DNA of 64,000 bases from Leptolyngbyaceae cyanobacterium C42_A2020_001. Its GTDB lineage: Bacteria; Cyanobacteriota; Cyanobacteriia; Leptolyngbyales; Leptolyngbyaceae. This document shows positions 1 to 64,000 of the stretch, piece after piece. Under the pieces are notes generated by a model. That model made no database searches. It was not told the DNA's origin and was given only the letters and a program-made list of their open reading frames with translations. A program made the position numbers and the translations under genes. The stretch covers positions 1-64,000 of the forward strand of contig JACYLN010000115.1 of NCBI GenBank assembly GCA_015272515.1, written 5' to 3'. The first letter of the stretch is position 1; every line of letters starts with the position of its first letter.

Positions 1-60
1 CTCAATAGCGTTCACTTGTCTCTCATTTCAACTTTTTTTTAGAAATGCGCTCTTAGGACA

Positions 61-141
61 ATGAAAAATTAAAAAATGTAAAATTAAACGCAGCAAAGCC
101 TTGCTGGGAAGCACTTTTAACTTTTCATTTTTAATTTTAAG
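61..141 (+). repeat. AT-rich dispersed hairpin repeat, copy 1
   Basis: The sequence begins with an AATGTAAAATTAAA-like arm, passes through a short core (GCAAAGCCTTGCTGG), and ends in an ACTTTTCATTTTTAATTTTA arm that is largely complementary to the first. The same arms and core recur, diverged, near 4648-4716 (inverted) and 21648-21742. It looks like a small non-coding palindromic family in intergenic DNA. No target-site duplication is seen. Confidence 0.6.
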
Positions 142-262
142 AAAGTGTCAAGTCCTTAAATTTTCCTTTTTGCATCACAGTATCACGGGCTGGTTCAGGT
201 AGAAGGTTAAACTCGTGCTTTCACGGAGTCCACTGTTACAATTGTTCTATCTGATCAGTGTT

Positions 263-278
263 AATGATCTAGATCACT
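263..278. promoter_or_regulatory. CRP-like palindromic operator candidate
   Basis: A perfect 12-bp palindrome TGATCTAGATCA lies at 265-276 and is followed by C. It closely matches the ideal cAMP-receptor-protein site (TGTGA, six bases, TCACA), but the left half lacks the outer TG. It sits about 210 bp upstream of the gene starting near 487. Cyanobacteria have cAMP-binding SyCRP regulators with this type of site. Binding is inferred from sequence only. Confidence 0.35.
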
Positions 279-486
279 AAACTTCCTTTCGCGCAATCAC
301 TGAGGGCATTTCTGCTACATCACTGCTTATGCTAGTCAATACTTCATGATAAAGATGTAGCCAGTGAAGTAGCCTTCAGGTGGTATCGAAAACTCATGCT
401 TGTTGGTAAGGCGTTTTTAATATTCTTTAAGGAATGGGTGGCTACGGGTAGGTTGTTAACAAAACATTCACGTATTTCCGGTGCAT

Positions 487-1872
487 ATGATGATCGGGGA
501 GCCTATTCAAAATTCTCAGCAGAGTGAAAGTTCCTACAGGTTTTCCAGGCAGGGACGAAACATTCAACAAGCGCAAGAGTGCATTTATGAATTCTTGTTG
601 GAAATCGTTCGGAAGTGGCCGCCGGAAGAGGTTTTGCTGGAGTTCAAACGCCTATTTGTCTATCATGTTGACTCCATCAGTTCCAACGCGATGCATGCCA
701 TCTATGAAATTGTTTTTTCAAATAATCAAGAGGAGTTTAGAAATACACTAAAGCGATCTTGTTACATTCTGGTTAACAACTGGGATGCTAGCAGAAACTA
801 TAAGCCAATTCGTGAGTTGGTTCATCTTTTTTCAGATCCAGCATTCAATCGGTATACAGCTTCTCCAACCCTGAAGCGACTAAGAATTTGGCTGAATGAT
901 TTTGTTCATAGCAAAGATTTTGAAGAACTTAAACTCTTCACTTCCAGGTATGAAGATCAGCAACGAGGACCCTGGATTTCTCGCTACACGTCTTATCTTT
1001 TAGTTCCTCAATATGTCAATCTTCAAAATCCTTTAGAACAACGAGAAGCTGCGAGGGCGCTGTCTAAACAATTAAAAGATCGGTTCAAATTTGACTTGGC
1101 GATGTACATTGCGCGATCGCAAACTCGAGCAGCCGACAACCGCCCTCCCAAAAACCCTACAGCTCTGGGAGACGAAGCCTTACGACTCATTAAAATGATT
1201 GTGGCCCGCCGGGGTCAGTTTAGCTACGTCAACCTGGCAAATATCTTTTTGCATCAAGTTGAACGAGTGACTTACAAAGAATTCAAGCAAAGTCTCCAAA
1301 CCTATCTTGCGTTTTCTGTAGAGAATCAAGCATTTACCGAAACACTGCGAGCAAAATTAGGTGAGAAGCTAGAACATCTCTACGAAGAATACAACAAAGA
1401 GGTTGTTACTAATGCTTTGATTTTGAGAACGTGTAATCGCATTATTGATACACTAACTACTGAAAATCAAACTGACCCATCACCCCTCTTTATTCAACTT
1501 TTGAGTCAGGGGAATCCAATTACATTGGTCATTGTTCTGTTGAAAGTAATTTTGATTTGTCAACACGCCCGAACCCATTTAGAAACTCGAATCGCTGAAC
1601 TGATCAAGCATTATCAAGACTATCCCGAAAACGAATGTGACTGGGTAATTAACTTCTTAGAAATCTTTAATGTAACGTTTGCAATTTATGCAGAGAATGT
1701 GCGGTACAACCTGGTGAAAATGGAGCCTAACCAGCCTGAACAACCAAGAGCATTTGACCCGGACACTTATCGAATTTTCTCCCAGTTGCGGCACGAAGAA
1801 AAATTGGAGTTATTTCCAGGCTTAGTTCCTCAGGAAGACGTGAGTGAAGATGGCTTGCTTCTCGATGGTTAA
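487..1872 (+). CDS. Conserved hypothetical protein, helical, soluble
   Basis: Not recognised. The protein of about 461 residues looks soluble and mostly alpha-helical, with no signal peptide, membrane segment or familiar catalytic motif. It is rich in aromatic and charged residues and contains long amphipathic helices, as in scaffold or HEAT/ARM-like proteins. A GTG at 481 opens the frame, but ATG codons at 487 and 490 are more likely starts; no good ribosome binding site separates them. Its TAA stop shares the TTAA tetranucleotide with the stop of the convergent gene that follows. Function unknown. A CRP-like palindrome lies upstream. Confidence 0.75.
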   Translation: MMIGEPIQNSQQSESSYRFSRQGRNIQQAQECIYEFLLEIVRKWPPEEVLLEFKRLFVYHVDSISSNAMHAIYEIVFSNNQEEFRNTLKRSCYILVNNWDASRNYKPIRELVHLFSDPAFNRYTASPTLKRLRIWLNDFVHSKDFEELKLFTSRYEDQQRGPWISRYTSYLLVPQYVNLQNPLEQREAARALSKQLKDRFKFDLAMYIARSQTRAADNRPPKNPTALGDEALRLIKMIVARRGQFSYVNLANIFLHQVERVTYKEFKQSLQTYLAFSVENQAFTETLRAKLGEKLEHLYEEYNKEVVTNALILRTCNRIIDTLTTENQTDPSPLFIQLLSQGNPITLVIVLLKVILICQHARTHLETRIAELIKHYQDYPENECDWVINFLEIFNVTFAIYAENVRYNLVKMEPNQPEQPRAFDPDTYRIFSQLRHEEKLELFPGLVPQEDVSEDGLLLDG

Positions 1873-2870
1873 TTGGCAAATTGTTGATCCAGCCATGCCA
1901 ATCCGGCTCCGATCGCTTCTGATGCCACGCTAACCAATCGATAGAACGCGACAACGCCGAGCAACAAACCGGGCGAAAACAAATGCCCCAACAACGCGAT
2001 CGCGGTTGCCTCAAAAATTCCCAGTCCTCCTGGTGCTCCCGGCACAATTAATCCCAGTAGCCACGCCAAACTGAAGGCGCTAAGCAAGGTCGGAATCTGA
2101 GCTAGAGCAAACGCTTGGATTGCTTGAAAGGTAAGCAGAAAGCCTATCCCCCTCAGTAGTAAAAATGTCAGGTTTCCTAGCAATGCTCGCAGGGGGTAGT
2201 GATTAAGTTGGGCAGGAATCGTTGCGGGTTCCAACGAAGATTTAGCCTTGTGCTTGGCTTTAGCAAGCCGTTGCAAGATGGGATTGAGCACAACTGGGTG
2301 GATTGCTGACAGGGTAATTCCTAAAACAGTCCACTGTAAAACCAACGCAGCCCATCCATAGCGAACCGCGATCGCCTGTCCACTCAGTAATGCCACAAGC
2401 AATGCCGATGCTGCCATTAGCAGCGGTTCCAGTAAGACACTTACAGTGGCCGCCTCTAGAGTTGCTCCCGCTTTTGTCGCGGCTGCAATCCGCCCATAGT
2501 AGTGCCAGATATTCCCTGGCAAGTATTTGGCGATATTGGTTTGCAGGTATGCCTGAATCAACCATCCCCCGTGCACTGGTTGCTGAAAATCTTGCTGTAA
2601 CATTCGGCTCCAAACCCATCCTGCACAAGTGTGCGCCAACAGGGTTAACCCCAGCGCGATCGCCAAACATGCCCACCCTGCCGCATCAATCCGAATGCTC
2701 GCCACACTCTGCCAGTGGGCGTGTAATACCTTCACCAGAAAAAACAGTACCGCACCCAAAACAACCCAGCGCAGTAGCGGCTTTAACCATCGCCAAATCA
2801 CTTTCATCAAAGGCATTGCTGTGGAACCGAATCTCTCCCTAGCCAACCACACTTCCAGATGCAAAAGCAA
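1869..2870 (-). CDS. UPF0104/LPG-synthase-TM family membrane protein
   Basis: Integral membrane protein of about 310-333 residues with roughly seven to eight hydrophobic segments. The pattern, including the late WLLGLIVPGAPGGLGIFEA segment, is typical of the UPF0104 family (AglD/YbhN/MprF flippase-like domain). MprF relatives move or modify aminoacylated lipids, but a lone domain such as this has no established substrate. No aminoacyl-transferase domain is attached. The frame opens with TTG at 2870; in-frame ATGs at 2816 and 2807 give a more usual N-terminus. It is convergent with the preceding gene, and the stop codons overlap. Confidence 0.8.
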   Translation of the reverse strand: MLLHLEVWLARERFGSTAMPLMKVIWRWLKPLLRWVVLGAVLFFLVKVLHAHWQSVASIRIDAAGWACLAIALGLTLLAHTCAGWVWSRMLQQDFQQPVHGGWLIQAYLQTNIAKYLPGNIWHYYGRIAAATKAGATLEAATVSVLLEPLLMAASALLVALLSGQAIAVRYGWAALVLQWTVLGITLSAIHPVVLNPILQRLAKAKHKAKSSLEPATIPAQLNHYPLRALLGNLTFLLLRGIGFLLTFQAIQAFALAQIPTLLSAFSLAWLLGLIVPGAPGGLGIFEATAIALLGHLFSPGLLLGVVAFYRLVSVASEAIGAGLAWLDQQFAN

Positions 2871-2961
2871 AAATATCGTGTATCAAATCGGCGTTTGAGT
2901 TGAAACAAAGTTATTTTGAGTTGAACAAAGTTATGCTTGCAGCATTTTGAGGGCAAGATTC

Positions 2962-4545
2962 ATGCGTGTATTACTGCTCTACCCCCTGTTTCCAAAAAGC
3001 TTTTGGTCCTTTGAAAAGACGCTTGAATTGGTCAATCGCAAAGCCCTGCTCCCTCCATTGGGCTTAGTTACCGTCGCGGCAATATTACCGCAGGAATGGG
3101 AGTTTAAACTTGTCGATCGCAACGTTGATCAGATCAGTGAAGCCGAGTGGAAGTGGGCAGATTTGGTAATCCTCTCCGCCATGATTGTGCAAAAAGACGA
3201 TTTTCTGTCTCTAATTCAGGAGGCAAAGCGGCGGGGTAAGCGAGTTGCGGTTGGTGGACCTTATGCCACGTCTGTACCTCAGGAAGCAGAAATGGCGGGT
3301 GCAGATTATTTGATTCTGGATGAGGGAGAAATTACCCTGCCGTTATTTGTAGAAGCTGTGCAGCGAGGCGAACCCAAAGGTATTTTTCGAGCAAACGGCG
3401 ACAAGCCCGATGTCACCATCACTCCCGTTCCCCGCTTCGATTTGTTGAACTTTGATGCCTACGATAATATGGCAGTGCAATTTTCGCGAGGATGTCCCTT
3501 TCAATGCGAATTTTGCGACATCATTGTGCTGTATGGGCGCAAACCCCGCACCAAAACGCCCCAGCAACTTCTGGCAGAACTCCAACGGCTCTACGAACTG
3601 GGTTGGCGTAGGCTGATCTTTATGGTGGATGACAACTTCATTGGCAATAAGCGCAATGTCAAACTGCTGCTCAAAGAACTGAAGGGATGGATGGCAGAAC
3701 GAGATTACCCGTTCTACTTCAACACAGAAGCTTCGGTCGATCTGGCCAACGATCCAGAGTTAATGGAGTTGATGGTGGAATGCAATTTCAACGCCGTTTT
3801 TCTGGGCATTGAAACCCCGGACGAAGAGAGCTTGACGTTGACCCATAAGTATCAGAACACGCGGGATTCTTTGGTAGACGCGGTGGATGCGATTACGCGG
3901 GCTGGTCTACGAGTGATGGCAGGCTTCATTATTGGATTTGATGGCGAAAAATCAGGGGCGGGCGATCGCATTGTCCGGTTCGTTGAGCAAACGGCAATTC
4001 CCACTGCGTTCTTTAGTATGCTACACGTTCTCCCAGATACGGCTCTCTGGCATCGTTTGGAAAAAGAAGGACGATTACGAGACAAACTCAACGGCATCAC
4101 CCAAACTTCGCTCCTGAATTTTGTGCCAACTCGCCCTGTCGAAGAGATTGCCCACGAGTTTATCGCCGCATTCTGGCATCTCTACGATCCACTCTCCTAC
4201 TTGGAGCGTACCTATCGCCACTTCCTGAAACTGGGCGCACCTAAATGCCCCACTAAGCTGCGTAAGGTCAGTTGGACGAGTATCCGAGCGCTAGCAATTA
4301 TCTGTTGGCGACAGGGTATTGTACGTAAAACTCGCTGGAAGTTTTGGGTAAATTTGTTGGGCATTCTGCGACACAATCCCCGCGTTTGGCAGCACTACCT
4401 GTCAATTTGCGCTGTCAGCGAACACTTTTTAGAGTATCGAGTGATTGTGCGGCAACAGATTGAAGCCCAACTGGCAGAGTATCTAGAGCAAGAAAGGCAA
4501 CTTCAGGCTGAACACACGCAGCGAGTCGGCGCGATCGCATCCTAA
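2962..4545 (+). CDS. B12-binding radical SAM protein (DUF4070 type)
   Basis: Protein of 527 residues. An N-terminal cobalamin-binding-like Rossmann domain (about residues 1-140) precedes a radical SAM core whose cluster motif is SRGCPFQCEFCDI, with C-x3-C-x2-C cysteines binding a 4Fe-4S cluster. The C-terminal part resembles DUF4070. Members methylate or rearrange unactivated carbons; hopanoid C-2 methylase HpnP belongs to this wider group, but I cannot tell it from paralogues by eye. ATG 2962 is chosen over an upstream TTG at 2947 because GAGGG lies 8 nt before the ATG and the protein then begins with the family-typical MRVLLLYP. A hairpin plus T-run follows the stop. Confidence 0.85.
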   Translation: MRVLLLYPLFPKSFWSFEKTLELVNRKALLPPLGLVTVAAILPQEWEFKLVDRNVDQISEAEWKWADLVILSAMIVQKDDFLSLIQEAKRRGKRVAVGGPYATSVPQEAEMAGADYLILDEGEITLPLFVEAVQRGEPKGIFRANGDKPDVTITPVPRFDLLNFDAYDNMAVQFSRGCPFQCEFCDIIVLYGRKPRTKTPQQLLAELQRLYELGWRRLIFMVDDNFIGNKRNVKLLLKELKGWMAERDYPFYFNTEASVDLANDPELMELMVECNFNAVFLGIETPDEESLTLTHKYQNTRDSLVDAVDAITRAGLRVMAGFIIGFDGEKSGAGDRIVRFVEQTAIPTAFFSMLHVLPDTALWHRLEKEGRLRDKLNGITQTSLLNFVPTRPVEEIAHEFIAAFWHLYDPLSYLERTYRHFLKLGAPKCPTKLRKVSWTSIRALAIICWRQGIVRKTRWKFWVNLLGILRHNPRVWQHYLSICAVSEHFLEYRVIVRQQIEAQLAEYLEQERQLQAEHTQRVGAIAS

Positions 4546-4551
4546 AACAAG

Positions 4552-4609
4552 GTGAAGGGAAGCGGCGAAAGGCATAATCAAGCCAAGTAGCCATTCCCTT
4601 CGCTCTTTT
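4552..4609 (+). terminator. Rho-independent terminator candidate
   Basis: GTGAAGGGAA (4552-4561) pairs with TTCCCTTCGC (4594-4603), giving ten pairs with one G-T wobble around a 32-nt loop, followed by TCTTTT. It lies 7 nt after the radical SAM gene stop. The long loop makes it weaker than a textbook terminator. Confidence 0.45.
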
Positions 4610-4647
4610 CGCGTGCCTGAATTAAACTGTGTCTTGGGAATGAGAAC

Positions 4648-4716
4648 CAATTAAAAATGAAAAGCTCAAAATGGCTTTCAGTAAGGTTTTGCCACTTTTA
4701 ATTTTACATTTTGAAT
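4648..4716 (-). repeat. AT-rich dispersed hairpin repeat, copy 2 (inverted)
   Basis: Read on the minus strand, this stretch repeats the arms and core of the 61-141 copy: AATGTAAAATTAAAA, then an AAACCTTACTG core, then GCTTTTCATTTTTAATT. It lies just downstream of petL, where it might also act as a 3-prime hairpin for that transcript. Confidence 0.55.
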
Positions 4717-4731
4717 GATTCTTCAGTGTCC

Positions 4732-4827
4732 CTAGATCAGCTTAATTGCTCGGAAACCAAAGTACAGTCCCATTGCTGTAGCAAAGGCTCCACCCAAAAT
4801 GACGACGTAAGCAATTGCTCCACCCAT
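4732..4827 (-). CDS. petL: Cytochrome b6f complex subunit PetL
   Basis: A 31-codon gene encoding one hydrophobic helix, beginning MGGAIAYVVILGG and ending GFRAIKLI. Length, single membrane span and the C-terminal R-x-x-KLI/RLI ending match PetL, a small subunit at the periphery of the cytochrome b6f complex in the thylakoid membrane that helps stabilise the dimer. A strong AAGGAG lies 7 nt upstream of the ATG at 4827. The gene is divergent from aroB. Main doubt: several small photosynthetic subunits look alike at this length, but the C-terminus fits PetL best. Confidence 0.8.
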   Translation of the reverse strand: MGGAIAYVVILGGAFATAMGLYFGFRAIKLI

Positions 4828-4924
4828 TAGTTCAATCTCCTTGTGCAACTAACAAAACTATACAGAAGAATTGCCTCACTCAGTACAGTAGAATCAGCCA
4901 ACAGACGCTTTCTTCATCCATTCT

Positions 4925-6025
4925 ATGCAGTCCGTTATTTCTGTTCAGCTTCCGCAAAACTCTTATGATGTGACGATCGCGCCCGATAGCCTTAGCAAGT
5001 TAGGAGACTATCTGCAAGCGCTCAAACTGGGGCAAAAGGTGCTGCTAGTTTCAAACCCTACAATCTTCCGGCATCTTGGTGAGCGGGCGATCGCGTCTTT
5101 AGAGAACGCTGGCTTTGATGTGGCTTACTGCATTTTGCCAGCAGGCGAACGCTATAAAACCCTTGCCACTCTACAAAAAATCTACGATGCAGCGCTGGAA
5201 CATCGGATTGAGCGATCGTCTACCTTCGTGGCATTGGGCGGCGGCGTGATTGGTGATATGACCGGATTTGCGGCGGCAACCTGGTTGCGGGGAGTCAATG
5301 TGGTGCAGGTGCCAACCTCCCTGCTGGCAATGGTAGATGCGGCGATCGGCGGCAAAACGGGCGTAAACCATCCCCAAGGCAAGAACCTGATCGGTGCCTT
5401 CCATCAACCGCGTCTGGTATTGCTGGATCCACTGGTGCTCAAAACGCTGCCGCCACGCGAGTTTCGGGCTGGAATCGCAGAAGTAATTAAATACGGTGTG
5501 ATCTGGGATGCAGACCTGTTTGCTCACCTGGAACAGGCACCTCGCCTCGATCGCCTCACCGCGCTTGACGAAACCCTCGTGCATGAAATTTTGGTACGTT
5601 CATCTCAGGCAAAAGCGCACGTGGTGAGCAAGGATGAGAAAGAAGCGGGACTGCGTGCCATTTTGAACTACGGGCACACCATTGGGCACGCGATCGAAAG
5701 TTTAACCGGATATCGTCTGGTAAATCATGGAGAGGCGGTGGCGATCGGGATGGTCGCGGCTGGACAGATTGCCGTTGCTTTAAACCTGTGGGATGGGGAG
5801 AGTTGCGATCGCCAAAATGCCTTGATCCAAAAAGCAGGATTACCTACTCAAGTTCCTCCACAAGCGATGACTGAAGATATTCTCATTGCTTTACACAGCG
5901 ACAAAAAAGTTGAAGCTGGGCAGGTGCGGTTTGTCCTCCCAACCCAAATTGGCGCTGCGACTGTCACAGATGAAGTGCCTGCCAACACGATTCTGTCTGT
6001 CTTAAGTCAAATGTATGCGGCTTAG
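4925..6025 (+). CDS. aroB: 3-dehydroquinate synthase
   Basis: Second enzyme of the shikimate pathway, converting DAHP to 3-dehydroquinate with NAD and a divalent metal. The 366 residues match the usual family length. Visible motifs are the glycine-rich [14 protein letters not shown]-binding loop (about residues 98-108), [10 protein letters not shown] with a metal-ligand Glu, and [12 protein letters not shown] with the metal-binding histidines. Start is the ATG at 4925. The last 24 bp overlap the end of the convergent histidine kinase gene. Cytoplasmic housekeeping gene. Confidence 0.96.
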
Positions 6026-8071
6026 GGGTTGTCCAGGTGCAGTAGCCGGAATTTCTACAGTGAAGCTCGTTTGTCCGCTGCTACTCTCAGCATAGACCTT
6101 GCCACCAATTTGCAGCACTAACTTTTTGACAAGTGCCAACCCTAACCCTGTGCCTCCGTGGCGATGGGGATCGTTGTTCGGAATCCGGTAAAACTTGTCG
6201 AAAATTTGCACAAGTTGATCGGGTGAAATTTCTACTCCAGAATTGCTGACTTTAATGGCAAGAATATTGGTTTTAGAAGAGAGGGGAGACAGTGAAGCTG
6301 TGACTGTAATCGTTTCTCCAAGCGGAGTGTATTTGCAAGCGTTGGAAATGAGTTCCACCAGAATGCGCTCCAGACTTTGGGGATCGGACAAAATGGTCGG
6401 AAGATCAGACGCAATCTCAATATGCAAAATCTGACCTTGAGTTTCAGCCTGCTCTTGAAATGGGCGCAGGAGCCGTTGGAGGTAGGTTTTCGGCTCAATC
6501 GGTTGAATTGTTGTGGTATGAATCCCAGCTTCCAATTTCTGAAGATCGAGCAAGTCAGTGATTAGCCCAATTTCTCGGTTACATTCGTCGTTCAAGATTT
6601 TGAGATAGTGAGCAATTTTGTTGGTGTTGAGGGATGGCTTTTGGGGGTCGGGTAACAGTCCTTCGCGTCCTAATGCCAGAGTCAGCATTTGGATTGCCAT
6701 CTTGATTGTGGCTATGGGAGTTCGCAGTTCGTGAGAGACCGTACTTAGGAAGTTGTCTTTAAGCTGGTTGATATGCTCTAAAGCTTCCACTTGATTTTGA
6801 GCTGCTTGATATAGACGGGCTTGGCGAATGGCGATCGCACACTGATTTGCCACCTGTTGCACCAGGCGTACTTCCAGGTCATCAAAAATCTGGGCATTGG
6901 CACGAAATAGCCACAAGTCTCCCAGCACTCCCTGGTTATCAAAAATGGGACACGCCAGAATGGTGTGGGCTGCTACATCGGGGTATACATCACTCTTCAA
7001 GCTACAAAACTGGACGTGTTGACAGCAGAGCAATTGCTCATAAATTTCCTGATGGCTAGTTGCCATGTCGATGGTTTTGCCTTGAGCAGACGGGAAAATC
7101 GATGTGTGCTCGTAGGCAACGGTGCAGGTGTCACGGCTTTCGTTGTAAAGTCCAGTGTCGCAACAGTCAACGCCTAGCAAGGTTGCCAGTTCTTCAACGG
7201 CGGTTTCCAAAATGTGGCTCTCATCCAGCGAGTCACGTACTTTGTCAGTGATCCGTTTTAGGCTAGACTCGTTCGCTAAGGATTGACTCAGTTGGTTCGT
7301 CCGTTTTCTAACCGTTTGTTCCAATTCTTCGTTCAGTTGCTGAACTTTTTGGTAGAGCTGCGAATGTTGAATGGCGATCGCAAGTTGGTCAGCCGCCGCA
7401 CGAATTAATTCAATCTCTGAAGCTTGCCAACCACCAATTCGATGTTGCATCAAACTTAAGCTTCCCCATACAGTTCCCTCAATCTTTAGGGGCAGCAAGA
7501 GCCAGGAGCCTGGGGATGCTTGAGCAAATTGTTGATTGATTTCGTCGTTTATGGTGCTACTATTCCCAACTTGTATGAACTCAAATTGTTTGAGTTGCTC
7601 AGCAAGGGGATTGTTAGCATCCGGGATATCTTGCTGCATGAAGCTTGAGGCGGTTGGATCTCGGCGATATTCGGCTACATGTCGCCACAAACCGAGGTCT
7701 GGTAAATATTGGACGATCTCTACCCGATCAACGTGCAGCAATTCCCCTAATTCCTCTGCCGCGATCGCAACCAGTGTATTGAGATCGAGCGTATGCCGAA
7801 TGCGTTGAGCAATCGCGCCCACTAGCCGTTCCTGATCCATGTGCAGCAACCTTGATTCTTGAACGAGAAGCAGATTACCGTCAGCACTTAAAGGGACGGA
7901 TATCCAGTCTATATCGTCGCAGGGCTGTCGTTTGGTTGGTTGAAGTGGGGCGGCTAATACAGTGCCTGGATCATGCTCCGATTCATTTGACTGGGATTTC
8001 TGAGAACGTTGGTGAGAAAGTTCTCTTACAACGGAAGATTTGGAGGACGTACCAAATGGGTCAGAATTCAT
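6002..8071 (-). CDS. Sensor histidine kinase with two GAF domains
   Basis: Cytoplasmic hybrid-type sensor of 689 residues without membrane segments. After a disordered N-terminus come GAF 1 (about 90-240), a short coiled coil, GAF 2 (about 285-420), HisKA with phospho-acceptor His447 in [10 protein letters not shown], and a HATPase_c domain with the N box [13 protein letters not shown] and the late [13 protein letters not shown] motif. The G1 box reads SNSG where DxG is usual. Neither GAF domain shows an obvious bilin-binding Cys context, so the signal is unknown. No response regulator gene is adjacent. It lies downstream of era in the same direction across a 222-bp gap. Confidence 0.9.
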
Positions 8072-8293
8072 GTCACAGGGAATCAGACTAAGTTATGGGT
8101 AACAAAGCGCTTTCATTCAACCAACCAATTGACCAAACTAAATCGAATGCATGAACGACTAAACCGGAGATGATGGCACGACATTAATTCACCTACTTCA
8201 ACACTATTTCACAGGAGCAGAAGTGATGAATCGTAACAATCACGGAATTGAGCGCATCAGGTTTGGATTCGCTAAATTTTCTACTCCGGTAGA

Positions 8294-9250
8294 CTACTCC
8301 TCTACTTGATAGCCTAAGTCTGCGAGTTGTACGCGCGACTGTCGCCATTTGGGCTGCACTTTAACAAACAGCTCTAAATACACTTTGCCCGCAATCAGTT
8401 TCTGAATTTGCTCACGAGCAGCAGTGCCGATCGCCTTCAACATACTGCCTCCTTTCCCAATCAAAATCCCTTTTTGGGAGGGGCGTTCCACGTGAATCGT
8501 CGCCAAAACGCGGGTAATTGTTGGTTCTTCTATCACCCGATCAATTGCGATCGCGGTGGAGTGAGGTACTTCTTCGCGCGTTAGTAGCAAAACTTGTTCT
8601 CGAATCAATTCGCCCATAACGAAGCGTTCGGGCTGATCGGTAACTAAGTCTGGCGGGTAATAGTAGGGACCTGGTTCTAAGTGATGAACCAATCGTGTTA
8701 GTAGGGCATTCATGTGATCACCCGTTAAAGCCGAAAATTTCAGGAATTCCCAACCATATTCTGCTGCTAGCTCCTGGTAACTACGATCAAGGGATTCATC
8801 CGTTGGAGGTTGTTGATCTGATTTGTTGAGACCTAAGACTACAGGAGCAGAAATCTGGCTGGCAAGTTCTGCAATGAAGCGATCGCCCTTTCCGGCTGCC
8901 ACGGAACTATCGACTACAAATAGCAGCACATCCACAGACTGCATCGCAATTTGAGCGTTTTTGACCAGTACCTCCCCCAATTGATGCTGCGGCTTATGGA
9001 TACCAGGCGTGTCTACAAAAATAATTTGCGCTTCTGGGGTGGTTAAAATGCCTCGCAGTCGATTGCGCGTGGTTTGAGCAACAGGTGACGTAATGGCAAT
9101 TTTCTGCCCTATCAGAAAATTCATCAGCGTTGACTTTCCCACATTGGGGCGACCCACAATGCCAACGAATCCTGACTTAAATCCTTCCGGTGCAGTGGGG
9201 ATCAAGCCTATGTTGGTTGGTAGAAAACTACCATGATCTATCTCGCTCAT
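8294..9250 (-). CDS. era: GTPase Era
   Basis: Essential GTPase that binds the 3-prime end of 16S rRNA and helps mature the 30S ribosomal subunit. Domains: G1 GRPNVGKST at residues 33-41, G3 DTPG, G4 NKSD, then a KH RNA-binding domain with GILIGKGGSML near the C-terminus. An N-terminal extension of about 25 residues precedes the usual Era start. ATG at 9250. It is divergent from pfkA across a 236-bp spacer. Confidence 0.95.
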   Translation of the reverse strand: MSEIDHGSFLPTNIGLIPTAPEGFKSGFVGIVGRPNVGKSTLMNFLIGQKIAITSPVAQTTRNRLRGILTTPEAQIIFVDTPGIHKPQHQLGEVLVKNAQIAMQSVDVLLFVVDSSVAAGKGDRFIAELASQISAPVVLGLNKSDQQPPTDESLDRSYQELAAEYGWEFLKFSALTGDHMNALLTRLVHHLEPGPYYYPPDLVTDQPERFVMGELIREQVLLLTREEVPHSTAIAIDRVIEEPTITRVLATIHVERPSQKGILIGKGGSMLKAIGTAAREQIQKLIAGKVYLELFVKVQPKWRQSRVQLADLGYQVEE

Positions 9251-9486
9251 ACCGTTGTTTTATTGAGATAACTGTTCAGATCTAACCTGAATACCATTCG
9301 TAACCTTTAACCTTGTTTAAGATTTCTTCAGAGCAGAAACCGCTAGAGTCAAAGACAGATCTTAGTGTGCTGGTTGGCGTTCGTCACCCACTCAAAAGAT
9401 TGCAAATCATTCGTTTCGGGTAATTGGCCATGGAAAAGCACTGCCAGTTATCCAGTTTTTCATGACCAATTAACGGCTGGGGGCGT

Positions 9487-10578
9487 TTGTTAGGAATGGC
9501 ACAACCAAAACGGATTGGAATTTTGACCAGTGGCGGAGATTGCGCCGGATTGAATGCTGCGATTCGAGCAGTAGTTCATAGCGCGATCGATTCCTACGGT
9601 TGGGAGGTGTATGGAATTCGGCAAGCAACACACGGGCTGATGGCGCGTCCTCCCGCTGCGCTTCATCTCACTCCGGAGAAGGTTGACCCATTCTTAACGA
9701 AGGGGGGCACGATGCTGGGTACGACCAATAAGGGGGATCCTTTCGCTTTTCCTATGACGGATGGAACAGTATGCGATCGCTCCCAGGAGATTATTGAAGG
9801 CTATCATCTCTTGGGCCTAGATGCCTTGATTGGGATTGGGGGAGATGGTAGCCTGGCGATTCTGCGCCGCTTGGCTCAGCAGGGTGGTTTGAATCTGGTG
9901 GGCATTCCCAAAACGATTGATAATGACGTGGGTGTAACCGAGTGTTCAATTGGATTTGACACGGCAGTTAGCGTTGCAACAGAAGCCGTCGATCGCCTCC
10001 AGTTTACTGCTGCCAGCCATAGCCGCGTCATGATTTTGGAAGTCATGGGGCGAGATGCCGGGCATATTGCCATGTGTGCTGGGATTGCTGGCGGGGCCGA
10101 CATTATTCTGATCCCGGAAATTCCTTACACGCTAGATGGCATTTGCGAGACGATTAAAATCCGTCAACAGCAGGGCAAGAACTACTGTTTACTGGTGGTG
10201 GCAGAAGCTGTGCGGACGGAAACTGGCGATCGCGTTTTGATCAAAGATGCGGAAGGTTGTCGGTTGGGTGGTGTTGGGCAATACCTTTCGCAAGCGCTCT
10301 GTCAACGCATTGAAGCTGAAACTCGCGTGACTGTTTTGGGACATATACAACGTGGTGGTATTCCATCCCATCTCGATCGCCTAATTGCAACCTGTTTTGG
10401 TGTAGCAGCGGTTGAACTGATTGCCAAAGAAAAGTATGACCACGTAGTTACTTGGCAACAGCGCTCCGTCGTTGCTGTGCCAATTGAAGAAGCTATCTTT
10501 AAATACTCAGCGGTGAATCCTCAAGGGGCGCTGGCAACCACTGCTCGCCGCATGGGCATCTTTTTGGGCAGTGAGTGA
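9487..10578 (+). CDS. pfkA: 6-phosphofructokinase
   Basis: Phosphorylates fructose 6-phosphate in glycolysis. Motifs: GGDCAGLNAAIR (residues 16-27), GGDGS, PKTIDND with the catalytic aspartates, and MGRDAGHIA. The GGDGS glycine at the position that discriminates ATP from pyrophosphate predicts ATP use, while the PKTIDND lysine is more common in PPi-type enzymes, so this is the mixed-signature clade. 363 residues. The annotated start is followed in frame by another ATG at 9496 (MAQPKRIG), which may be the true one. It is followed closely by surE in the same direction. Confidence 0.94.
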   Translation: MLGMAQPKRIGILTSGGDCAGLNAAIRAVVHSAIDSYGWEVYGIRQATHGLMARPPAALHLTPEKVDPFLTKGGTMLGTTNKGDPFAFPMTDGTVCDRSQEIIEGYHLLGLDALIGIGGDGSLAILRRLAQQGGLNLVGIPKTIDNDVGVTECSIGFDTAVSVATEAVDRLQFTAASHSRVMILEVMGRDAGHIAMCAGIAGGADIILIPEIPYTLDGICETIKIRQQQGKNYCLLVVAEAVRTETGDRVLIKDAEGCRLGGVGQYLSQALCQRIEAETRVTVLGHIQRGGIPSHLDRLIATCFGVAAVELIAKEKYDHVVTWQQRSVVAVPIEEAIFKYSAVNPQGALATTARRMGIFLGSE

Positions 10579-10658
10579 CCAAGATTGGCAACAAAAGGGG
10601 AAATAGGGTGTAGGGTGTGGATGTAAGTCTACGTTTTACCGTTGATCCCAAAGTCCCT

Positions 10659-11345
10659 ATGGTGTTTGTGTTAACGAATGACGATGGTATTGATGCTCCT
10701 GGGCTGCGATCGCTGGTGCAGTCCGTCAAAAATTTGAACCTGGACGCGGTGATTGCAGCTCCTCAGGAACATTTATCCGGTTGTGGGCATCAGGTGACTA
10801 CAACTTCCCCAATTCGAGTCCACAAACGGTCTGAACGAGAATACGCGATCGCGGGCACGCCCGCCGATTGTGTCCGCATTGCCATCAGCCATCTCTGCCC
10901 AACGGTGCACTGGGTACTTTCAGGCATTAACTCTGGGGGAAATTTGGGTGCAGACGTGTACATCTCCGGCACAGTTGCGGCGGTGCGAGAAGCAGCACTT
11001 CATCGCATTTCAGGCATTGCGTTTTCCCAGTACCGTCATGGTAGACGAGAGATTGATTGGGACTTCGCATCCTACCTGGTTACCAATGTTTTGACCAATT
11101 TATTAGCCCGTCCTACCCAACCTGGTGTTTTTTGGAATGTAAATCTACCGCATTTGGCAACAGGGGCATCGGATCCTAAACTGGTTTTTTGCACACCTTG
11201 TACTCAACCATTACCTGCTGTGTATCGGGTAAATGAAGACCAGTTTCACTATGCTGGGGAGTATTCTCAGCGTCGTCGAGATCCAGGTGGAGATGTAGAA
11301 GTTTGCTTTAATGGACACATTGCAATTACCCAATTGCAAGTTTAG
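10659..11345 (+). CDS. surE: 5-prime/3-prime nucleotidase SurE
   Basis: Metal-dependent phosphatase acting on nucleoside monophosphates (and short polyphosphate in some species). The start MVFVLTNDDGIDAPG carries the metal-binding Asp pair (residues 8-9); GINSGGNLG supplies the conserved Asn. 228 residues from ATG 10659. An in-frame GTG at 10617 would add 14 residues that do not belong to the family; AGGG-like sequence precedes that GTG, so it cannot be excluded. The gene lies about 80 nt after pfkA and is probably co-transcribed with it. Confidence 0.92.
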   Translation: MVFVLTNDDGIDAPGLRSLVQSVKNLNLDAVIAAPQEHLSGCGHQVTTTSPIRVHKRSEREYAIAGTPADCVRIAISHLCPTVHWVLSGINSGGNLGADVYISGTVAAVREAALHRISGIAFSQYRHGRREIDWDFASYLVTNVLTNLLARPTQPGVFWNVNLPHLATGASDPKLVFCTPCTQPLPAVYRVNEDQFHYAGEYSQRRRDPGGDVEVCFNGHIAITQLQV

Positions 11346-11683
11346 AGATCCTCTCTTAATCAAAAAAATATCTACCTCTTGTGGTACTTCCTTCAAAGCT
11401 CAGTCTTCGGTAGGATGTTTACGCTTAATCGATCAGATATGGACTCAGAGACGGATTTCTGACGGATGCTGCACTGCGCTCTCGCTGGGCGCGGATGTAG
11501 TATATTTGACACTGCTGGGTAAATTCACGTAGATTTAATATATTCTGTTCCCTGAGTTACAGCAGATCCTTATTAAAATAGTGTTAAATTTTGAGGAGTC
11601 TGCTGACAATTAAACTGTTTTCGGCTTTGGCAGATTTAGTGAGTCAGCGTAGGCTTTAGTAGAGGATGGGTCAGGGTTCACAT
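11346..11683. other. Spacer with no gene seen
   Basis: About 340 bp between surE and the next small gene. Short open frames here show no conserved protein character. No clear hairpin terminator follows surE. The region presumably holds the promoter of the small gene. Confidence 0.5.
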
Positions 11684-11899
11684 ATGCTTTCAATCCGTGA
11701 TGTTGTTAAAGAAGCGTTTGCGGTTGGGTGTTTAACAGTTGAAGCCGAGGAGCAATTGCGTCAGCTTTTGCAGACAAAGTACGACGCAAAAGACTTTAAG
11801 GCATTCATGCTGCTACAGCACGCTGTTGTTTCTGGAATTGTGCGTCAGGAGTCTCGGGAGCGGGCTGAGCGCGATCGCACACTGGCGGTTGCCTCGTAG
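11684..11899 (+). CDS. Small conserved hypothetical protein
   Basis: A protein of 71 residues, beginning MLSIRDVVKEAFAVGCLTVE, mostly helical and charged, ending in an Arg/Glu-rich stretch. Not recognised. It looks like the small soluble cyanobacterial proteins often found alone. An ATG at 11666 is also in frame, but AGGG lies 7 nt before ATG 11684, which favours the shorter form. It is convergent with the RNase J gene; a large inverted repeat lies between the stops. Confidence 0.55.
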   Translation: MLSIRDVVKEAFAVGCLTVEAEEQLRQLLQTKYDAKDFKAFMLLQHAVVSGIVRQESRERAERDRTLAVAS

Positions 11900-11910
11900 A
11901 TAAAGCTTAA

Positions 11911-11962
11911 GATGGCAAGCGTCAAGCAACCGACCTTCAGCTACTTGAATCATCTTGCCATC
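11911..11962. terminator. Bidirectional hairpin between convergent genes
   Basis: GATGGCAAG (11911-11919) is perfectly complementary to CTTGCCATC (11954-11962), with an inner TCAAG/CTTGA pair. It lies between the stop codons of the 71-residue gene and rnj. No long T-run follows on either side, so it may stabilise 3-prime ends rather than terminate strongly. Confidence 0.45.
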
Positions 11963-11983
11963 CCAACTGAACGTAAAAAATCC

Positions 11984-13753
11984 TTAGAGTGCGATTGCTT
12001 CAGCCGTTCGCGGGTTTTTTCTAGATGGCAGTGTCAAAGGTTCTTCAGCAACCTGCATCAAAAAGACTACCAGTGGATTGCTTTGAAACTCACGCCGCAC
12101 CATTTTCACAAGTTCACGTTCAATCTGAGCCTGTAATCCTGCCCAGTCAACTTCTAAGCGCCCATCTCCCAACGAGCGAGCATATTCTTTCCAGCGATCG
12201 CGCAGCACCAATTCGATACTTTCTCGGGTTTTGTCCTGAATTTGAGCTTTTTGCATCGGAGTAACCACTCCACGCAAGTGAATTTCTGGCTGAGCAACAA
12301 GTCCACCGCGCCAATCCAGCACAGCCGCCACCGTTACCACACCATCTTCAGCCAATTGCTGCCGTTCCTTAAGAACTTGAGCATTAACCACTCCAGATCG
12401 AGACGCATCGACCAATTCAATTCCAGAGGGAACTTTGCCACTGACTCGAATGCTAGCTTCGGTTAGCTCTACCACATCCCCATTGTCAATCACTACCATA
12501 TTTTCAGCCGGAATCCCAACACTCTGAGCTGTTTGAGCGTGTTTCACCAACATGCGATGTTCTCCATGTACAGGCAGGAAGAACTTGGGACGAGTTAATC
12601 CGATCATCAGTTTCTGATCTTCCTGGCAACCGTGTCCTGAAACGTGAATCCCCTGCTCCCGCCCGTAGAACACTTTTGCTCCCTGCATCATTAATCGATC
12701 AATGGTGTTGACCACAGCAATGGTATTTCCAGGAATTGGGTTAGCGGAAAATACCACTGTGTCTCCGGGACGGATTTTGACCTGACGATGCTCGCCGTTA
12801 GAAATTCGAGTTAGTGCAGATAATGGCTCTCCTTGCGACCCCGTTGTCAAAATTAGAACACCACTATCAGGCAGTTTCTGAATCACGTTCAACGGTTGCA
12901 GCAGATCGTCGTCACATTTGATATAGCCTAGTTTTCGAGCGTGGGCAATGACGTTCAACATAGAGCGTCCTAACACCGAAACGACTCTTCCATGTTTTTT
13001 TGCCAAATCTAGAATCATGTTGATCCGATGAACTGATGAGGCAAAGGTGGTAACTAGTAATCTGCCAGATGCCTGAGAGAAAACGCGATCGAGGTTGGGA
13101 TAAACTGAGCGCTCTGAGGGCGTAAATCCAGGTAATTCTGAGTTGGTGGAGTCGCTGATTAAACAATGAACGCCCTGTTCGCCGTATTCAGCCAATCGCT
13201 GAAAATCAAAATACTCGCCATCCACGGGGGTATGGTCAACTTTGAAGTCTCCAGTGTGAATTACGACTCCTACGGGTGTGCGAATGGCGACGGTAAAACT
13301 ATCTGCGATCGAGTGTGTGTTCCGAATAAACTCAACAAAAAATGACTTGCCAACTCGTACAACTTCACGTGGACGAACAGTGCGGAGTTCGGTTCGATCT
13401 GCTACTCCGGCTTCCTCCAGTTTGTCTTCCAGCAACGCCATCGCCAGACGGGGTCCATAAATCACCGGAATATCAAATTGTTTCAGATGAAATGGAATCC
13501 CACCAATGTGATCTTCGTGACCGTGGGTAACGATCATGCCTTTGATCTTGTGGCGGTTTTCCCGCAGGTAGGTCATATCTGGCAAAACGATATTAACTCC
13601 ATGCATTCCATCCGTTGGAAACGCCAGTCCCGCATCTAGAAGTAAGAGTTCGTCATTGACCTCAAAAACGCAGGTATTTTTACCAATTTCGTGGAGTCCT
13701 CCAAGTGGAATGATTTTGAGCGTGGATGATGGGGTTGATTGAGTCATTGGCAT
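11984..13753 (-). CDS. rnj: Ribonuclease J
   Basis: Metallo-beta-lactamase/beta-CASP ribonuclease with 5-prime exonuclease and endonuclease activity, central to cyanobacterial mRNA turnover. The zinc motif HGHEDH is at residues 77-82, further ligands lie in IHTGDFKVDHTP, and the beta-CASP motif VSGHG follows. About 587 residues with a C-terminal extension. ATG 13753 opens the frame, but ATG 13747 has AAGGA five nucleotides upstream and is the likelier start. It follows asd and dapA in the same direction, a common cyanobacterial order, although 260 bp separate it from dapA. Confidence 0.93.
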   Translation of the reverse strand: MPMTQSTPSSTLKIIPLGGLHEIGKNTCVFEVNDELLLLDAGLAFPTDGMHGVNIVLPDMTYLRENRHKIKGMIVTHGHEDHIGGIPFHLKQFDIPVIYGPRLAMALLEDKLEEAGVADRTELRTVRPREVVRVGKSFFVEFIRNTHSIADSFTVAIRTPVGVVIHTGDFKVDHTPVDGEYFDFQRLAEYGEQGVHCLISDSTNSELPGFTPSERSVYPNLDRVFSQASGRLLVTTFASSVHRINMILDLAKKHGRVVSVLGRSMLNVIAHARKLGYIKCDDDLLQPLNVIQKLPDSGVLILTTGSQGEPLSALTRISNGEHRQVKIRPGDTVVFSANPIPGNTIAVVNTIDRLMMQGAKVFYGREQGIHVSGHGCQEDQKLMIGLTRPKFFLPVHGEHRMLVKHAQTAQSVGIPAENMVVIDNGDVVELTEASIRVSGKVPSGIELVDASRSGVVNAQVLKERQQLAEDGVVTVAAVLDWRGGLVAQPEIHLRGVVTPMQKAQIQDKTRESIELVLRDRWKEYARSLGDGRLEVDWAGLQAQIERELVKMVRREFQSNPLVVFLMQVAEEPLTLPSRKNPRTAEAIAL

Positions 13754-14015
13754 CCTTAGTAGAAAGGTTTATCAGGTTGATTGCAGAAATATTGAGTTAG
13801 TGATTAGCTTGAGGGGAGTTTCATCAATAGATCGCGTGTTCTAATGCGACGGGGCAGGTTGAATGGCTCAAAAGCGTAGCAGATAGAAGATTGGTCACAG
13901 AACAAGCGTTAAGCGTTGGTTTGGAGGATAAGTTAGCTGGGGTTACTCCAGCGAAACAGAAGACGTTTATGAAAGGAGGAAACAAAATGATCAAAATCTT
14001 GTAAACACCATTGGG

Positions 14016-14900
14016 TCATAGAAGCGAGAGTTGCTTCAGGATAGGCTTGAGGGCATCAATTACCTCGGTTGATGCGGCACAAAGCGGTGGGCGAGTAGAA
14101 CCGACCTGCCAGCCTTGAAGTTGAAGGGCAGCCTTGACGGGAATTGGATTAGTGGTAAGAAACAATACCTTAAACAGGGGGAACAGTTGGAGATGGAGTT
14201 TGAGTGCAGTTTCGACGTTGCCGTTGAAAAAACTCTGAATCATATGTTGTAGCTGAGAACCAGCCAGATGGCTGGCAACACTCACAACACCTTGTGCCCC
14301 AATGGCTAGGAGGGGAAGTGTTAAGGAGTCGTCGCCGGAGTAAATTCCAAAGTCTGATGGAGTGGAGCAACGAATTTGACTGGCTTGGTCAAGGTTCCCA
14401 CTGGCTTCCTTAACAGCGACGATGTTGGGTATTTCGGCTAAACGGATGATTGTTTCTGGTAAAAGGTTTTGACCAGTACGCCCAGGAATGTTGTAGAGCA
14501 TGATTGGCATCTCAGGAACCGCTTCTGCGATCGCCTTGAAATGGTTATACAGCCCAGCCTGAGGCGGCTTGTTGTAGTATGGCACAACTTGTAAAGAACC
14601 ATCTAACCCTAGTTTAGCTGCTTTTTGAGTTGCGTCGATGGCTTCATGGGTTGAGTTAGAGCCTGTACCCGCAATAATTTTGGCTTTGCCCGCTACCGCC
14701 TTCTGAATAACCTGAAACAGCTCATATTCTTCAGCCCAAGACAAGGTAGGAGACTCGCCCGTAGTCCCGCACACTACCAAAGCATCGGAGCCATTTTCTA
14801 CCAAATACACAGCTAGCTTTTCTGCAACTGCGTAGTTGACAGTACCATCCTCTGAGAATGGCGTGATCATTGCTGTCAAAACTCGTCCGAAATTCACCAC
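14016..14900 (-). CDS. dapA: 4-hydroxy-tetrahydrodipicolinate synthase
   Basis: Condenses aspartate semialdehyde with pyruvate in lysine/diaminopimelate synthesis, acting directly after Asd. TIM-barrel enzyme of 294 residues with the Schiff-base Lys164 in VAVKEASGN, Tyr136 in [10 protein letters not shown], and the CGTTGES substrate loop (44-50). The start is GTG (14900); a second GTG follows immediately. It sits 65 bp downstream of asd in the same direction, so the two consecutive pathway steps are probably one transcript. Confidence 0.95.
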
Positions 14901-14965
14901 ACGCTTTGCTTTAAAACACTTAAAGGACTGGTATTTGCTACTACATGGACTACGAGCAAGATGCG

Positions 14966-16015
14966 TTAGCTCACTGAATGAGAGAGGGCGACGGTCGATT
15001 TGAGGAGATTTTTCTGAACCAACAATTCAGCAATCTGAACGGCATTCAGTGCTGCACCTTTGCGGATTTGGTCACCACATAGCCACAGTTCTAACCCACA
15101 GGGATGGGATAAATCTTGGCGAATCCGCCCCACTAACACGTCATCTTGGCCGCTGGCATCCATTGGCATTGGGAAATAATTTGCCTGCCAATCTTCCACT
15201 AGTTTGACTCCTGGAGCCTGGCTAAGAATTTCTTTGGCACGAGACACGCTGAATGGTTGGTCAAACTCTAAATTGATTGCTTCTGAGTGTGCTCTTAATA
15301 CTGGAACGCGTACACAGGTGGCGGTGACTTGAAGAGTGGGTTCATTAAAAATCTTGCGAGTTTCGTTAATCATTTTCATCTCTTCCTCGCAGTACCCTTG
15401 TTCGTTCAGCTTAGAGTTGTGCGGAAAGAGGTTGAAAGCCAATGGATAGGGAAAGATCTCGGCTTTGGGGGGCTGCCCCTGAAGAATTGCTTGGGCTTGC
15501 ACTTTGACTTCTTCCATTGCCCGTGCGCCCGCGCCGCTCGCTGATTGATAGGTCGCCGCCACAATCCGTTTAATCGGTTGAATTTGATGCAGTGGATAAA
15601 TGGCAATTGTCATCAAAATCGTGGTGCAGTTTGGATTCGCGATAATGCCTTGATGAGCAGAGACAGCTTCAGGATTAACTTCTGGAACGACAAGGGGCAC
15701 ACTGGCATCCATCCGAAATGCACTGGAGTTATCAATCACGATCGCTCCAGCCGCCACTGCCTGAGATGCCCATGTTCGAGAGGTAGAAGCTCCGGCAGAA
15801 GCGAGAACAATATCCACACCGTCGAAAGAGTGTTCATCAACAGCGTGTACTGGCACGCGATCGCCCTTAAAGTTCAGGCTTTGACCTGCGGAACGGGCAG
15901 ATGCTAACAGTCTCAACTCAGAAACAGGAAACTGGCGTTTTTCCAGCAACTCCAGCAGCTCCGCTCCAACCGCTCCTGTGGCTCCCAAAATCGCAACTCG
16001 ATAAGATTCAGTCAA
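14966..16015 (-). CDS. asd: Aspartate-semialdehyde dehydrogenase
   Basis: Reduces aspartyl phosphate to aspartate semialdehyde using NADPH, feeding lysine, threonine and methionine synthesis. 349 residues: nucleotide-binding GATGAVG at 11-17, GASTS at 75-79, and catalytic Cys130 in NPNCTT. The start is taken as TTG 16015, because GGAGGA (16023-16028, minus strand) lies 7 nt upstream; a farther TTG at 16030 would place that ribosome binding site inside the coding region. It is divergent from tig across about 585 bp. Confidence 0.94.
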
Positions 16016-16600
16016 TCGATATTCCTCCAAACATCTCTACAAATGATTCAACGCGATACAAAAATCTAACGAAAAATCCGATCTGACAATTTTGATTGAT
16101 CGAAAACTGAATAGGTGATTAAAAAACTCACAAATGTAAAGAAGTGTTTCCAAATATTGTTTTGTTTTTGTAAAAGAATAGCTTGTGTAATTCAATCCTT
16201 TGAAGAGAGCGAACTAACGTTACCATCACTGGCAGGAGAAAAGTAAGATAGCCTGCTATATCAACTTAGACAATCAACTATATCGTTTCCAGATCTTAGC
16301 GGATCTTTCATCTCATCTCTGAATCTTAAGTACTCAAGCGTCTTCTGCGTAGGCGGATTGCCGAACGTTTTTCAAGAAACCCACAAGATTCTCCGCCAGT
16401 CTGAATCAGAATCCGTTACTATAGCTAATTGCGGCGATCGCTTCCGGCTTGTCGTCGGCAAAGCGTTTACTTCCGTCACAATCAGCGCCTAGCAAACTAG
16501 AGGTAGCTAGGCGTTCTAAGCGCAAAGCCGTAAACTTGTATTCTTGTCTACTGTTGTACGCTGCAATCCCTTTAATTTAACTGCAATCTTCTGAAAACCG
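16016..16600. other. Divergent asd/tig promoter region
   Basis: About 585 bp without a gene, AT-rich next to asd and more GC-rich toward tig. It should carry both promoters. A perfect 8-bp stem hairpin (16486-16513) falls about 90 nt upstream of the tig ATG. No tRNA or small RNA gene is recognised. Confidence 0.5.
16486..16513 (+). promoter_or_regulatory. Hairpin in the tig leader
   Basis: CGCCTAGC (16486-16493) and GCTAGGCG (16506-16513) form a perfect 8-bp stem with a 12-nt loop, about 90 nt before the trigger factor start. No T-run follows, so it is not an ordinary terminator. It may be a leader structure, or an operator. Confidence 0.35.
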
Positions 16601-18244
16601 ATGAAAGTTACCCAGGAAAAGCTTCCCGCCAGTCAGATTGGTTTGGAAATCGAAGTTACACCCGAAATGTCCAAAAAGGTTTATGAGCGGGTCGTTCAAG
16701 ACTTCACCCGTTCTGCCAATATTCCTGGGTTTCGGAAAGGCAAAGTTCCCAGACAGGTTCTAATTCAACGTATTGGTGCTACCCGAATCAAAGCCGTAGC
16801 TGTCGAAGAACTGGTTGAAGATGGTTTGAAGGAAGCCGTTAAGCAAGAAAAAATTGACGTTTTAGGAAATTACCAACTTCGGTCTCCTTTTGAAGAGTTG
16901 GTAAACCAGTTTGAGCCTGGACAAGCCTTGACATTTTCGGCTTCAGTAGACGTGCAGCCAGAAGTCACTCTCAAGCAATACACCGGGTTTCAGCTTCAAG
17001 CAGAAGAAATTAAACCAGATCCAGAGCGGATCGAAAAAGTGCTTCAGAACTATCAAGATCAATTGGCAACGCTGGTGCCTGTTGAAGGTAGACCCGCTCA
17101 GATGAAGGATGTCGCAGTTGTAGACTTCAAAGGCGTTTTGCCGAGCGAAGATCCTGCACAAGAGCCAGAGGAAGTGCCTGGGGGGCAGGCAGAAGATTTT
17201 CAAGTGGAATTGTTGGAAGGTCGCTTTATTGAAGGATTTATTGATGGAATTGTGGGAATGAACCCTGGGGATACAAAAGAGGTGGAAGCCACATTTCCCG
17301 AAACCTATCCCCAGCCCAAAGTGGCAGGGCGCAAGGCTCTATTTACTATTACCTTAAAGGAACTTAAAGAAAAAGAGTTGCCAGAGCTGGATGATGAGTT
17401 TGCTCAAGAAGTGAGTGAATTCCAGACGATCGCAGAACTACGCGAATCGCTCGAATCTCGATTTACAGAAGAAGCTGAAGATCAAACCCGCTCGAATAAA
17501 GAGCAAGCGATCTTACAAGAACTGCTGAACCAGATTGAGACGGATGTTCCTGAAACCTTGATTGAACGGGAAGTCAACTTCATGCTGCAACAAACAGCCA
17601 TGCAGTTGCAGAATCAGGGAATTGATGTCAAGCAGTTCTTTACTCAAGATATGGTGGCTCGCCTACGAGAGCAATCTCGTCCTGATGCCATTAGCCGGAT
17701 CAAGCGCACTCTGGCACTTGGCGAAATCGCTAAGCGCGAATCGATTGAAGCTACCGAAGAGGAAATTTCCGCCAAAGTTAACGAATTGCAAGAAGATCTC
17801 GGTGAAAGTGCAGCAAACATTGCTCCTGACCGTTTGAGAAGTGTGGTTGCCGAAGACGTACTGAAAGAAAAAATTATGAATTGGCTGATCGAGCATTCTA
17901 GTATTGAGCTAGTTCCAGAAGGTACCCTAACGAAAGACGAAGCAGCAGAATCAGAAGCCGCAGCAGTGACCGAAGACCTGCCAGCCGAAGCCCAAACTAT
18001 AGAAGTTGAAGCAACGGAAGTAGAGGCTGAGGTTTCGCCTGTAACAGATGAGGAACCTGTGGCTGACGATCTAGAAGTAGAAGTTGCTCCTAAGAAGAAG
18101 CGTTCAACCAAATCGACAACCGCCAAAGATCAGTCTTCAGATCAGTCCTTACCTGAAGTATCTGATTCTGAAGAAGGCGGTGAGGAGTCGCAGGCTGCTC
18201 CAAAAGCCCGCAGAACGACTAAGAAAAAGACGAGTGCCGAATGA
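16601..18244 (+). CDS. tig: Trigger factor (ribosome-associated chaperone)
   Basis: Peptidyl-prolyl isomerase and chaperone bound at the ribosome exit tunnel. The N-terminal ribosome-binding domain contains IPGFRKGKVPRQVL (about residues 42-55), the signature contacting protein L23. The FKBP-like domain follows (about 165-250), then the helical chaperone arms. The 547 residues exceed the usual 430-480; the extra C-terminal part, from about 440, is a low-complexity tail of Glu/Ala/Val and finally Lys/Ser/Thr. It is followed by clpP and clpX in the same direction, the classic tig-clpP-clpX order for protein quality control. Confidence 0.95.
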   Translation: MKVTQEKLPASQIGLEIEVTPEMSKKVYERVVQDFTRSANIPGFRKGKVPRQVLIQRIGATRIKAVAVEELVEDGLKEAVKQEKIDVLGNYQLRSPFEELVNQFEPGQALTFSASVDVQPEVTLKQYTGFQLQAEEIKPDPERIEKVLQNYQDQLATLVPVEGRPAQMKDVAVVDFKGVLPSEDPAQEPEEVPGGQAEDFQVELLEGRFIEGFIDGIVGMNPGDTKEVEATFPETYPQPKVAGRKALFTITLKELKEKELPELDDEFAQEVSEFQTIAELRESLESRFTEEAEDQTRSNKEQAILQELLNQIETDVPETLIEREVNFMLQQTAMQLQNQGIDVKQFFTQDMVARLREQSRPDAISRIKRTLALGEIAKRESIEATEEEISAKVNELQEDLGESAANIAPDRLRSVVAEDVLKEKIMNWLIEHSSIELVPEGTLTKDEAAESEAAAVTEDLPAEAQTIEVEATEVEAEVSPVTDEEPVADDLEVEVAPKKKRSTKSTTAKDQSSDQSLPEVSDSEEGGEESQAAPKARRTTKKKTSAE

Positions 18245-18472
18245 CCCTAGCGGATTCGTGCATCATTTGTCAGAATGGAGCAGGATTTGTCTCGCATGGG
18301 AGAAACTAACGGGGTGACAATGCCTGCTGAATCCCTCAATCGACTTAGACAAGTCCCAAAGCACTTAAGGCATAATTGGGTTATATCTGCGAGGCTGATT
18401 TAAGCCAGCTTCATCAGAAGCTGCGATCGCTAGCAGATTGTGACTTTGTTACTCTTGGGCAAACCGCCAACT

Positions 18473-19162
18473 ATGTTGACATCTCAGTCTGTTGATTACA
18501 CCATTACCAATCTGAGTTCTCTAAAGGTTTACTCCCTCGCTACCGACAACGTGATCCCGGTCGTGATTGAGCAGGCTGGTCGAGGCGAACGCGCTTTTGA
18601 CATCTACTCCCGCCTTCTTAGAGAGCGCATTGTTTTCTTGGGAACCCCAATTGATGATACAGTTGCTGATTCTGTAGTCGCTCAGTTGTTGTTTTTAGAA
18701 GCAGAAGATCCCGAAAAGGATATTCAGATTTACATCAATTCTCCCGGTGGCTCTGTAACGGCTGGTATGGCAATTTATGACACAATGCAGCAGGTTCGTT
18801 GTGATGTTGCTACAATCTGCTTCGGATTGGCTGCTAGCATGGGAGCCTTCCTGTTGGCATCTGGCACTACCGGAAAACGGATGTCATTGCCCAGTTCGCG
18901 TGTCATGATTCACCAACCTTTGGGAGGTGCTCAGGGACAGGCGGTGGACATTGAAATCCAGGCTAAAGAAATTCTTTATCATAAGCGGACGCTGAATGAG
19001 CTACTGTCGTATCACACGAGGCAACCGTTTGAGAAGGTAGAAGCCGACACAGAGCGCGACTTTTTTATGTCCGCTGCTGAAGCTAAGGAATATGGTCTGA
19101 TTGACCAAGTGATCTCTAGACAAAATCTTCCGAAGTCGGGAGAACCTGTCGCTGCACTGTAA
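18473..19162 (+). CDS. clpP: ATP-dependent Clp protease proteolytic subunit
   Basis: Serine protease subunit that forms a double heptamer and degrades proteins unfolded by ClpX. From ATG 18473 the protein has 229 residues, with triad Ser122 (GLAASMGA), His147 (MIHQPLGG) and Asp196 (ERD), in the usual spacing. An in-frame GTG at 18440 would add 11 residues and is less likely. ClpX begins 13 nt after the stop, so the two partners are surely translated from one message. Cyanobacteria have several ClpP paralogues; by its pairing with clpX this is likely the one called ClpP2. Confidence 0.95.
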
Positions 19163-19175
19163 GAAAGAGGCACCT

Positions 19176-20519
19176 ATGTCCAAGTATGACTCCCATCTCA
19201 AATGTTCTTTCTGCGGCAAATCTCAAGAGCAAGTCCGTAAGCTGATTGCCGGACCGGGAGTCTACATTTGTGATGAATGTGTAGACCTTTGTAACGAAAT
19301 TTTGGATGAGGAACTGTTCGACTCCAGTGCGACAGCTCCTCAACCTGTTCCTCGGCGAGAACCTTCGGCGGAAAAACGCAAAACTCGCACGGCTCACATC
19401 TCTCTTAACCAAATCCCCAAGCCAAGAGAGATCAAAAAGTATCTGGATGACCACGTTATTGGTCAGGATGATGCGAAAAAAATCTTGTCTGTTGCCGTTT
19501 ACAACCACTACAAGCGTCTTAGTTTCTTAGAAGCAAAAGGTAATGGAAAAGTTGCTCCAGATGATGCTGTGGAGCTACAAAAATCTAACATCCTCTTAAT
19601 CGGTCCAACGGGATGCGGTAAAACGTTGTTGGCTCAAACGCTGGCAGAAATTTTGGATGTGCCATTCGCTGTGGCGGATGCGACAACTTTAACGGAAGCA
19701 GGTTATGTGGGCGAGGATGTTGAAAACATTCTTTTACGCTTGCTTCAAGTGGCAGATCTCGATGTAGAGGAAGCTCAGCGTGGCATCATTTACATCGATG
19801 AGATCGACAAGATTGCCCGCAAGAGTGAAAATCCTTCCATCACACGAGATGTTTCTGGTGAAGGCGTTCAACAAGCCCTGCTGAAAATGTTGGAAGGGAC
19901 CGTGGCGAATGTGCCGCCTCAAGGTGGACGCAAGCATCCTTACCAAGACTGCATTCAAATCGATACCAGCAATATTTTGTTTATTTGCGGTGGGGCATTT
20001 GTTGGTTTGGATAAGGCGATTGAGCAACGCATTGGCAAAAAATCGATTGGGTTTATTCAACCAGGTGATAATCAGTCGAAAGATAAACGCACGGCGGATA
20101 TCTTGAAACACTTAGAGCCGGATGATTTGGTGAAATTTGGCATGATTCCAGAATTCATTGGTCGTGTTCCGGTAATGGCGGTGGTGGATCCTCTTGATGA
20201 GGATGCATTGACTGAAATTCTCACTGAGCCGCGGAATGCATTGGTGAAGCAGTATCAGAAACTGCTGAAGATGGATAACGTGATTCTGGAGTTTAAGCAG
20301 GATGCGATTCGGGCGATCGCGCAAGAGGCATATCGCCGCAAAACGGGTGCTCGTGCTCTCCGCAGTATTGTGGAAGAGTTAATGCTGGATGTGATGTATG
20401 AGTTACCATCCCGTAAAGATGTGACTCGTTGCCTGATTACTCGCGAGATGGTAGAGAAGCGTTCGACTGCCGAACTGCTGTTACATCCCTCATCCATTCC
20501 AAAACCAGAATCTGCCTAA
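19176..20519 (+). CDS. clpX: ATP-dependent Clp protease ATPase subunit ClpX
   Basis: AAA+ unfoldase that feeds substrates to ClpP. An N-terminal zinc-binding domain has Cys10, Cys13, Cys32 and Cys35. Walker A GPTGCGKT and Walker B IIYIDEID follow; the RIGKKSIGF region contains the IGF loop that docks on ClpP. 447 residues, typical. GAAAGAGG lies just before the ATG. A MITE-like element begins 25 nt after the stop codon. Confidence 0.97.
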
Positions 20520-20536
20520 TTTGTTAAGCGACATTG

Positions 20537-20696
20537 AGATTTTGGGCGTTGCTGAATCCAACTATGATTCGCCCCCCTAGCCCCCCGACTTTGGGGCGCA
20601 ACAGTCTTCAAAGTCCCCCAAAGTCGGGGGATTTAGGGGGCAATGCAGAAACTCACTTTGTAATTTCATACTTCTATTTAGCAACGCCAGATTTTG
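20537..20696. mobile_element. MITE-like element with 8-bp target duplication
   Basis: The element spans 20545-20688 (144 bp) and is flanked by the perfect direct repeat AGATTTTG (20537-20544 and 20689-20696). Terminal inverted repeats GGCGTTGCTGAAT and ATTTAGCAACGCC match at 12 of 13 positions, and similarity continues further in. An inner inverted repeat of C-rich and G-rich arms (20571-20596 and 20614-20640) forms a long hairpin. There is no coding capacity, so it would need a transposase supplied in trans. Confidence 0.8.
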
Positions 20697-20758
20697 TAGA
20701 GATGTGGTGACCCGCATCTCTACAATTTTTTTGAGACGTTTCTTGAAACCATAAGCTT

Positions 20759-21634
20759 ATGCCCTACGTTCAAATTCGTGGCATTGATCACTATTACGAG
20801 TGGATTACTGACTCAGAGAAAGCCGAGCCTACTGGAAAACCTGTGATGGTATTCGTTCATGGGTGGGGTGGTTCTGCACGCTATTGGGAAAGCACTGCAC
20901 GGGCGATCGCAGATGTTTTTGACTGCCTGTTGTACGACTTGCGCGGGTTTGGACGCTCTAACCAAATTCCCGCCAATTTCCCCACCCGTCCAGAAGACTA
21001 CGAACTGGAAAGTTTTGCAGAAGACCTTGCTTGCCTGCTGGATGCGTTAGGATTGCAGCGAATTTATCTCAATGCCCACTCTGCCGGAGCGTCGATTTCC
21101 ACCTTTTTCCTCAACCTTTATCCACAGCGGGTTGAAAAGGCAATTCTGACCTGTAGCGGCATTTTTGAATACGACGAAAAAGCGTTTGCTGCTTTTCATA
21201 AATTTGGCGGTTACGTGGTGAAATATCGCCCTCGCTGGCTTTATCAACTTCCATTCATGGATCGCCTGTTCATGCAGCGATTTCTCCACCGTTCAGTGCC
21301 AACCGAAATTAGTCGCGCCTTTTTAAATGACTTCTTAATGGCAGATTACAGCACTGCATTGGGAACGATTTACACCAGCGTTAGCAAAAAAGCATCAGAA
21401 GTCATGCCGCAAGAGTTCTCAAAGCTGACGGTGCCAACCCTGCTCGTTGCAGGAGAACAAGATGTCATCATTCCTGCCCAACTTGGTCAACAAGCTGCTA
21501 TTTTGAATAGAAAAAATATTCAACTTGTGGTCATGCCGGAAACAGCCCACTTTCCCATGCTGGAAGATGCTCCAACCTATCTCAGCCATATTCGCGGTTT
21601 TTTAGAGGTAAGTATGGGGGACAAGTCGAACTAA
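20759..21634 (+). CDS. Alpha/beta hydrolase
   Basis: Alpha/beta-fold hydrolase of 291 residues. The oxyanion motif is HGWGGS (34-39), the nucleophile Ser108 sits in NAHSAGAS, the acid is in AGEQDVI (about residue 235), and the catalytic His in ETAHFPMLE (about 262). No signal peptide, so cytoplasmic. The substrate cannot be deduced; the family includes esterases, haloperoxidases and C-C hydrolases. It stands alone between the MITE-like element and an AT-rich repeat. Confidence 0.85.
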   Translation: MPYVQIRGIDHYYEWITDSEKAEPTGKPVMVFVHGWGGSARYWESTARAIADVFDCLLYDLRGFGRSNQIPANFPTRPEDYELESFAEDLACLLDALGLQRIYLNAHSAGASISTFFLNLYPQRVEKAILTCSGIFEYDEKAFAAFHKFGGYVVKYRPRWLYQLPFMDRLFMQRFLHRSVPTEISRAFLNDFLMADYSTALGTIYTSVSKKASEVMPQEFSKLTVPTLLVAGEQDVIIPAQLGQQAAILNRKNIQLVVMPETAHFPMLEDAPTYLSHIRGFLEVSMGDKSN

Positions 21635-21647
21635 GGCGGATGAATAA

Positions 21648-21742
21648 TTCAAAATGCAAAAAAAAAATGCAAAAAAAAAATGCAAAATTTAAAGTGATAA
21701 AGCCTTGTGGGCACCATTTTGAACTTTTCATTTTTAATCCTA
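21648..21742 (+). repeat. AT-rich dispersed hairpin repeat, copy 3, with expanded A-tracts
   Basis: Shares the core AAAGCCTTGTGGG and the arm GAACTTTTCATTTTTAAT with the copy at 61-141. Its left arm is expanded into three near-identical units of AAAATGC followed by A-tracts (about 21651-21686), suggesting replication slippage. It lies right after the hydrolase gene. Confidence 0.6.
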
Positions 21743-21854
21743 AGGAGTGTGTAGATGGGGTAGAGATACGAAACCTCACGCCCACATGGGTTACCTATCG
21801 CTAGCCTGTCTTACAGTTGATTCCGCTCAGTTGATTATTCTCTAGAAGCATAAT

Positions 21855-22700
21855 TTAGGATACGTTTCCGGGCAGGATGTCGTAACTACCAAAGATTTTA
21901 AGCACTTGCGTGGCGTTGGCGAGTTCCTCCAGGGTCGTTTGAACATCGCGATCGCGGATGTCAGCTTCCAGGTCGATGAAGAAAATGTAGTCACCCAGAG
22001 ATCGCTTCGTAGGGCGAGACTCGATTCGGCTCATATTGATGCCTCGGGTCGCAAAGACTTGCAGTGGTTTAACCAGCGCCCCCGGTGTGTCGTGAACGCT
22101 GAATGCTAGAGAGGTGTGACTACCACCAGACGATGGTTTGAGACTTACTACCCAAAAACGAGTGCAGTTATCAGGGTGGTCATTCACAGGCTGCGCCAAG
22201 ATTGGCAGATTATAAAGGTGGGCAGCTCGTTCAGAAGAAATGGCTCCAATCGTTGGGGAATCTGTCAAATGTTGCAGTGCCTCTGTGGTAGAGCTTGTGG
22301 GCACGAGTTGGGCGTGGGGCAAAAAGGTTTCTAGCCAAATTTGGCACTGGGCAAGCGCCTGCGGGTGAGAGTAAACTGTTTGCACCTCAGCAAACGACGC
22401 AGCTTCCGACAAAAATGCGTGAAAGACGGGCAGATCTAATCCATGCTGGATTTGAATGTTCTCCTTCTGCCACAAAGTATCCAGGGTCACGGTGACGCTG
22501 CCCCCAATCGAATTCTCAACGGGTACGATCGCCAAATCGGTTTGTCCATTCGCAACCGCTTGCAATGTTTGAGCGATGCTGGCATAGGGAAGCAAGGTGA
22601 CTTCCTGATTTCGATTGGCACTGAGCCAATTGGCATATTGCAGGGCGGCGACCTCTGCATTTGTGCCTGCGGGTCCCAAATGAGCGATCGACACTGCCAT
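21855..22700 (-). CDS. pheA: Prephenate dehydratase
   Basis: Converts prephenate to phenylpyruvate in phenylalanine synthesis. Monofunctional enzyme of 281 residues: N-terminal HLGPAGTNAE, catalytic-domain motif NCTRFWV, and a C-terminal ACT domain with GALVKPLQVF and the ESRP motif that binds phenylalanine for feedback control. ATG 22700 is chosen over an upstream TTG (22727) because AAGGA lies 8 nt before it. No chorismate mutase domain is fused. It is divergent from the DUF1997 gene. Confidence 0.93.
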   Translation of the reverse strand: MAVSIAHLGPAGTNAEVAALQYANWLSANRNQEVTLLPYASIAQTLQAVANGQTDLAIVPVENSIGGSVTVTLDTLWQKENIQIQHGLDLPVFHAFLSEAASFAEVQTVYSHPQALAQCQIWLETFLPHAQLVPTSSTTEALQHLTDSPTIGAISSERAAHLYNLPILAQPVNDHPDNCTRFWVVSLKPSSGGSHTSLAFSVHDTPGALVKPLQVFATRGINMSRIESRPTKRSLGDYIFFIDLEADIRDRDVQTTLEELANATQVLKIFGSYDILPGNVS

Positions 22701-23032
22701 AGCGTTAATCCTTGTCGGTTCCAACAATAATTGGCGTATAAAGTAAAGTTTGACCTTACACTTCTCATTTTTGTCACAATCTGTTATGCGGCTCTGCCAA
22801 GCGAGAGGACAACCACCGCATTAGATAGTGTAGTCAGAATACAAGAAAACCTCGATCCATCCAAAGCTTTGGAGTACAACGTTCCACTTCTCAAAATATA
22901 AAGAATGTAAAAAGGGCGAACTGTCCAACGGTATAGTTAGTTTTACTTCAAGAGAAATATCACATTCTCTTTACATTTCTTTAGAATTATAGGTAATGGT
23001 TTAGCTCTGTTCCCTTTCCTCACATTTTCTAA
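22701..23032. other. Divergent pheA/DUF1997 promoter region
   Basis: About 330 bp with no gene seen. An AT-rich inverted repeat (AAAGAATGTAAA near 22901, TTTACATTTCTTT near 22971) could fold, and may overlap regulatory sites for the DUF1997 gene. No known riboswitch is recognised. Confidence 0.45.
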
Positions 23033-23629
23033 ATGGACACTCGTTTCTTCGCTTCTCAGTCGGTTGATATTCCCGTTGCTGAACAACCTATTCCAATCCA
23101 GCATTACTTACGGCAACCCCATCGTCTCGTCTACGCGTTGGCTGCGTCCAGCCGAGTTGAAGCCTTGGGTAACGAATTATTTCGGCTAAAGATGCGTCCT
23201 CTGACGTTTATGACTTTGAGTTTGCAGCCAACGGTTGATATGCGGGTTTGGGCAGAGGCGGATGGAACGGTTCACCTGCGCTCTGAGCGATGTGAAATTC
23301 ACGGTGTAGAGTATATTAACGATCGCTTCACGCTTAATCTCCTCGGTAAACTCGCTCCTATAACCTTGAATGGTGTGACATATCTCCGAGGCAGGGCTGA
23401 TTTGGAGGTTATGGTGGAGTTACCCTTGCCATTTGCTCTGACTCCTAAGCCTGTTTTAGAAACCACGGGCAATGCATTGTTGAAGAGTGTGCTGCTAACC
23501 GTAAAGCAACGATTGATGTATCAACTAGTATCTGACTACCAGACTTGGGTCAGTTGTCAGTTGGATGAGCAGGCTGAGGTTCAGACTGGGATTTTGTCGA
23601 TCAATCATCCGCTCAAATCGTTGTCTTAA
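23033..23629 (+). CDS. DUF1997 family protein
   Basis: 198-residue protein of a family conserved in cyanobacteria and plastid-containing eukaryotes and of unknown function. Central beta-rich region with FMTLSLQPTVDMRVW and GRADLEVMVELP; the C-terminus is helical. No signal peptide, membrane helix or catalytic motif. It is convergent with rnhB, whose stop lies 9 bp beyond this one. Association with thylakoid processes is only inferred from the phyletic pattern. Confidence 0.82.
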   Translation: MDTRFFASQSVDIPVAEQPIPIQHYLRQPHRLVYALAASSRVEALGNELFRLKMRPLTFMTLSLQPTVDMRVWAEADGTVHLRSERCEIHGVEYINDRFTLNLLGKLAPITLNGVTYLRGRADLEVMVELPLPFALTPKPVLETTGNALLKSVLLTVKQRLMYQLVSDYQTWVSCQLDEQAEVQTGILSINHPLKSLS

Positions 23630-23638
23630 GTCTGCCGC

Positions 23639-24292
23639 CTAGTCTGTTGGCTCGATGGAGACACAACATGGGCGGAAAGAGCGTCGATGATATCGGGTAG
23701 GACCGTATTCTGCGATCGCTCGTCGATGGGTAGGGGTACCGTAGCCTTTGTTTGCAGCTAAACCGTAGTGGGGGTAGCGAAGGGATAGGCGAGTGATCAG
23801 TTCATCTCGCCAAACTTTAGCAATGATACTGGCAGATGCAATCACGAGAGATTCGCGATCGCCCTTAACTATCGTTTGCTGAGGGAGAGGCAACCCTGAA
23901 ACCCGTTGATTGCCATCAATTAAGCACAGACTGGGTTGCACTTTGAGCCTGGAGATTGCGCGTCGCATCGCCAGCAACGATGCTTGAAGAATGTTCAAGC
24001 GATCGATTTCTTGAACTGAAGCGTATCCAATCTGGCAATCAGTTGCGAGTCGTCGGATTGATTGAGCCAGCACCTGCCGCTGCATGGCCGATAACAATTT
24101 ACTGTCAGTTACTCCGGCTGCTGCCAGTTCCTGCGACGCACTCTCCGGCAAAATAACGGCGGCAGCAACAACTGGACCAAACAACGCTCCTCGCCCAACT
24201 TCGTCTACTCCAGCGACCAGGCTACCTTCCAGAGCTGGCAAGAACCCTGGAATAATAGGCTGGTGAACTGAAGCACGCCGTTGACGTTGCAT
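23639..24292 (-). CDS. rnhB: Ribonuclease HII
   Basis: Removes ribonucleotides and RNA primers from DNA-RNA hybrids. 217 residues with the DEVGRG motif (Asp30, Glu31) and LIDGN (about residue 124) supplying acidic metal ligands. ATG at 24292. It starts 17 nt after the rne stop in the same direction; the rne-rnhB pair is a recurrent cyanobacterial operon. Confidence 0.95.
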   Translation of the reverse strand: MQRQRRASVHQPIIPGFLPALEGSLVAGVDEVGRGALFGPVVAAAVILPESASQELAAAGVTDSKLLSAMQRQVLAQSIRRLATDCQIGYASVQEIDRLNILQASLLAMRRAISRLKVQPSLCLIDGNQRVSGLPLPQQTIVKGDRESLVIASASIIAKVWRDELITRLSLRYPHYGLAANKGYGTPTHRRAIAEYGPTRYHRRSFRPCCVSIEPTD

Positions 24293-24309
24293 AGGTTATT
24301 GATAAAACG

Positions 24310-26451
24310 TTAGGTGGCAGCAGACGAGCGGCGGCGACGACGACGGGCGATACCATTTTCGGGCTGTTCCGCTTCAATCATGTTGAGTTCAGGGATTTCT
24401 TCACTGTCTATTTCTTCTGTTACTGTGAGTGGCTCTGGAGAATCACTCTCTTCCTCGACATCTTCAAACGAGTCAGCGAGCGGAGTTGTCATCGCTGCAC
24501 TGGAACTAACGGTTTGCTCCTCTTCCACAGGTGGAGCCTGCCCTGGCAATACGACTGAAATAATTGCCGAACGAGGATTTTTGACTTCCTGCTGCGCCAG
24601 CACTAATGGTGAAATGCCCATCCAGGCGTAGACATCCTGTTCTTCTGGAGTCATCTCTACCGTAACCAGTTCGGGCGGTTCTGCCGATTTGGGTTCTCGC
24701 CGCGATCGCCCTCGCTTCTCCTCTACCTCAAGAGGTGCTGCTTCTTTTTCAAAGGTCGATTCATTCAACTCGCCATCTCGATCTGTCGAATTGTCTCGTC
24801 GTCCCCGTCCCCGTCGCCCTCGGTTAGCTGGTTCTGGCCGCAGTTTGACTTCGGCAAACTCCTCGCTTTCCCCGTCAGTATCCAACCCGCTGTTGCCATC
24901 AGGCAATGGAGCAGGAAGGATAGGCTTGCCTTCGTCCCAGGAGTTGCGTCCTCGATCGCCTCGTTCCCGAGTTAATTCTTCTCCAACTCGACGGCGACGA
25001 CGGCGGCGATTGTTATTTCCTGCCTCTTGATAACCAGGATGACTGGAAAAATCGGGTGCATCATCCTCTTCGTCATCATCCCTCGGTTCCCACGGATACT
25101 CAGCAGGTAGGGGAATATCAGGCAGATCGCGCCCGCGATTCCCGCGCTCACTGCGGAGTTCCCGCGCAGGCAAGACAGCCACTCGTTCTGGCGCATCCTC
25201 TTCTGCTGGCTCAGCATCACCCGGTAGATGAACCAGATGTCCAGTTCCGCCACAGGTTGAGCAGGGCCGCCCAAACAATTCGTAAATATTCTTACCTTGT
25301 CGTTTCCGCGTCAGCTCTACCAGCCCTAATTCAGAAAGTTGAGCAATTTGGGGACGGGCTTTGTCTGACCGCAGTGCCCGGTTAAAGTGTTCCAACACCT
25401 GAAGCTGATCCCGTCGAGAATCCATATCGATGAAGTCTACGATAATCACCCCTGCGATGTTGCGAAGACGCAGTTGCCGTGCAATTTCGGTAGCAGCTTC
25501 GCAGTTTGTCCAGAGAACCGTTTCACGGGCAGTGGCTGAACGGGTGAAGGAACCAGAGTTCACGTCGATAACGGTTAAGGCTTCAGTTCGCTCAATGATG
25601 ATATAGCCACCCGAAGGCAAATCTACCCTCGGTTTGAGTGCTTCCCGAATTGCAGCGCTGACACGGAAGTATTCCAATACCGGAATGCGATCGCGGTGTT
25701 GATCAATCAGCACGCCCTGAGGCAGCTTGCCTCCACCCCAATTCATCAGGTGTTGTTTAACCCGTCTTAGCCCCGTATGGGAATCCACCACAATTCGGTT
25801 GACATCGTTGCTGTAAACATCTCGCAGTACCCGCTGGATGAAATCATCATCCCGGTTCAGTAGGGCAGGAGCACGAGTTGTGCTGCCTTCTCGGCAAATA
25901 CTTTCCCATTGTTCCTGAAGCGATTCCAAATCTTCAATGATGGCTTCTTCGGGCATTCCCTCCGCTTCCGTCCGAACTACCATGCCCATTCCGGCTGGTT
26001 TAATCAAAATTGCCAGCGCTCTAAGCCGATTGCGCTCATTCTCGTTCCGAATTCGGCGGGACAGGTTCACACCCTTGCCGTTGGGCATTAGCACCAGATA
26101 GCGACCCGGTAGGGAAATGTTACCCGTTAAACGGGGTCCTTTGTTTCCGGTTGGCTCTTTCATCACCTGCACCAGCACTTTCTGCTGAGGGCGCAGCAGT
26201 TCGGTGATGGAGCCTGCTTGCCGTTGCAGTTTGAGGGGACCTAAATCGCTGACATGGATGAAGCCGTTGCGTTCTGCATCACCGATGTTGACAAAGGCGG
26301 CATCAATACCAGGGAGAACATTTTCCACAACCCCTAGATACACATCGCCTACTTGATGAGTACCCGTTGCAACGATCAGCTCTTGAATCTGATCTTCTGA
26401 AAAGACGGCAGCGATTCGATGCTGCTCTGCGATAATGATTTGCTTTGGCAT
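24310..26451 (-). CDS. rne: Ribonuclease E
   Basis: Principal endoribonuclease for mRNA decay and RNA processing. 713 residues: S1 RNA-binding domain (about 35-120), catalytic RNase E/G core with VDFIDMD, and the Zn-link CSTCGG (about 396-401). The C-terminal 300 residues are acidic and arginine-rich, low-complexity, without an E. coli-type degradosome scaffold. The last residues include RRRRRRSSA (703-711), known in cyanobacteria as the peptide that recruits PNPase. ATG 26451. It is preceded by a long leader, where cyanobacterial rne is known to autoregulate. Confidence 0.96.
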   Translation of the reverse strand: MPKQIIIAEQHRIAAVFSEDQIQELIVATGTHQVGDVYLGVVENVLPGIDAAFVNIGDAERNGFIHVSDLGPLKLQRQAGSITELLRPQQKVLVQVMKEPTGNKGPRLTGNISLPGRYLVLMPNGKGVNLSRRIRNENERNRLRALAILIKPAGMGMVVRTEAEGMPEEAIIEDLESLQEQWESICREGSTTRAPALLNRDDDFIQRVLRDVYSNDVNRIVVDSHTGLRRVKQHLMNWGGGKLPQGVLIDQHRDRIPVLEYFRVSAAIREALKPRVDLPSGGYIIIERTEALTVIDVNSGSFTRSATARETVLWTNCEAATEIARQLRLRNIAGVIIVDFIDMDSRRDQLQVLEHFNRALRSDKARPQIAQLSELGLVELTRKRQGKNIYELFGRPCSTCGGTGHLVHLPGDAEPAEEDAPERVAVLPARELRSERGNRGRDLPDIPLPAEYPWEPRDDDEEDDAPDFSSHPGYQEAGNNNRRRRRRRVGEELTRERGDRGRNSWDEGKPILPAPLPDGNSGLDTDGESEEFAEVKLRPEPANRGRRGRGRRDNSTDRDGELNESTFEKEAAPLEVEEKRGRSRREPKSAEPPELVTVEMTPEEQDVYAWMGISPLVLAQQEVKNPRSAIISVVLPGQAPPVEEEQTVSSSAAMTTPLADSFEDVEEESDSPEPLTVTEEIDSEEIPELNMIEAEQPENGIARRRRRRSSAAT

Positions 26452-26897
26452 TCAGTTTCCTCAAAATTTAGCGATCGCAATAGGGTTTCGCCTTCCCGAC
26501 TGCTTCTCTACTTGCTGGAGTGCTCACACTACGTTGGTGAAGCTATGCAGATGCAAAAATGCTTTCTATCTTTAGCAATTAGGGGGATGAGGCAACTTGG
26601 AAAAGAGCTAGCCACAATAAAATACAGTCGAGCAACAACTGATGCTCAAACCTGATTACCCACCTGCTATCGGGCATCAAGTAGTGTTGAAATGTAGAAA
26701 GCTTAATGAAGCGTGCTGTGTCCAGTTGTAAACACTGGCTGTGTGGCAGTTCCTCCAGGAGTCTCCAGTTCACAACAGCTTCTGTTGAAATGCATTATAG
26801 CGTGCACTGACGAATGCGCCACTAAAATTCAAAAAAACGACATCTAGCTATTATCATACTCCCTGAGAACCCGGTAAGTCATCCAGCCAACATAGGT
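26452..26897 (-). promoter_or_regulatory. Long rne upstream/leader region
   Basis: 446 bp with no gene, between the radical SAM gene stop and the rne start, both on the minus strand. On the minus strand a U-rich tract (GTTTTTTTGAATTTT, near 26826-26840) lies far upstream of rne. RNase E of model cyanobacteria cleaves AU-rich sites in its own long leader; that this one behaves alike is inference. Confidence 0.45.
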
Positions 26898-29579
26898 TCA
26901 CGGAGTTGCCAGAATTAGGCAGACTCGATGGATTTGGGTTAACTGAAATTCTCGGTGAGCGATGTGCTCCAACATAAATACCACCTGTTCGGGGCGAAGT
27001 AACGTTCCATCATTGCGGCAACTTCCGACATAGCGCAGCGACATGGAAGTAGGCGAATCTGGCTGTTCGGCATCCAAAGTCAGACTAAACAGGCGATCGC
27101 GCAAGTTGACTTGCTGAATTTTTCCAGATTTGGTTTGGTGTTTTGTCCAAATTTCCTGACTTGCCACCACGTCCTTAACCCAGGCATGCCAGTCTGCCTG
27201 GCTCACTGGTTTCAATGCGTCCGAAGCCACAATCTCCACAGTGATCACGTACTCCGCTTGTTCCAATACTTGAGTGGCAGCAGGCGCATTGCGATCGACT
27301 TCCTCCACTCGGTAGATGGGAATGTCGGACGGTAGTTCTTTAGCGAACCGAGCTTGAAACGTTGCAGGTTCCATAACCTCTGTTAGCTCAAAGTCCACAA
27401 TCTCTCCAGAACTCGTAGTGCCTAGCGGCAAGGCATTCGCCGGGATAATGCGCGGACCTGGATGAAACCCGCCGCTGAACGAAATGGGCAGCGATGCCCG
27501 ACGCACAGCGCGATCAAACAGACGCATTAAATCAAGATGGCTCAAGTATGCTATTTCGCCTTGTTTACCCAGCCAAACCCGCAAGCGTTGGACGCGAGTT
27601 TGATTGGGGACGAAATGCCCCTTGAATTGAGGGATTTCGGGGGGAGGTACAACGATATTATGTCCAAAATCGAGTCCACACACTCCGCAATGAGAACACC
27701 CTTCAAACGAGCAGTCTGGAACTGTTGCGGCTGCAAGTGCCCGTTGCAGATCATCCTTAAGCCATTTTTTGTCAATCCCAGTATCTAGATGATCCCAGGA
27801 AAGCGGCGCATCATAGGGTGATATTGGCTGACTACTGGGTTCTGGCTTCTGAACCTCTAGGGTTTGGTCAGGCACTCCGACTGCTCTTGTTTGAGCGTCA
27901 AACACATTCCATTCGCCTTGTTCAACCTGCCGATATTTCCAGGTGAGTTCGGATTCTGCGATCGCTTGTGTCCAAGCGGCAAACGCCCGATCTAAACTTT
28001 CCCACCAGGAATCCATTCCAGCTCCCAGTTCCCAAGCGCGACGGACTACGGCTGCCAGCCGGCGATCGCCCCGCCCCACAAAATCCTCCATTGCCGAAAT
28101 TCGGACATCGGTAAAATTGGCTTTCAGCCCTCGGATGCCTCGAAAGGCATCTTTCAACAAAGCCTGTTTGCGTGCAAATTCAGCCGTGGAAACAGAATGC
28201 CACTGAAAAGGCGTGTGCGGTTTGGGGGTGAAATTGGAAATCGTGAGGTTGAAATTGATCGGTTTTCTGCCTCGAATGCGGCACTCTTGCTGAAGCCAGC
28301 GCACAGTTTCCGCGATGCCCAATACGTCTACATCGGTTTCGCCCGGTAGCCCAATCATGAAGTAGAGTTTTACCCGATCCCATCCCTGCTCGTAGGCAGT
28401 TTTGATGCCCCGAAGCAGTTCTTCATTCGTTAGCCCTTTGTTGATGATGTCTCGCAACCGTTGGGTGCCTGCTTCTGGTGCAAAGGTTAATCCAGTGTTA
28501 CGGGTGCCGCCCAGAATATTGGCAATGTTTTCATCAAAACGATCAACCCGTTGACTGGGCAACGAGAGGGAGATGTTTTCGTTGTTGAGTCGATTTTTGA
28601 TTTCCATGCCCACGGCTGGAAGTGCCAGGTAATCGGAACAACTGAGAGACAGCAGCGAAAATTCGTTGTATCCGGTTGCTCGCATTCCATCCGCGATCGC
28701 ATCAATCACGACAGCGGGTTCCACATCCCGAGCAGGGCGAGTCAGCATTCCCGGTTGGCAAAAGCGGCACCCCCGTGTACACCCGCGGCGAATCTCCACC
28801 GTTAAGCGATCATGCACCGTTTGCACGTAGGGAACTAATCCAATCGAGTATGCCGGAATGGGAGTCGCGACTCGGCGCAAAATTCGCGTGGGCACATTGG
28901 CTCGGTTGGCGTGAACCGAACCATCCGGTGCCATGTCGTAAAACTGTGGCACATACACCCCTGGCACGTGAACTAGATCGAGTAACAACTCTTCACGGCT
29001 CAAGCGATTAGCTTTACCCTCTTCCAACACCAGCCCAATTTCTGGCAACAGTTCTTCGCCGTCACCCAGTGCGATGAAGTCGAAGAAATCAGCATACGGC
29101 TCTGGGTTGGATGTGGCGGTTTGCCCTCCAGCAAAAATCAGGGGGTAGGGATGTGGGCTAGCCTGGCGCTCTTGCCAGGTGAGCGGAATGCCAGCCAGGC
29201 TCAGCATTTCTAGAATGTTCGTTGCACCCAACTCGTAGCTGAGGCTAAATCCTAAAATGTCGAACTCAAGCAGTGGACGGCGCGTTTCTACGGCAAACAG
29301 AGGCGTATTGGTTGATCTCAGTTTGGTCGCTAGATCCGCACCTGGCAGATAAGTGCGATCGCACAATTGGCGCGGTTGGGCGTTCAGAATGTTGTAAAGA
29401 ATGATGTGCCCCAGATTGGATGAACCCACTTCATACACCTCTGGATAGGTCAGCGACCACCGCACGCTTGCCTCTTCCCAGGGTTTATGAACTGCTCCCA
29501 ATTCATTCCCCAGATATTGTGCAGGGCGCAGAATATCTGGAGTCAGTAGGGTTTCAACCGCAACTGTCACGCGAACCAA
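26898..29579 (-). CDS. TIGR03960-family B12-binding radical SAM protein
   Basis: 893-residue fusion. A cobalamin-binding-like N-terminus and a radical SAM core (TIGR03960; RRGCTRGCRFCQPGM holds the C-x3-C-x2-C cluster ligands) are followed, from about residue 640, by a TIGR03936-like domain beginning near LRVWLGKQGEIAYLSHLDLMR. In other bacteria the two parts are encoded next to rne/rng, as here, which hints at a role in RNA or ribosome modification, not yet defined. The opening TTG (29579) is weak; GTG 29570 with AAGG nine nucleotides upstream is more plausible. Confidence 0.9.
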   Translation of the reverse strand: MVRVTVAVETLLTPDILRPAQYLGNELGAVHKPWEEASVRWSLTYPEVYEVGSSNLGHIILYNILNAQPRQLCDRTYLPGADLATKLRSTNTPLFAVETRRPLLEFDILGFSLSYELGATNILEMLSLAGIPLTWQERQASPHPYPLIFAGGQTATSNPEPYADFFDFIALGDGEELLPEIGLVLEEGKANRLSREELLLDLVHVPGVYVPQFYDMAPDGSVHANRANVPTRILRRVATPIPAYSIGLVPYVQTVHDRLTVEIRRGCTRGCRFCQPGMLTRPARDVEPAVVIDAIADGMRATGYNEFSLLSLSCSDYLALPAVGMEIKNRLNNENISLSLPSQRVDRFDENIANILGGTRNTGLTFAPEAGTQRLRDIINKGLTNEELLRGIKTAYEQGWDRVKLYFMIGLPGETDVDVLGIAETVRWLQQECRIRGRKPINFNLTISNFTPKPHTPFQWHSVSTAEFARKQALLKDAFRGIRGLKANFTDVRISAMEDFVGRGDRRLAAVVRRAWELGAGMDSWWESLDRAFAAWTQAIAESELTWKYRQVEQGEWNVFDAQTRAVGVPDQTLEVQKPEPSSQPISPYDAPLSWDHLDTGIDKKWLKDDLQRALAAATVPDCSFEGCSHCGVCGLDFGHNIVVPPPEIPQFKGHFVPNQTRVQRLRVWLGKQGEIAYLSHLDLMRLFDRAVRRASLPISFSGGFHPGPRIIPANALPLGTTSSGEIVDFELTEVMEPATFQARFAKELPSDIPIYRVEEVDRNAPAATQVLEQAEYVITVEIVASDALKPVSQADWHAWVKDVVASQEIWTKHQTKSGKIQQVNLRDRLFSLTLDAEQPDSPTSMSLRYVGSCRNDGTLLRPEQVVFMLEHIAHREFQLTQIHRVCLILATP

Positions 29580-29662
29580 CCTTGTGAAAATAGGCTTAAC
29601 ACGCCCAGTATACTGAAATGCAGTCTGGACGTGCTTTGATAACTGAACTGAGTTAACACTGA

Positions 29663-30070
29663 TTAAGCCGCGATCGCAATGGGTGCCAGGATCTCAGCAT
29701 CTTTTCCGCGTGGAACAGCTTGCCTCCAGGCGGTGATTCCACCCGAAAGTACCACCAGGTTTAAGCCTGTTCGTTGAAGTTTTTGGTAAGCCCGAATTGC
29801 CCCAGGACAGATTTCACAGTATAAAACAATGGTTGGATCTGGTTGTCCAGATTGGGAGTAGGCTCTGGCAATTTGTTCTACAGTCTGGATTCCGTGCCCT
29901 TCCTGAATCTCTTTCAGTGGTACTAGCAAACTGTGAGCAATGCGATCGCGGGCATACTCCTCTGGCGATCGCACGTCGATGAAGATTACAGGCTTTAAAT
30001 GCCCAGCTTCTAAATCGTGCACGGTTATTTTGCTGGTTGAAAAGCTAGCAATGAAACTTGGAATTGGCAT
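29663..30070 (-). CDS. Small rhodanese-like protein with altered active loop
   Basis: A single rhodanese domain of about 135 residues, starting MPIPSFIASFSTSKITV. It is clearly a diverged duplicate of the C-terminal domain of the next gene upstream: both contain a PTIVLYC strand and end in LNLVVLSGGI-x-AWR-x-x-VP. The active loop reads CEICPGAI instead of CQSGPRS, so a second Cys replaces the usual Gly and an Arg is lost; sulfur transfer may be changed or absent. The frame is open to a TTG at 30154, directly after the neighbour's stop, but the extra N-terminus is unlike a domain. No clear ribosome binding site marks either start. Confidence 0.75.
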   Translation of the reverse strand: MPIPSFIASFSTSKITVHDLEAGHLKPVIFIDVRSPEEYARDRIAHSLLVPLKEIQEGHGIQTVEQIARAYSQSGQPDPTIVLYCEICPGAIRAYQKLQRTGLNLVVLSGGITAWRQAVPRGKDAEILAPIAIAA

Positions 30071-30154
30071 ATTACTCAGTTGCTTTGCAAGGTAGAAACT
30101 GCGCCGCGAAAGAAATCCTGAACAAAGAACACACAAATGGCGAACACAAATCAA

Positions 30155-30727
30155 CTACCGTTTTTCGTGAGCGATCGTTGGTATTAATTTGGTTGAGCTA
30201 GAAATTCGAGAAAGAATTGCCATATCTTTAGACTGCGGCACCGTTTCACGCCACGCCTTAATTCCGCCCGACAACACCACTAAATTCAAACCTTTGTCTT
30301 TTAAGATTTGATACGCCTCAATTGAGCGAGGACCAGACTGGCAATACAGAACAATCGTAGGTTGGGACTGAACTCGACTGGAATCGGTGTTAGCTAGGCG
30401 TTTGATTTTTTCTACCCCTTCACCAGTCTTGATTTCAGTCAGGGGTACAGAAATGCTATCGCCGATGTGATCGGCAGCATACTCTTCTGCATCTCGCACA
30501 TCAACCACAACGACCGACTTCACCTTGCCTTGTTCCAATTCAGCGGTTGTGATTTTAGGAGTACTAAACCCAGCGACAAATGTATACACCATCGACTTTA
30601 TGCTGTAATTTTTAGCTTTGGCGTAGCCCACACCCCCAGTAGCACTACCAACTAAAACAAGACATAAAAGCAGGGGTACGGGACGAAGATAGATCGGTTT
30701 TTTTTGCAGGGGTTGGGTGCTAGTCAT
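30155..30727 (-). CDS. Possible internally initiated membrane-anchored rhodanese
   Basis: Alternative product of 190 residues in the same frame as the fusion, from ATG 30727 preceded by AGGAGG. The N-terminus (MTSTQPLQKKPIYLRP) followed by one hydrophobic helix is typical of a free single-pass membrane rhodanese. A TAG in another frame overlaps the ribosome binding site, as expected if an upstream gene once ended there. Reported as an overlapping candidate rather than an independent gene. Confidence 0.45.
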   Translation of the reverse strand: MTSTQPLQKKPIYLRPVPLLLCLVLVGSATGGVGYAKAKNYSIKSMVYTFVAGFSTPKITTAELEQGKVKSVVVVDVRDAEEYAADHIGDSISVPLTEIKTGEGVEKIKRLANTDSSRVQSQPTIVLYCQSGPRSIEAYQILKDKGLNLVVLSGGIKAWRETVPQSKDMAILSRISSSTKLIPTIAHEKR

Positions 30728-31510
30728 GGGGCGTTTCCTCCTATGGCGGGTTGCTAGTCGCTCAAATGGAACCATTAACTGCTTGAAGTAATTAGTTGGG
30801 ATGGAATAGGGAATGCCATAACGAATGGGGCGTTGCCCTGGGGGCATATACAACGTGCCAAATAGAAAATCCATCAATGGAAGTTGGGCTGCCAGGTTTT
30901 TGTTACGAACGCCCGGCTGGTTCGCATGATGCCAGTGATGAAATTCTGGTGTTGCAACGACCCATTTGAAAGGTCCCAGTGTGAGGTGTGTGTTGGCGTG
31001 GATGCAGAAGGCGATCGCGGCTGAAAACAGCACAAATAACGCAAACGTTTGCGCGGAGAATCCCAGCCAATATAGCGGAATCATTTGCAGCAGCTTGGTA
31101 AAAAGCTGATCGACGGGATGGACGCGAACAGCAGCAAGCCAATCCATTTCCTCAATGCTGTGATGGATGGTGTGGAACTGCCAGAGCCAGGGAACCGTAT
31201 GCATCAAACGGTGACCGAGATAGTAGCCCACATCTGCAATCACCATTGCCTCAACAAATTGCCATGCGATCGGCTGCGAACTAACCCACTTCTGCAACTC
31301 CGAATTGGCAGTTCCGTCAGCTAAGAGCACTGCAAGAGCAATGCAAATAACAGTGCCTGCTCTGCCAATGAAAAACCCTGTTAAATAATAGGTTGCATCT
31401 GTTGCCCACTCACGGCGGAAGGTTTTCTGCTGATGGAGTGGAAACAGTCGCTCCAACGGCACGAAGACAACAAACAGGATAATAAATCCCTTAATCACGT
31501 CCGCAATCAT
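30155..31510 (-). CDS. Fatty acid hydroxylase/sterol desaturase fused to a membrane-anchored rhodanese
   Basis: 451 residues in one frame. Residues 1-255 are a membrane di-iron hydroxylase of the sterol-desaturase superfamily, with His boxes HRLMH, FHTIHH and EFHHWHH among several hydrophobic segments. From Met262 the protein looks like a separate membrane-anchored rhodanese: hydrophobic helix (about 279-298), then a rhodanese domain with active Cys in YCQSGPRS. The codons just before Met262 contain AGGAGG (30737-30742) at 9-nt spacing from the ATG at 30727, a strong internal ribosome binding site. Either a genuine fusion or two overlapping products. The substrate is unknown; carotenoid or lipid hydroxylation is possible. 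Confidence 0.85.
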   Translation of the reverse strand: MIADVIKGFIILFVVFVPLERLFPLHQQKTFRREWATDATYYLTGFFIGRAGTVICIALAVLLADGTANSELQKWVSSQPIAWQFVEAMVIADVGYYLGHRLMHTVPWLWQFHTIHHSIEEMDWLAAVRVHPVDQLFTKLLQMIPLYWLGFSAQTFALFVLFSAAIAFCIHANTHLTLGPFKWVVATPEFHHWHHANQPGVRNKNLAAQLPLMDFLFGTLYMPPGQRPIRYGIPYSIPTNYFKQLMVPFERLATRHRRKRPMTSTQPLQKKPIYLRPVPLLLCLVLVGSATGGVGYAKAKNYSIKSMVYTFVAGFSTPKITTAELEQGKVKSVVVVDVRDAEEYAADHIGDSISVPLTEIKTGEGVEKIKRLANTDSSRVQSQPTIVLYCQSGPRSIEAYQILKDKGLNLVVLSGGIKAWRETVPQSKDMAILSRISSSTKLIPTIAHEKR

Positions 31511-31864
31511 TCAGCTCTAAACCTAATGTTCATTAACCAGTTCATCAGCAGGTGCTTTGGAGCGAAGTAAACAAGAAACTGTCGCCTTTCTCCTGGAGAT
31601 GAATCACCCAGAGAAGCCAAAAAATTGCACCAAGTTAAGCATTCCCTAGACAGAGCACTCGACTTATAGGCGCTTCTGCTGAACTTTCAATAAACTTTCC
31701 TTGAAGAGCTGAATTGCCTATTCAGTAGTTATTGGGACAAGCTCACCGCTGCTTTATTCCATCAATTAAAGAACCGTTATTTCAGTAGAAACAACGGCAG
31801 AAAATTCAGTATTATTAAGTAATTTCACATACCCTCAATAAGAGACTACAGCCCTTATCAGTAA
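31511..31864. other. Spacer with a terminator, no gene seen
   Basis: 354 bp between two leftward genes. It contains the hairpin at 31774-31797 terminating the Lon-N-like gene; the rest presumably holds the promoter of the desaturase-rhodanese gene. Nothing else recognised. Confidence 0.5.
31765..31797 (-). terminator. Rho-independent terminator of the Lon-N-like gene
   Basis: On the minus strand CCGTTGTTTC, loop TACT, then GAAATAACGG forms a stem with nine of ten pairs, followed by TTCTTTAAT. It lies about 70 nt after the gene stop. Confidence 0.65.
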
Positions 31865-32518
31865 TTACTTCAAGGTATCTTCGAGAGTGTCTTTGAGGAC
31901 TGTGCGAGCAGCCAAATGATTGCGAGTTGAGGTTAGAATTTCTGCTTCACGTTCCAGCCGGGCTGAAGTGCTTTGTAGTTCTAACAATGCTTGTTGTTCG
32001 TCTGCTACTCCATAAAGATTGCTAGCTACCCAGTAAGAGAGTTCAAGCGGCAAATCTGGAATGGTATCTGGCAACTCTATTTCTTGCCCCGTCAATTTCG
32101 CCGAAAGGCGCACCACATCTCGCAGGAGCTGTGCGACATCGTTTGCTAGTGGTTGTAAGTCTTCTTGGGGAGGGGCATCTTCAATCCACTCGACTAACCC
32201 AACGCGGTAAGGCTTTTCTCGTACATACTCTAAGACACGAAAACGCTGTTGCCCCAAAGTTCGGATCTTCATGCGGTCATCTGGCAGTCGTTGAAATTGT
32301 ACGATTTCTGCACAACAGCCAACGTCGGCTGGTTTTCCTTGTACTTGATCCCACATCACAACCCCAAATCGCCGATCTGTCTCCAGGATGGTGTTCATCA
32401 TTATCCGGTAGCGGAACTCAAAAATATGGAGAGGTAGTGGTCTGCCGGGAAACAGGACAACTTCAGGTAAGGGAAACAAGGGGAGTTCTCGAACCGCGAT
32501 CGACGAAAAAGGTGCCAT
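31865..32518 (-). CDS. Lon substrate-binding (N-terminal) domain protein
   Basis: 217 residues, consisting only of the LON N-terminal substrate-binding domain (PUA-like): LPLFPLPEVVLFPGRPLPLHIFE near the start, and FRVLEYVREKPYRVG. No AAA+ or protease domain follows, so it is a stand-alone protein common in cyanobacteria, possibly a protease adaptor; function not established. ATG 32518 is preceded by AAGGA five nucleotides upstream, and the protein then begins in the usual place; the longer frame to 32611 adds an atypical tail. Confidence 0.88.
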   Translation of the reverse strand: MAPFSSIAVRELPLFPLPEVVLFPGRPLPLHIFEFRYRIMMNTILETDRRFGVVMWDQVQGKPADVGCCAEIVQFQRLPDDRMKIRTLGQQRFRVLEYVREKPYRVGLVEWIEDAPPQEDLQPLANDVAQLLRDVVRLSAKLTGQEIELPDTIPDLPLELSYWVASNLYGVADEQQALLELQSTSARLEREAEILTSTRNHLAARTVLKDTLEDTLK

Positions 32519-32912
32519 TGGTTCCTTATAAAGACGGCTGTTATTCTTTACTGTAGCCCATCTAGCATCAGGATTGGGATTCGGTATTACCCATCGATAG
32601 CATTCATTCAATGGTTATGGGCACAGTGCTGGGCTTTCTGAATATGCCTTTACTATTTCTGGGTAATGCGATCGCGCTTTGACACCAAAAGGAGACTGAT
32701 CGTAGGATGCCATGCGATCTGATCAAGATTGTTAAAGAACATCCTTCTGGCATTCGGCTAAACTAATGCAACTGAATCCACTTTGTAGGGAGTTCGGAGT
32801 AACCTTAAGGCAATGAACGTATCTACAACGTGGATTAGACCACTGATCTCGTTATTATCTGCAATTCTCAGCCAAGTGAAGTAATCAGGGTTTACAGCAA
32901 CGTTTTTTCAAT
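32519..32912. other. Divergent promoter region, no gene seen
   Basis: About 394 bp between the Lon-N-like gene (left) and the PP2C gene (right). It should contain promoters for both. A HIP1-like GCGATCGCG and a CATGCGATCTGATC stretch are visible; no known RNA or repeat. Confidence 0.45.
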
Positions 32913-34832
32913 ATGACTGTTCCTCAACCACAGGTCTACTGCCCAAATCTAAACTGTTCCGCCCCGTTGAATGATGTGGGCAATTCGACTTGTGCAAACT
33001 GTCAAACGCCTTTGATATACCGCTACGTATGGGCAGTTGGGGCAGTAGTCCTGAATGTTCCGGTGGGAACCATCGTGGCAGGGCGTTATTACGTCAAGGC
33101 ACCCCAAATTTGGTTAGATACTCAGCCTGCTTTACAACCGGACTTTCCCACGGTTGACATTCCAGATGATATGCAGGTTTACCTGTACCTGACTCCCCAT
33201 CGGTTACACATTCCAGAGGTGTATGGAGTGTGTTCTCTCTCAGTGGAAGACAGCGGCGAGATAAGTGATGTGATGTTGCTGGAAAACGTGCCCCTAGATG
33301 CAAAGGGAAATTTGTTTCCAGCGATCGCGCAGGCATGGACAAGCGCAACCGCCGTCCGGCAAGTGTATTGGCTGTGGCAACTTTTAGAACTCTGGACTCC
33401 CTTAAAAGCCCAGGGAGCCACTGCTAGCCTGCTTGTTGCTGATAACATTCGGGTAGAGGGTTGGCGAGTGCGATTGTGCCAGCTTTTCTGGGACGAAGGC
33501 ATTTTGACAGCAACTGAGCCTTCGGAAGTGGTGCCGGAGCTTGGCTTATCTGATCTGGCGATTCTTTGGTTAGGATGGGTGGAGCAGGCGCAACCCGCGA
33601 TTTCAGACTCTCTTAGAAATCTCTGCTACGAGATGCGGGCAGACCAGGCAGAAGTTGGCGAAATTGCCACTCAGTTAAATCAGTTACTTCTAGAACAGGC
33701 ATCACAACTGCCGCTGCGCTTTCAAGTTGCCAGTGCTACTGATACTGGACCCCAGCATCAGCATAACGAGGATACCTGCTATCCCTCACCTGCCGCCGGG
33801 AAACTGGAGGTAGATGGTATTTTTCCACGATTAGCGATCGTATGTGACGGGATCGGCGGGCATGAGGGGGGCGAGGTGGCTAGCCAGATGGCAGTTCAAT
33901 CCCTCAAACTGCAAATTCAGGCATTGCTTGCTGAAGTAGCTGAACAACCAGAACTGCTCACCCCTAACGTTGTGACTGAGCAACTGGAGGCGATTGTACG
34001 CGTCATTAATGATTTAATTGCAAGTCAAAATGATGCTCAAGGGCGGGAAGCTCGTCGCCGAATGGGCACAACTCTAGTGATGGGTCTACAATTGCCCCAA
34101 CGTTTGCTGCTACCTCAGGGAAAACTAGCTGAAAATAGCCATGAACTTTACTTAGTGAATGTGGGAGATAGTCGTGCTTACTGGATAACTCCTCGCTACT
34201 GCCATTGTTTAACGTTGGATGATGATGTGGCGATTCGGGAAGTGCGAATGGGGCGAATGGTGTATCGTGAGGCACTCCAGCGATCAGATGCGGGTGCTCT
34301 GATTCAAGCACTTGGAACACGTGACTCAGAATTTTTGCATCCCTCGATACAACGGTTTCTGATAGAAGAAGACGGTGTGTTGCTGCTGTGCTCGGATGGC
34401 TTGAGCGATAACGGCAGGGTTGAAGCGTCGTGGGCAGAGATTATGGCGGAGGTGTTTCGCGGCAAAAGTTCTTTAGAAGCCGCGGCTCAAGCCTGGATTG
34501 ACCTCGCGAATCAGAAAAACGGGCATGATAATGTTTCGCTAGTTTTGCTTCAGTGTCACACTTCTTCTCCTGCCCCAGATCTCGCACTTCCCAAAATGGA
34601 ACAGCAGGGAACTGATTGGACTGAATCTGCACGGGCGCTGCTACAAAAGAACGAACCAGAGGATGATGTGCAAGTGTCTGAACCTCTGACATCTCAACGT
34701 TCTTTCTCTAAACTGCTATGGATTTTGCTGGTGACTGCTTTAGTGTTGGTAGGGGGCGGGTTTGCGATTTGGCGGCAATTCGATTTTGGTCAGGTTCAAC
34801 CACAGCGTGAACAGGTAAATCCCCTGCCATAA
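32913..34832 (+). CDS. PP2C-type protein phosphatase with zinc-ribbon and C-terminal membrane anchor
   Basis: 639 residues. N-terminal zinc-ribbon-like region (CPNLNCSAPL and CANCQ), a long middle region without a recognised catalytic motif, then a PP2C serine/threonine phosphatase domain (about 275-555): QHNEDTCYP, VCDGIGGHEGGEVA, NVGDSRAY, LLCSDGLSDN and GHDNVSLVLL with the metal-binding aspartates. A hydrophobic helix near 600-622 anchors the C-terminus in the membrane, so the catalytic part is probably cytoplasmic. The middle may be a degenerate kinase-like or regulatory domain. Partner kinase not nearby. Confidence 0.9.
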   Translation: MTVPQPQVYCPNLNCSAPLNDVGNSTCANCQTPLIYRYVWAVGAVVLNVPVGTIVAGRYYVKAPQIWLDTQPALQPDFPTVDIPDDMQVYLYLTPHRLHIPEVYGVCSLSVEDSGEISDVMLLENVPLDAKGNLFPAIAQAWTSATAVRQVYWLWQLLELWTPLKAQGATASLLVADNIRVEGWRVRLCQLFWDEGILTATEPSEVVPELGLSDLAILWLGWVEQAQPAISDSLRNLCYEMRADQAEVGEIATQLNQLLLEQASQLPLRFQVASATDTGPQHQHNEDTCYPSPAAGKLEVDGIFPRLAIVCDGIGGHEGGEVASQMAVQSLKLQIQALLAEVAEQPELLTPNVVTEQLEAIVRVINDLIASQNDAQGREARRRMGTTLVMGLQLPQRLLLPQGKLAENSHELYLVNVGDSRAYWITPRYCHCLTLDDDVAIREVRMGRMVYREALQRSDAGALIQALGTRDSEFLHPSIQRFLIEEDGVLLLCSDGLSDNGRVEASWAEIMAEVFRGKSSLEAAAQAWIDLANQKNGHDNVSLVLLQCHTSSPAPDLALPKMEQQGTDWTESARALLQKNEPEDDVQVSEPLTSQRSFSKLLWILLVTALVLVGGGFAIWRQFDFGQVQPQREQVNPLP

Positions 34833-34977
34833 GTCCTTTTGCGTTTAATTATTCAAACTTATAACTCAACCCCTAACGCTTCTGTTGTTACTCAGGTGCA
34901 GTCTTATGCAAAGATAAAAAGGCTGTGGACACAAGAAGGAATCACACGCGCGATCGCTGTTATGAACGTATTGGATT

Positions 34978-35220
34978 ATGCAAATTGATAATGAGTCATT
35001 CTCTGTTGGAGATAAAGTTCGGGTTGTTCAATCAGTTGTGGTTTACCACCATCCAGAGCATCGCAATCAAGCGTTTGATATTAAAGGGCAGGAAGGTGAC
35101 GTGATTGATGTGGTGAAGGAACTGAATGGAAAACCCATTAGCGCCAATTTCCCGTTTGTTGTAAAGTTCAGTGGTAAGTTTCGGGCGCATCTCCAAGCTC
35201 ACGAATTGGAGAAGGTGTAA
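34978..35220 (+). CDS. ftrV: Ferredoxin-thioredoxin reductase variable chain
   Basis: 80-residue SH3-like barrel protein, FtrV, the non-catalytic subunit of ferredoxin-thioredoxin reductase. The complex passes electrons from photosystem I-reduced ferredoxin to thioredoxin for light control of enzymes. Family-typical features: SVGDKVRVVQSVVVYHHPEHR, GQEGDVIDVVKELNGKPISANFPFVVKF. The catalytic 4Fe-4S subunit FtrC is not in this window. Clear, standard length. Confidence 0.93.
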   Translation: MQIDNESFSVGDKVRVVQSVVVYHHPEHRNQAFDIKGQEGDVIDVVKELNGKPISANFPFVVKFSGKFRAHLQAHELEKV

Positions 35221-35268
35221 GGCGCGATCGCGAACATCTCGGTTGCTATATCTGGTGATTACCTTTGA

Positions 35269-35493
35269 CTACTTTCCTCGGTAGAACCAGCCCAGAAAGT
35301 TGAAATCGCTTTGCATCTTTTGCAATTCTTGCTGATTCTGCTTAGCTGTAGCGTCATACCACTGGCAGTAGCGTTCAAATTCCTGACGATGGTGAACTTC
35401 TTCATAAAAGGTTCTCGTCAGTTGATGCGCCTCCAAAACCTGGTGATCCGGTTCTGGAGGCATTGGCGCAATCCATCGCAGTTGATTCAACAT
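35269..35493 (-). CDS. 74-residue hypothetical protein coupled to cheA
   Basis: Not recognised. 74 residues, soluble, rich in Gln, Glu, Tyr and Trp, with no membrane segment; the middle part (TRTFYEEVHHRQEFERYCQW) looks helical. It begins only 9 nt after the stop of the large CheA gene on the same strand, without a good ribosome binding site, so translation is probably coupled to the taxis operon. It could be a small accessory of that pathway. It is convergent with ftrV. Confidence 0.6.
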   Translation of the reverse strand: MLNQLRWIAPMPPEPDHQVLEAHQLTRTFYEEVHHRQEFERYCQWYDATAKQNQQELQKMQSDFNFLGWFYRGK

Positions 35494-35502
35494 GGTGTGT
35501 TG

Positions 35503-38500
35503 CTAGGTGTTGAGAAGCCGTTCTCCTCTAAGCATACGCTGAGCTGCGTCTAATAGGGCTTCTTCCAGATAGGGCTTGGTGAAGTAGCCACTAGCTCCTA
35601 AAGAGGCTGCCATCTGCCGATGGCGATCAGCCCCCCGCGAGGTCAACATCGCAATAGGCAACTGCTTGAGGTTGGCATCTTTTTGAATGCGAGACAGAAG
35701 TTCTAATCCATCCATCCGTGGCATTTCAATATCACAGAAGACGATGTCACAAGGTAAGCCCGATCGCAGCTTCTCCCAGGCTTCTTGCCCGTCTCGCGCT
35801 TGCTCAACACGGTAACCCACTTTGTTAAAGGTCATTGACAATAGTTCGCGAACAGTGATGGAGTCGTCCACAATCAAGACCATTGGTTCGGTCTTGCCAG
35901 CAGGAGGTTCTTGCAGCGGAGTTAAGCCGCCTTGATCCCATAGGGAGCCACCAGCATCGCGACGAATCCGGCCCATCGACAGGTCAATCAATTCCAGAAC
36001 ATCAGCGATCGGCATGATCCGACCATCTCCTAGAACCGTTGCACCTGCTACCCCAACTGGTTTGGGTACAGGACCTTCAAGCTGCTTAATTACAATTTCT
36101 TGTTCGCCCAAGACCTGATCAACTTGTAGCGCCAAGAAATTGCCAGCACTTCGGAGCACCACAATTGACATGATGTCATCTTCCTGGTTGCCGCCATACA
36201 CGTTCCCCCGGCTAAGGTGACGATTGTAGCCCAGTAGCTCAGCCAGAGGACGTACAGGCAGGATGGTATCTCTCCAGGCAATGCAAGGTTGACCTTCGGC
36301 GCTGGTTTGAATGCGCTCTTTAGGAACATCGACCATGTCCTCCACCCCATCCATAGGAAAGGCAATTCGGGCGCGATCGCTAATGCAGCAAAGGGCTTTA
36401 GAAATACTTAGAGTCAGCGGTAAGCGAATCGTAAACGTCGTGCCCTTCGCGGGATTGGAATCGGTATTGATGACTCCTCGAATTTCGCTCAGACTGGTGC
36501 GAACCACATCCATCCCCACACCTCGACCAGAAAAATCATCTGCCTGATCTTTGGTGCTAAAGCCTGGATGGAACAGAATGTCGTACACATCCAAACGAGT
36601 CATGACTCGCGCATCTGCTTGAGTAATCAACCCTTTTTCAATCGCCTTCGCTTTTACCCGCTCAACATCAATTCCGGCACCATCATCCGATACAGAGATG
36701 ATAGTTTGGTTCCCCTGGTGGAAGGCGCGAATCGTGATACGTCCAGCCGGTGGTTTGCCCAGAGCGGCACGTACCGACGGTGGCTCAATCCCATGAGTGA
36801 TGGCGTTGTTGACCAGATGGGTCATGGGGTCGTAAAGCTGTTCAAGAATCATCTTGTCGATCAGCGTTTCTCGTCCCTCAATCACCAGTTCTGCTTGCTT
36901 CCCAACTTTCATAGAAATATCTCGAACGGCCCGAGGAAGCCGATCTGCCGTTTGGGCAAAGGGGACCATTCGAGATCGAGTCAGTCCCTCCTGAAGCTGG
37001 GTGGTAACCTGGCGGAACATGCGGGTGACTTGTTCCGTTTCATCTACGATGAACTCAATGTCAGAAGATGACTCACGGACTCGAACAATCAGTTCGATCA
37101 TCTCTTGAGACAGGGAGTGAAATCCGGTGAACCGATCCATTTCTAGCGGATCGTATTCAATCCCGTTGGACTCATCAACTTCAGGTTCGATTACGGTGGT
37201 TTCGCGTGACCCCATCGGCAGGGCACTAACGCGATAGCCCTGCCGACTGGCAAGGAGAGAGCTTTCCAGCAGCGATCGCTCGTACAAGTCTTGCATCCGT
37301 TGCCCAACATCGCTCAACTGCTGCACCTGATACAGCAAATTATCGAGAGACTGCCGAAGGCGTTCTTGGTCTTGCTCCAAACTATTCCGATTGACCACCA
37401 GTTCCCCAACCAGGTTGCTGAGGTTGTCTAGATGTTTCACCGGAACCCGCATCGTTTGTTCGCTGAAGACTCGACCGGGACGGGTAGTGCGCCTACTAGG
37501 AGGAGTTACTCCACGCCCTACCTTAACGGATGGCGATCCGCCCATCTTTTCCTCAGCATCCTTTAGGAGAACATCCAAATCATCAAATTCGGAGTCGTTC
37601 GGAGAACTGGAGGTCACTGCATCCAATGGCTGATCGGTTGTTGGGTCATTATCCAACAGCGCTTCCAGATCCGAAAAGTCGCCTAGGGTGTTAGTTGCGT
37701 CAGACAACTGATCTTCGCCTAAAAGATTCTCTTCATCAATGTCATGAATGGTTGCAGACTCATCGGCAGCGCCAAACTCAGTTGACGCGAGATCAGTGTC
37801 CAGAAGTTCATCTAAAACGTTTAATTCGCTAAAGTCAGATGTCGCGGGTTCGTTGAGTAGAGTGTCAAGTTCAGCAAATTCTTCGTCAGCCGCAAACGAT
37901 TCTTCAAAGACACGGTCTGTGAAAGCAGTTGGCTCAGCTAGCTCGTTTTGCTGTGGTGTTTCGTCAAGCAGCGCATCAAGGTCGCCAAAGTCATCAGTTC
38001 CCAGTAGATCGTCAACTGCAATCTCGTCTACTACAAGATCGTCCACCGCCATTTCGTCTGCTGCGGAACTGTCTGGAATCAGGTCACTGGCACTCAGGTC
38101 ATCCTGAACCAAATTATCCGCAGTTGGCGCGTCTGCTGTCAGGTCTAAAGTATTACTGATCACTTCCTCTTCTGGTTCTGAAGTTGGAGGAAGTTCTGCT
38201 GCAAACAGGGAATCGTCGCTTAATAAGTCATCCAATTCGGTGGATGGCGTTTCAGCGGCGGAGTCTTGGTGCAGCAGATCATCTAAATCGAATGACGTGC
38301 TCTCAAATGGTTCACTTTCAGGTGATTCCAGTTCAAACGAATCGCTGCCAAAGAGGTTTTCTGAAAAGGTGATTTCCTCGCCCATCGCAGGTGAATCGTT
38401 GCCAATCCCTAGCAGGTCATCAATGTCTGACAGTTCTTCCTGCGAGATGAGATTTGTATTGTCGCTAAGGGAGTTGGTGGAATTTGTTGATGCGGTATCG

Positions 38501-41127
38501 AAGTTGAAAATATCCTCATCTAAAAGGTCAGCAAGATCGTCACTGACTTCTGTACTTGATTCAGTTGAGGTTAGATTTTCAATCTCGCTAAGCTCGTGAC
38601 CCCAAAGGGTTTCCTCATCTAAATTGGAAGCCTCTAGGTTAAGTCCAGGCTGTTCTGCTACGTCTAATCCCAAGTCATTGTTAAACAATGCTGAGTCAAA
38701 CGGTTCTGAAGAATCTAAGCCCGCATCGATCGCCTCTCCAAGATCGATCTGGTCCGTTTCCTCAAACTCAAGCAGGTCCAGGGATGGAGTGCTTTCGCTC
38801 TCAAACAGTCCACTGAAGGCGAAGTCTTCCTCACTATCGCTGGTTGTCTCTGTTGGCAGGGATGATTCTCCAGGAGGGAGGTCACTGAAATCGAGAGAGT
38901 CAGCAGGTAATTCATCAAAACCCAAATCTGCCAGGTCAAGATTTTCTAATGCAGCCAAATCAGCATCGCTTGAGAATTCGGGAATTTCTAGATCACTAGA
39001 AGGAGATGGGGCGGCAGTCAATTGCTCTGTGTTTTCATCGGCCCACGGATCAGGAATGTTTTCAGAGGGAGTCGTTGGAATCGAGTCTGTTGCATCGACA
39101 GGCGGCAGTTCAGTCGCATCTAGAGCGGTAGAAATTTCGTCGAACAGAGCAGATTCTATGCTGGCATTGACTTCTGAGTCAGCAGAACTGGACTGATTGT
39201 TTAACGCGAGTAAATCTTCCAGTGCATCATCTGAAGCATCCCCGCTCAAAAACTCTAAGCCTTCTGGTTCATCTACTGGCTCGATGGTTGGGAAATCTCC
39301 AAAATCAAGATCAAGGCTGGCGGCTTCGCCTGAAGCGGTGTCCTCCAGGTTGAGATCGTCAAAGGTAAGTGCATCCGTAGCGGGTTCTTCTGGGACGGAA
39401 TCTGCCACATCTACACTGTCGAGATTGAGGCTATCTAGACTGGTTTCGGTGCTGTTAAAGGTACTTTCGCTCCAGGGGTCGGGAATGGCTGAATCTAGAG
39501 GCGATTCTTGCGCTTGAGCAGATCCCAAATCGCCATCGTTGAGTCCATCGAACAAATCTCCCAGATCATCCAAGGCTCCTTCTAGCTCAATGCCTTTTGA
39601 ACCACGCTTGGGGGCAATATTGGAATCGCGTGTGTCAAGCTCGTCTAGATTAAGGTCATCTGTACCCATCGCAAAGCCTGGTAGCTCTTCTGCGATCGCG
39701 TCTAAGTCTAGATCTGCATTGCCAGTGCTCAACGAACTGGAGTCTGATATTTCTAATAAATCCTCGAAATCATCCAATCCCAGATCTGTTGGATCTGTAC
39801 TAGCGCCAGCAGAGGCTACTTCAGAAGTATCATCCTCAAGCAGATCATCTCCAAACAGGTCGTTCAGGTCGTCAGATTCACCAAATCCTGTGGTTGGTGT
39901 TTGAGGAGAGGATTCTTCAAACAAGAGATCAGAGAAGTCGCTACTATCATCCAGATTGTCTAAACTTGCGTCTGTTATGAGCAAGTCTGAACCTTCTCCA
40001 ATCACTTCTTCCTGCTGCCAGGTTAGCCCTAAATCTGGAAGTTCACCCTCAAACAAATCGGCGAGTGAATTGAGTTCTGCGGTTCCTACTTCGGGACCTT
40101 GATGAACTTCCAAATCTTCTATGGTCAGTGGGCTATCAAATTCACTGCCCAGATTCAAGTCGGTAGAAGCGGCTGCCAGTTCCTCAAAGACTAATTCATC
40201 GGATGGGGTTGACTCATAAAGCAGGCTACCTTCACCAATGTCTGCCAGGAGATCGGCAAAGTCGTCTTGAATCATGGTTTCGGCAGAAGGTACTGCGATC
40301 GGAACTAACGCTTGCAGTTGATCACAGGGGGAAATTTCGGCTGCACGTCCTGCCAGGATTAGTTCTTGGCCCAGTTTGATGTCTTTAATGACGATTGGAG
40401 CCAGAATGCGGTAGGAGTTATCGGAGTGGGCGATCGCGCGTCGTGCGGTTTCAACTAAATGACACCAGGTTGTCAGTCCATATTGCTCACCAACACTGCC
40501 CAAGCTGCGACAAAGTTCCTGGAGTTGCTGTCGTGTAATTGGGTCGGTTTCAGGTTGCTTAAAGAGCTGCAACATATCTCGCAGTCGCACTGGAACATCG
40601 TTCCTGAAGATTTGCTGTAAAGCCTCGTCTACCGCAATGGTATCGGGTTCATCATCCAGATTGAAACTTGAAGTGACTGGAATGGAAAGTTGCGGAAGTC
40701 CTGCTGTACCTGCTAATTGATTGAGATGCTGCTCTAACTCCTCGAAGGTTGGTTCAACGCCAGTAAGAATGGTGTTGGCGGCATCTTCAGTTAACCCAAA
40801 CGGACCTTGCAACTGCCCTAACAGTTCTTGCAAGGCATCAAAGGCGCGGAGAAACAGGTTTTCTAGCTTCTGGTCAATTCTGACAGGAGTTTCTTTGAGA
40901 ATTTTAAAGAAATCTTCCAGGCGATGAGAGACTTGCTGAATGCTGTTCAACCCCAACATAGCAGCCCCACCTTTCACTGAGTGAGCTGCTCGAAATACCT
41001 CGTTCACCATCTCCGGATCTTCAATGGTGCTTTGGAGGTTTAGCAAGCCCTGCTCAATCGTATTGAGGTGGTCTTTTGCCTCCTCAATGAAATAGCCCAT
41101 GATTCGCTGCTGTTGATCAGGCTGCAT
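35503..41127 (-). CDS. hmpE: CheA-type hybrid histidine kinase (HmpE/PilL-like)
   Basis: 1874 residues. An Hpt domain opens the protein (phospho-acceptor His49 in AAHSVKGGAAML), followed by a linker of about 900 residues (about 285-1190) very rich in Asp, Glu, Ser and Leu. Then come the dimerisation helices, HATPase domain (LVNNAITHGIE, DDGAGID, GRGVGMDVV), a CheW-like domain, and a C-terminal receiver (about 1748-1874; phospho-acceptor Asp in DIVFCDIEMPRMDG, LTS and TKP). It autophosphorylates under MCP/CheW control and passes phosphate to CheY-type partners to direct type IV pilus motility. AGGAG precedes ATG 41127; the gene starts 31 nt after the MCP gene. Confidence 0.92.
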   Translation of the reverse strand: MQPDQQQRIMGYFIEEAKDHLNTIEQGLLNLQSTIEDPEMVNEVFRAAHSVKGGAAMLGLNSIQQVSHRLEDFFKILKETPVRIDQKLENLFLRAFDALQELLGQLQGPFGLTEDAANTILTGVEPTFEELEQHLNQLAGTAGLPQLSIPVTSSFNLDDEPDTIAVDEALQQIFRNDVPVRLRDMLQLFKQPETDPITRQQLQELCRSLGSVGEQYGLTTWCHLVETARRAIAHSDNSYRILAPIVIKDIKLGQELILAGRAAEISPCDQLQALVPIAVPSAETMIQDDFADLLADIGEGSLLYESTPSDELVFEELAAASTDLNLGSEFDSPLTIEDLEVHQGPEVGTAELNSLADLFEGELPDLGLTWQQEEVIGEGSDLLITDASLDNLDDSSDFSDLLFEESSPQTPTTGFGESDDLNDLFGDDLLEDDTSEVASAGASTDPTDLGLDDFEDLLEISDSSSLSTGNADLDLDAIAEELPGFAMGTDDLNLDELDTRDSNIAPKRGSKGIELEGALDDLGDLFDGLNDGDLGSAQAQESPLDSAIPDPWSESTFNSTETSLDSLNLDSVDVADSVPEEPATDALTFDDLNLEDTASGEAASLDLDFGDFPTIEPVDEPEGLEFLSGDASDDALEDLLALNNQSSSADSEVNASIESALFDEISTALDATELPPVDATDSIPTTPSENIPDPWADENTEQLTAAPSPSSDLEIPEFSSDADLAALENLDLADLGFDELPADSLDFSDLPPGESSLPTETTSDSEEDFAFSGLFESESTPSLDLLEFEETDQIDLGEAIDAGLDSSEPFDSALFNNDLGLDVAEQPGLNLEASNLDEETLWGHELSEIENLTSTESSTEVSDDLADLLDEDIFNFDTASTNSTNSLSDNTNLISQEELSDIDDLLGIGNDSPAMGEEITFSENLFGSDSFELESPESEPFESTSFDLDDLLHQDSAAETPSTELDDLLSDDSLFAAELPPTSEPEEEVISNTLDLTADAPTADNLVQDDLSASDLIPDSSAADEMAVDDLVVDEIAVDDLLGTDDFGDLDALLDETPQQNELAEPTAFTDRVFEESFAADEEFAELDTLLNEPATSDFSELNVLDELLDTDLASTEFGAADESATIHDIDEENLLGEDQLSDATNTLGDFSDLEALLDNDPTTDQPLDAVTSSSPNDSEFDDLDVLLKDAEEKMGGSPSVKVGRGVTPPSRRTTRPGRVFSEQTMRVPVKHLDNLSNLVGELVVNRNSLEQDQERLRQSLDNLLYQVQQLSDVGQRMQDLYERSLLESSLLASRQGYRVSALPMGSRETTVIEPEVDESNGIEYDPLEMDRFTGFHSLSQEMIELIVRVRESSSDIEFIVDETEQVTRMFRQVTTQLQEGLTRSRMVPFAQTADRLPRAVRDISMKVGKQAELVIEGRETLIDKMILEQLYDPMTHLVNNAITHGIEPPSVRAALGKPPAGRITIRAFHQGNQTIISVSDDGAGIDVERVKAKAIEKGLITQADARVMTRLDVYDILFHPGFSTKDQADDFSGRGVGMDVVRTSLSEIRGVINTDSNPAKGTTFTIRLPLTLSISKALCCISDRARIAFPMDGVEDMVDVPKERIQTSAEGQPCIAWRDTILPVRPLAELLGYNRHLSRGNVYGGNQEDDIMSIVVLRSAGNFLALQVDQVLGEQEIVIKQLEGPVPKPVGVAGATVLGDGRIMPIADVLELIDLSMGRIRRDAGGSLWDQGGLTPLQEPPAGKTEPMVLIVDDSITVRELLSMTFNKVGYRVEQARDGQEAWEKLRSGLPCDIVFCDIEMPRMDGLELLSRIQKDANLKQLPIAMLTSRGADRHRQMAASLGASGYFTKPYLEEALLDAAQRMLRGERLLNT
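37545..40275 (-). other. Region coding the acidic linker of CheA, with recurring DLL-type motifs
   Basis: Codons of about residues 285-1190 of the CheA hybrid. The protein sequence is low-complexity and strongly acidic. About 19 short motifs of the form hydrophobic-x-D/A/E-LL recur every 30-60 residues, for example FADLLAD, FSDLLFE, LNDLFGDD, FEDLLEIS, LEDLLALN, LADLLDED, IDDLLGIG, LDDLLHQD, VDDLLGTD, LDALLDET, LDELLDTD and LEALLDND. The spacer sequences between them are not repeated. This looks like a disordered chain with multivalent docking points. Confidence 0.7.
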
Positions 41128-41158
41128 GGCGGAACTCCTATTGTTGCCAACAATTCCC

Positions 41159-44005
41159 CTACTTTCGTTCGACCGTTTCTACACGGAACCGCTCCACTGA
41201 CGTTAACAAATCTCGCGCCACACCGACCAGGTTTTGCAGAGAAGCCGACACTCTTTGCGCTTCCTGAGAGGTTTCTTGGGCAGTTAACTCAACTGATTGC
41301 ATGACCTGAGCGACGGCGCGAGAAGTCTCAGTTTGTTCTACAGTGTCAGAGGTGATTGAACGGACTAGCACGTCGATGCGGTTGGATACTTGGATAATAT
41401 CTTCAAGCGATCGCTTCGCTTGTTCTGCCAGTTTGGTTCCTTCAATTACCTGTTGGGTTCCTTCTTCCATCGCTGTCATTACAGATCCCGTTTCACTTTG
41501 AATCTGTAACACGATTTGCTCAATTTCCTTCGATGCTTTGGCGGCTCGGTCTGCCAACTGCCGCACTTCATCTGCTACGATAGCAAATCCCCGACCTGCC
41601 TCACCCGCCCGTGCTGCCTCAATACTAGCGTTGAGAGCGAGCAAATTGGTACGAGACGCAATTTGGGAAATTAACGCCACAATCTTGGAAATTTCTTGAG
41701 ACGATTCGGCCAACCGCTTCACCTTGCGAGTGGTTTCTGCCACCGTTTCCCGAATTTGCAGAATCCCGGCAACCGTTCGTTCCACCGCTTCGCCTCCTTT
41801 CAACGCGGTTGCCGATGCAGAACGAGCTACCTCTTCGGCTTCTCGAGCGCTTTCTGCCACCCGTTGAATCGATTCAGTCATCACCTGTACCGAATTCAAG
41901 GTAACTGCCAATTCTTCGGCTTGCCGCAAAGCATCAGACGACAAGCTGCGAGCAAACATTTCGTTGTCGGTAGAACTCTTGGTTACCTGCCGGGTCGCAG
42001 TTTTCACCTGTTGCACAATCTCACGCAGGTTTTGAATGGTGAGGTTGAAGGAGTCGGCAACGGCACCCAATACATCTGCTGTGACTTCTGCCTGAACGGT
42101 GAGGTCGCCTCTGGCTGCACCTTCTACGTCATCCAGTAAGCGAATTACCTGGCGCTGCAAGTCTTCTTTCGCCTGTTCTTGTTCTTCTGCCTTGCGTTGC
42201 GCTTCGCTGGTAGTGGTCAGGATGACGCGTGCCATCTGGTTGAACCCGGTGGCAAGCTGCCCAAATTCATCCTCCGAGTAAACGGTTGCCCGTGCGTTCA
42301 GATTGCCTTGACAAACCGAGTTGAACTGGCTCTGTAAGTCATCGGTTGAACGCTTAATCTGTTTGGCGGCAAGTTGACCAACTGCGAAGGCGGCTCCACC
42401 ACCAACAATGCCGCTGGCTAAAGCCGACATCCAGCCCGTGTTGCGTAGTTGATTGACCAGAGCGGGATTGTCTTGGGATGCTCCGGAGGCAATCACTAGG
42501 TTCACTCCTGCCACTGCGATCGCCGAGCAAATGCCTGCGGCCAGGGATGCAATCATCGCTTTCGTTGCGATCGGGGCATTTTCTAGCGGCGCTAAAAAAC
42601 CTTGCTCAACCGTGGCGGTTGGTTCTAGTGCACTGGCATCCAGGTTGGTAAAAGCTGGTACCTGGTCGGCGGTGCTAGAAAGGCTAAACACTTCATCGTC
42701 GCGGATGATGGAGCGATCTGGGCTAAAGTCCAGACTGGTTTCAGCTGAATCTTGCGGAGTGGTGACCGTCCCCGGCATCCCAAAATCTGCCCCAACAGCG
42801 GGACGAGTGAACCCCGCAGAGTTCTCAGATAGGTCAAAATCGGACAGATTGCCTAAATCATCAAACTCATCAAACTCATCTAAGAAATCGACATTGCTTT
42901 GCCCGGCGCTGGGTTCAGCATCCGAGAAGGAGTCGGCAAAAGCGTTATCGGTGTGATTAAAGCCAAAGCGATCGGCATTCGCGGCTTCCTCGTAGGGAGA
43001 GTCAAAACTCTGGTCAGGTTCACCATACAGATTGGTGCTACCCATGAATAAGGTTTCATCTTCCCCGGTTTGATGTGCGGTGATGCTACCTCGAATCCCG
43101 CTGGGTGTCTCTGGTGGAAAGTCGTTAAGGGCACTTGCGTCTTGAGCTAAAGACTGGGAGGGTGTTTCGTCAGGCAGATCCAGCGGTGCAAAAGGTTCGT
43201 CAAATGCTTCCAGTCCGGATGAAAAATCGCTTGCTCCGACTCCATAATCTTCGGTCGGGGTGGCGGTGACTGGTGCGAATGGATCTGCGGCGGATGCTGG
43301 AAACGGCTCGTTCTCAGCAAAGTTAAGATTGGGGTCGGCTGTGCCGAAGGGATCAGAGAATGCGCCGAGGTCATCTGAGGTGCCGAGGTTTTCCTCGGTG
43401 TAGCTGCCTTCTCCAAAGGGGTTTGAGAAAGCCTGATCAACGGGCGGTGGTGAGGTTGCGAAGTTAAATTCGCTATTGTCCAGGTCACCAAAGTCTACTT
43501 CGTCTAAACTTTCGCCAGCATTGTCCCAGGTTGAAGCGGCAGGGGTGCCAAATGCTGGATCGACAGACTCATCGAAGGTTTGATTGGCAAATGCTTGGTC
43601 GTCGAAAGCTGGCTCATCAAACGTTTGATTGGCAAATGCCTGGTCATCAAAGGTTTGATCATCAAAAACATCAAATGTGGCATTCTCGGCGGCGGCGAAA
43701 TCACCATTTGCAGATTGGTCAAACCCGTTTGAACTTTCTTGAATATGCTGTAGCCCCTGATGAGCATAATTCGTAAATTCAGGGTCATTTGTTAAACCCA
43801 AGACTGCCTCGTACTGCTCACGGGCAACGGCATATTGTTGCAAGCCGTAACAATAGATGTGTCCTCGCAGCAGGCTAGCACTGGGATCACTGGGGAATTC
43901 TTTCACCAAGCGATCGACAATTTCAGCGGCTTCCTCATAGCTGCCTTTCATGTAGGCAAGCTGTGCCTGCTGATAATCTTGTGCGTACTCAGTACCTGAT
44001 GCCAT
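41159..44005 (-). CDS. hmpD: Methyl-accepting chemotaxis protein with N-terminal TPR (HmpD/PilJ-like)
   Basis: 948 residues. N-terminus: TPR-like repeats (about 8-80), then a long acidic low-complexity region containing tandem [10 protein letters not shown]-type repeats (about 111-151). Two hydrophobic helices (about 470-500 and 515-540) are separated by only about 16 residues, so there is no periplasmic sensor domain. Two HAMP-like segments follow, then the MCP signalling hairpin with [20 protein letters not shown]. It would gather a cytoplasmic or membrane signal and control the CheA next door. GAGAAGG precedes ATG 44005. It belongs to the hmp/pil operon. Confidence 0.9.
43569..43658 (-). 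repeat. 45-bp tandem repeat inside the MCP gene
   Basis: Two adjacent 45-bp units (43569-43613 and 43614-43658) share most of their bases, including the GTTTGATTGGCAAATGC stretch, and encode two copies of the protein repeat containing FDDQAFANQ. The period is a multiple of three, so the frame is kept. Copy number may vary between strains. Confidence 0.7.
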
Positions 44006-44160
44006 TTGCCTTCTCCCAATTGATTGTTGAGTACGGTAACTTTGGCTGCCTGAAAACTCTACTAACTGCCGTGGGAATAGCCTCTATCGTAGCCCCGATT
44101 CCTAAGACCAACTCTCCTATTTTGGTATCTATCTTCAAGCTTGCCATCTTTCCTGTCTCC

Positions 44161-44691
44161 CTATGCTGCCCATCGAGCCGATCGCAAAATCGCAACCTGG
44201 TCTAACAAGTGGAGATATTTATTGGACTGTTCATCCAGTATCCACTCACCCCGAAGAAAAGGAGCCACGCTATCTGGAACATTGGTTGGCATTTGCACTT
44301 CATCCAGGTCAAGCCATTCCATTCCCACAATGCGATCCACTGCCAACCCCAGCATGATGTCTTGATCTTCGACCGCAATGACAGAAACTTCGGGCTTGTC
44401 GGTGTTCAGTGGAGTTGGGTCTCCCAAGAATTGCCCCAAGTCTGCAACCCACACTACTCGACCACGCACATTCAGCGTACCCAAAAGCAACGGAGAAACA
44501 TTCGGGATTGGGGTGATTCGGTCTGGTGGGGGTGAGAGCACTTCTTTGATGCCAGTCGCAGGCAGGGCAAATTCATTTCCGGAGGTAACGTAAAAGCGCA
44601 AATGCAGCTCACCTTCAGGACTTTCAAGTTCTTGAAATTCTGGAGCTTGATCCTGCCCTCTACCCGTTAAAAAATCAGGATTTCCTACCAT
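44161..44691 (-). CDS. hmpC: CheW-type chemotaxis coupling protein
   Basis: 176 residues, a CheW domain (about 25-170) with LRFYVTSGNEFALPATGIKEVL at the start and GTLNVRGRVVWVADLG in the centre. It links the MCP to the CheA kinase in the signalling array at the inner membrane. It begins 11 nt after the CheY gene and 155 bp separate it from the MCP gene. Equivalent to HmpC of Nostoc and PilI of Synechocystis, judged by gene order. Confidence 0.9.
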   Translation of the reverse strand: MVGNPDFLTGRGQDQAPEFQELESPEGELHLRFYVTSGNEFALPATGIKEVLSPPPDRITPIPNVSPLLLGTLNVRGRVVWVADLGQFLGDPTPLNTDKPEVSVIAVEDQDIMLGLAVDRIVGMEWLDLDEVQMPTNVPDSVAPFLRGEWILDEQSNKYLHLLDQVAILRSARWAA

Positions 44692-44702
44692 CCGAGAATC
44701 AC

Positions 44703-45068
44703 CTACCCTCTCAATAGCTGTTTAACGGTTCCCACCAATTCGGTGGGTTGAAACGGTTTTGCAATGTACGCATCGGCTCCTTGTTTCATTCCCCAGTAGC
44801 GGTCAAATTCTTCACCTTTTGAGGAACACATAACAACGGGAACACTCTGGGTTTTGGGGTCTGCTTTCAAGCGCCGACAAACTTCGTAACCGTTCATGCG
44901 TGGCATCACAATATCTAACACCACCAGGTCAGGGCGGCTACCTTGAATTTGTTCCAGCGCTTCTACCCCGTCGCTTGCCACGGTGACATCAAGACCGCTT
45001 CCCTTCAAAAGGTCTTTGATCATTTCCCGTTGGGTGACACTGTCTTCCACAACCAGAACTGTACTCAT
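44703..45068 (-). CDS. hmpB: CheY-like response regulator (HmpB/PilH-like)
   Basis: 121-residue stand-alone receiver domain: acidic pair in VVEDS, phospho-acceptor Asp in LVVLDIVMPRMNGYEVCRR, Ser/Thr in VMCSSKG, and Lys in AKPF. No output domain, so it probably acts by binding motor or regulatory proteins, as CheY does. It is the second gene of the operon, after the PatA-like regulator (93-bp gap) and just before cheW. Confidence 0.92.
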   Translation of the reverse strand: MSTVLVVEDSVTQREMIKDLLKGSGLDVTVASDGVEALEQIQGSRPDLVVLDIVMPRMNGYEVCRRLKADPKTQSVPVVMCSSKGEEFDRYWGMKQGADAYIAKPFQPTELVGTVKQLLRG

Positions 45069-45161
45069 ACTTTGCTACCTGCTTGCCGCCTTAACTCTCT
45101 AGTGCGGAGGAACCCAACACCGTTCACCATGAACTGCTAATAACTAAAGTACCCCTAATTC

Positions 45162-46463
45162 TCAATTAAGTGGCGTTGATGATGTCGAAGTTGCATCTGT
45201 TCGATCAATTTTTACCTCATTGGTGGATGAGTCTGATAGAAAAGTGCTCTTTTGGCGTTCAGAATAGCCTAAACTGAGGTGTTTTTCGACTAACATTAAC
45301 AATTCGCTTTCACCAAATGGCTTAGTTAGGTAATCTGTTGCTCCTACCATGCGGGCTTTGACGCGATCAATAAACCCGTCTTTGCCAGTCAGCATCACGA
45401 TCGGCGTTTGACGGAACGCAGTTGAGGTTCGCAACATGGCGCAAACTTCGTACCCGTCTAGTTCTGGCATGGCAATGTCGCACAAAATTAGGTCAGGGTT
45501 GATCCGAAATACGGAACTGAGGGCATCTAAAGGATTTGCGATCGCCGTCACTTCGTAGCCATGGGGAGACAGCATCCCCTCTACCATCTGTCGTACCGTG
45601 GCTCCATCATCGATGCATACTACTCTGGGGCTTCTGGTGGCAGTGGGTTGAGATGCTGCTCGTGTTGTACCTGAGGGTTGCTCCTCCATAGGGTAGGTTA
45701 GTTGGATAATGCCTTGCTGGACATAGGGGTAAATTGCTTTAGCGACGGTCAAAATATCGCGATTCAAGTAACGCGCGATCTGCCGTAAAGAAGTTTTGCC
45801 ATCTGCAAAACCGGTCAATTTGTTGAAGGTGCGGCTCGACAAAATTTCCTGGAGCGAGTTGACGTTTGCTACGTAGGGGCATTGTTCGGGTGTTTGGATA
45901 TAGGGGTGCAGTAACTTCCACTGTTGCACCTGTTTCATTGTCCGCGCCAGTTGTGGGGTGACCTCCAGCATGGTGAGTTGGGGCGAGAGCGGCGGACCCA
46001 CCTCAAACACAAAAGAACCCTGGTGTAGACTCAACAAATCGAACAACGTCTCATGCACCATACTGTGAATGATGTTGCGTCCTTGAGCGGGAGTAAGAGT
46101 GTGTTTTTCCAGCAGTGCCCAGAGATGCCCATACTCTAGAGCATTGGTGGTGGCGATCGCCTGCGCTTTCACCTGATTCACAAGATGATCCGCTTGGTAT
46201 CGACTCAAATAATCCCGCAATCGAGAAAGACTTTGATCTGCATCTGCTGCATAAATAATGCGTCCATTTAAAAAGAAGACGAACCAAAAGCGATTCGCTA
46301 ACGGCTGAGTGCCCCTTAAATCTGCCAGGTTCCCCAATCCGAGATCGGCAGAGTAAGCTGCATGAGGAGAATAAGCTTCAACAAACAACTCACCTGTACG
46401 CTGACCCAGTTCAATCAGTTGCAGAATACTACGAATATCAATTTCACTAAGCTTGCCTTGCAT
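45162..46463 (-). CDS. hmpA: PatA-like response regulator (HmpA/PilG-like)
   Basis: 433 residues. N-terminal DUF4388/PatA-type domain (about 1-110, MQGKLSEIDIRSILQLIELGQRTGELFVE) followed by a middle region, then a receiver (about 285-405) with CIDDG, phospho-acceptor Asp in LILCDIAMPELDGYEVC, LTGKD and TKPF. PatA-like regulators head taxis operons in cyanobacteria and act with the CheY in pilus-driven movement. First gene of the leftward operon; an 800-bp spacer separates it from the divergent hmpF. Confidence 0.9.
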   Translation of the reverse strand: MQGKLSEIDIRSILQLIELGQRTGELFVEAYSPHAAYSADLGLGNLADLRGTQPLANRFWFVFFLNGRIIYAADADQSLSRLRDYLSRYQADHLVNQVKAQAIATTNALEYGHLWALLEKHTLTPAQGRNIIHSMVHETLFDLLSLHQGSFVFEVGPPLSPQLTMLEVTPQLARTMKQVQQWKLLHPYIQTPEQCPYVANVNSLQEILSSRTFNKLTGFADGKTSLRQIARYLNRDILTVAKAIYPYVQQGIIQLTYPMEEQPSGTTRAASQPTATRSPRVVCIDDGATVRQMVEGMLSPHGYEVTAIANPLDALSSVFRINPDLILCDIAMPELDGYEVCAMLRTSTAFRQTPIVMLTGKDGFIDRVKARMVGATDYLTKPFGESELLMLVEKHLSLGYSERQKSTFLSDSSTNEVKIDRTDATSTSSTPLN

Positions 46464-47263
46464 GGGGATTAATAAACTCTCCCAACGGGATAGCGTGAAC
46501 AGCCTCCGGAGTAAGTCACATTCATCGTATTCCGAAGAAGGGAAACAATCATGCCAATTTGAGTCATGACAGTTACCCCTTTATATCTCTCCTCAACTTA
46601 ATCGACCTAGGGCGTTTGTAATTTGTGAATCTTGTCAACGCCGCCTTTACAAGGTGCTGTTGTTACAGAACTTTACTAGTTTGCACAGGGTCCATGTAGA
46701 ATCAGAGTACAAAAGCCTGAGAAAAAGAGGCTTTCAGCAATTTGTTTTAGTGTTAGCATAATGTCTTCCATGAAGATGCAGAACTTCTGCTATCAGGGGA
46801 TTAAGCCATCAACACGCTTGTTAGGCATCCTGAGTATTCATCATTTTTTTCTTGAAAGCGATAGTTGTTCTTCCTGGTTTTCTCGATAAGCTATTTTCAG
46901 GAGAAATACCCGAAACAATGAATGCAACGTTTCTGATAAGTAACTGGGCTGGTTGGGAACGCTAGTTTTACTGGATACTTCGCGTCACATGAACTATAAC
47001 TCTGGCTAGGCGGACTCAATATACTAAAAGAGGCTCTTGAGAGGGTTCACTCCCCCTCTCCCAGAAAAATGTTGGGTAGTTGGCATGGACGCTCCCAAAA
47101 CGCTTAGATTTGCAGTTAGTCCATGCAGCAGCTTGATGTAGATAACAACGCTGGATATCAACGTTCGATCATCGAAGGTTTTTACGACGTTGAATTCAGT
47201 CTAATAGCCAAGACTGAACGATAGTTTCTTATTTGGACACAGACACAGAAGAGGATTGTTGGC
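46464..47263. promoter_or_regulatory. 800-bp divergent hmpA/hmpF regulatory region
   Basis: No gene. It separates the taxis operon from hmpF, so it should carry both promoters and long leaders. Visible structures: AAAGCCT/AGGCTTT stem (46712-46718 and 46728-46734, 9-nt loop), a palindrome AAGAGGCTCTT (47028-47038), and a hairpin GAGAGGG/CCCTCTC (47039-47045 and 47054-47060) near the hmpF side. None has a T-run. In Nostoc such genes are switched on during hormogonium formation by sigma factors; I cannot match their promoter elements here. Confidence 0.5.
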
Positions 47264-49021
47264 GTGCTGTACCTAGCGGAAGTTCAAAAGAAAAGCGGTG
47301 GAATTTTGAGTGGTGGCAAGGCAGAGTTGAAACTGCTGGCTTGTCAGCGAACGGAGCAAAACTGGACAGCCGTTCCTGGAGATGATGTGATTCCCGCGGA
47401 TGAGGCGAACAATTACGCTGCTGGTGCAATGGTGTTGGTTGATATTGCTGGTAACCGCCAGATTCAGCGCATTCAAGAAGCAGGACGACCATTAGTAAGT
47501 ATTCTGCAAAATTTCTCCCGGATGCAGGAGAAATTTAAAACGCAGGAGGAAGAAATTGAGCAATGGAAGCAGTCGCTGACTTATCAGAGTCAGGAGTTGA
47601 ATCGTCGGGAAATGGAGATGGAAACCCGACGGGAACAGCTTCAACAAATGGAAGAAGATTTTGAGCAGTTTGAGTCGCAGCGGCAGGAGCTTGAGGCTTT
47701 ACAAGAAGAGATTAATCGCCAGCGGGAATCTTACGAACGCAACCGTCAGGAGTTAGAAGGGGCGTGGGAGCACCTGCGGGGAGAAATGCGCCGCTTTGAG
47801 GAGCAGCAATCATCAGCTCAGCCAGCGGCGGTGTTAGACGAGGAAAAAGCGCGATCGCTGCAAGAACTGCTAAATCGCTTGTCAAGCTCTGCTCCTTCTA
47901 CCGATGGCATTCGGGAACAGGTCAATGGTTCGCTTGAGGCATTTAACCAGCAGCAAGAGCGGTTGGGGATGCATTGGCAATTGCTGGAGCAATTGCGATC
48001 GCAGGCGCAGCAGAGTCAGAGCGAGGTAGAACAGCAATCTCAAACTATTCATGCCCGTTGGCAAGAGTGGCACCAGGCGCAGGAAGCATTGGAGCAAGCG
48101 CGATCGGAGTTGAAAGCGCAACAAAGTGCCTTAAATACCAAGCAAGAGTATGCCCGAATGCTTTCCGTGCAAATGCAGCATTCTGAAGAAGTGCATCAAC
48201 AGTTGTTTCGCTTGGCAGAAACATCCGACAAGGTCAAAGTTGGATTGCAAGTTGATGTAGAGGCTCTTGAGAAGATGCCACTGGATGAGCTGCAAAAACT
48301 AGCGCAAGAGTTAGAAGCTGAACTCGAAAAAATGTCGCGTTTTGTCCACATTCAGGAAGAAGAACTGAATGCCAAGCAGCAAGAAATTGAGGAGATTCGA
48401 GCAAAAATTCAGGCGGCAAATGAGTACGATCGCCTGAATTTGGAAAACGAACTGGCGGATGAGCAAGATGGCTACCAAATGCTGAATGAAACGCTTGTAG
48501 GGCAGCGGCGCAACTTACAGGCACGCAAGAGCGTTCTGAGCCAACACCAGACAGTTTTACGGCGGCGACAAGGTATGCCTGAACCGGAAGGTTCCAATGG
48601 AGTGATTGATCTCAGCCCTGTGACAATGCTGGTAGATGTTCAACGGCAGCAACAGGCAGAAGAACTGCAAAAGTTGGAAGCCCAGATTGAGCAGATGAAA
48701 ACTGCAATCCAACAGGCAGAAGGGCTGATTGCCAGCCAAACGACCGACCAGGAAGATAAGCGGAATGAACTTAAGCAGCTAGAGGCTGAATTGGTAGGAC
48801 GCAGGGCAACTGTGGCTGAGCTTCAGGGTAAGGTGAGTCTGTATCAGGAAATGCTACAACCCTTACAGGATGCAGCGGATGGATTACGCCACAAACTAGA
48901 AGCGATCGCAGGTTCTCTCAACCAAATGCAAGAAGGCTGCAACCACCAACTGCAAGCCCTGGACGAAATGCGTCAGACGCTACTGAGCCTAACCAATACG
49001 CCAGAGTTAGCCGTTTCATAG
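47264..49021 (+). CDS. hmpF: Pilus motility taxis protein HmpF
   Basis: 585 residues: a short globular N-terminus (MLYLAEVQKKSGGILSGGKA) and then long coiled coils from about residue 85 to the end, rich in Glu and Gln. This is HmpF, a cyanobacterial filament-forming-type protein shown in Nostoc to be essential for type IV pilus-driven motility and to sit at cell poles; related to the taxis system next to it. GTG 47264 has GAGGA 8 nt upstream. Divergent from the hmp operon. It overlaps the end of tilS by 6 bp (convergent). Confidence 0.9.
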   Translation: MLYLAEVQKKSGGILSGGKAELKLLACQRTEQNWTAVPGDDVIPADEANNYAAGAMVLVDIAGNRQIQRIQEAGRPLVSILQNFSRMQEKFKTQEEEIEQWKQSLTYQSQELNRREMEMETRREQLQQMEEDFEQFESQRQELEALQEEINRQRESYERNRQELEGAWEHLRGEMRRFEEQQSSAQPAAVLDEEKARSLQELLNRLSSSAPSTDGIREQVNGSLEAFNQQQERLGMHWQLLEQLRSQAQQSQSEVEQQSQTIHARWQEWHQAQEALEQARSELKAQQSALNTKQEYARMLSVQMQHSEEVHQQLFRLAETSDKVKVGLQVDVEALEKMPLDELQKLAQELEAELEKMSRFVHIQEEELNAKQQEIEEIRAKIQAANEYDRLNLENELADEQDGYQMLNETLVGQRRNLQARKSVLSQHQTVLRRRQGMPEPEGSNGVIDLSPVTMLVDVQRQQQAEELQKLEAQIEQMKTAIQQAEGLIASQTTDQEDKRNELKQLEAELVGRRATVAELQGKVSLYQEMLQPLQDAADGLRHKLEAIAGSLNQMQEGCNHQLQALDEMRQTLLSLTNTPELAVS

Positions 49022-49990
49022 AAAATAGACCCAATCTCCATCCACCTGAGCGATCGCGCCGCCAGGAAACGGATCGGTTTGAGAACGATTTGGGGCAGTC
49101 AGCAGTGCCACAATTTTTTCAATCTGGTCGAAGTTGGGAGCAGTTTGGAGTTTTGCTTGCAGAAATTGGCGAATCACTCGACGTTGAAGCGCAACAGGCG
49201 CTTGCCTTAATATGTGACGATGAAATCGGGAGGGATCTTGTTTATTCGCGATCGCTTGATAGAGCGCCGTTGCCTCCTGCTCTAAAAACTCAACTTCTGC
49301 TTGCAGCAACTCAGCCGTTTGGGCAAGGGCAAGCTCTACTTGTGGGTTGAGATGGGTTGCCAGGTAAGGAAATACCTCTAGGCGCAGGCGATTACGAGCA
49401 TAGGTTAACTCTTGATTGGTGCTGTCTTCCCAAACAGTTATGCCGTAGTCCTGGCAAAATTGAGCCGTTTGGGCGCGTGTTACCTCCAGCAGTGGGCGAA
49501 CGAGTTTGATCGTGGGCGTTAAGGCTCGTTGCCAGGTGAGGGCTTGCAGTCCATCAGATCCAGAACCACGAATCAAGTTAAATAGTAAAGTTTCAGCGCG
49601 ATCGCTGGCAGTATGCCCGGTGACGATGCAGTCGTAATTCGCCTGTTCCCCAAGCTGGGTCAAGCAGGCATAGCGCCACTCACGGGCAGCAGCTTCACTG
49701 GTAGGAATTGCTTCAGCAGTCTGTTGAAAATAGGGTAACTGCCAGTTTTGAGCCAATTGATGCACATGAGCAGCATTATCGGCTGAGTCTGCTCGCCAAA
49801 GGTGGTCGCAATGGGCGATCGCCAGTTTCCAGTGCCACTTGGGTTGCAAATCTAGCAGTAGCTTTGCCAGGCAGAGAGAATCTTGCCCCCCTGACACTGC
49901 CATCAAAACTGCTTGCCCCGGTGCTAGCAACCGTCGAGCCTTCAACGTTTGATGTAAGCGGGCATGAAACGGTGTCCAGGAGGTGGTCAT
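49016..49990 (-). CDS. tilS: tRNA(Ile)-lysidine synthase
   Basis: Modifies cytidine 34 of the CAU-anticodon tRNA(Ile) to lysidine, changing it to read AUA. 324 residues with the ATP-binding P-loop AVSGGQDS (residues 30-37) typical of N-type ATP-PPases, TGHTASDRAET, and the GSDGLQAL motif. Shorter than E. coli TilS because the C-terminal tRNA-binding domain is missing, as in other cyanobacteria. Third gene of a likely ccsA-KGK-tilS operon; a 26-bp gap precedes it. Confidence 0.94.
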   Translation of the reverse strand: MTTSWTPFHARLHQTLKARRLLAPGQAVLMAVSGGQDSLCLAKLLLDLQPKWHWKLAIAHCDHLWRADSADNAAHVHQLAQNWQLPYFQQTAEAIPTSEAAAREWRYACLTQLGEQANYDCIVTGHTASDRAETLLFNLIRGSGSDGLQALTWQRALTPTIKLVRPLLEVTRAQTAQFCQDYGITVWEDSTNQELTYARNRLRLEVFPYLATHLNPQVELALAQTAELLQAEVEFLEQEATALYQAIANKQDPSRFHRHILRQAPVALQRRVIRQFLQAKLQTAPNFDQIEKIVALLTAPNRSQTDPFPGGAIAQVDGDWVYFL

Positions 49991-50016
49991 GGTCTAGAGC
50001 GTGGAACCCAAAAACC

Positions 50017-50442
50017 TCAATATTCGTCGTCCGGTCCCCGGTAGATGTCATCCAACTCCAACCGGGGACGCTCTGACCGCAACCCTTCATCTCGCTCCAG
50101 TCGATAAATGTCGTCCGTGCGAGGATCAATTTTCTCAGGACGACGAGCATGACTGGTGCGACGTTCGGGCAGTTGGGGTCTGGGTCCATCGGGGGCAAAT
50201 TCTAGCCGAATGCGGACTCTACCGCGCTGCCACCCTTGAGCATTGAACCGCAACGCTTCACATTCCAGCCCATCGCTGAACCAGCCTTCGTTATCATCGC
50301 TCCAATCGTCCTCGCGATCGCTAATTGCCTGAGCCAGCGCATCCAAAAACTCGCCAACTTTGAATGTTGGATTCGACATCAACACGCGCCCCAGACTAAC
50401 GTAGAGCACTTCATCATCACTTAGTGGCTGAAATTCGTTCAT
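50017..50442 (-). CDS. KGK-domain-like protein
   Basis: 141 residues. The N-terminal 80 residues (MNEFQPLSDDEVLYVSLGRV; NPTFKVGEFLDAL) resemble the cyanobacterial KGK family; the C-terminus is arginine- and aspartate-rich and probably disordered. No known function. The stop of ccsA and this start are separated by one nucleotide, so translation is coupled. Not a membrane protein. Assignment is by overall appearance and could be wrong. Confidence 0.65.
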   Translation of the reverse strand: MNEFQPLSDDEVLYVSLGRVLMSNPTFKVGEFLDALAQAISDREDDWSDDNEGWFSDGLECEALRFNAQGWQRGRVRIRLEFAPDGPRPQLPERRTSHARRPEKIDPRTDDIYRLERDEGLRSERPRLELDDIYRGPDDEY

Positions 50443-50443
50443 T

Positions 50444-51496
50444 TTATAAGAACCAACCGTAGCTATGTAGCCCTTTACCCAGCAAATTCACACCAAGATA
50501 GCAGACCCAGACTACCAAAAACCCGACCGCTGCCAAAATCGCCGGACGACGACCCTGCCATCCTTTGGTGATGCGGGCATGGAGGTATGCCGCAAACACG
50601 AGCCAGGTAATTAATGCCCAAGTTTCCTTCGGATCCCAACTCCAGTAAGATCCCCAGGCTTCATTTGCCCAAACTGCGCCCGCGATAATGCCAATAGTCA
50701 ACAGCGGAAAGCCTAGCCCAATAATCCGATAGCTAATGTTGTCTAGCGTGTCTGCCAGGGTTAGCCGTTGGGGAGAGAGCGCTGGGGCAGGGAGAGCCGG
50801 GGGAGCAAGAACAGCCGTTGAGCCATCCCCAGAGGCAATGACAGGATTTAACTCAGTTGCCATTTCAGCGCTGCTCAGTTCACCGGATTTATGGAGTTGG
50901 TAGCCCCGATTTTCTGCAAGTGAAGCTTTGCCCATGCGATAACTGCCAGTTCCAATTGAGCTACCGCGTAACTCAATATTTTGACCACGAGTAACGACCA
51001 GGAACGAGATCGCCAGCAATGAACCCACCATCAACGTGGCATAGCTCAGCATCATGACGCTAACATGCATCATCAACCAGTTAGATTTGAGCGCGGGCAC
51101 CAGGGGAGCCGATGCTTGCATATCGTGGGGCAAAGTCAATGCTGCAAATGCTGTGATCCCCATCGCAACAGGAGCTGTCACCACTCCAACTAAACGGCTG
51201 CGGCTCATTCTTTCAGCAATAAAATGCATCGTGGTGATACCCCAGGCAAGGAAGAACAGCGACTCATACAAATTGCTTAACGGAAAGTACCCAGCCTCCA
51301 GCCATCGAGCACCCAACAGAGTTGCCATACAAAGGTTTGCGATCGCCATCCCCACCGTGCCAAGCGTACTCAAATAAGGCACACGCGGAAACATCGCCCC
51401 GATCCAATACACCAGCATCGTGCCAAATAGAATGGCAAATGAGGTGTTATCTAAAATGTTCTGGAGCCTGACCAGATCCATGTTTTCTCCAAGCAA
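50444..51496 (-). CDS. ccsA: Cytochrome c biogenesis protein CcsA (also named CcsB)
   Basis: Integral membrane heme-handling protein for System II cytochrome c assembly; delivers heme to apocytochromes such as cytochrome f and c6 on the lumenal side. 350 residues with the tryptophan-rich WWD motif [18 protein letters not shown] near residue 280 and several hydrophobic helices with His residues for heme. It corresponds to plastid Ycf5. Cyanobacterial databases often call it CcsB. A low-complexity insertion lies at about 170-230. ATG at 51483 after the TTG-like context; ATG 51496 opens the frame with no strong ribosome binding site seen. Confidence 0.92.
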
Positions 51497-51614
51497 CCGA
51501 AATCGTTGAATACTTCTATCCTACAGGGAGTGAAGGCAGTGCATTGGAGATTGCAGATTGAGGATTTTAGATTCCAATCCAGATCTCAAAATTTCACCCG
51601 CCAATCTTCAATCT

Positions 51615-53315
51615 TTAAGGGGTTGGACTGGGTGCAGGCGGAACAGTTGGGCTGGGGAGTGGAGCAGGTTTATTCCCTTTTTGCAGCGCTACAAATACGT
51701 CATACCGACTGCTGCGCTCATCGGCGATCGCGGCTGTGACTCCGATAGAACGAACGGCACCCACCAACTCTCTGTTTCCAGGAGGAAGCTGCAAAATGGG
51801 AAAGCGTTTGGAGTTAATAGCCTGATCTACGTTGATGTAGAAATGTCCATTGTTGGGGGCAAGACTGGTTGGTACGGCTTTTTTGAAGGCGTCACTGTCA
51901 GCCAGAGGTTGGACAGCACGGGGCACAATATTATTGGCAATGGGTGCGCCTAACGATAGAAAGGCAACATCCCCATCAAGCCAGCCGCGATTAATCAATG
52001 CGCCGCTTTGCGGGATTGTCCAGGAGGTCACAGAACTGCCGTTGATTTGGGTTTCCTGTACCTGAAATTTGTAGCGGCTCACCATTGCCTCATCTAATTT
52101 CTTGAGCGAGGCTTCTGCGGCGCGACGATCGCTGGTTTTGGTGAGCAACAGCAAGCTAAATGGCAGATTGGAAGAACTTCCTTCTGGTACAGACGCAAGG
52201 GCGATCGCAAACTCACCATTCATCCACGATAGAAAATCTTGCTCCCAATCCATTCCCACGGTGGAACGAATCCCGTCCTTCAAAAAGTTTGGATCAATCG
52301 GTGTAATTGGGCTAGAAGTAGCTCCCTGGCTGTAATCCTGCCAAAATCTTTGCAAATTCCCCCCTGATACCATCAGGATTGTGTCGGCAGGCAAGCGACT
52401 GGGCATAACTTTAGCGTTGTTTTGCACTTCAAACTTGCGCTGGCTGTCAGGTTTAAGCCAGGATACACTCTTCAACTGAACCCCCTCTGCCTGGAGGGTA
52501 GCAGTAGCAGCTAATCCTTGATTTTGCTGAATTTGTTGCTGGTCTTGAGGTGTGAGGGTTTTCCCAGCATTGGCGGCGGAAATGGCAGAAGCAGCGGGCA
52601 GATTGACATAAATCTTACCAAACGGTTGCTCTACCTTAATTTGCCCCAGCGCTTTGGTGAAGCCCAGGGTGTTTGCCAGGTTGGTTTTGCTGGTGTAGCT
52701 ATCGATCGCTTGATCGGTGGCTTTAGGATCGGTGGCGACAACGAGAAACTTCCCATCTAGCACCGTAGCGGAGTATCCCTGAGCCGCAGCGCCCTGTGTT
52801 TCTTTAATTTGAAATCCTTTATAAGTACGGTCAACCAATTTACCCGCCCCAGGGCGTGCCGCTTCTAAAATTTGCTTGGCTTTGAGCGCATCCCGAATTG
52901 GCAACACAATGACCACAGGCTGCTGATTGGTCGTTCCGGGGGGCGTTGTGAAGGGGACTTTGGTACCTAAAAATGCCAGCGTTACTTCTTCCCCTACCCA
53001 GGGTTGAATGTCTCGCTGGTAGTCAAACCCATTGGCGGTGAGCAGGCGATCGCGCAGTTGCGCCAACCCTTTATCAAACGCTGCCTGACTCTGAGGCGTG
53101 CCAAATTCACGCAACTGTTGCCATTGCCCGGGGTTGGTAGTTACTGAAACAGCCATCAATGCGTCTTGGGGAACGACCTCAGCCCCAATCGGCAAATCTC
53201 CCGGTCCTGCTTTGGGCTGCGAGAAATACCAATAAGCGGCTCCACCACCCGCCACCAACACCGCAGCCGTCCCCAAAGTCAACATTAGAGGGGCTTTTGT
53301 CTTCTTAGCAATCAT
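51615..53315 (-). CDS. DUF3352 domain protein, membrane-anchored
   Basis: 566 residues. One N-terminal hydrophobic helix (about 10-32) after a Lys-rich start suggests an uncleaved signal-anchor, with the rest of the protein outside the cytoplasm. The body matches DUF3352 (VVPQDALMAVSVTTNPGQWQQLREFGTPQSQ), a family of unknown function found in cyanobacteria. The tail is Pro/Ser-rich. Located upstream of ccsA with a 118-bp gap in the same direction. Function unknown. Confidence 0.85.
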   Translation of the reverse strand: MIAKKTKAPLMLTLGTAAVLVAGGGAAYWYFSQPKAGPGDLPIGAEVVPQDALMAVSVTTNPGQWQQLREFGTPQSQAAFDKGLAQLRDRLLTANGFDYQRDIQPWVGEEVTLAFLGTKVPFTTPPGTTNQQPVVIVLPIRDALKAKQILEAARPGAGKLVDRTYKGFQIKETQGAAAQGYSATVLDGKFLVVATDPKATDQAIDSYTSKTNLANTLGFTKALGQIKVEQPFGKIYVNLPAASAISAANAGKTLTPQDQQQIQQNQGLAATATLQAEGVQLKSVSWLKPDSQRKFEVQNNAKVMPSRLPADTILMVSGGNLQRFWQDYSQGATSSPITPIDPNFLKDGIRSTVGMDWEQDFLSWMNGEFAIALASVPEGSSSNLPFSLLLLTKTSDRRAAEASLKKLDEAMVSRYKFQVQETQINGSSVTSWTIPQSGALINRGWLDGDVAFLSLGAPIANNIVPRAVQPLADSDAFKKAVPTSLAPNNGHFYINVDQAINSKRFPILQLPPGNRELVGAVRSIGVTAAIADERSSRYDVFVALQKGNKPAPLPSPTVPPAPSPTP

Positions 53316-53722
53316 GACTGCAAGAGTTCCCTATGTATGCATCGGTTTGCGTCGTAGCCACTCTAGCAAACTTCCGCAAGTTTCAGACGGTTGCCTTTTG
53401 AATCCTTGAAATCACGTGATGTGCAACTATTTCGCCCTCACTTCCCCAATCCTCTTCTCACATTAGGAGAGGAGGGAGTTTGAACCATTTCTGGCTCCCT
53501 TTTCCCAACATTGGGACAAGGGGTAGGGATGAGGGCAGATGCAGCATTTAAGGAATTTTAAGAAAGTTGCACCTTGCGTTGAAATCTAAAGACGCAACGG
53601 GTTAAACCGAGCGGTGGGTTTGTCCCTCTTTTGGGGGAGAGGCAGATCCGACAGATGAGGGATTAAGTCTGTTAAGCGAGTTTATAGGCTTAGGGTGTTG
53701 TTGAGCTGAGAGGAATCGAACT
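53316..53722. other. Spacer containing a MITE-like palindromic element
   Basis: About 407 bp between the divergent DUF3352 and PRC-barrel genes, holding the element at 53414-53578. The remaining sequence must contain both promoters. No gene seen. Confidence 0.5.
53406..53586. mobile_element. MITE-like palindromic element with 8-bp direct repeats
   Basis: Element of about 165 bp (53414-53578) flanked by direct repeats TTGAAATC (53406-53413 and 53579-53586). Near the ends, GTGCAACT (53421-53428) and AGTTGCAC (53565-53572) are inverted; a nested pair GCCCTCA (53434-53440) and TGAGGGC (53530-53536) encloses CT-rich/GA-rich arms of a kind often repeated in cyanobacterial spacers. No coding capacity. 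The outermost ends are only moderately complementary (about 11 of 14). Confidence 0.6.
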
Positions 53723-54661
53723 GTGGCACTTTACAAGATTAAAGATTTTGATCCTGATTACCGTGACCATTTCGATCAAGACATTTTAGGATTTGACCTT
53801 TATTCGACAGATGAAAAGGTTGGGTCTGTGGATAATTTACTGGTAGATGAACAAGGGCGATTTCGCTATCTGGTGATCAATACCGGTGTTTGGATTTTCG
53901 GTAAAAAAGTATTGTTGCCTATTGGTCAGTCTCGCATCAGCTTCAGCGATCGCCGCGTTTATGCAGATGGGTTGAGCCGTGAACAAGTGGAGCATCTGCC
54001 AGAGTACGATGAGAGCCAAACCGTTGACTACGAGCACGAGGAGCGAGTACGCGGAGTTTATCGCCCGATGGCAACTTCTCGCGTAGAATCTCCGATTACG
54101 GGCAACGCACCCATCAACCGCTCTGCCTCCCTGGATGAGTCAGCTCCGCTAAACATGGGCGCAACTCCCCAACAGCGAGACGTGGTGAGCGATCGCGATC
54201 TGAGTGCCTATGACCGCAACACCTACAGTTACGATCGTGACCCCGATCTCTACAACCTGGATGAGCGGAACCACCAAAATCTGCGCCTGTACGAGGAGCG
54301 CTTAATTGCTAACAAAACTCGCCAAAAGACGGGTGAAGTACGCGTGGGTAAGCATGTGGAAACGGAAACGGCTCGTGTTTCAGTACCCATTGAAAAAGAG
54401 CGCGTTGTGATTGACCGTACCTCCCCTGTAGACGCTGTTGCTACTCCGGGAGCTGGCGACTTTCATGAAGGTGAAGTTGCCCGGATTGAAGTGTACGAAG
54501 AAACGCCTGACATTCGGAAGGAAGCCTTTGTCCGCGAAGAAGTACGGGTTCGCAAAGAAGTGGATCGCCAAAACGTTGATGCAGAAGAAACTCTGCGGAA
54601 AGAGCGTCTTGACATCGACACCGATGGTAACCCCATTGTTGACCGTGGTGATCGCATCTAA
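53723..54661 (+). CDS. PRC-barrel and DUF2382 domain protein
   Basis: 312 residues. N-terminal PRC-barrel (about 1-85: GFDLYSTDEKVGSVDNLLVDEQGRFRYLVI), a charged linker, then a C-terminal DUF2382 domain (about 185-305; RLIANKTRQKTGEVRVGKHVETETARVSVPIEKERVVI split by repeats). DUF2382 proteins, including YsnF, are linked to general stress responses. Very acidic and basic, soluble. Start is GTG 53723 preceded by GAGAGGA. Convergent with cofH; a hairpin separates them. Confidence 0.88.
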   Translation: MALYKIKDFDPDYRDHFDQDILGFDLYSTDEKVGSVDNLLVDEQGRFRYLVINTGVWIFGKKVLLPIGQSRISFSDRRVYADGLSREQVEHLPEYDESQTVDYEHEERVRGVYRPMATSRVESPITGNAPINRSASLDESAPLNMGATPQQRDVVSDRDLSAYDRNTYSYDRDPDLYNLDERNHQNLRLYEERLIANKTRQKTGEVRVGKHVETETARVSVPIEKERVVIDRTSPVDAVATPGAGDFHEGEVARIEVYEETPDIRKEAFVREEVRVRKEVDRQNVDAEETLRKERLDIDTDGNPIVDRGDRI

Positions 54662-54702
54662 GGATGTAGCGCTAAAGTAGCGATCACTGAATAACGGAAG
54701 CA

Positions 54703-54723
54703 GGGGCGCAGCAATTGTGCCCC
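54703..54723. terminator. Hairpin between convergent genes
   Basis: GGGGCGCA (54703-54710) pairs with TGTGCCCC (54716-54723), 8 pairs with one G-T wobble and a GCAAT loop, located between the DUF2382 gene and cofH stops. It may terminate both transcripts, but T-runs are absent on the plus side. Confidence 0.5.
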
Positions 54724-55871
54724 TAGCCCTTAGCACTCAGTACCTCGCCATAAAGCGTGTCTCGTTGCTGATGAGGTCTGCCAAGCGAGGCAATTGCCTG
54801 TTGAAGATCGGCTACTTCCAGACACGTGCCGCCTTGTGCACCTGCCATTGTGGTGATGTGTTCTTCCATCAGGGTGCCACCGAGGTCATTGCATCCCCAG
54901 GTAAGAGCCTGCGTGGCTCCAGCTAAACCCAGTTTCACCCAACTGGGTTGATGGTTAGGAATCCAGCGCCCCAAATAAAGACGGGCTACCGCCGTCAACA
55001 ACAGCGCATCCTGAAGAACGGGCTGATCTCGTCCCACGCGGCGGCGTAGCGGTTTAGGGGCTTCCTGTCCTACAAAGGGCAGCAAGATGAATTCGGTGAT
55101 GTGGGCAGAGTAACCCAATTGGAGAGAGGCTTGCTGGAGCGATCGCAGGTTTTCTAAATGCCGAATCTGTTGTTCTGCTGTTTCAATGTGCCCAGACAGC
55201 AGCGTACTGGTAGTCGGTAATCCCAAGCGATGAGCAGTACTAATAATTTCCAGCCAGGTTTCTGTATTAATCTTTTCAGGACACAACACCTTTCGCACGT
55301 CATCATCCAGTACTTCGGCAGCGGTTCCCGGCATTGAATCAACTCCCGCTGCTTGCAACGCCAGAATTACTTCTGCAAAGGTGTATCCATCTTCACGAGC
55401 GATAAACTGCACCTCCTGCGGGGAGAAGGCGTGCAGATGTAGGTGGGGAAACCTGCCCTTAATTCCTGCAACGATTCGCAAATAGTAATCCAGAGATTTG
55501 CCATTATGTTTTGCGGTAGGGTTTAGCCCGCCCTGCATACAAATTTCGGTGGCACCCCGCTCTACCGCATCGGCTGCCTTGGCCAAAATTTGTTCTAAAT
55601 CTAGCCAGAATGCCCCCGCTTCTCCTGCATCTCGTCGAAACGCGCAAAAACTACAGTGCTGTTCACAAATGTTTGTGAAGTTGATGTTGCGGTTGATCAC
55701 GTAGGTCACCGTATCGCCCACCAAGTGACGACGCAAACTGTCAGCACTGGTTTGAAGCATCGAGAGATCGGCGGGAGTTGTATGCGTTAATAAAAATAAA
55801 CCCTCATCCGGGGTTAACTCTTCTCCAGCCAGAACGCGATCGCATATCGAAGAAACCGTTTCAGTAATCAC
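54723..55871 (-). CDS. cofH: FO synthase subunit 2 (CofH)
   Basis: Radical SAM enzyme that joins tyrosine with a ribityl-uracil precursor to make FO, the deazaflavin chromophore of some DNA photolyases and precursor of F420. 382 residues with the cluster motif [14 protein letters not shown] (C-x3-C-x2-C) and MQGGLNP. The partner CofG is not in the window. In cyanobacteria FO probably serves photolyase light harvesting. Start is GTG at 55871. It lies downstream of the KaiB-domain gene and pilT-like gene (114-bp gap). Confidence 0.93.
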
Positions 55872-55924
55872 AGCAGCCTATTGCGAACTACACTCCTCAG
55901 CGTATCGCGAACACGATAGTTAGA

Positions 55925-55985
55925 ATCTCCGACATCTCACCCACCTACCCACTCATCTTTTCCCTCTCTCTTCCCCATCTCCTCC
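55925..55985 (-). repeat. Purine-rich dispersed repeat, copy A
   Basis: On the minus strand this spacer reads GAGGAGGAGATGGGGAAG, then GAGAGGGAAAAGATGAGTGG and GTAGGTGGGTGAGATG. The same order of G-rich blocks recurs on the plus strand at 60654-60712. It lies in the 114-bp gap between the KaiB-like gene and cofH. Confidence 0.5.
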
Positions 55986-56741
55986 TCATTCATCCAACAC
56001 TCTAAGTAATCCCAAAAGCTGATCTACATTCTCCAGACTGCCCACAATCCGCAGCATGGGTAAGGGATAGGCTCTGACCAGCGTAGGGGTAGCGGTGACT
56101 TGATCTTGCTCTGCCTGTTCTGGATGTTGAGCAACGTCAATGACTTTGAGAGTGTAGGGCTGATCTAGGGTTTGCTCTAGCAGGGTATGCAGTTTTTGCA
56201 AAGTTCTCTGAGTCGCTGAGCTATGTCCGGAAACAAATAAACGCAACACGTAGCCTTGAGGAGCAGACTTTTCCATGATTAATGGTGCAGCAGGGAAGGA
56301 TGGTTGAGCGAACGGTGTTGCAGAAATGGTCTGCTCGTACCGTACCACCAGATCATGGGATTGCCAAAGTTGGGGAAACTGCGATCGATAAGTTGCCAAC
56401 ACAATCGGGTCACAAACCGTCGATCGCGGCTGAGTTTGCTGCCAAACCAGATTAGGAGTGGCAAAAATCGCATTCAAAAGCGGCTGGTAGCGTGATACCA
56501 GGGGAGATGCTTCCGCTACTTGTGAGATTTGTTGAGTCGCTGAATCAACGCTGCGATCAACTGTTGCCGTGTAACAGGGCACTAAAAAATGGGGTAGTTC
56601 GGCGAGTCCTAACAAATGCTGCAATGCCTCACACAAATGGATATGCCAGCGGATTTGCTTATGAGGATCGATACAATAAACAACGTCTCCACCAGGCGTG
56701 AATAGGGCAATCCCTTTGAACGCTAGTGGAGACGATTCCAT
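55986..56741 (-). CDS. KaiB-domain protein with extra N-terminal domain
   Basis: 251 residues. The last 85 or so (about 165-250) closely match the thioredoxin-like KaiB fold: YVLRLFVSGHSSATQRTL, LKVIDVAQHPEQAEQDQVTATPTLV and a following PLPMLRIVGSLENVDQLLGLL-like region. The N-terminal 150 residues are a separate domain seen in related cyanobacterial proteins but of unknown function. It is neither KaiB itself (about 100 residues) nor SasA (no kinase). It starts 31 nt after the pilT-like gene, so both are probably one transcript. A clock or protein-interaction role is inferred. Confidence 0.85.
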   Translation of the reverse strand: MESSPLAFKGIALFTPGGDVVYCIDPHKQIRWHIHLCEALQHLLGLAELPHFLVPCYTATVDRSVDSATQQISQVAEASPLVSRYQPLLNAIFATPNLVWQQTQPRSTVCDPIVLATYRSQFPQLWQSHDLVVRYEQTISATPFAQPSFPAAPLIMEKSAPQGYVLRLFVSGHSSATQRTLQKLHTLLEQTLDQPYTLKVIDVAQHPEQAEQDQVTATPTLVRAYPLPMLRIVGSLENVDQLLGLLRVLDE

Positions 56742-56772
56742 CGCTTAAAAAGTTTGTAGGGTTGTTAGTAGT

Positions 56773-58173
56773 TTAGACACGCCCTCGCAGCATTTGAGCC
56801 ATTTCGTTTGGTTTCGGCGACATTTCCAGTGCCGTTTCCTCCGTAATTCGCCCAGCTTCATACAACTTGTAGAGGGATTGGTTCATTGTACACATCCCAT
56901 CGAATGTGCATCGAGGGATTAACGCTTCTACCTCATCCAAATCACCACGACGAATGTAATCTTTGATCGCATCAGTGTTGATCAAGATGTCGTGGAAGGC
57001 TGCCCGTTTACCATCGGTTGTGCGGCAAAGCCCCTGAGCGATGACTCCCACCATCGACTCAGCGAGAGAAACTCGAATTGGCGCTTGTTGATCCGGTTCG
57101 TAAAGCTGAAGAATCCGCTCAATCGTTTTAACTGCACTGTTAGTGTGCAGGGTGCCCATTACCAGGTGTCCGGTTTGAGCGGCTTTGAGGGCGGTGTTCA
57201 CGGTTTCCTTATCCCGCATTTCACCCACCAAAATTACGTCTGGGTCTTCCCGCAGAGAAGCTTTGAGCGCATTCTCAAACTTGAGGGTATGGATACCGAC
57301 TTCTCGGTGTTTAATCAGTGCTTTTTTACTACGATGCACAAATTCAATCGGATCTTCGATGGTGATGATGTTTTTAGGCATCTCCTTGTTCATGTAGTCG
57401 ATCATGGCAGCCATTGTGGTGGACTTACCCGATCCGGTAGGACCTGTGATCAGAATTAACCCTTTGTGGTAGTGACAAATATCTTTGAATACGGGTGGCA
57501 GGTTAAGCTGCTCGATGGTGAGGATCTTAAGCGGAATCAGACGCAGGACCATAGCGGGACCGTAGAGCGAATCAAAAATGTTGATCCGAACGCGGGCAAA
57601 TTCATATTGGGTTGCGCCATCGAAGTCGAGGTGTTCCTCAAAGCGGCGGATTTCTTCATCAGTGAGGATTTCGTGCAGCCAACTGAAGAAGGTTTCCCGA
57701 TCAATTTCGGGCCAATCGGTGATCATGATTTCACCCCGATCGCGGTATCGCGGTACTTCTCCCACCCCTAAGTGAACGTCGGAGTAGCCCTTGTCGTAAG
57801 CATGGCGCACAATTTCCGCTAATGTCGGCGCACCATTGGTTGGTCCAGCATTGCGGCGAGGCGCTGAGGGAGGAGCGGTTGGACGATGACCTGCGGGCGG
57901 TGCAGGCGGTGCGACAGAGGCAGGCGAAACCATTGTTGGTTGGGCGATCGCAGTCGGTGGTGAAGCCGGAGTTGAAATCATGGTAGGTGTGCCGGGAGCA
58001 ACTTGAGGTGAGGCGATCGCGGTTGCTGCGGCGTTAGAGCTTAGCTGTTGGGTCGCGGCGACCGTTGCTCCATTCTGATTCGCAATTCGTGTAGGGTTTG
58101 CGGCTCGGGGTGGGGGTGGTGCGGGTGGAACCCGAGAAGGTAAGGGTGCAGACGGACGTTGTGACTCTGTCAT
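56773..58173 (-). CDS. PilT-type pilus retraction ATPase paralogue
   Basis: 466 residues. A Pro/Ala-rich N-terminal region of about 120 residues precedes the PilT/GspE ATPase: Walker A GPTGSGKST (about 243-251), Asp box, Walker B VILVGEMRDKET, and late His box TGHLVMGTLHTNSA. The PilT C-terminal AIRNLIRE motif is degenerate (AIKDYIRRGD). Cyanobacteria have PilT1, needed for retraction, and PilT2, linked to directional light response; the extension and weak motif suggest the second type. ATG 58173, preceded by GAGAGAAA, is preferred to TTG 58188. It acts at the cytoplasmic base of the pilus. Confidence 0.88.
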   Translation of the reverse strand: MTESQRPSAPLPSRVPPAPPPPRAANPTRIANQNGATVAATQQLSSNAAATAIASPQVAPGTPTMISTPASPPTAIAQPTMVSPASVAPPAPPAGHRPTAPPSAPRRNAGPTNGAPTLAEIVRHAYDKGYSDVHLGVGEVPRYRDRGEIMITDWPEIDRETFFSWLHEILTDEEIRRFEEHLDFDGATQYEFARVRINIFDSLYGPAMVLRLIPLKILTIEQLNLPPVFKDICHYHKGLILITGPTGSGKSTTMAAMIDYMNKEMPKNIITIEDPIEFVHRSKKALIKHREVGIHTLKFENALKASLREDPDVILVGEMRDKETVNTALKAAQTGHLVMGTLHTNSAVKTIERILQLYEPDQQAPIRVSLAESMVGVIAQGLCRTTDGKRAAFHDILINTDAIKDYIRRGDLDEVEALIPRCTFDGMCTMNQSLYKLYEAGRITEETALEMSPKPNEMAQMLRGRV

Positions 58174-58586
58174 AGTTATTTCTCTCAAACAGCTTCAAGC
58201 GACGCGAAAGTGGAAATTGAGATCTGAATTCAACTCGTAACTACTGTTGATCAATGTTTCTGAGTTTCACTTCACTATTTAATTCTTCGGAAGGTCAGGG
58301 AAAAGTTATGCACTAATCACTATGCACTAATCACAATGACAGGGATAAGAATCAATTTCCGGGTTAAACATTTCTACAAAAGTAGCAGACGATTGAATGG
58401 GCTTGTTCAGAGTCAGTTTGCCCAAAATTTTGGCTCCACTATCAGCTTTGTGGCACAAGCGTAGGTTTGCTCGTTTTTTGACTAGATGGCTGGCATCAAA
58501 TCGAACAATCTACTGTCAATCGCCACCAGTTTGAAACCCTCTGTCTGCAATACAGAGCTTGCTTTCTGGTTTGGGTACGGAGTTTT
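58174..58586. other. Spacer upstream of the pilT-like gene
   Basis: About 413 bp with no gene seen. It should carry the promoter of the leftward pilT-like operon. A direct repeat of TATGCACTAATCAC occurs twice in tandem near 58306-58333. A TTTTTTGACTAG stretch lies near 58475. No terminator for the phosphoribosyltransferase gene is obvious. Confidence 0.45.
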
Positions 58587-59108
58587 TTAGAGTTGCTTGG
58601 CTGTATAGGAAGCAGCTAAAGCAGCGGGCGTGATGCGCTCGTAAGGTTCAAAGGGTTGATGAATCCAGGGATTGTCGGGGAGATAGTCAACGTAATAATC
58701 GGGTTTGATGACGGAGCAGTCTTTATACCAAAGCACAGCAGTCCGGATCTCATCGACGTAATAGCCATATTTGCGATCAAGCCATACCAGTGCCTTTTTC
58801 AGCGTGACACCCGAATCAACTAGATCATCTACTAACAGAACATGGCTGCCTAAATTGGCTGTGGTCATGGTCAAATCGCGGGAAATGGTGATCGAACCGC
58901 GCACCTGATTGTTCACTCCGCCGTAAGAAGAGGTTGCCAAAATTGCCAGCGGGGTATCAAAAATGCGTGCCAGGATATCGCCAACTCGCAAACCGCCTTT
59001 GGCTAAACAAATGATTTGATTGAATTCCCAGCCAGATTGATGCACCTGAACGGCGAGTTGCTCAATTTTTTGGTGATAGTCATCCCAAGAAATGTGAAGG
59101 TCAGACAT
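58587..59108 (-). CDS. Purine phosphoribosyltransferase-like protein
   Basis: 173 residues, type I phosphoribosyltransferase fold. PRPP-binding motif VLLVDDLVDSGVTL (about 92-105) and an early CLAKGGLRVGD loop. Resembles bacterial xanthine/hypoxanthine (XPRT/HGPRT-like) salvage enzymes, which attach PRPP to purine bases. The exact base cannot be decided from the sequence. ATG 59108. Divergent from the symporter gene. Confidence 0.88.
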   Translation of the reverse strand: MSDLHISWDDYHQKIEQLAVQVHQSGWEFNQIICLAKGGLRVGDILARIFDTPLAILATSSYGGVNNQVRGSITISRDLTMTTANLGSHVLLVDDLVDSGVTLKKALVWLDRKYGYYVDEIRTAVLWYKDCSVIKPDYYVDYLPDNPWIHQPFEPYERITPAALAASYTAKQL

Positions 59109-59191
59109 GGTTTTGGGTTTTGAAAAGCTAGCGACACGACAGGCATTGCAGAGAATGATACAACTGTGGAACTGATTTCATTCGTCTGGTT

Positions 59192-60622
59192 ATGAATAAT
59201 CCTGCCGATTCCCCAATTTCATCGAAGCCTCAACGCTTTCCCTTCGTAACTAAGCTGGCATACGGTGTGGGTGATTTTGGACCAGCGTTAACTGCCAATG
59301 TGTACGTCTTTTTCTTGATGTACTTTTTGGTGAATGTGGCGGGGATGAATCCAGGGTTGGCGGGTAGCGTTCTGCTGATTGGTAATGTGTGGGATGCGGT
59401 GAATGATCCAGCGGTGGGGGTGTTGAGCGATCGCACCCAAACTCGTTGGGGGAGACGCTTACCGTGGATGGTGTTGGGGGCAATTCCGTTTGGGGTGACG
59501 TTTTTCTTGCAGTGGATTGTGCCCTTTCAGGATCAATGGCTGTTGTTTGTTTACTACATTGGGATTGCGCTGCTTTCTAATACCTTCTACACCATTGTCA
59601 ACCTACCCTACACTGCCCTGACGGCGGAACTGACACAAGACTACAACGAACGCACCAGTCTTAATAGTTTTCGCTTTGCCTTCTCATTAACAGGTGGAAT
59701 TGCGGCGCTGGTGTTAGCGTTGACGATTTTTGGGTTGGTTAAAGGTCCGACACAACAGTATTTCTTGATTGGCTTGCTGGGTGGGCTACTGTCTACCATT
59801 CCGATTTTTCTATGCGTTTGGGGTATTTATCATCCTGTACTTGCTGCTGAAAAATACCGTAAAGAAACCATCATCGAACAAACGATTCCCATCATCAACC
59901 AGTTCAAAATTGCATTTACCAATCGCCCGTTTTTGTTTGTGATTGGGATTTACCTGTGTGCCTGGTTAGCGTTCCAAAATACCGCTGCGATTCTGCCGTT
60001 TTTCGTCGTCAACTACATGGGCTTATCAGAAGCGGTTTCTACCCAGGCAGCGATCGCCGTTCAAGTCACCGCTTTGTTGGCGCTACCTCTGTGGACCTAT
60101 GTCAGCAAACGGTTGGGAAAACAGGGTGCCTACATGATGGGTACTGGCATTTGGCTGATCGGTCAAGTGGGGCTGTGGTTTCTGCACCCTGGACAAACCA
60201 GTTGGATTTATCCGTTGGCTGTGCTGGTAGGGTTAGGCGTGTCTACGGCGTTTCTCATTCCCTGGTCGATGTTGCCAGACGTGGTGGAACTGGACGAACT
60301 GAACACCGGGCAGCGCCGCGAGGGCATCTTCTACGGATTCATGACTTTGGCACAAAAAATTTGTCGGGGCGTTGGTTTATTCCTAATTGGGCTGGCAATG
60401 CGGCAAACCGGATTTAAAGAGCGAACCGCCGGACAACCTCTCCCAGATCAGCCTGCCGCTGCGTTAGAGGCAATTCATCAAGTAACCGCGCTACTCCCGA
60501 TCGCCCTTCTACTCATCAGTCTGGTATTGGTTTACTTCTATCCAATCACGCGCGAAGTTTATAGCGGGATTTTGCTGCGTTTACACGAGCGCAAGCAGAA
60601 GCAGCAGGGAGGGAATGGGTAA
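59192..60622 (+). CDS. Major facilitator transporter of the sugar:cation symporter (GPH) type
   Basis: 476 residues with about 12 hydrophobic segments. Features of the glycoside-pentoside-hexuronide (MelB-like) family: LAYGVGDFGPALTANVYVFFL near the start and WDAVNDPAVGVLSDRTQTRWGRR at about residues 67-90, with the characteristic Asp residues. It would import a sugar or related compound with Na+ or H+ across the plasma membrane; the substrate is unknown. The N-terminus is cytoplasmic and Pro/Ser-rich. Confidence 0.9.
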   Translation: MNNPADSPISSKPQRFPFVTKLAYGVGDFGPALTANVYVFFLMYFLVNVAGMNPGLAGSVLLIGNVWDAVNDPAVGVLSDRTQTRWGRRLPWMVLGAIPFGVTFFLQWIVPFQDQWLLFVYYIGIALLSNTFYTIVNLPYTALTAELTQDYNERTSLNSFRFAFSLTGGIAALVLALTIFGLVKGPTQQYFLIGLLGGLLSTIPIFLCVWGIYHPVLAAEKYRKETIIEQTIPIINQFKIAFTNRPFLFVIGIYLCAWLAFQNTAAILPFFVVNYMGLSEAVSTQAAIAVQVTALLALPLWTYVSKRLGKQGAYMMGTGIWLIGQVGLWFLHPGQTSWIYPLAVLVGLGVSTAFLIPWSMLPDVVELDELNTGQRREGIFYGFMTLAQKICRGVGLFLIGLAMRQTGFKERTAGQPLPDQPAAALEAIHQVTALLPIALLLISLVLVYFYPITREVYSGILLRLHERKQKQQGGNG

Positions 60623-60874
60623 ATAGGGGATCAAGAGGGACGGTAGGGAGGGTGAGGAGGATGGGGAGCGGGAAAGAGGGAATCGATGAATGGGTAGGTG
60701 GGTTAGGTGGGGCAGGAGCGTGATGGGGTGATGGTGTTGCTTACTCCCACTCCTCCACTCCCTCACCCAGCTCCGTTACCTTTTCTCTTCTCCTGGCTTC
60801 TGACTCCTGACTCCCTCATTATGGGAAAGACGCTACAATGAGAGAATCGTAAAGTTTTATAAAGAGCTTTTTGG
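60623..60874. repeat. Purine-rich to pyrimidine-rich spacer containing dispersed repeat, copy B (60654-60712)
   Basis: After the symporter stop, the plus strand is purine-rich for about 90 nt and then pyrimidine-rich (CTCCCACTCCTCCACTCCCTC). The two halves could pair as a long imperfect hairpin, and the G-runs could form a quadruplex. The block 60654-60712 repeats copy A near 55925 in inverted orientation. Confidence 0.5.
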
Positions 60875-61546
60875 ATGACTCAGCCTGATATTGAATCGAT
60901 TTCAACTCAGTTAGAGAGCGATAGTCTGCGCGATCGCATGGTTGCTCTAGCGTCTTTGCGGCATGTATCTGCAACGGATGCACTGCCATTGATTAAAAAA
61001 GTATTGAATGACGAAAGCCTACAAATTCGATCAATGGCGGTATTTGCTCTGGGTGTGAAGCCCACTGATGAAAGCTTTCCGCTGTTGCTGGATATTCTCA
61101 CAAACGAGCCGGATTATGGCATTCGGGCAGATGCGGCAGGAGCGTTAGGTTACCTGGAAGACCCCAGAGCCTTCGAGCCATTAGTGCGAACTTTTTATGA
61201 GGATACGGATTGGCTGGTGCGCTTTAGTGCGGCAGTATCCCTGGGTAATTTGAAAGACCCGCGCGCTTACGATGTGCTGATTCAGGCGCTTAATAGTGAG
61301 GAAGTGGTGTTGCACCAGGCTGCGATCGCGGCACTGGGCGAGATTAAAGCAGTGGAAGCTGTAGATCACATTTTGCGATTTGCTCAATCGGATGATTGGT
61401 TGGTGCGGCAGCGATTAGCCGAAGCACTTAGCAATTTGCCCACACCCAAAAGTGTTTCTGCTCTGAAGTATTTAGAAAAAGATAGCCATCCCCAGGTGGC
61501 TGAATCTGCTCGCATTGGCTTAGAACGCCTGGGAAATCCTCAGTAA
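60875..61546 (+). CDS. HEAT-repeat protein, possibly NblB-like
   Basis: 223 residues made of about six to seven HEAT/PBS-lyase-like repeats (units such as DPRAFEPLVRTFYEDTDWLVRFSAAVSLGNL). Length and repeats resemble NblB, needed for phycobilisome degradation, and the phycobilin lyases of the CpcE/F type. I cannot tell them apart. No phycobilisome gene lies close. Soluble and cytoplasmic. It is convergent with the DUF92 gene (11-bp gap). Confidence 0.75.
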   Translation: MTQPDIESISTQLESDSLRDRMVALASLRHVSATDALPLIKKVLNDESLQIRSMAVFALGVKPTDESFPLLLDILTNEPDYGIRADAAGALGYLEDPRAFEPLVRTFYEDTDWLVRFSAAVSLGNLKDPRAYDVLIQALNSEEVVLHQAAIAALGEIKAVEAVDHILRFAQSDDWLVRQRLAEALSNLPTPKSVSALKYLEKDSHPQVAESARIGLERLGNPQ

Positions 61547-61557
61547 GTAGGTTGAGA

Positions 61558-62367
61558 TTAACTCTTAAGAATCAGTACGATCGCGATCGCAACTACAGCT
61601 CCAATCAGGGTGTTGATAATATTCACCAACTCGTTTGTGAGCCAATTAAACTGATTCTGCAAGGTTGCACCAATTACACTTTCCAGGTTGGTAGCAATGA
61701 AGGCCGCAACTACGCAAATGCCAATTCCTACTAGACTGATCAGTCCCACTGCCCAACCCACCACCGCAATTGCGATCGCTGCGATCATTCCTGCGACGGT
61801 GCCTTCCAAACTTACAGCGCCTTCGGTTCCCCGTGGTACTGGCTTTAAGTTGGTAATTAAAAAGGTGCGCTGACCATAAGCTTTGCCGATTTCGCTAGCA
61901 CAAGTGTCTGCCAGTTTGGTGCTAAAACTTGCCACATACCCCAACAGCAATAAGGAAATGACTATCGGAGTGGCAATCGCCTGGGCAAAAAACAGTTGGC
62001 TAATCAGTATGCCAACGGCACACACAGCCGCAACCAGTGCCGACCCCCACACATTCTCTGGACCGCGTGCACCCGATCGCTTCTCGGCAATTCCTTCCGC
62101 TTCTTTTTGAGCAATGCCAACTTTGGTCACGGCTGACCCTACCAGGAAATAAAACATCACGACGACATAGCCTTGCCAACCTAAACACCCCCATATCAGC
62201 ACTCCCAGAAACCAGGCATGGATCAATCCGGCAGGGGTGAGCAATTTTTTGGGGGCAAACCAGGCGATCGCGCCCAGAACTGTATTCAATGCCACTGCAA
62301 CCAGCCAGTTTGTCAGAGAGGGTGTAGGGTAGAGGGGATAAATAGTAGGATCAACCAGTGACATCAT
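61558..62367 (-). CDS. DUF92/TIGR00297 membrane protein, VTE6-like
   Basis: 269 residues with about six hydrophobic helices. Matches the DUF92 family: KLLTPAGLIHAWFLGVLIWG, then SFSTKLADTCASEIGKAYG, and FLITNLKPVPRGTEGAVSLEGT. The plant homologue VTE6 phosphorylates phytyl phosphate for tocopherol and phylloquinone synthesis, and cyanobacterial members are thought to do the same. Role assigned by homology. Confidence 0.88.
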   Translation of the reverse strand: MMSLVDPTIYPLYPTPSLTNWLVAVALNTVLGAIAWFAPKKLLTPAGLIHAWFLGVLIWGCLGWQGYVVVMFYFLVGSAVTKVGIAQKEAEGIAEKRSGARGPENVWGSALVAAVCAVGILISQLFFAQAIATPIVISLLLLGYVASFSTKLADTCASEIGKAYGQRTFLITNLKPVPRGTEGAVSLEGTVAGMIAAIAIAVVGWAVGLISLVGIGICVVAAFIATNLESVIGATLQNQFNWLTNELVNIINTLIGAVVAIAIVLILKS

Positions 62368-62455
62368 CGGAATTGGGGCTTACAACATCCCCTATTGTGA
62401 CACCTGCTTTTGAGATTGCAGAGAGACGATTTTAGATTGCATTTGGTCGCGAAAA

Positions 62456-62884
62456 ATGGCAACAACTCTGTTTCATTTGTCGTTTCCGGTAGGCAATATT
62501 CCTGAAACTAAAGCGTTTTACGCTGCTGGCTTGGGGTGTCAGGTGGGGCGCGAGAACCCAACTTCAGTAATTCTAAATTTGTATGGGCATCAACTCGTTG
62601 CCCATGTAACCGATGAGCCATTGCAACCACAGCGCGGAATTTATCCCCGACATTTTGGTATAGTCTTTACCTCAGAAGCCGACTGGGAAGCACTGTTAGC
62701 ACGGGCAGAACACAAAAAGTTGCAATTTTATCAGCCAGCGAAATGCCGATTTACAGGTTCACCGTTGGAACACCGCACATTTTTCCTGAAAGATCCATTC
62801 CACAACTTGCTGGAGTTCAAATATTACGTGTCTTCAGCCGCAATTTTTGGTGAACAGTCATTCGTTCAAATCGGCGATTCGTAA
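62456..62884 (+). CDS. VOC family (glyoxalase/dioxygenase-like) protein
   Basis: 142 residues, a single vicinal-oxygen-chelate domain: FHLSFPVGNIPETKAFYAAGLG at the start, HFGIVFTSEADWEALLARA in the middle and KDPFHNLLEFKYY at the end, with potential metal ligands His9, His62 (approximate) and Glu near the C-terminus. Substrate unknown; may be a glyoxalase-, fosfomycin-resistance- or dioxygenase-like enzyme. Monocistronic by appearance. Confidence 0.85.
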   Translation: MATTLFHLSFPVGNIPETKAFYAAGLGCQVGRENPTSVILNLYGHQLVAHVTDEPLQPQRGIYPRHFGIVFTSEADWEALLARAEHKKLQFYQPAKCRFTGSPLEHRTFFLKDPFHNLLEFKYYVSSAAIFGEQSFVQIGDS

Positions 62885-63224
62885 ACTGAATTTGTGGTAG
62901 TGGTGATTAGTACAGGTCAGGAGTGAAACTGAGAGATCTTTATTAACCGTAATAATTTGGATCGTGCTTAATGCTATTGTTGAAGCCGCTACAGCGAGTC
63001 GGAGTAAATTTTCGTAAAGAAATGTAGATTAATCTTGCTTGGGTTACCCATCAACTCTCATAATCGTTGACAGAGTGATTGACTCGCGATCGCTCCAAAG
63101 TCTTTGCTCAGAGGCGCATACGGTGATCATATCATTCGTGGGTTGGTGCGTTATGAGCGGCATTATTTAAGCTTTTCAAGTAACTCGCCTAGCAGCGTTG
63201 GCACACTCTTCAGGAGCAATTAAT
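62885..63224. other. Spacer, no gene seen
   Basis: About 340 bp between the VOC gene and the last gene. Contains a HIP1 octamer (near 63088) and AT-rich stretches that could include a promoter. No terminator for the VOC gene is clear. Confidence 0.45.
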
Positions 63225-63740
63225 ATGAGCGGTCTTTTCAATTTGATCAAAAACTTGTTTGCTGGAATTTTTGGGTTTATTGGTGGTCTATTGGGTGGTA
63301 AAAAAGCCATTGAAGGATCAACTCCTAAAAAAGCCAAAAAAAGTAACGGCTACTTTCTGGAATTGGATGAGTCAGGCGTAGGGTCAGCAAAACCTGCCTC
63401 AGCCACCCCAGTTGAAACTCCAACTGCTGAACAGCCAATGACAGTATCTCAAGAAACCGTGGCTGAAGCCGCACAAGCAGATCCAGTTCCTGCGAAAAAG
63501 TCAACTCGCAAGGAGAAGCTAGCCGCTTTAGCTGCTGCTGATAAGCCAGCAACAAATTCTGATACGGCACCCGCTGCGGCTCCTCAACCCGCACCTGCCG
63601 CTGTTGCAGTTGCCGCTATAAAGCCGGAAACCAATTTCGCAACCAAGTATTTAATCCCCGCAAATAATGGTGGTCGCCGTCGCCCCGGTGCCAATATGTC
63701 TTCCTATTTAGACATGGCACGGAAGATGAACGCTAGCTAA
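63225..63740 (+). CDS. Small membrane-anchored hypothetical protein with Ala/Pro-rich linker
   Basis: 171 residues. The N-terminus is hydrophobic and glycine-rich (LFNLIKNLFAGIFGFIGG, then LLGGKK), like a re-entrant or amphipathic membrane anchor. A Lys-rich patch, an Ala/Pro/Thr-rich linker (about 50-135) and a conserved-looking C-terminus (TKYLIPANNGGRRRPG, SSYLDMARKMN) follow. Not recognised. ATG 63225 has AGGAG 8 nt upstream; a TTG at 63198 is less likely. A strong terminator follows. Confidence 0.75.
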   Translation: MSGLFNLIKNLFAGIFGFIGGLLGGKKAIEGSTPKKAKKSNGYFLELDESGVGSAKPASATPVETPTAEQPMTVSQETVAEAAQADPVPAKKSTRKEKLAALAAADKPATNSDTAPAAAPQPAPAAVAVAAIKPETNFATKYLIPANNGGRRRPGANMSSYLDMARKMNAS

Positions 63741-63780
63741 TTTTGCACATCCTGTTCAAATCTCTTTGATTGAATCTTAA

Positions 63781-63808
63781 GAGGCGCTGTAGTAGCGTCT
63801 CTTTTTTT
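63781..63808 (+). terminator. Rho-independent terminator
   Basis: GAGGCGCT (63781-63788) pairs with AGCGTCTC (63794-63801), with one G-T wobble and a 5-nt loop, followed directly by seven T residues. It lies 40 nt after the stop of the last gene. Confidence 0.9.
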
Positions 63809-64000
63809 CTTCTAACCCATGTCTTTTCTTCTGAATCCCATCCAACCCGAAAACCAGAGGTTTCTCGTGGAAAAACTGCGGTTTTGGATGTGGAAAAATT
63901 TAGATCAAAGCGGACTTTTGGCTCGAACTTGCTCATACACGGTTGAGATTGCTTCGATAGTTGAGATTGCTTCGATAAACGAGTTGTCTCGCTCCCAAAA

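Follow-up and report, generated by a model that had tools for sequence, protein, structure and literature searches.

In the window, a 64,000-nucleotide stretch of the 5.55 Mb genome of Leptolyngbyaceae cyanobacterium C42_A2020_001, a putative di-iron hydroxylase and a membrane-anchored rhodanese share one open reading frame. Comparison with relatives indicates that this frame very probably arose when an ancestral two-gene unit was joined in the ancestor of the genus (here called g1), and that the joint still contains the start codon and ribosome binding site once used by the rhodanese gene. Gene fusions that leave behind an inner start, as a relic or perhaps still in working order, are a known kind of event; the present case is real and well explained, and its unusually good intermediates make it a natural experiment. 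Separate and fused forms, together with the hairpin-uncoupled ones of some Pseudanabaena, show a path from overlapping genes to a single protein, and the series raises the question of whether an inner start survives fusion. The features are listed in Table 1.

Table 1. Features of the fused gene, its joint and the adjoining gene (positions in the window)
Feature	Position	Strand	Details
Fused ORF, 451 aa	30155..31510	-	FA_hydroxylase, linker, TM helix and rhodanese; start ATG 31510; Pfam
FA_hydroxylase domain (PF04116)	30854..31252	-	Residues 87-219; Pfam, E 7e-28
Histidine motifs HRLMH, HTIHH, HHWHH	within 30854..31252	-	Conserved; in FA_hydroxylase domain
TAG, candidate lost hydroxylase stop	30741..30743	-	Hydroxylase's most usual frame relative to rhodanese in relatives
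AGGAGG, Shine-Dalgarno-like	30737..30742	-	Encodes Arg257-Arg258; computed duplex with 16S tail -10.2 kcal/mol
In-frame internal ATG, Met262	30725..30727	-	Corresponds to start of relatives' separate rhodanese gene; GTG in G002
TGA, alternative lost-stop candidate	30724..30726	-	Remaining frame; overlaps ATG (ATGA)
Predicted membrane helix	30614..30679	-	Residues 278-299, preceding rhodanese; AlphaFold2 model, hydropathy
Rhodanese domain (PF00581)	30245..30544	-	Residues 323-422; active-site Cys390 in CQSGPRS; Pfam, E 2e-16
Second rhodanese gene, separate	29663..30070	-	Directly downstream; lacks a membrane helix; present in G002 too

A preliminary description of this DNA had placed a hydroxylase and a membrane-anchored rhodanese in one frame, and both Pfam domains and the predicted transmembrane helix indeed fall within ORF 30155-31510. 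The profile scores are 98.1 bits for the hydroxylase domain (gathering score 31) and 60.5 bits for the rhodanese domain (gathering score 22.2). Nine histidines (H100, H104, H113, H116, H117, H171, H191, H194 and H195) are retained in nearly every aligned hydroxylase row, and the putative di-iron assignment rests on these together with family membership. The top NCBIfam match of the hydroxylase is the model for the ornithine lipid hydroxylase OlsE (NF052566), with which it shares the FA_hydroxylase domain and the histidine motifs, but the match is a remote one: its 138.6 bits lie far under the equivalog cut-off of 475 bits, and the OlsE model is without a rhodanese part. A comparison of the hydroxylase part with solved structures by sequence gave zero matches, and when the whole model was used in a fold search the listed matches all fell on the rhodanese part, so that the hydroxylase fold was hardly probed. 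The active-site cysteine is kept in every aligned rhodanese row, and this domain is by its residues intact and a candidate sulfurtransferase; the membrane helix that precedes it is also found in relatives with separate genes. The AlphaFold2 model consists of two confident units, with pLDDT falling to about 50 at residues 260-280, the region of the internal start, and the stretch encoded at the joint is accordingly modelled as a disordered linker. Another rhodanese joined to an oxygen-using enzyme is the persulfide dioxygenase-rhodanese fusion of PDB 5ve3, whose rhodanese part is a structural match to the one modelled here (Z 12.6, rmsd 2.6, 103 aligned), although the partner there is an enzyme of another kind, a soluble metallo-beta-lactamase-fold enzyme. 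In the literature searched, no published hydroxylase-rhodanese pair was found.

The preliminary description had proposed to search relatives for the two domains as separate genes. Pairs were sought in 388 genomes from the class, in the family to which the window belongs, in a second family (f34, Microcoleus) with its genus, and in a scan of named contigs; 44 usable pairs were placed on a tree, 37 of them different (certain species are present twice, from two collections). Separate genes in differing frames make up 35 of the 44 pairs, the rhodanese being shifted to the +1 or +2 frame relative to the hydroxylase. Measured from the end of the hydroxylase stop, the separate rhodanese mostly starts somewhere from 35 nt before it to 1 nt short of it, as in the TAATG of Pseudanabaena or the overlaps of 11-32 nt in Microcoleus, and this geometry at the hydroxylase/rhodanese joint is that of translationally coupled neighbours (compare PMC3711429). 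The other nine pairs are fused: two g1 species, six Microcoleus species in one clade, and one Microcoleus that stands apart (L149). In a third g1 species, whose genome (G001) is 84% complete, the gene was not seen. Relatives thus do not uniformly encode one conserved fusion, and the RHRRKRP segment at the joint of the window's gene is limited to g1 among the relatives aligned.

Could two real genes simply have been joined by an error of assembly or sequencing? A one-base error in the overlap could suffice, but the same fusion is open in G002, the second species of g1, whose assembly is one contig, and also in the six Microcoleus of one clade and in L149; for practical purposes this explanation is ruled out, its probability being negligible.

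When the fused state is mapped on a tree built from both parts, the minimum is three changes (counted without direction), bootstrap trees with a single change amount to 0%, and a single clade of all fused rows is rejected (AU p = 6e-6). Grouping just the seven fused Microcoleus rows is compatible with the tree (AU p = 0.17), and the tree alone does not force two separate events within Microcoleus; two are nevertheless favoured because the joints carry different indels. In the junction alignment, the fused clade of six species differs from separate sisters by -1 nt and L149 by +2 nt, changes that join the same frames. The Microcoleus joint can thus be seen, from the aligned sequences, to be a small indel near the overlap and not a stop mutated to sense. 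Two fusion events, one in g1 and one in Microcoleus, appear secure from these comparisons, and three are likely.

Considered together, the relatives show by comparison that separate adjacent genes would be the ancestral state and that the fusions arose in g1 and in Microcoleus. The reverse course, an ancestral fusion from which separate pairs emerged by repeated splitting, is very unlikely. Changes on the tree are undirected, and the three could include losses, but all of the sampled deep branches (Pseudanabaena, G040, a Spirulinaceae bin, G317, G405 and G415/G421) have separate genes, the fused forms that repeated splitting would require low in several deep lineages were not seen in the 388 genomes taken from the class, and a tree with one fused clade is rejected. 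Adjacent coupled genes in one genome that are fused in another are also the substance of the GeneTack frame-transition clusters (PMC3711429); here, in contrast, a single kind of pair has undergone joining at least twice and probably three times, with distinct indels visible at the joints.

The preliminary description had suggested a recent fusion through loss of a stop. The fusion itself stands, given the separate genes in most relatives, while "recent" has to be qualified, the fused form being shared by both g1 species, and the joints in Microcoleus are indels rather than stops mutated to sense. Considering that the g1 fusion is common to two species with about 76% protein identity (this species versus G002), it is most simply older than the split between them.

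How were the two frames joined in g1? Comparison gives the usual arrangement as the starting point: a membrane FA_hydroxylase followed by a membrane-anchored rhodanese whose start, in a different frame, coincides with the hydroxylase stop or lies close to it. Joining of the two frames in the ancestor of the genus gave one fused protein, and the former rhodanese ribosome binding site and start codon persisted in the joint, where they now code for linker. By the Microcoleus pattern, the joining mutation was presumably a small insertion or deletion upstream of the rhodanese start. Covalent linkage may then have replaced the translational coupling of two enzymes that already cooperated at the membrane, and the fusion would keep the two enzymes together on one membrane at a constant ratio. 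The neighbourhood and the repeated fusion suggest that the two have a common task; repeated fusion is good evidence of joint work by the uncharacterised hydroxylase and the rhodanese, and offers a handle on function.

At the joint each of the two remaining frames runs into a stop, here a TAG and a TGA, and likewise in G002 (GTGA). The TAG at 30743-30741, which forms part of TAGGAG(G) and is also present in G002, had been pointed out in the preliminary description as an out-of-frame stop overlapping the site, and it is a plausible ancestral stop because, taking the rhodanese as reference, it lies in the frame most often used by the hydroxylase, as in Microcoleus and the majority of the others. 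The TGA in the third frame, which went unmentioned there, overlaps the ATG and would match the way the pair is arranged in some Pseudanabaena. The g1 members that carry the gene are both fused, and TAG and TGA are both plausible candidates.

The internal site is as the preliminary description had it: 9 nt separate AGGAGG (30742-30737) from the in-frame ATG (30727-30725), and codons 255-261, at this ribosome binding site, read R-H-R-R-K-R-P. The background rate was drawn from 285 long ORFs in 462 kb of the 5.55 Mb genome. There, AGG makes up 3.0% of Arg codons and AGG-AGG 3 of 427 Arg-Arg pairs; just one of 1,236 in-frame internal ATGs, that at 30727, has AGGAGG 5-10 nt upstream, and when ATG, GTG and TTG are all counted the figure is 5 of 5,419 internal codons. 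The internal AGGAGG-ATG is unusual in the genome because, by comparison with relatives, it is the start of the former rhodanese gene. With its duplex energy of -10.2 kcal/mol it is among the strongest Shine-Dalgarno-like contexts in the compared set; these energies were computed with what we take to be the anti-Shine-Dalgarno sequence of the cyanobacterial 16S rRNA tail. At the same place G002 has TAGGAGA and GTG (a Shine-Dalgarno-like AGGAGA, -7.3 kcal/mol). RNA structure at the internal start shows no excess over chance (z = 0.52), and a search for internal promoters gave a single weak match (30579-30552), inside the ORF and downstream of the internal start, in numbers as in shuffles.

Does the inner start still work? 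One reading is that the internal Shine-Dalgarno site and its ATG or GTG are under selection, the mRNA giving the fused protein and, in addition, an anchored rhodanese on its own. The precedent is CcmM of beta-cyanobacteria, in which the short form, CcmM35 alongside CcmM58, is proven and arises via an internal ribosome binding site (PMC8580825). In both cases the C-terminal part of a multi-domain cyanobacterial gene begins behind an internal ribosome binding site, here a candidate one, AGGAGG at a workable 9 nt from an in-frame ATG; the short form, proven for CcmM, is a predicted product here, and the two parts of the present fusion are separate genes in most relatives. In-frame internal starts have also been documented in Salmonella (PMC11005335). 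Such a role is possible, if somewhat short of probable. It is favoured by the strength of the site in both g1 species, by its standing as the sole AGGAGG-preceded in-frame internal ATG in the 462 kb, by the start codon being maintained in both g1 species despite the change of residue (Met versus Val), and by the internal ATG being kept in all seven fused Microcoleus. Against this, two g1 species are compared, 10 of their 14 shared Arg codons are the same and identity at their four-fold sites is 40%, so that AGG-AGR may quite possibly have survived with no selection acting on it; moreover, a separate rhodanese gene without an anchor lies directly downstream.

The other reading is that the site and its ATG are a silent relic without a role, and that the fusion is the sole product. 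Ribosomes translating the hydroxylase would, from general knowledge, cover the site, and the RNA fold and promoter signals there are unremarkable. The fused Microcoleus also speak for it: in the clade with the -1 joint, duplex energies range from 0 to -6.4 kcal/mol, compared with -4.9 to -10.7 kcal/mol in the separate Microcoleus sisters (Mann-Whitney p = 0.025, a hint, as the test ignores relatedness), and since the site has mostly weakened in that clade, it is not generally needed after fusion. L149, at -7.8 kcal/mol, has a stronger site. What stands against a silent relic is that neither g1 species has lost the strength of the site, although their protein identity is about 76%, and we regard this reading as evenly poised. 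Perhaps the inner site still starts some free membrane-anchored rhodanese in g1, a suggestion we make tentatively; if it does, one locus would supply tethered and free rhodanese at a set ratio. The fuller proposition, that cyanobacteria fused a translationally coupled pair on about three independent occasions and that the g1 start has been kept by selection, is rather unlikely.

The second rhodanese might be taken for a recent duplicate of the fused domain, but this is unsupported, each lying on its own deep branch. The region after the fusion on the same strand (24310-30154) holds this gene, a long radical SAM-like ORF and an RNase E-like ORF, and a common transcript for the fusion and the downstream genes is possible.

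Two further observations concern Pseudanabaena. In several members (L121, L124, L127 and L133), a palindromic hairpin repeat between the genes shifts the rhodanese start off the hydroxylase stop, and this apparent insertion is the outcome opposite to fusion. In another (L136, genome G201), the hydroxylase is intact and the downstream rhodanese is disrupted by a frame change.
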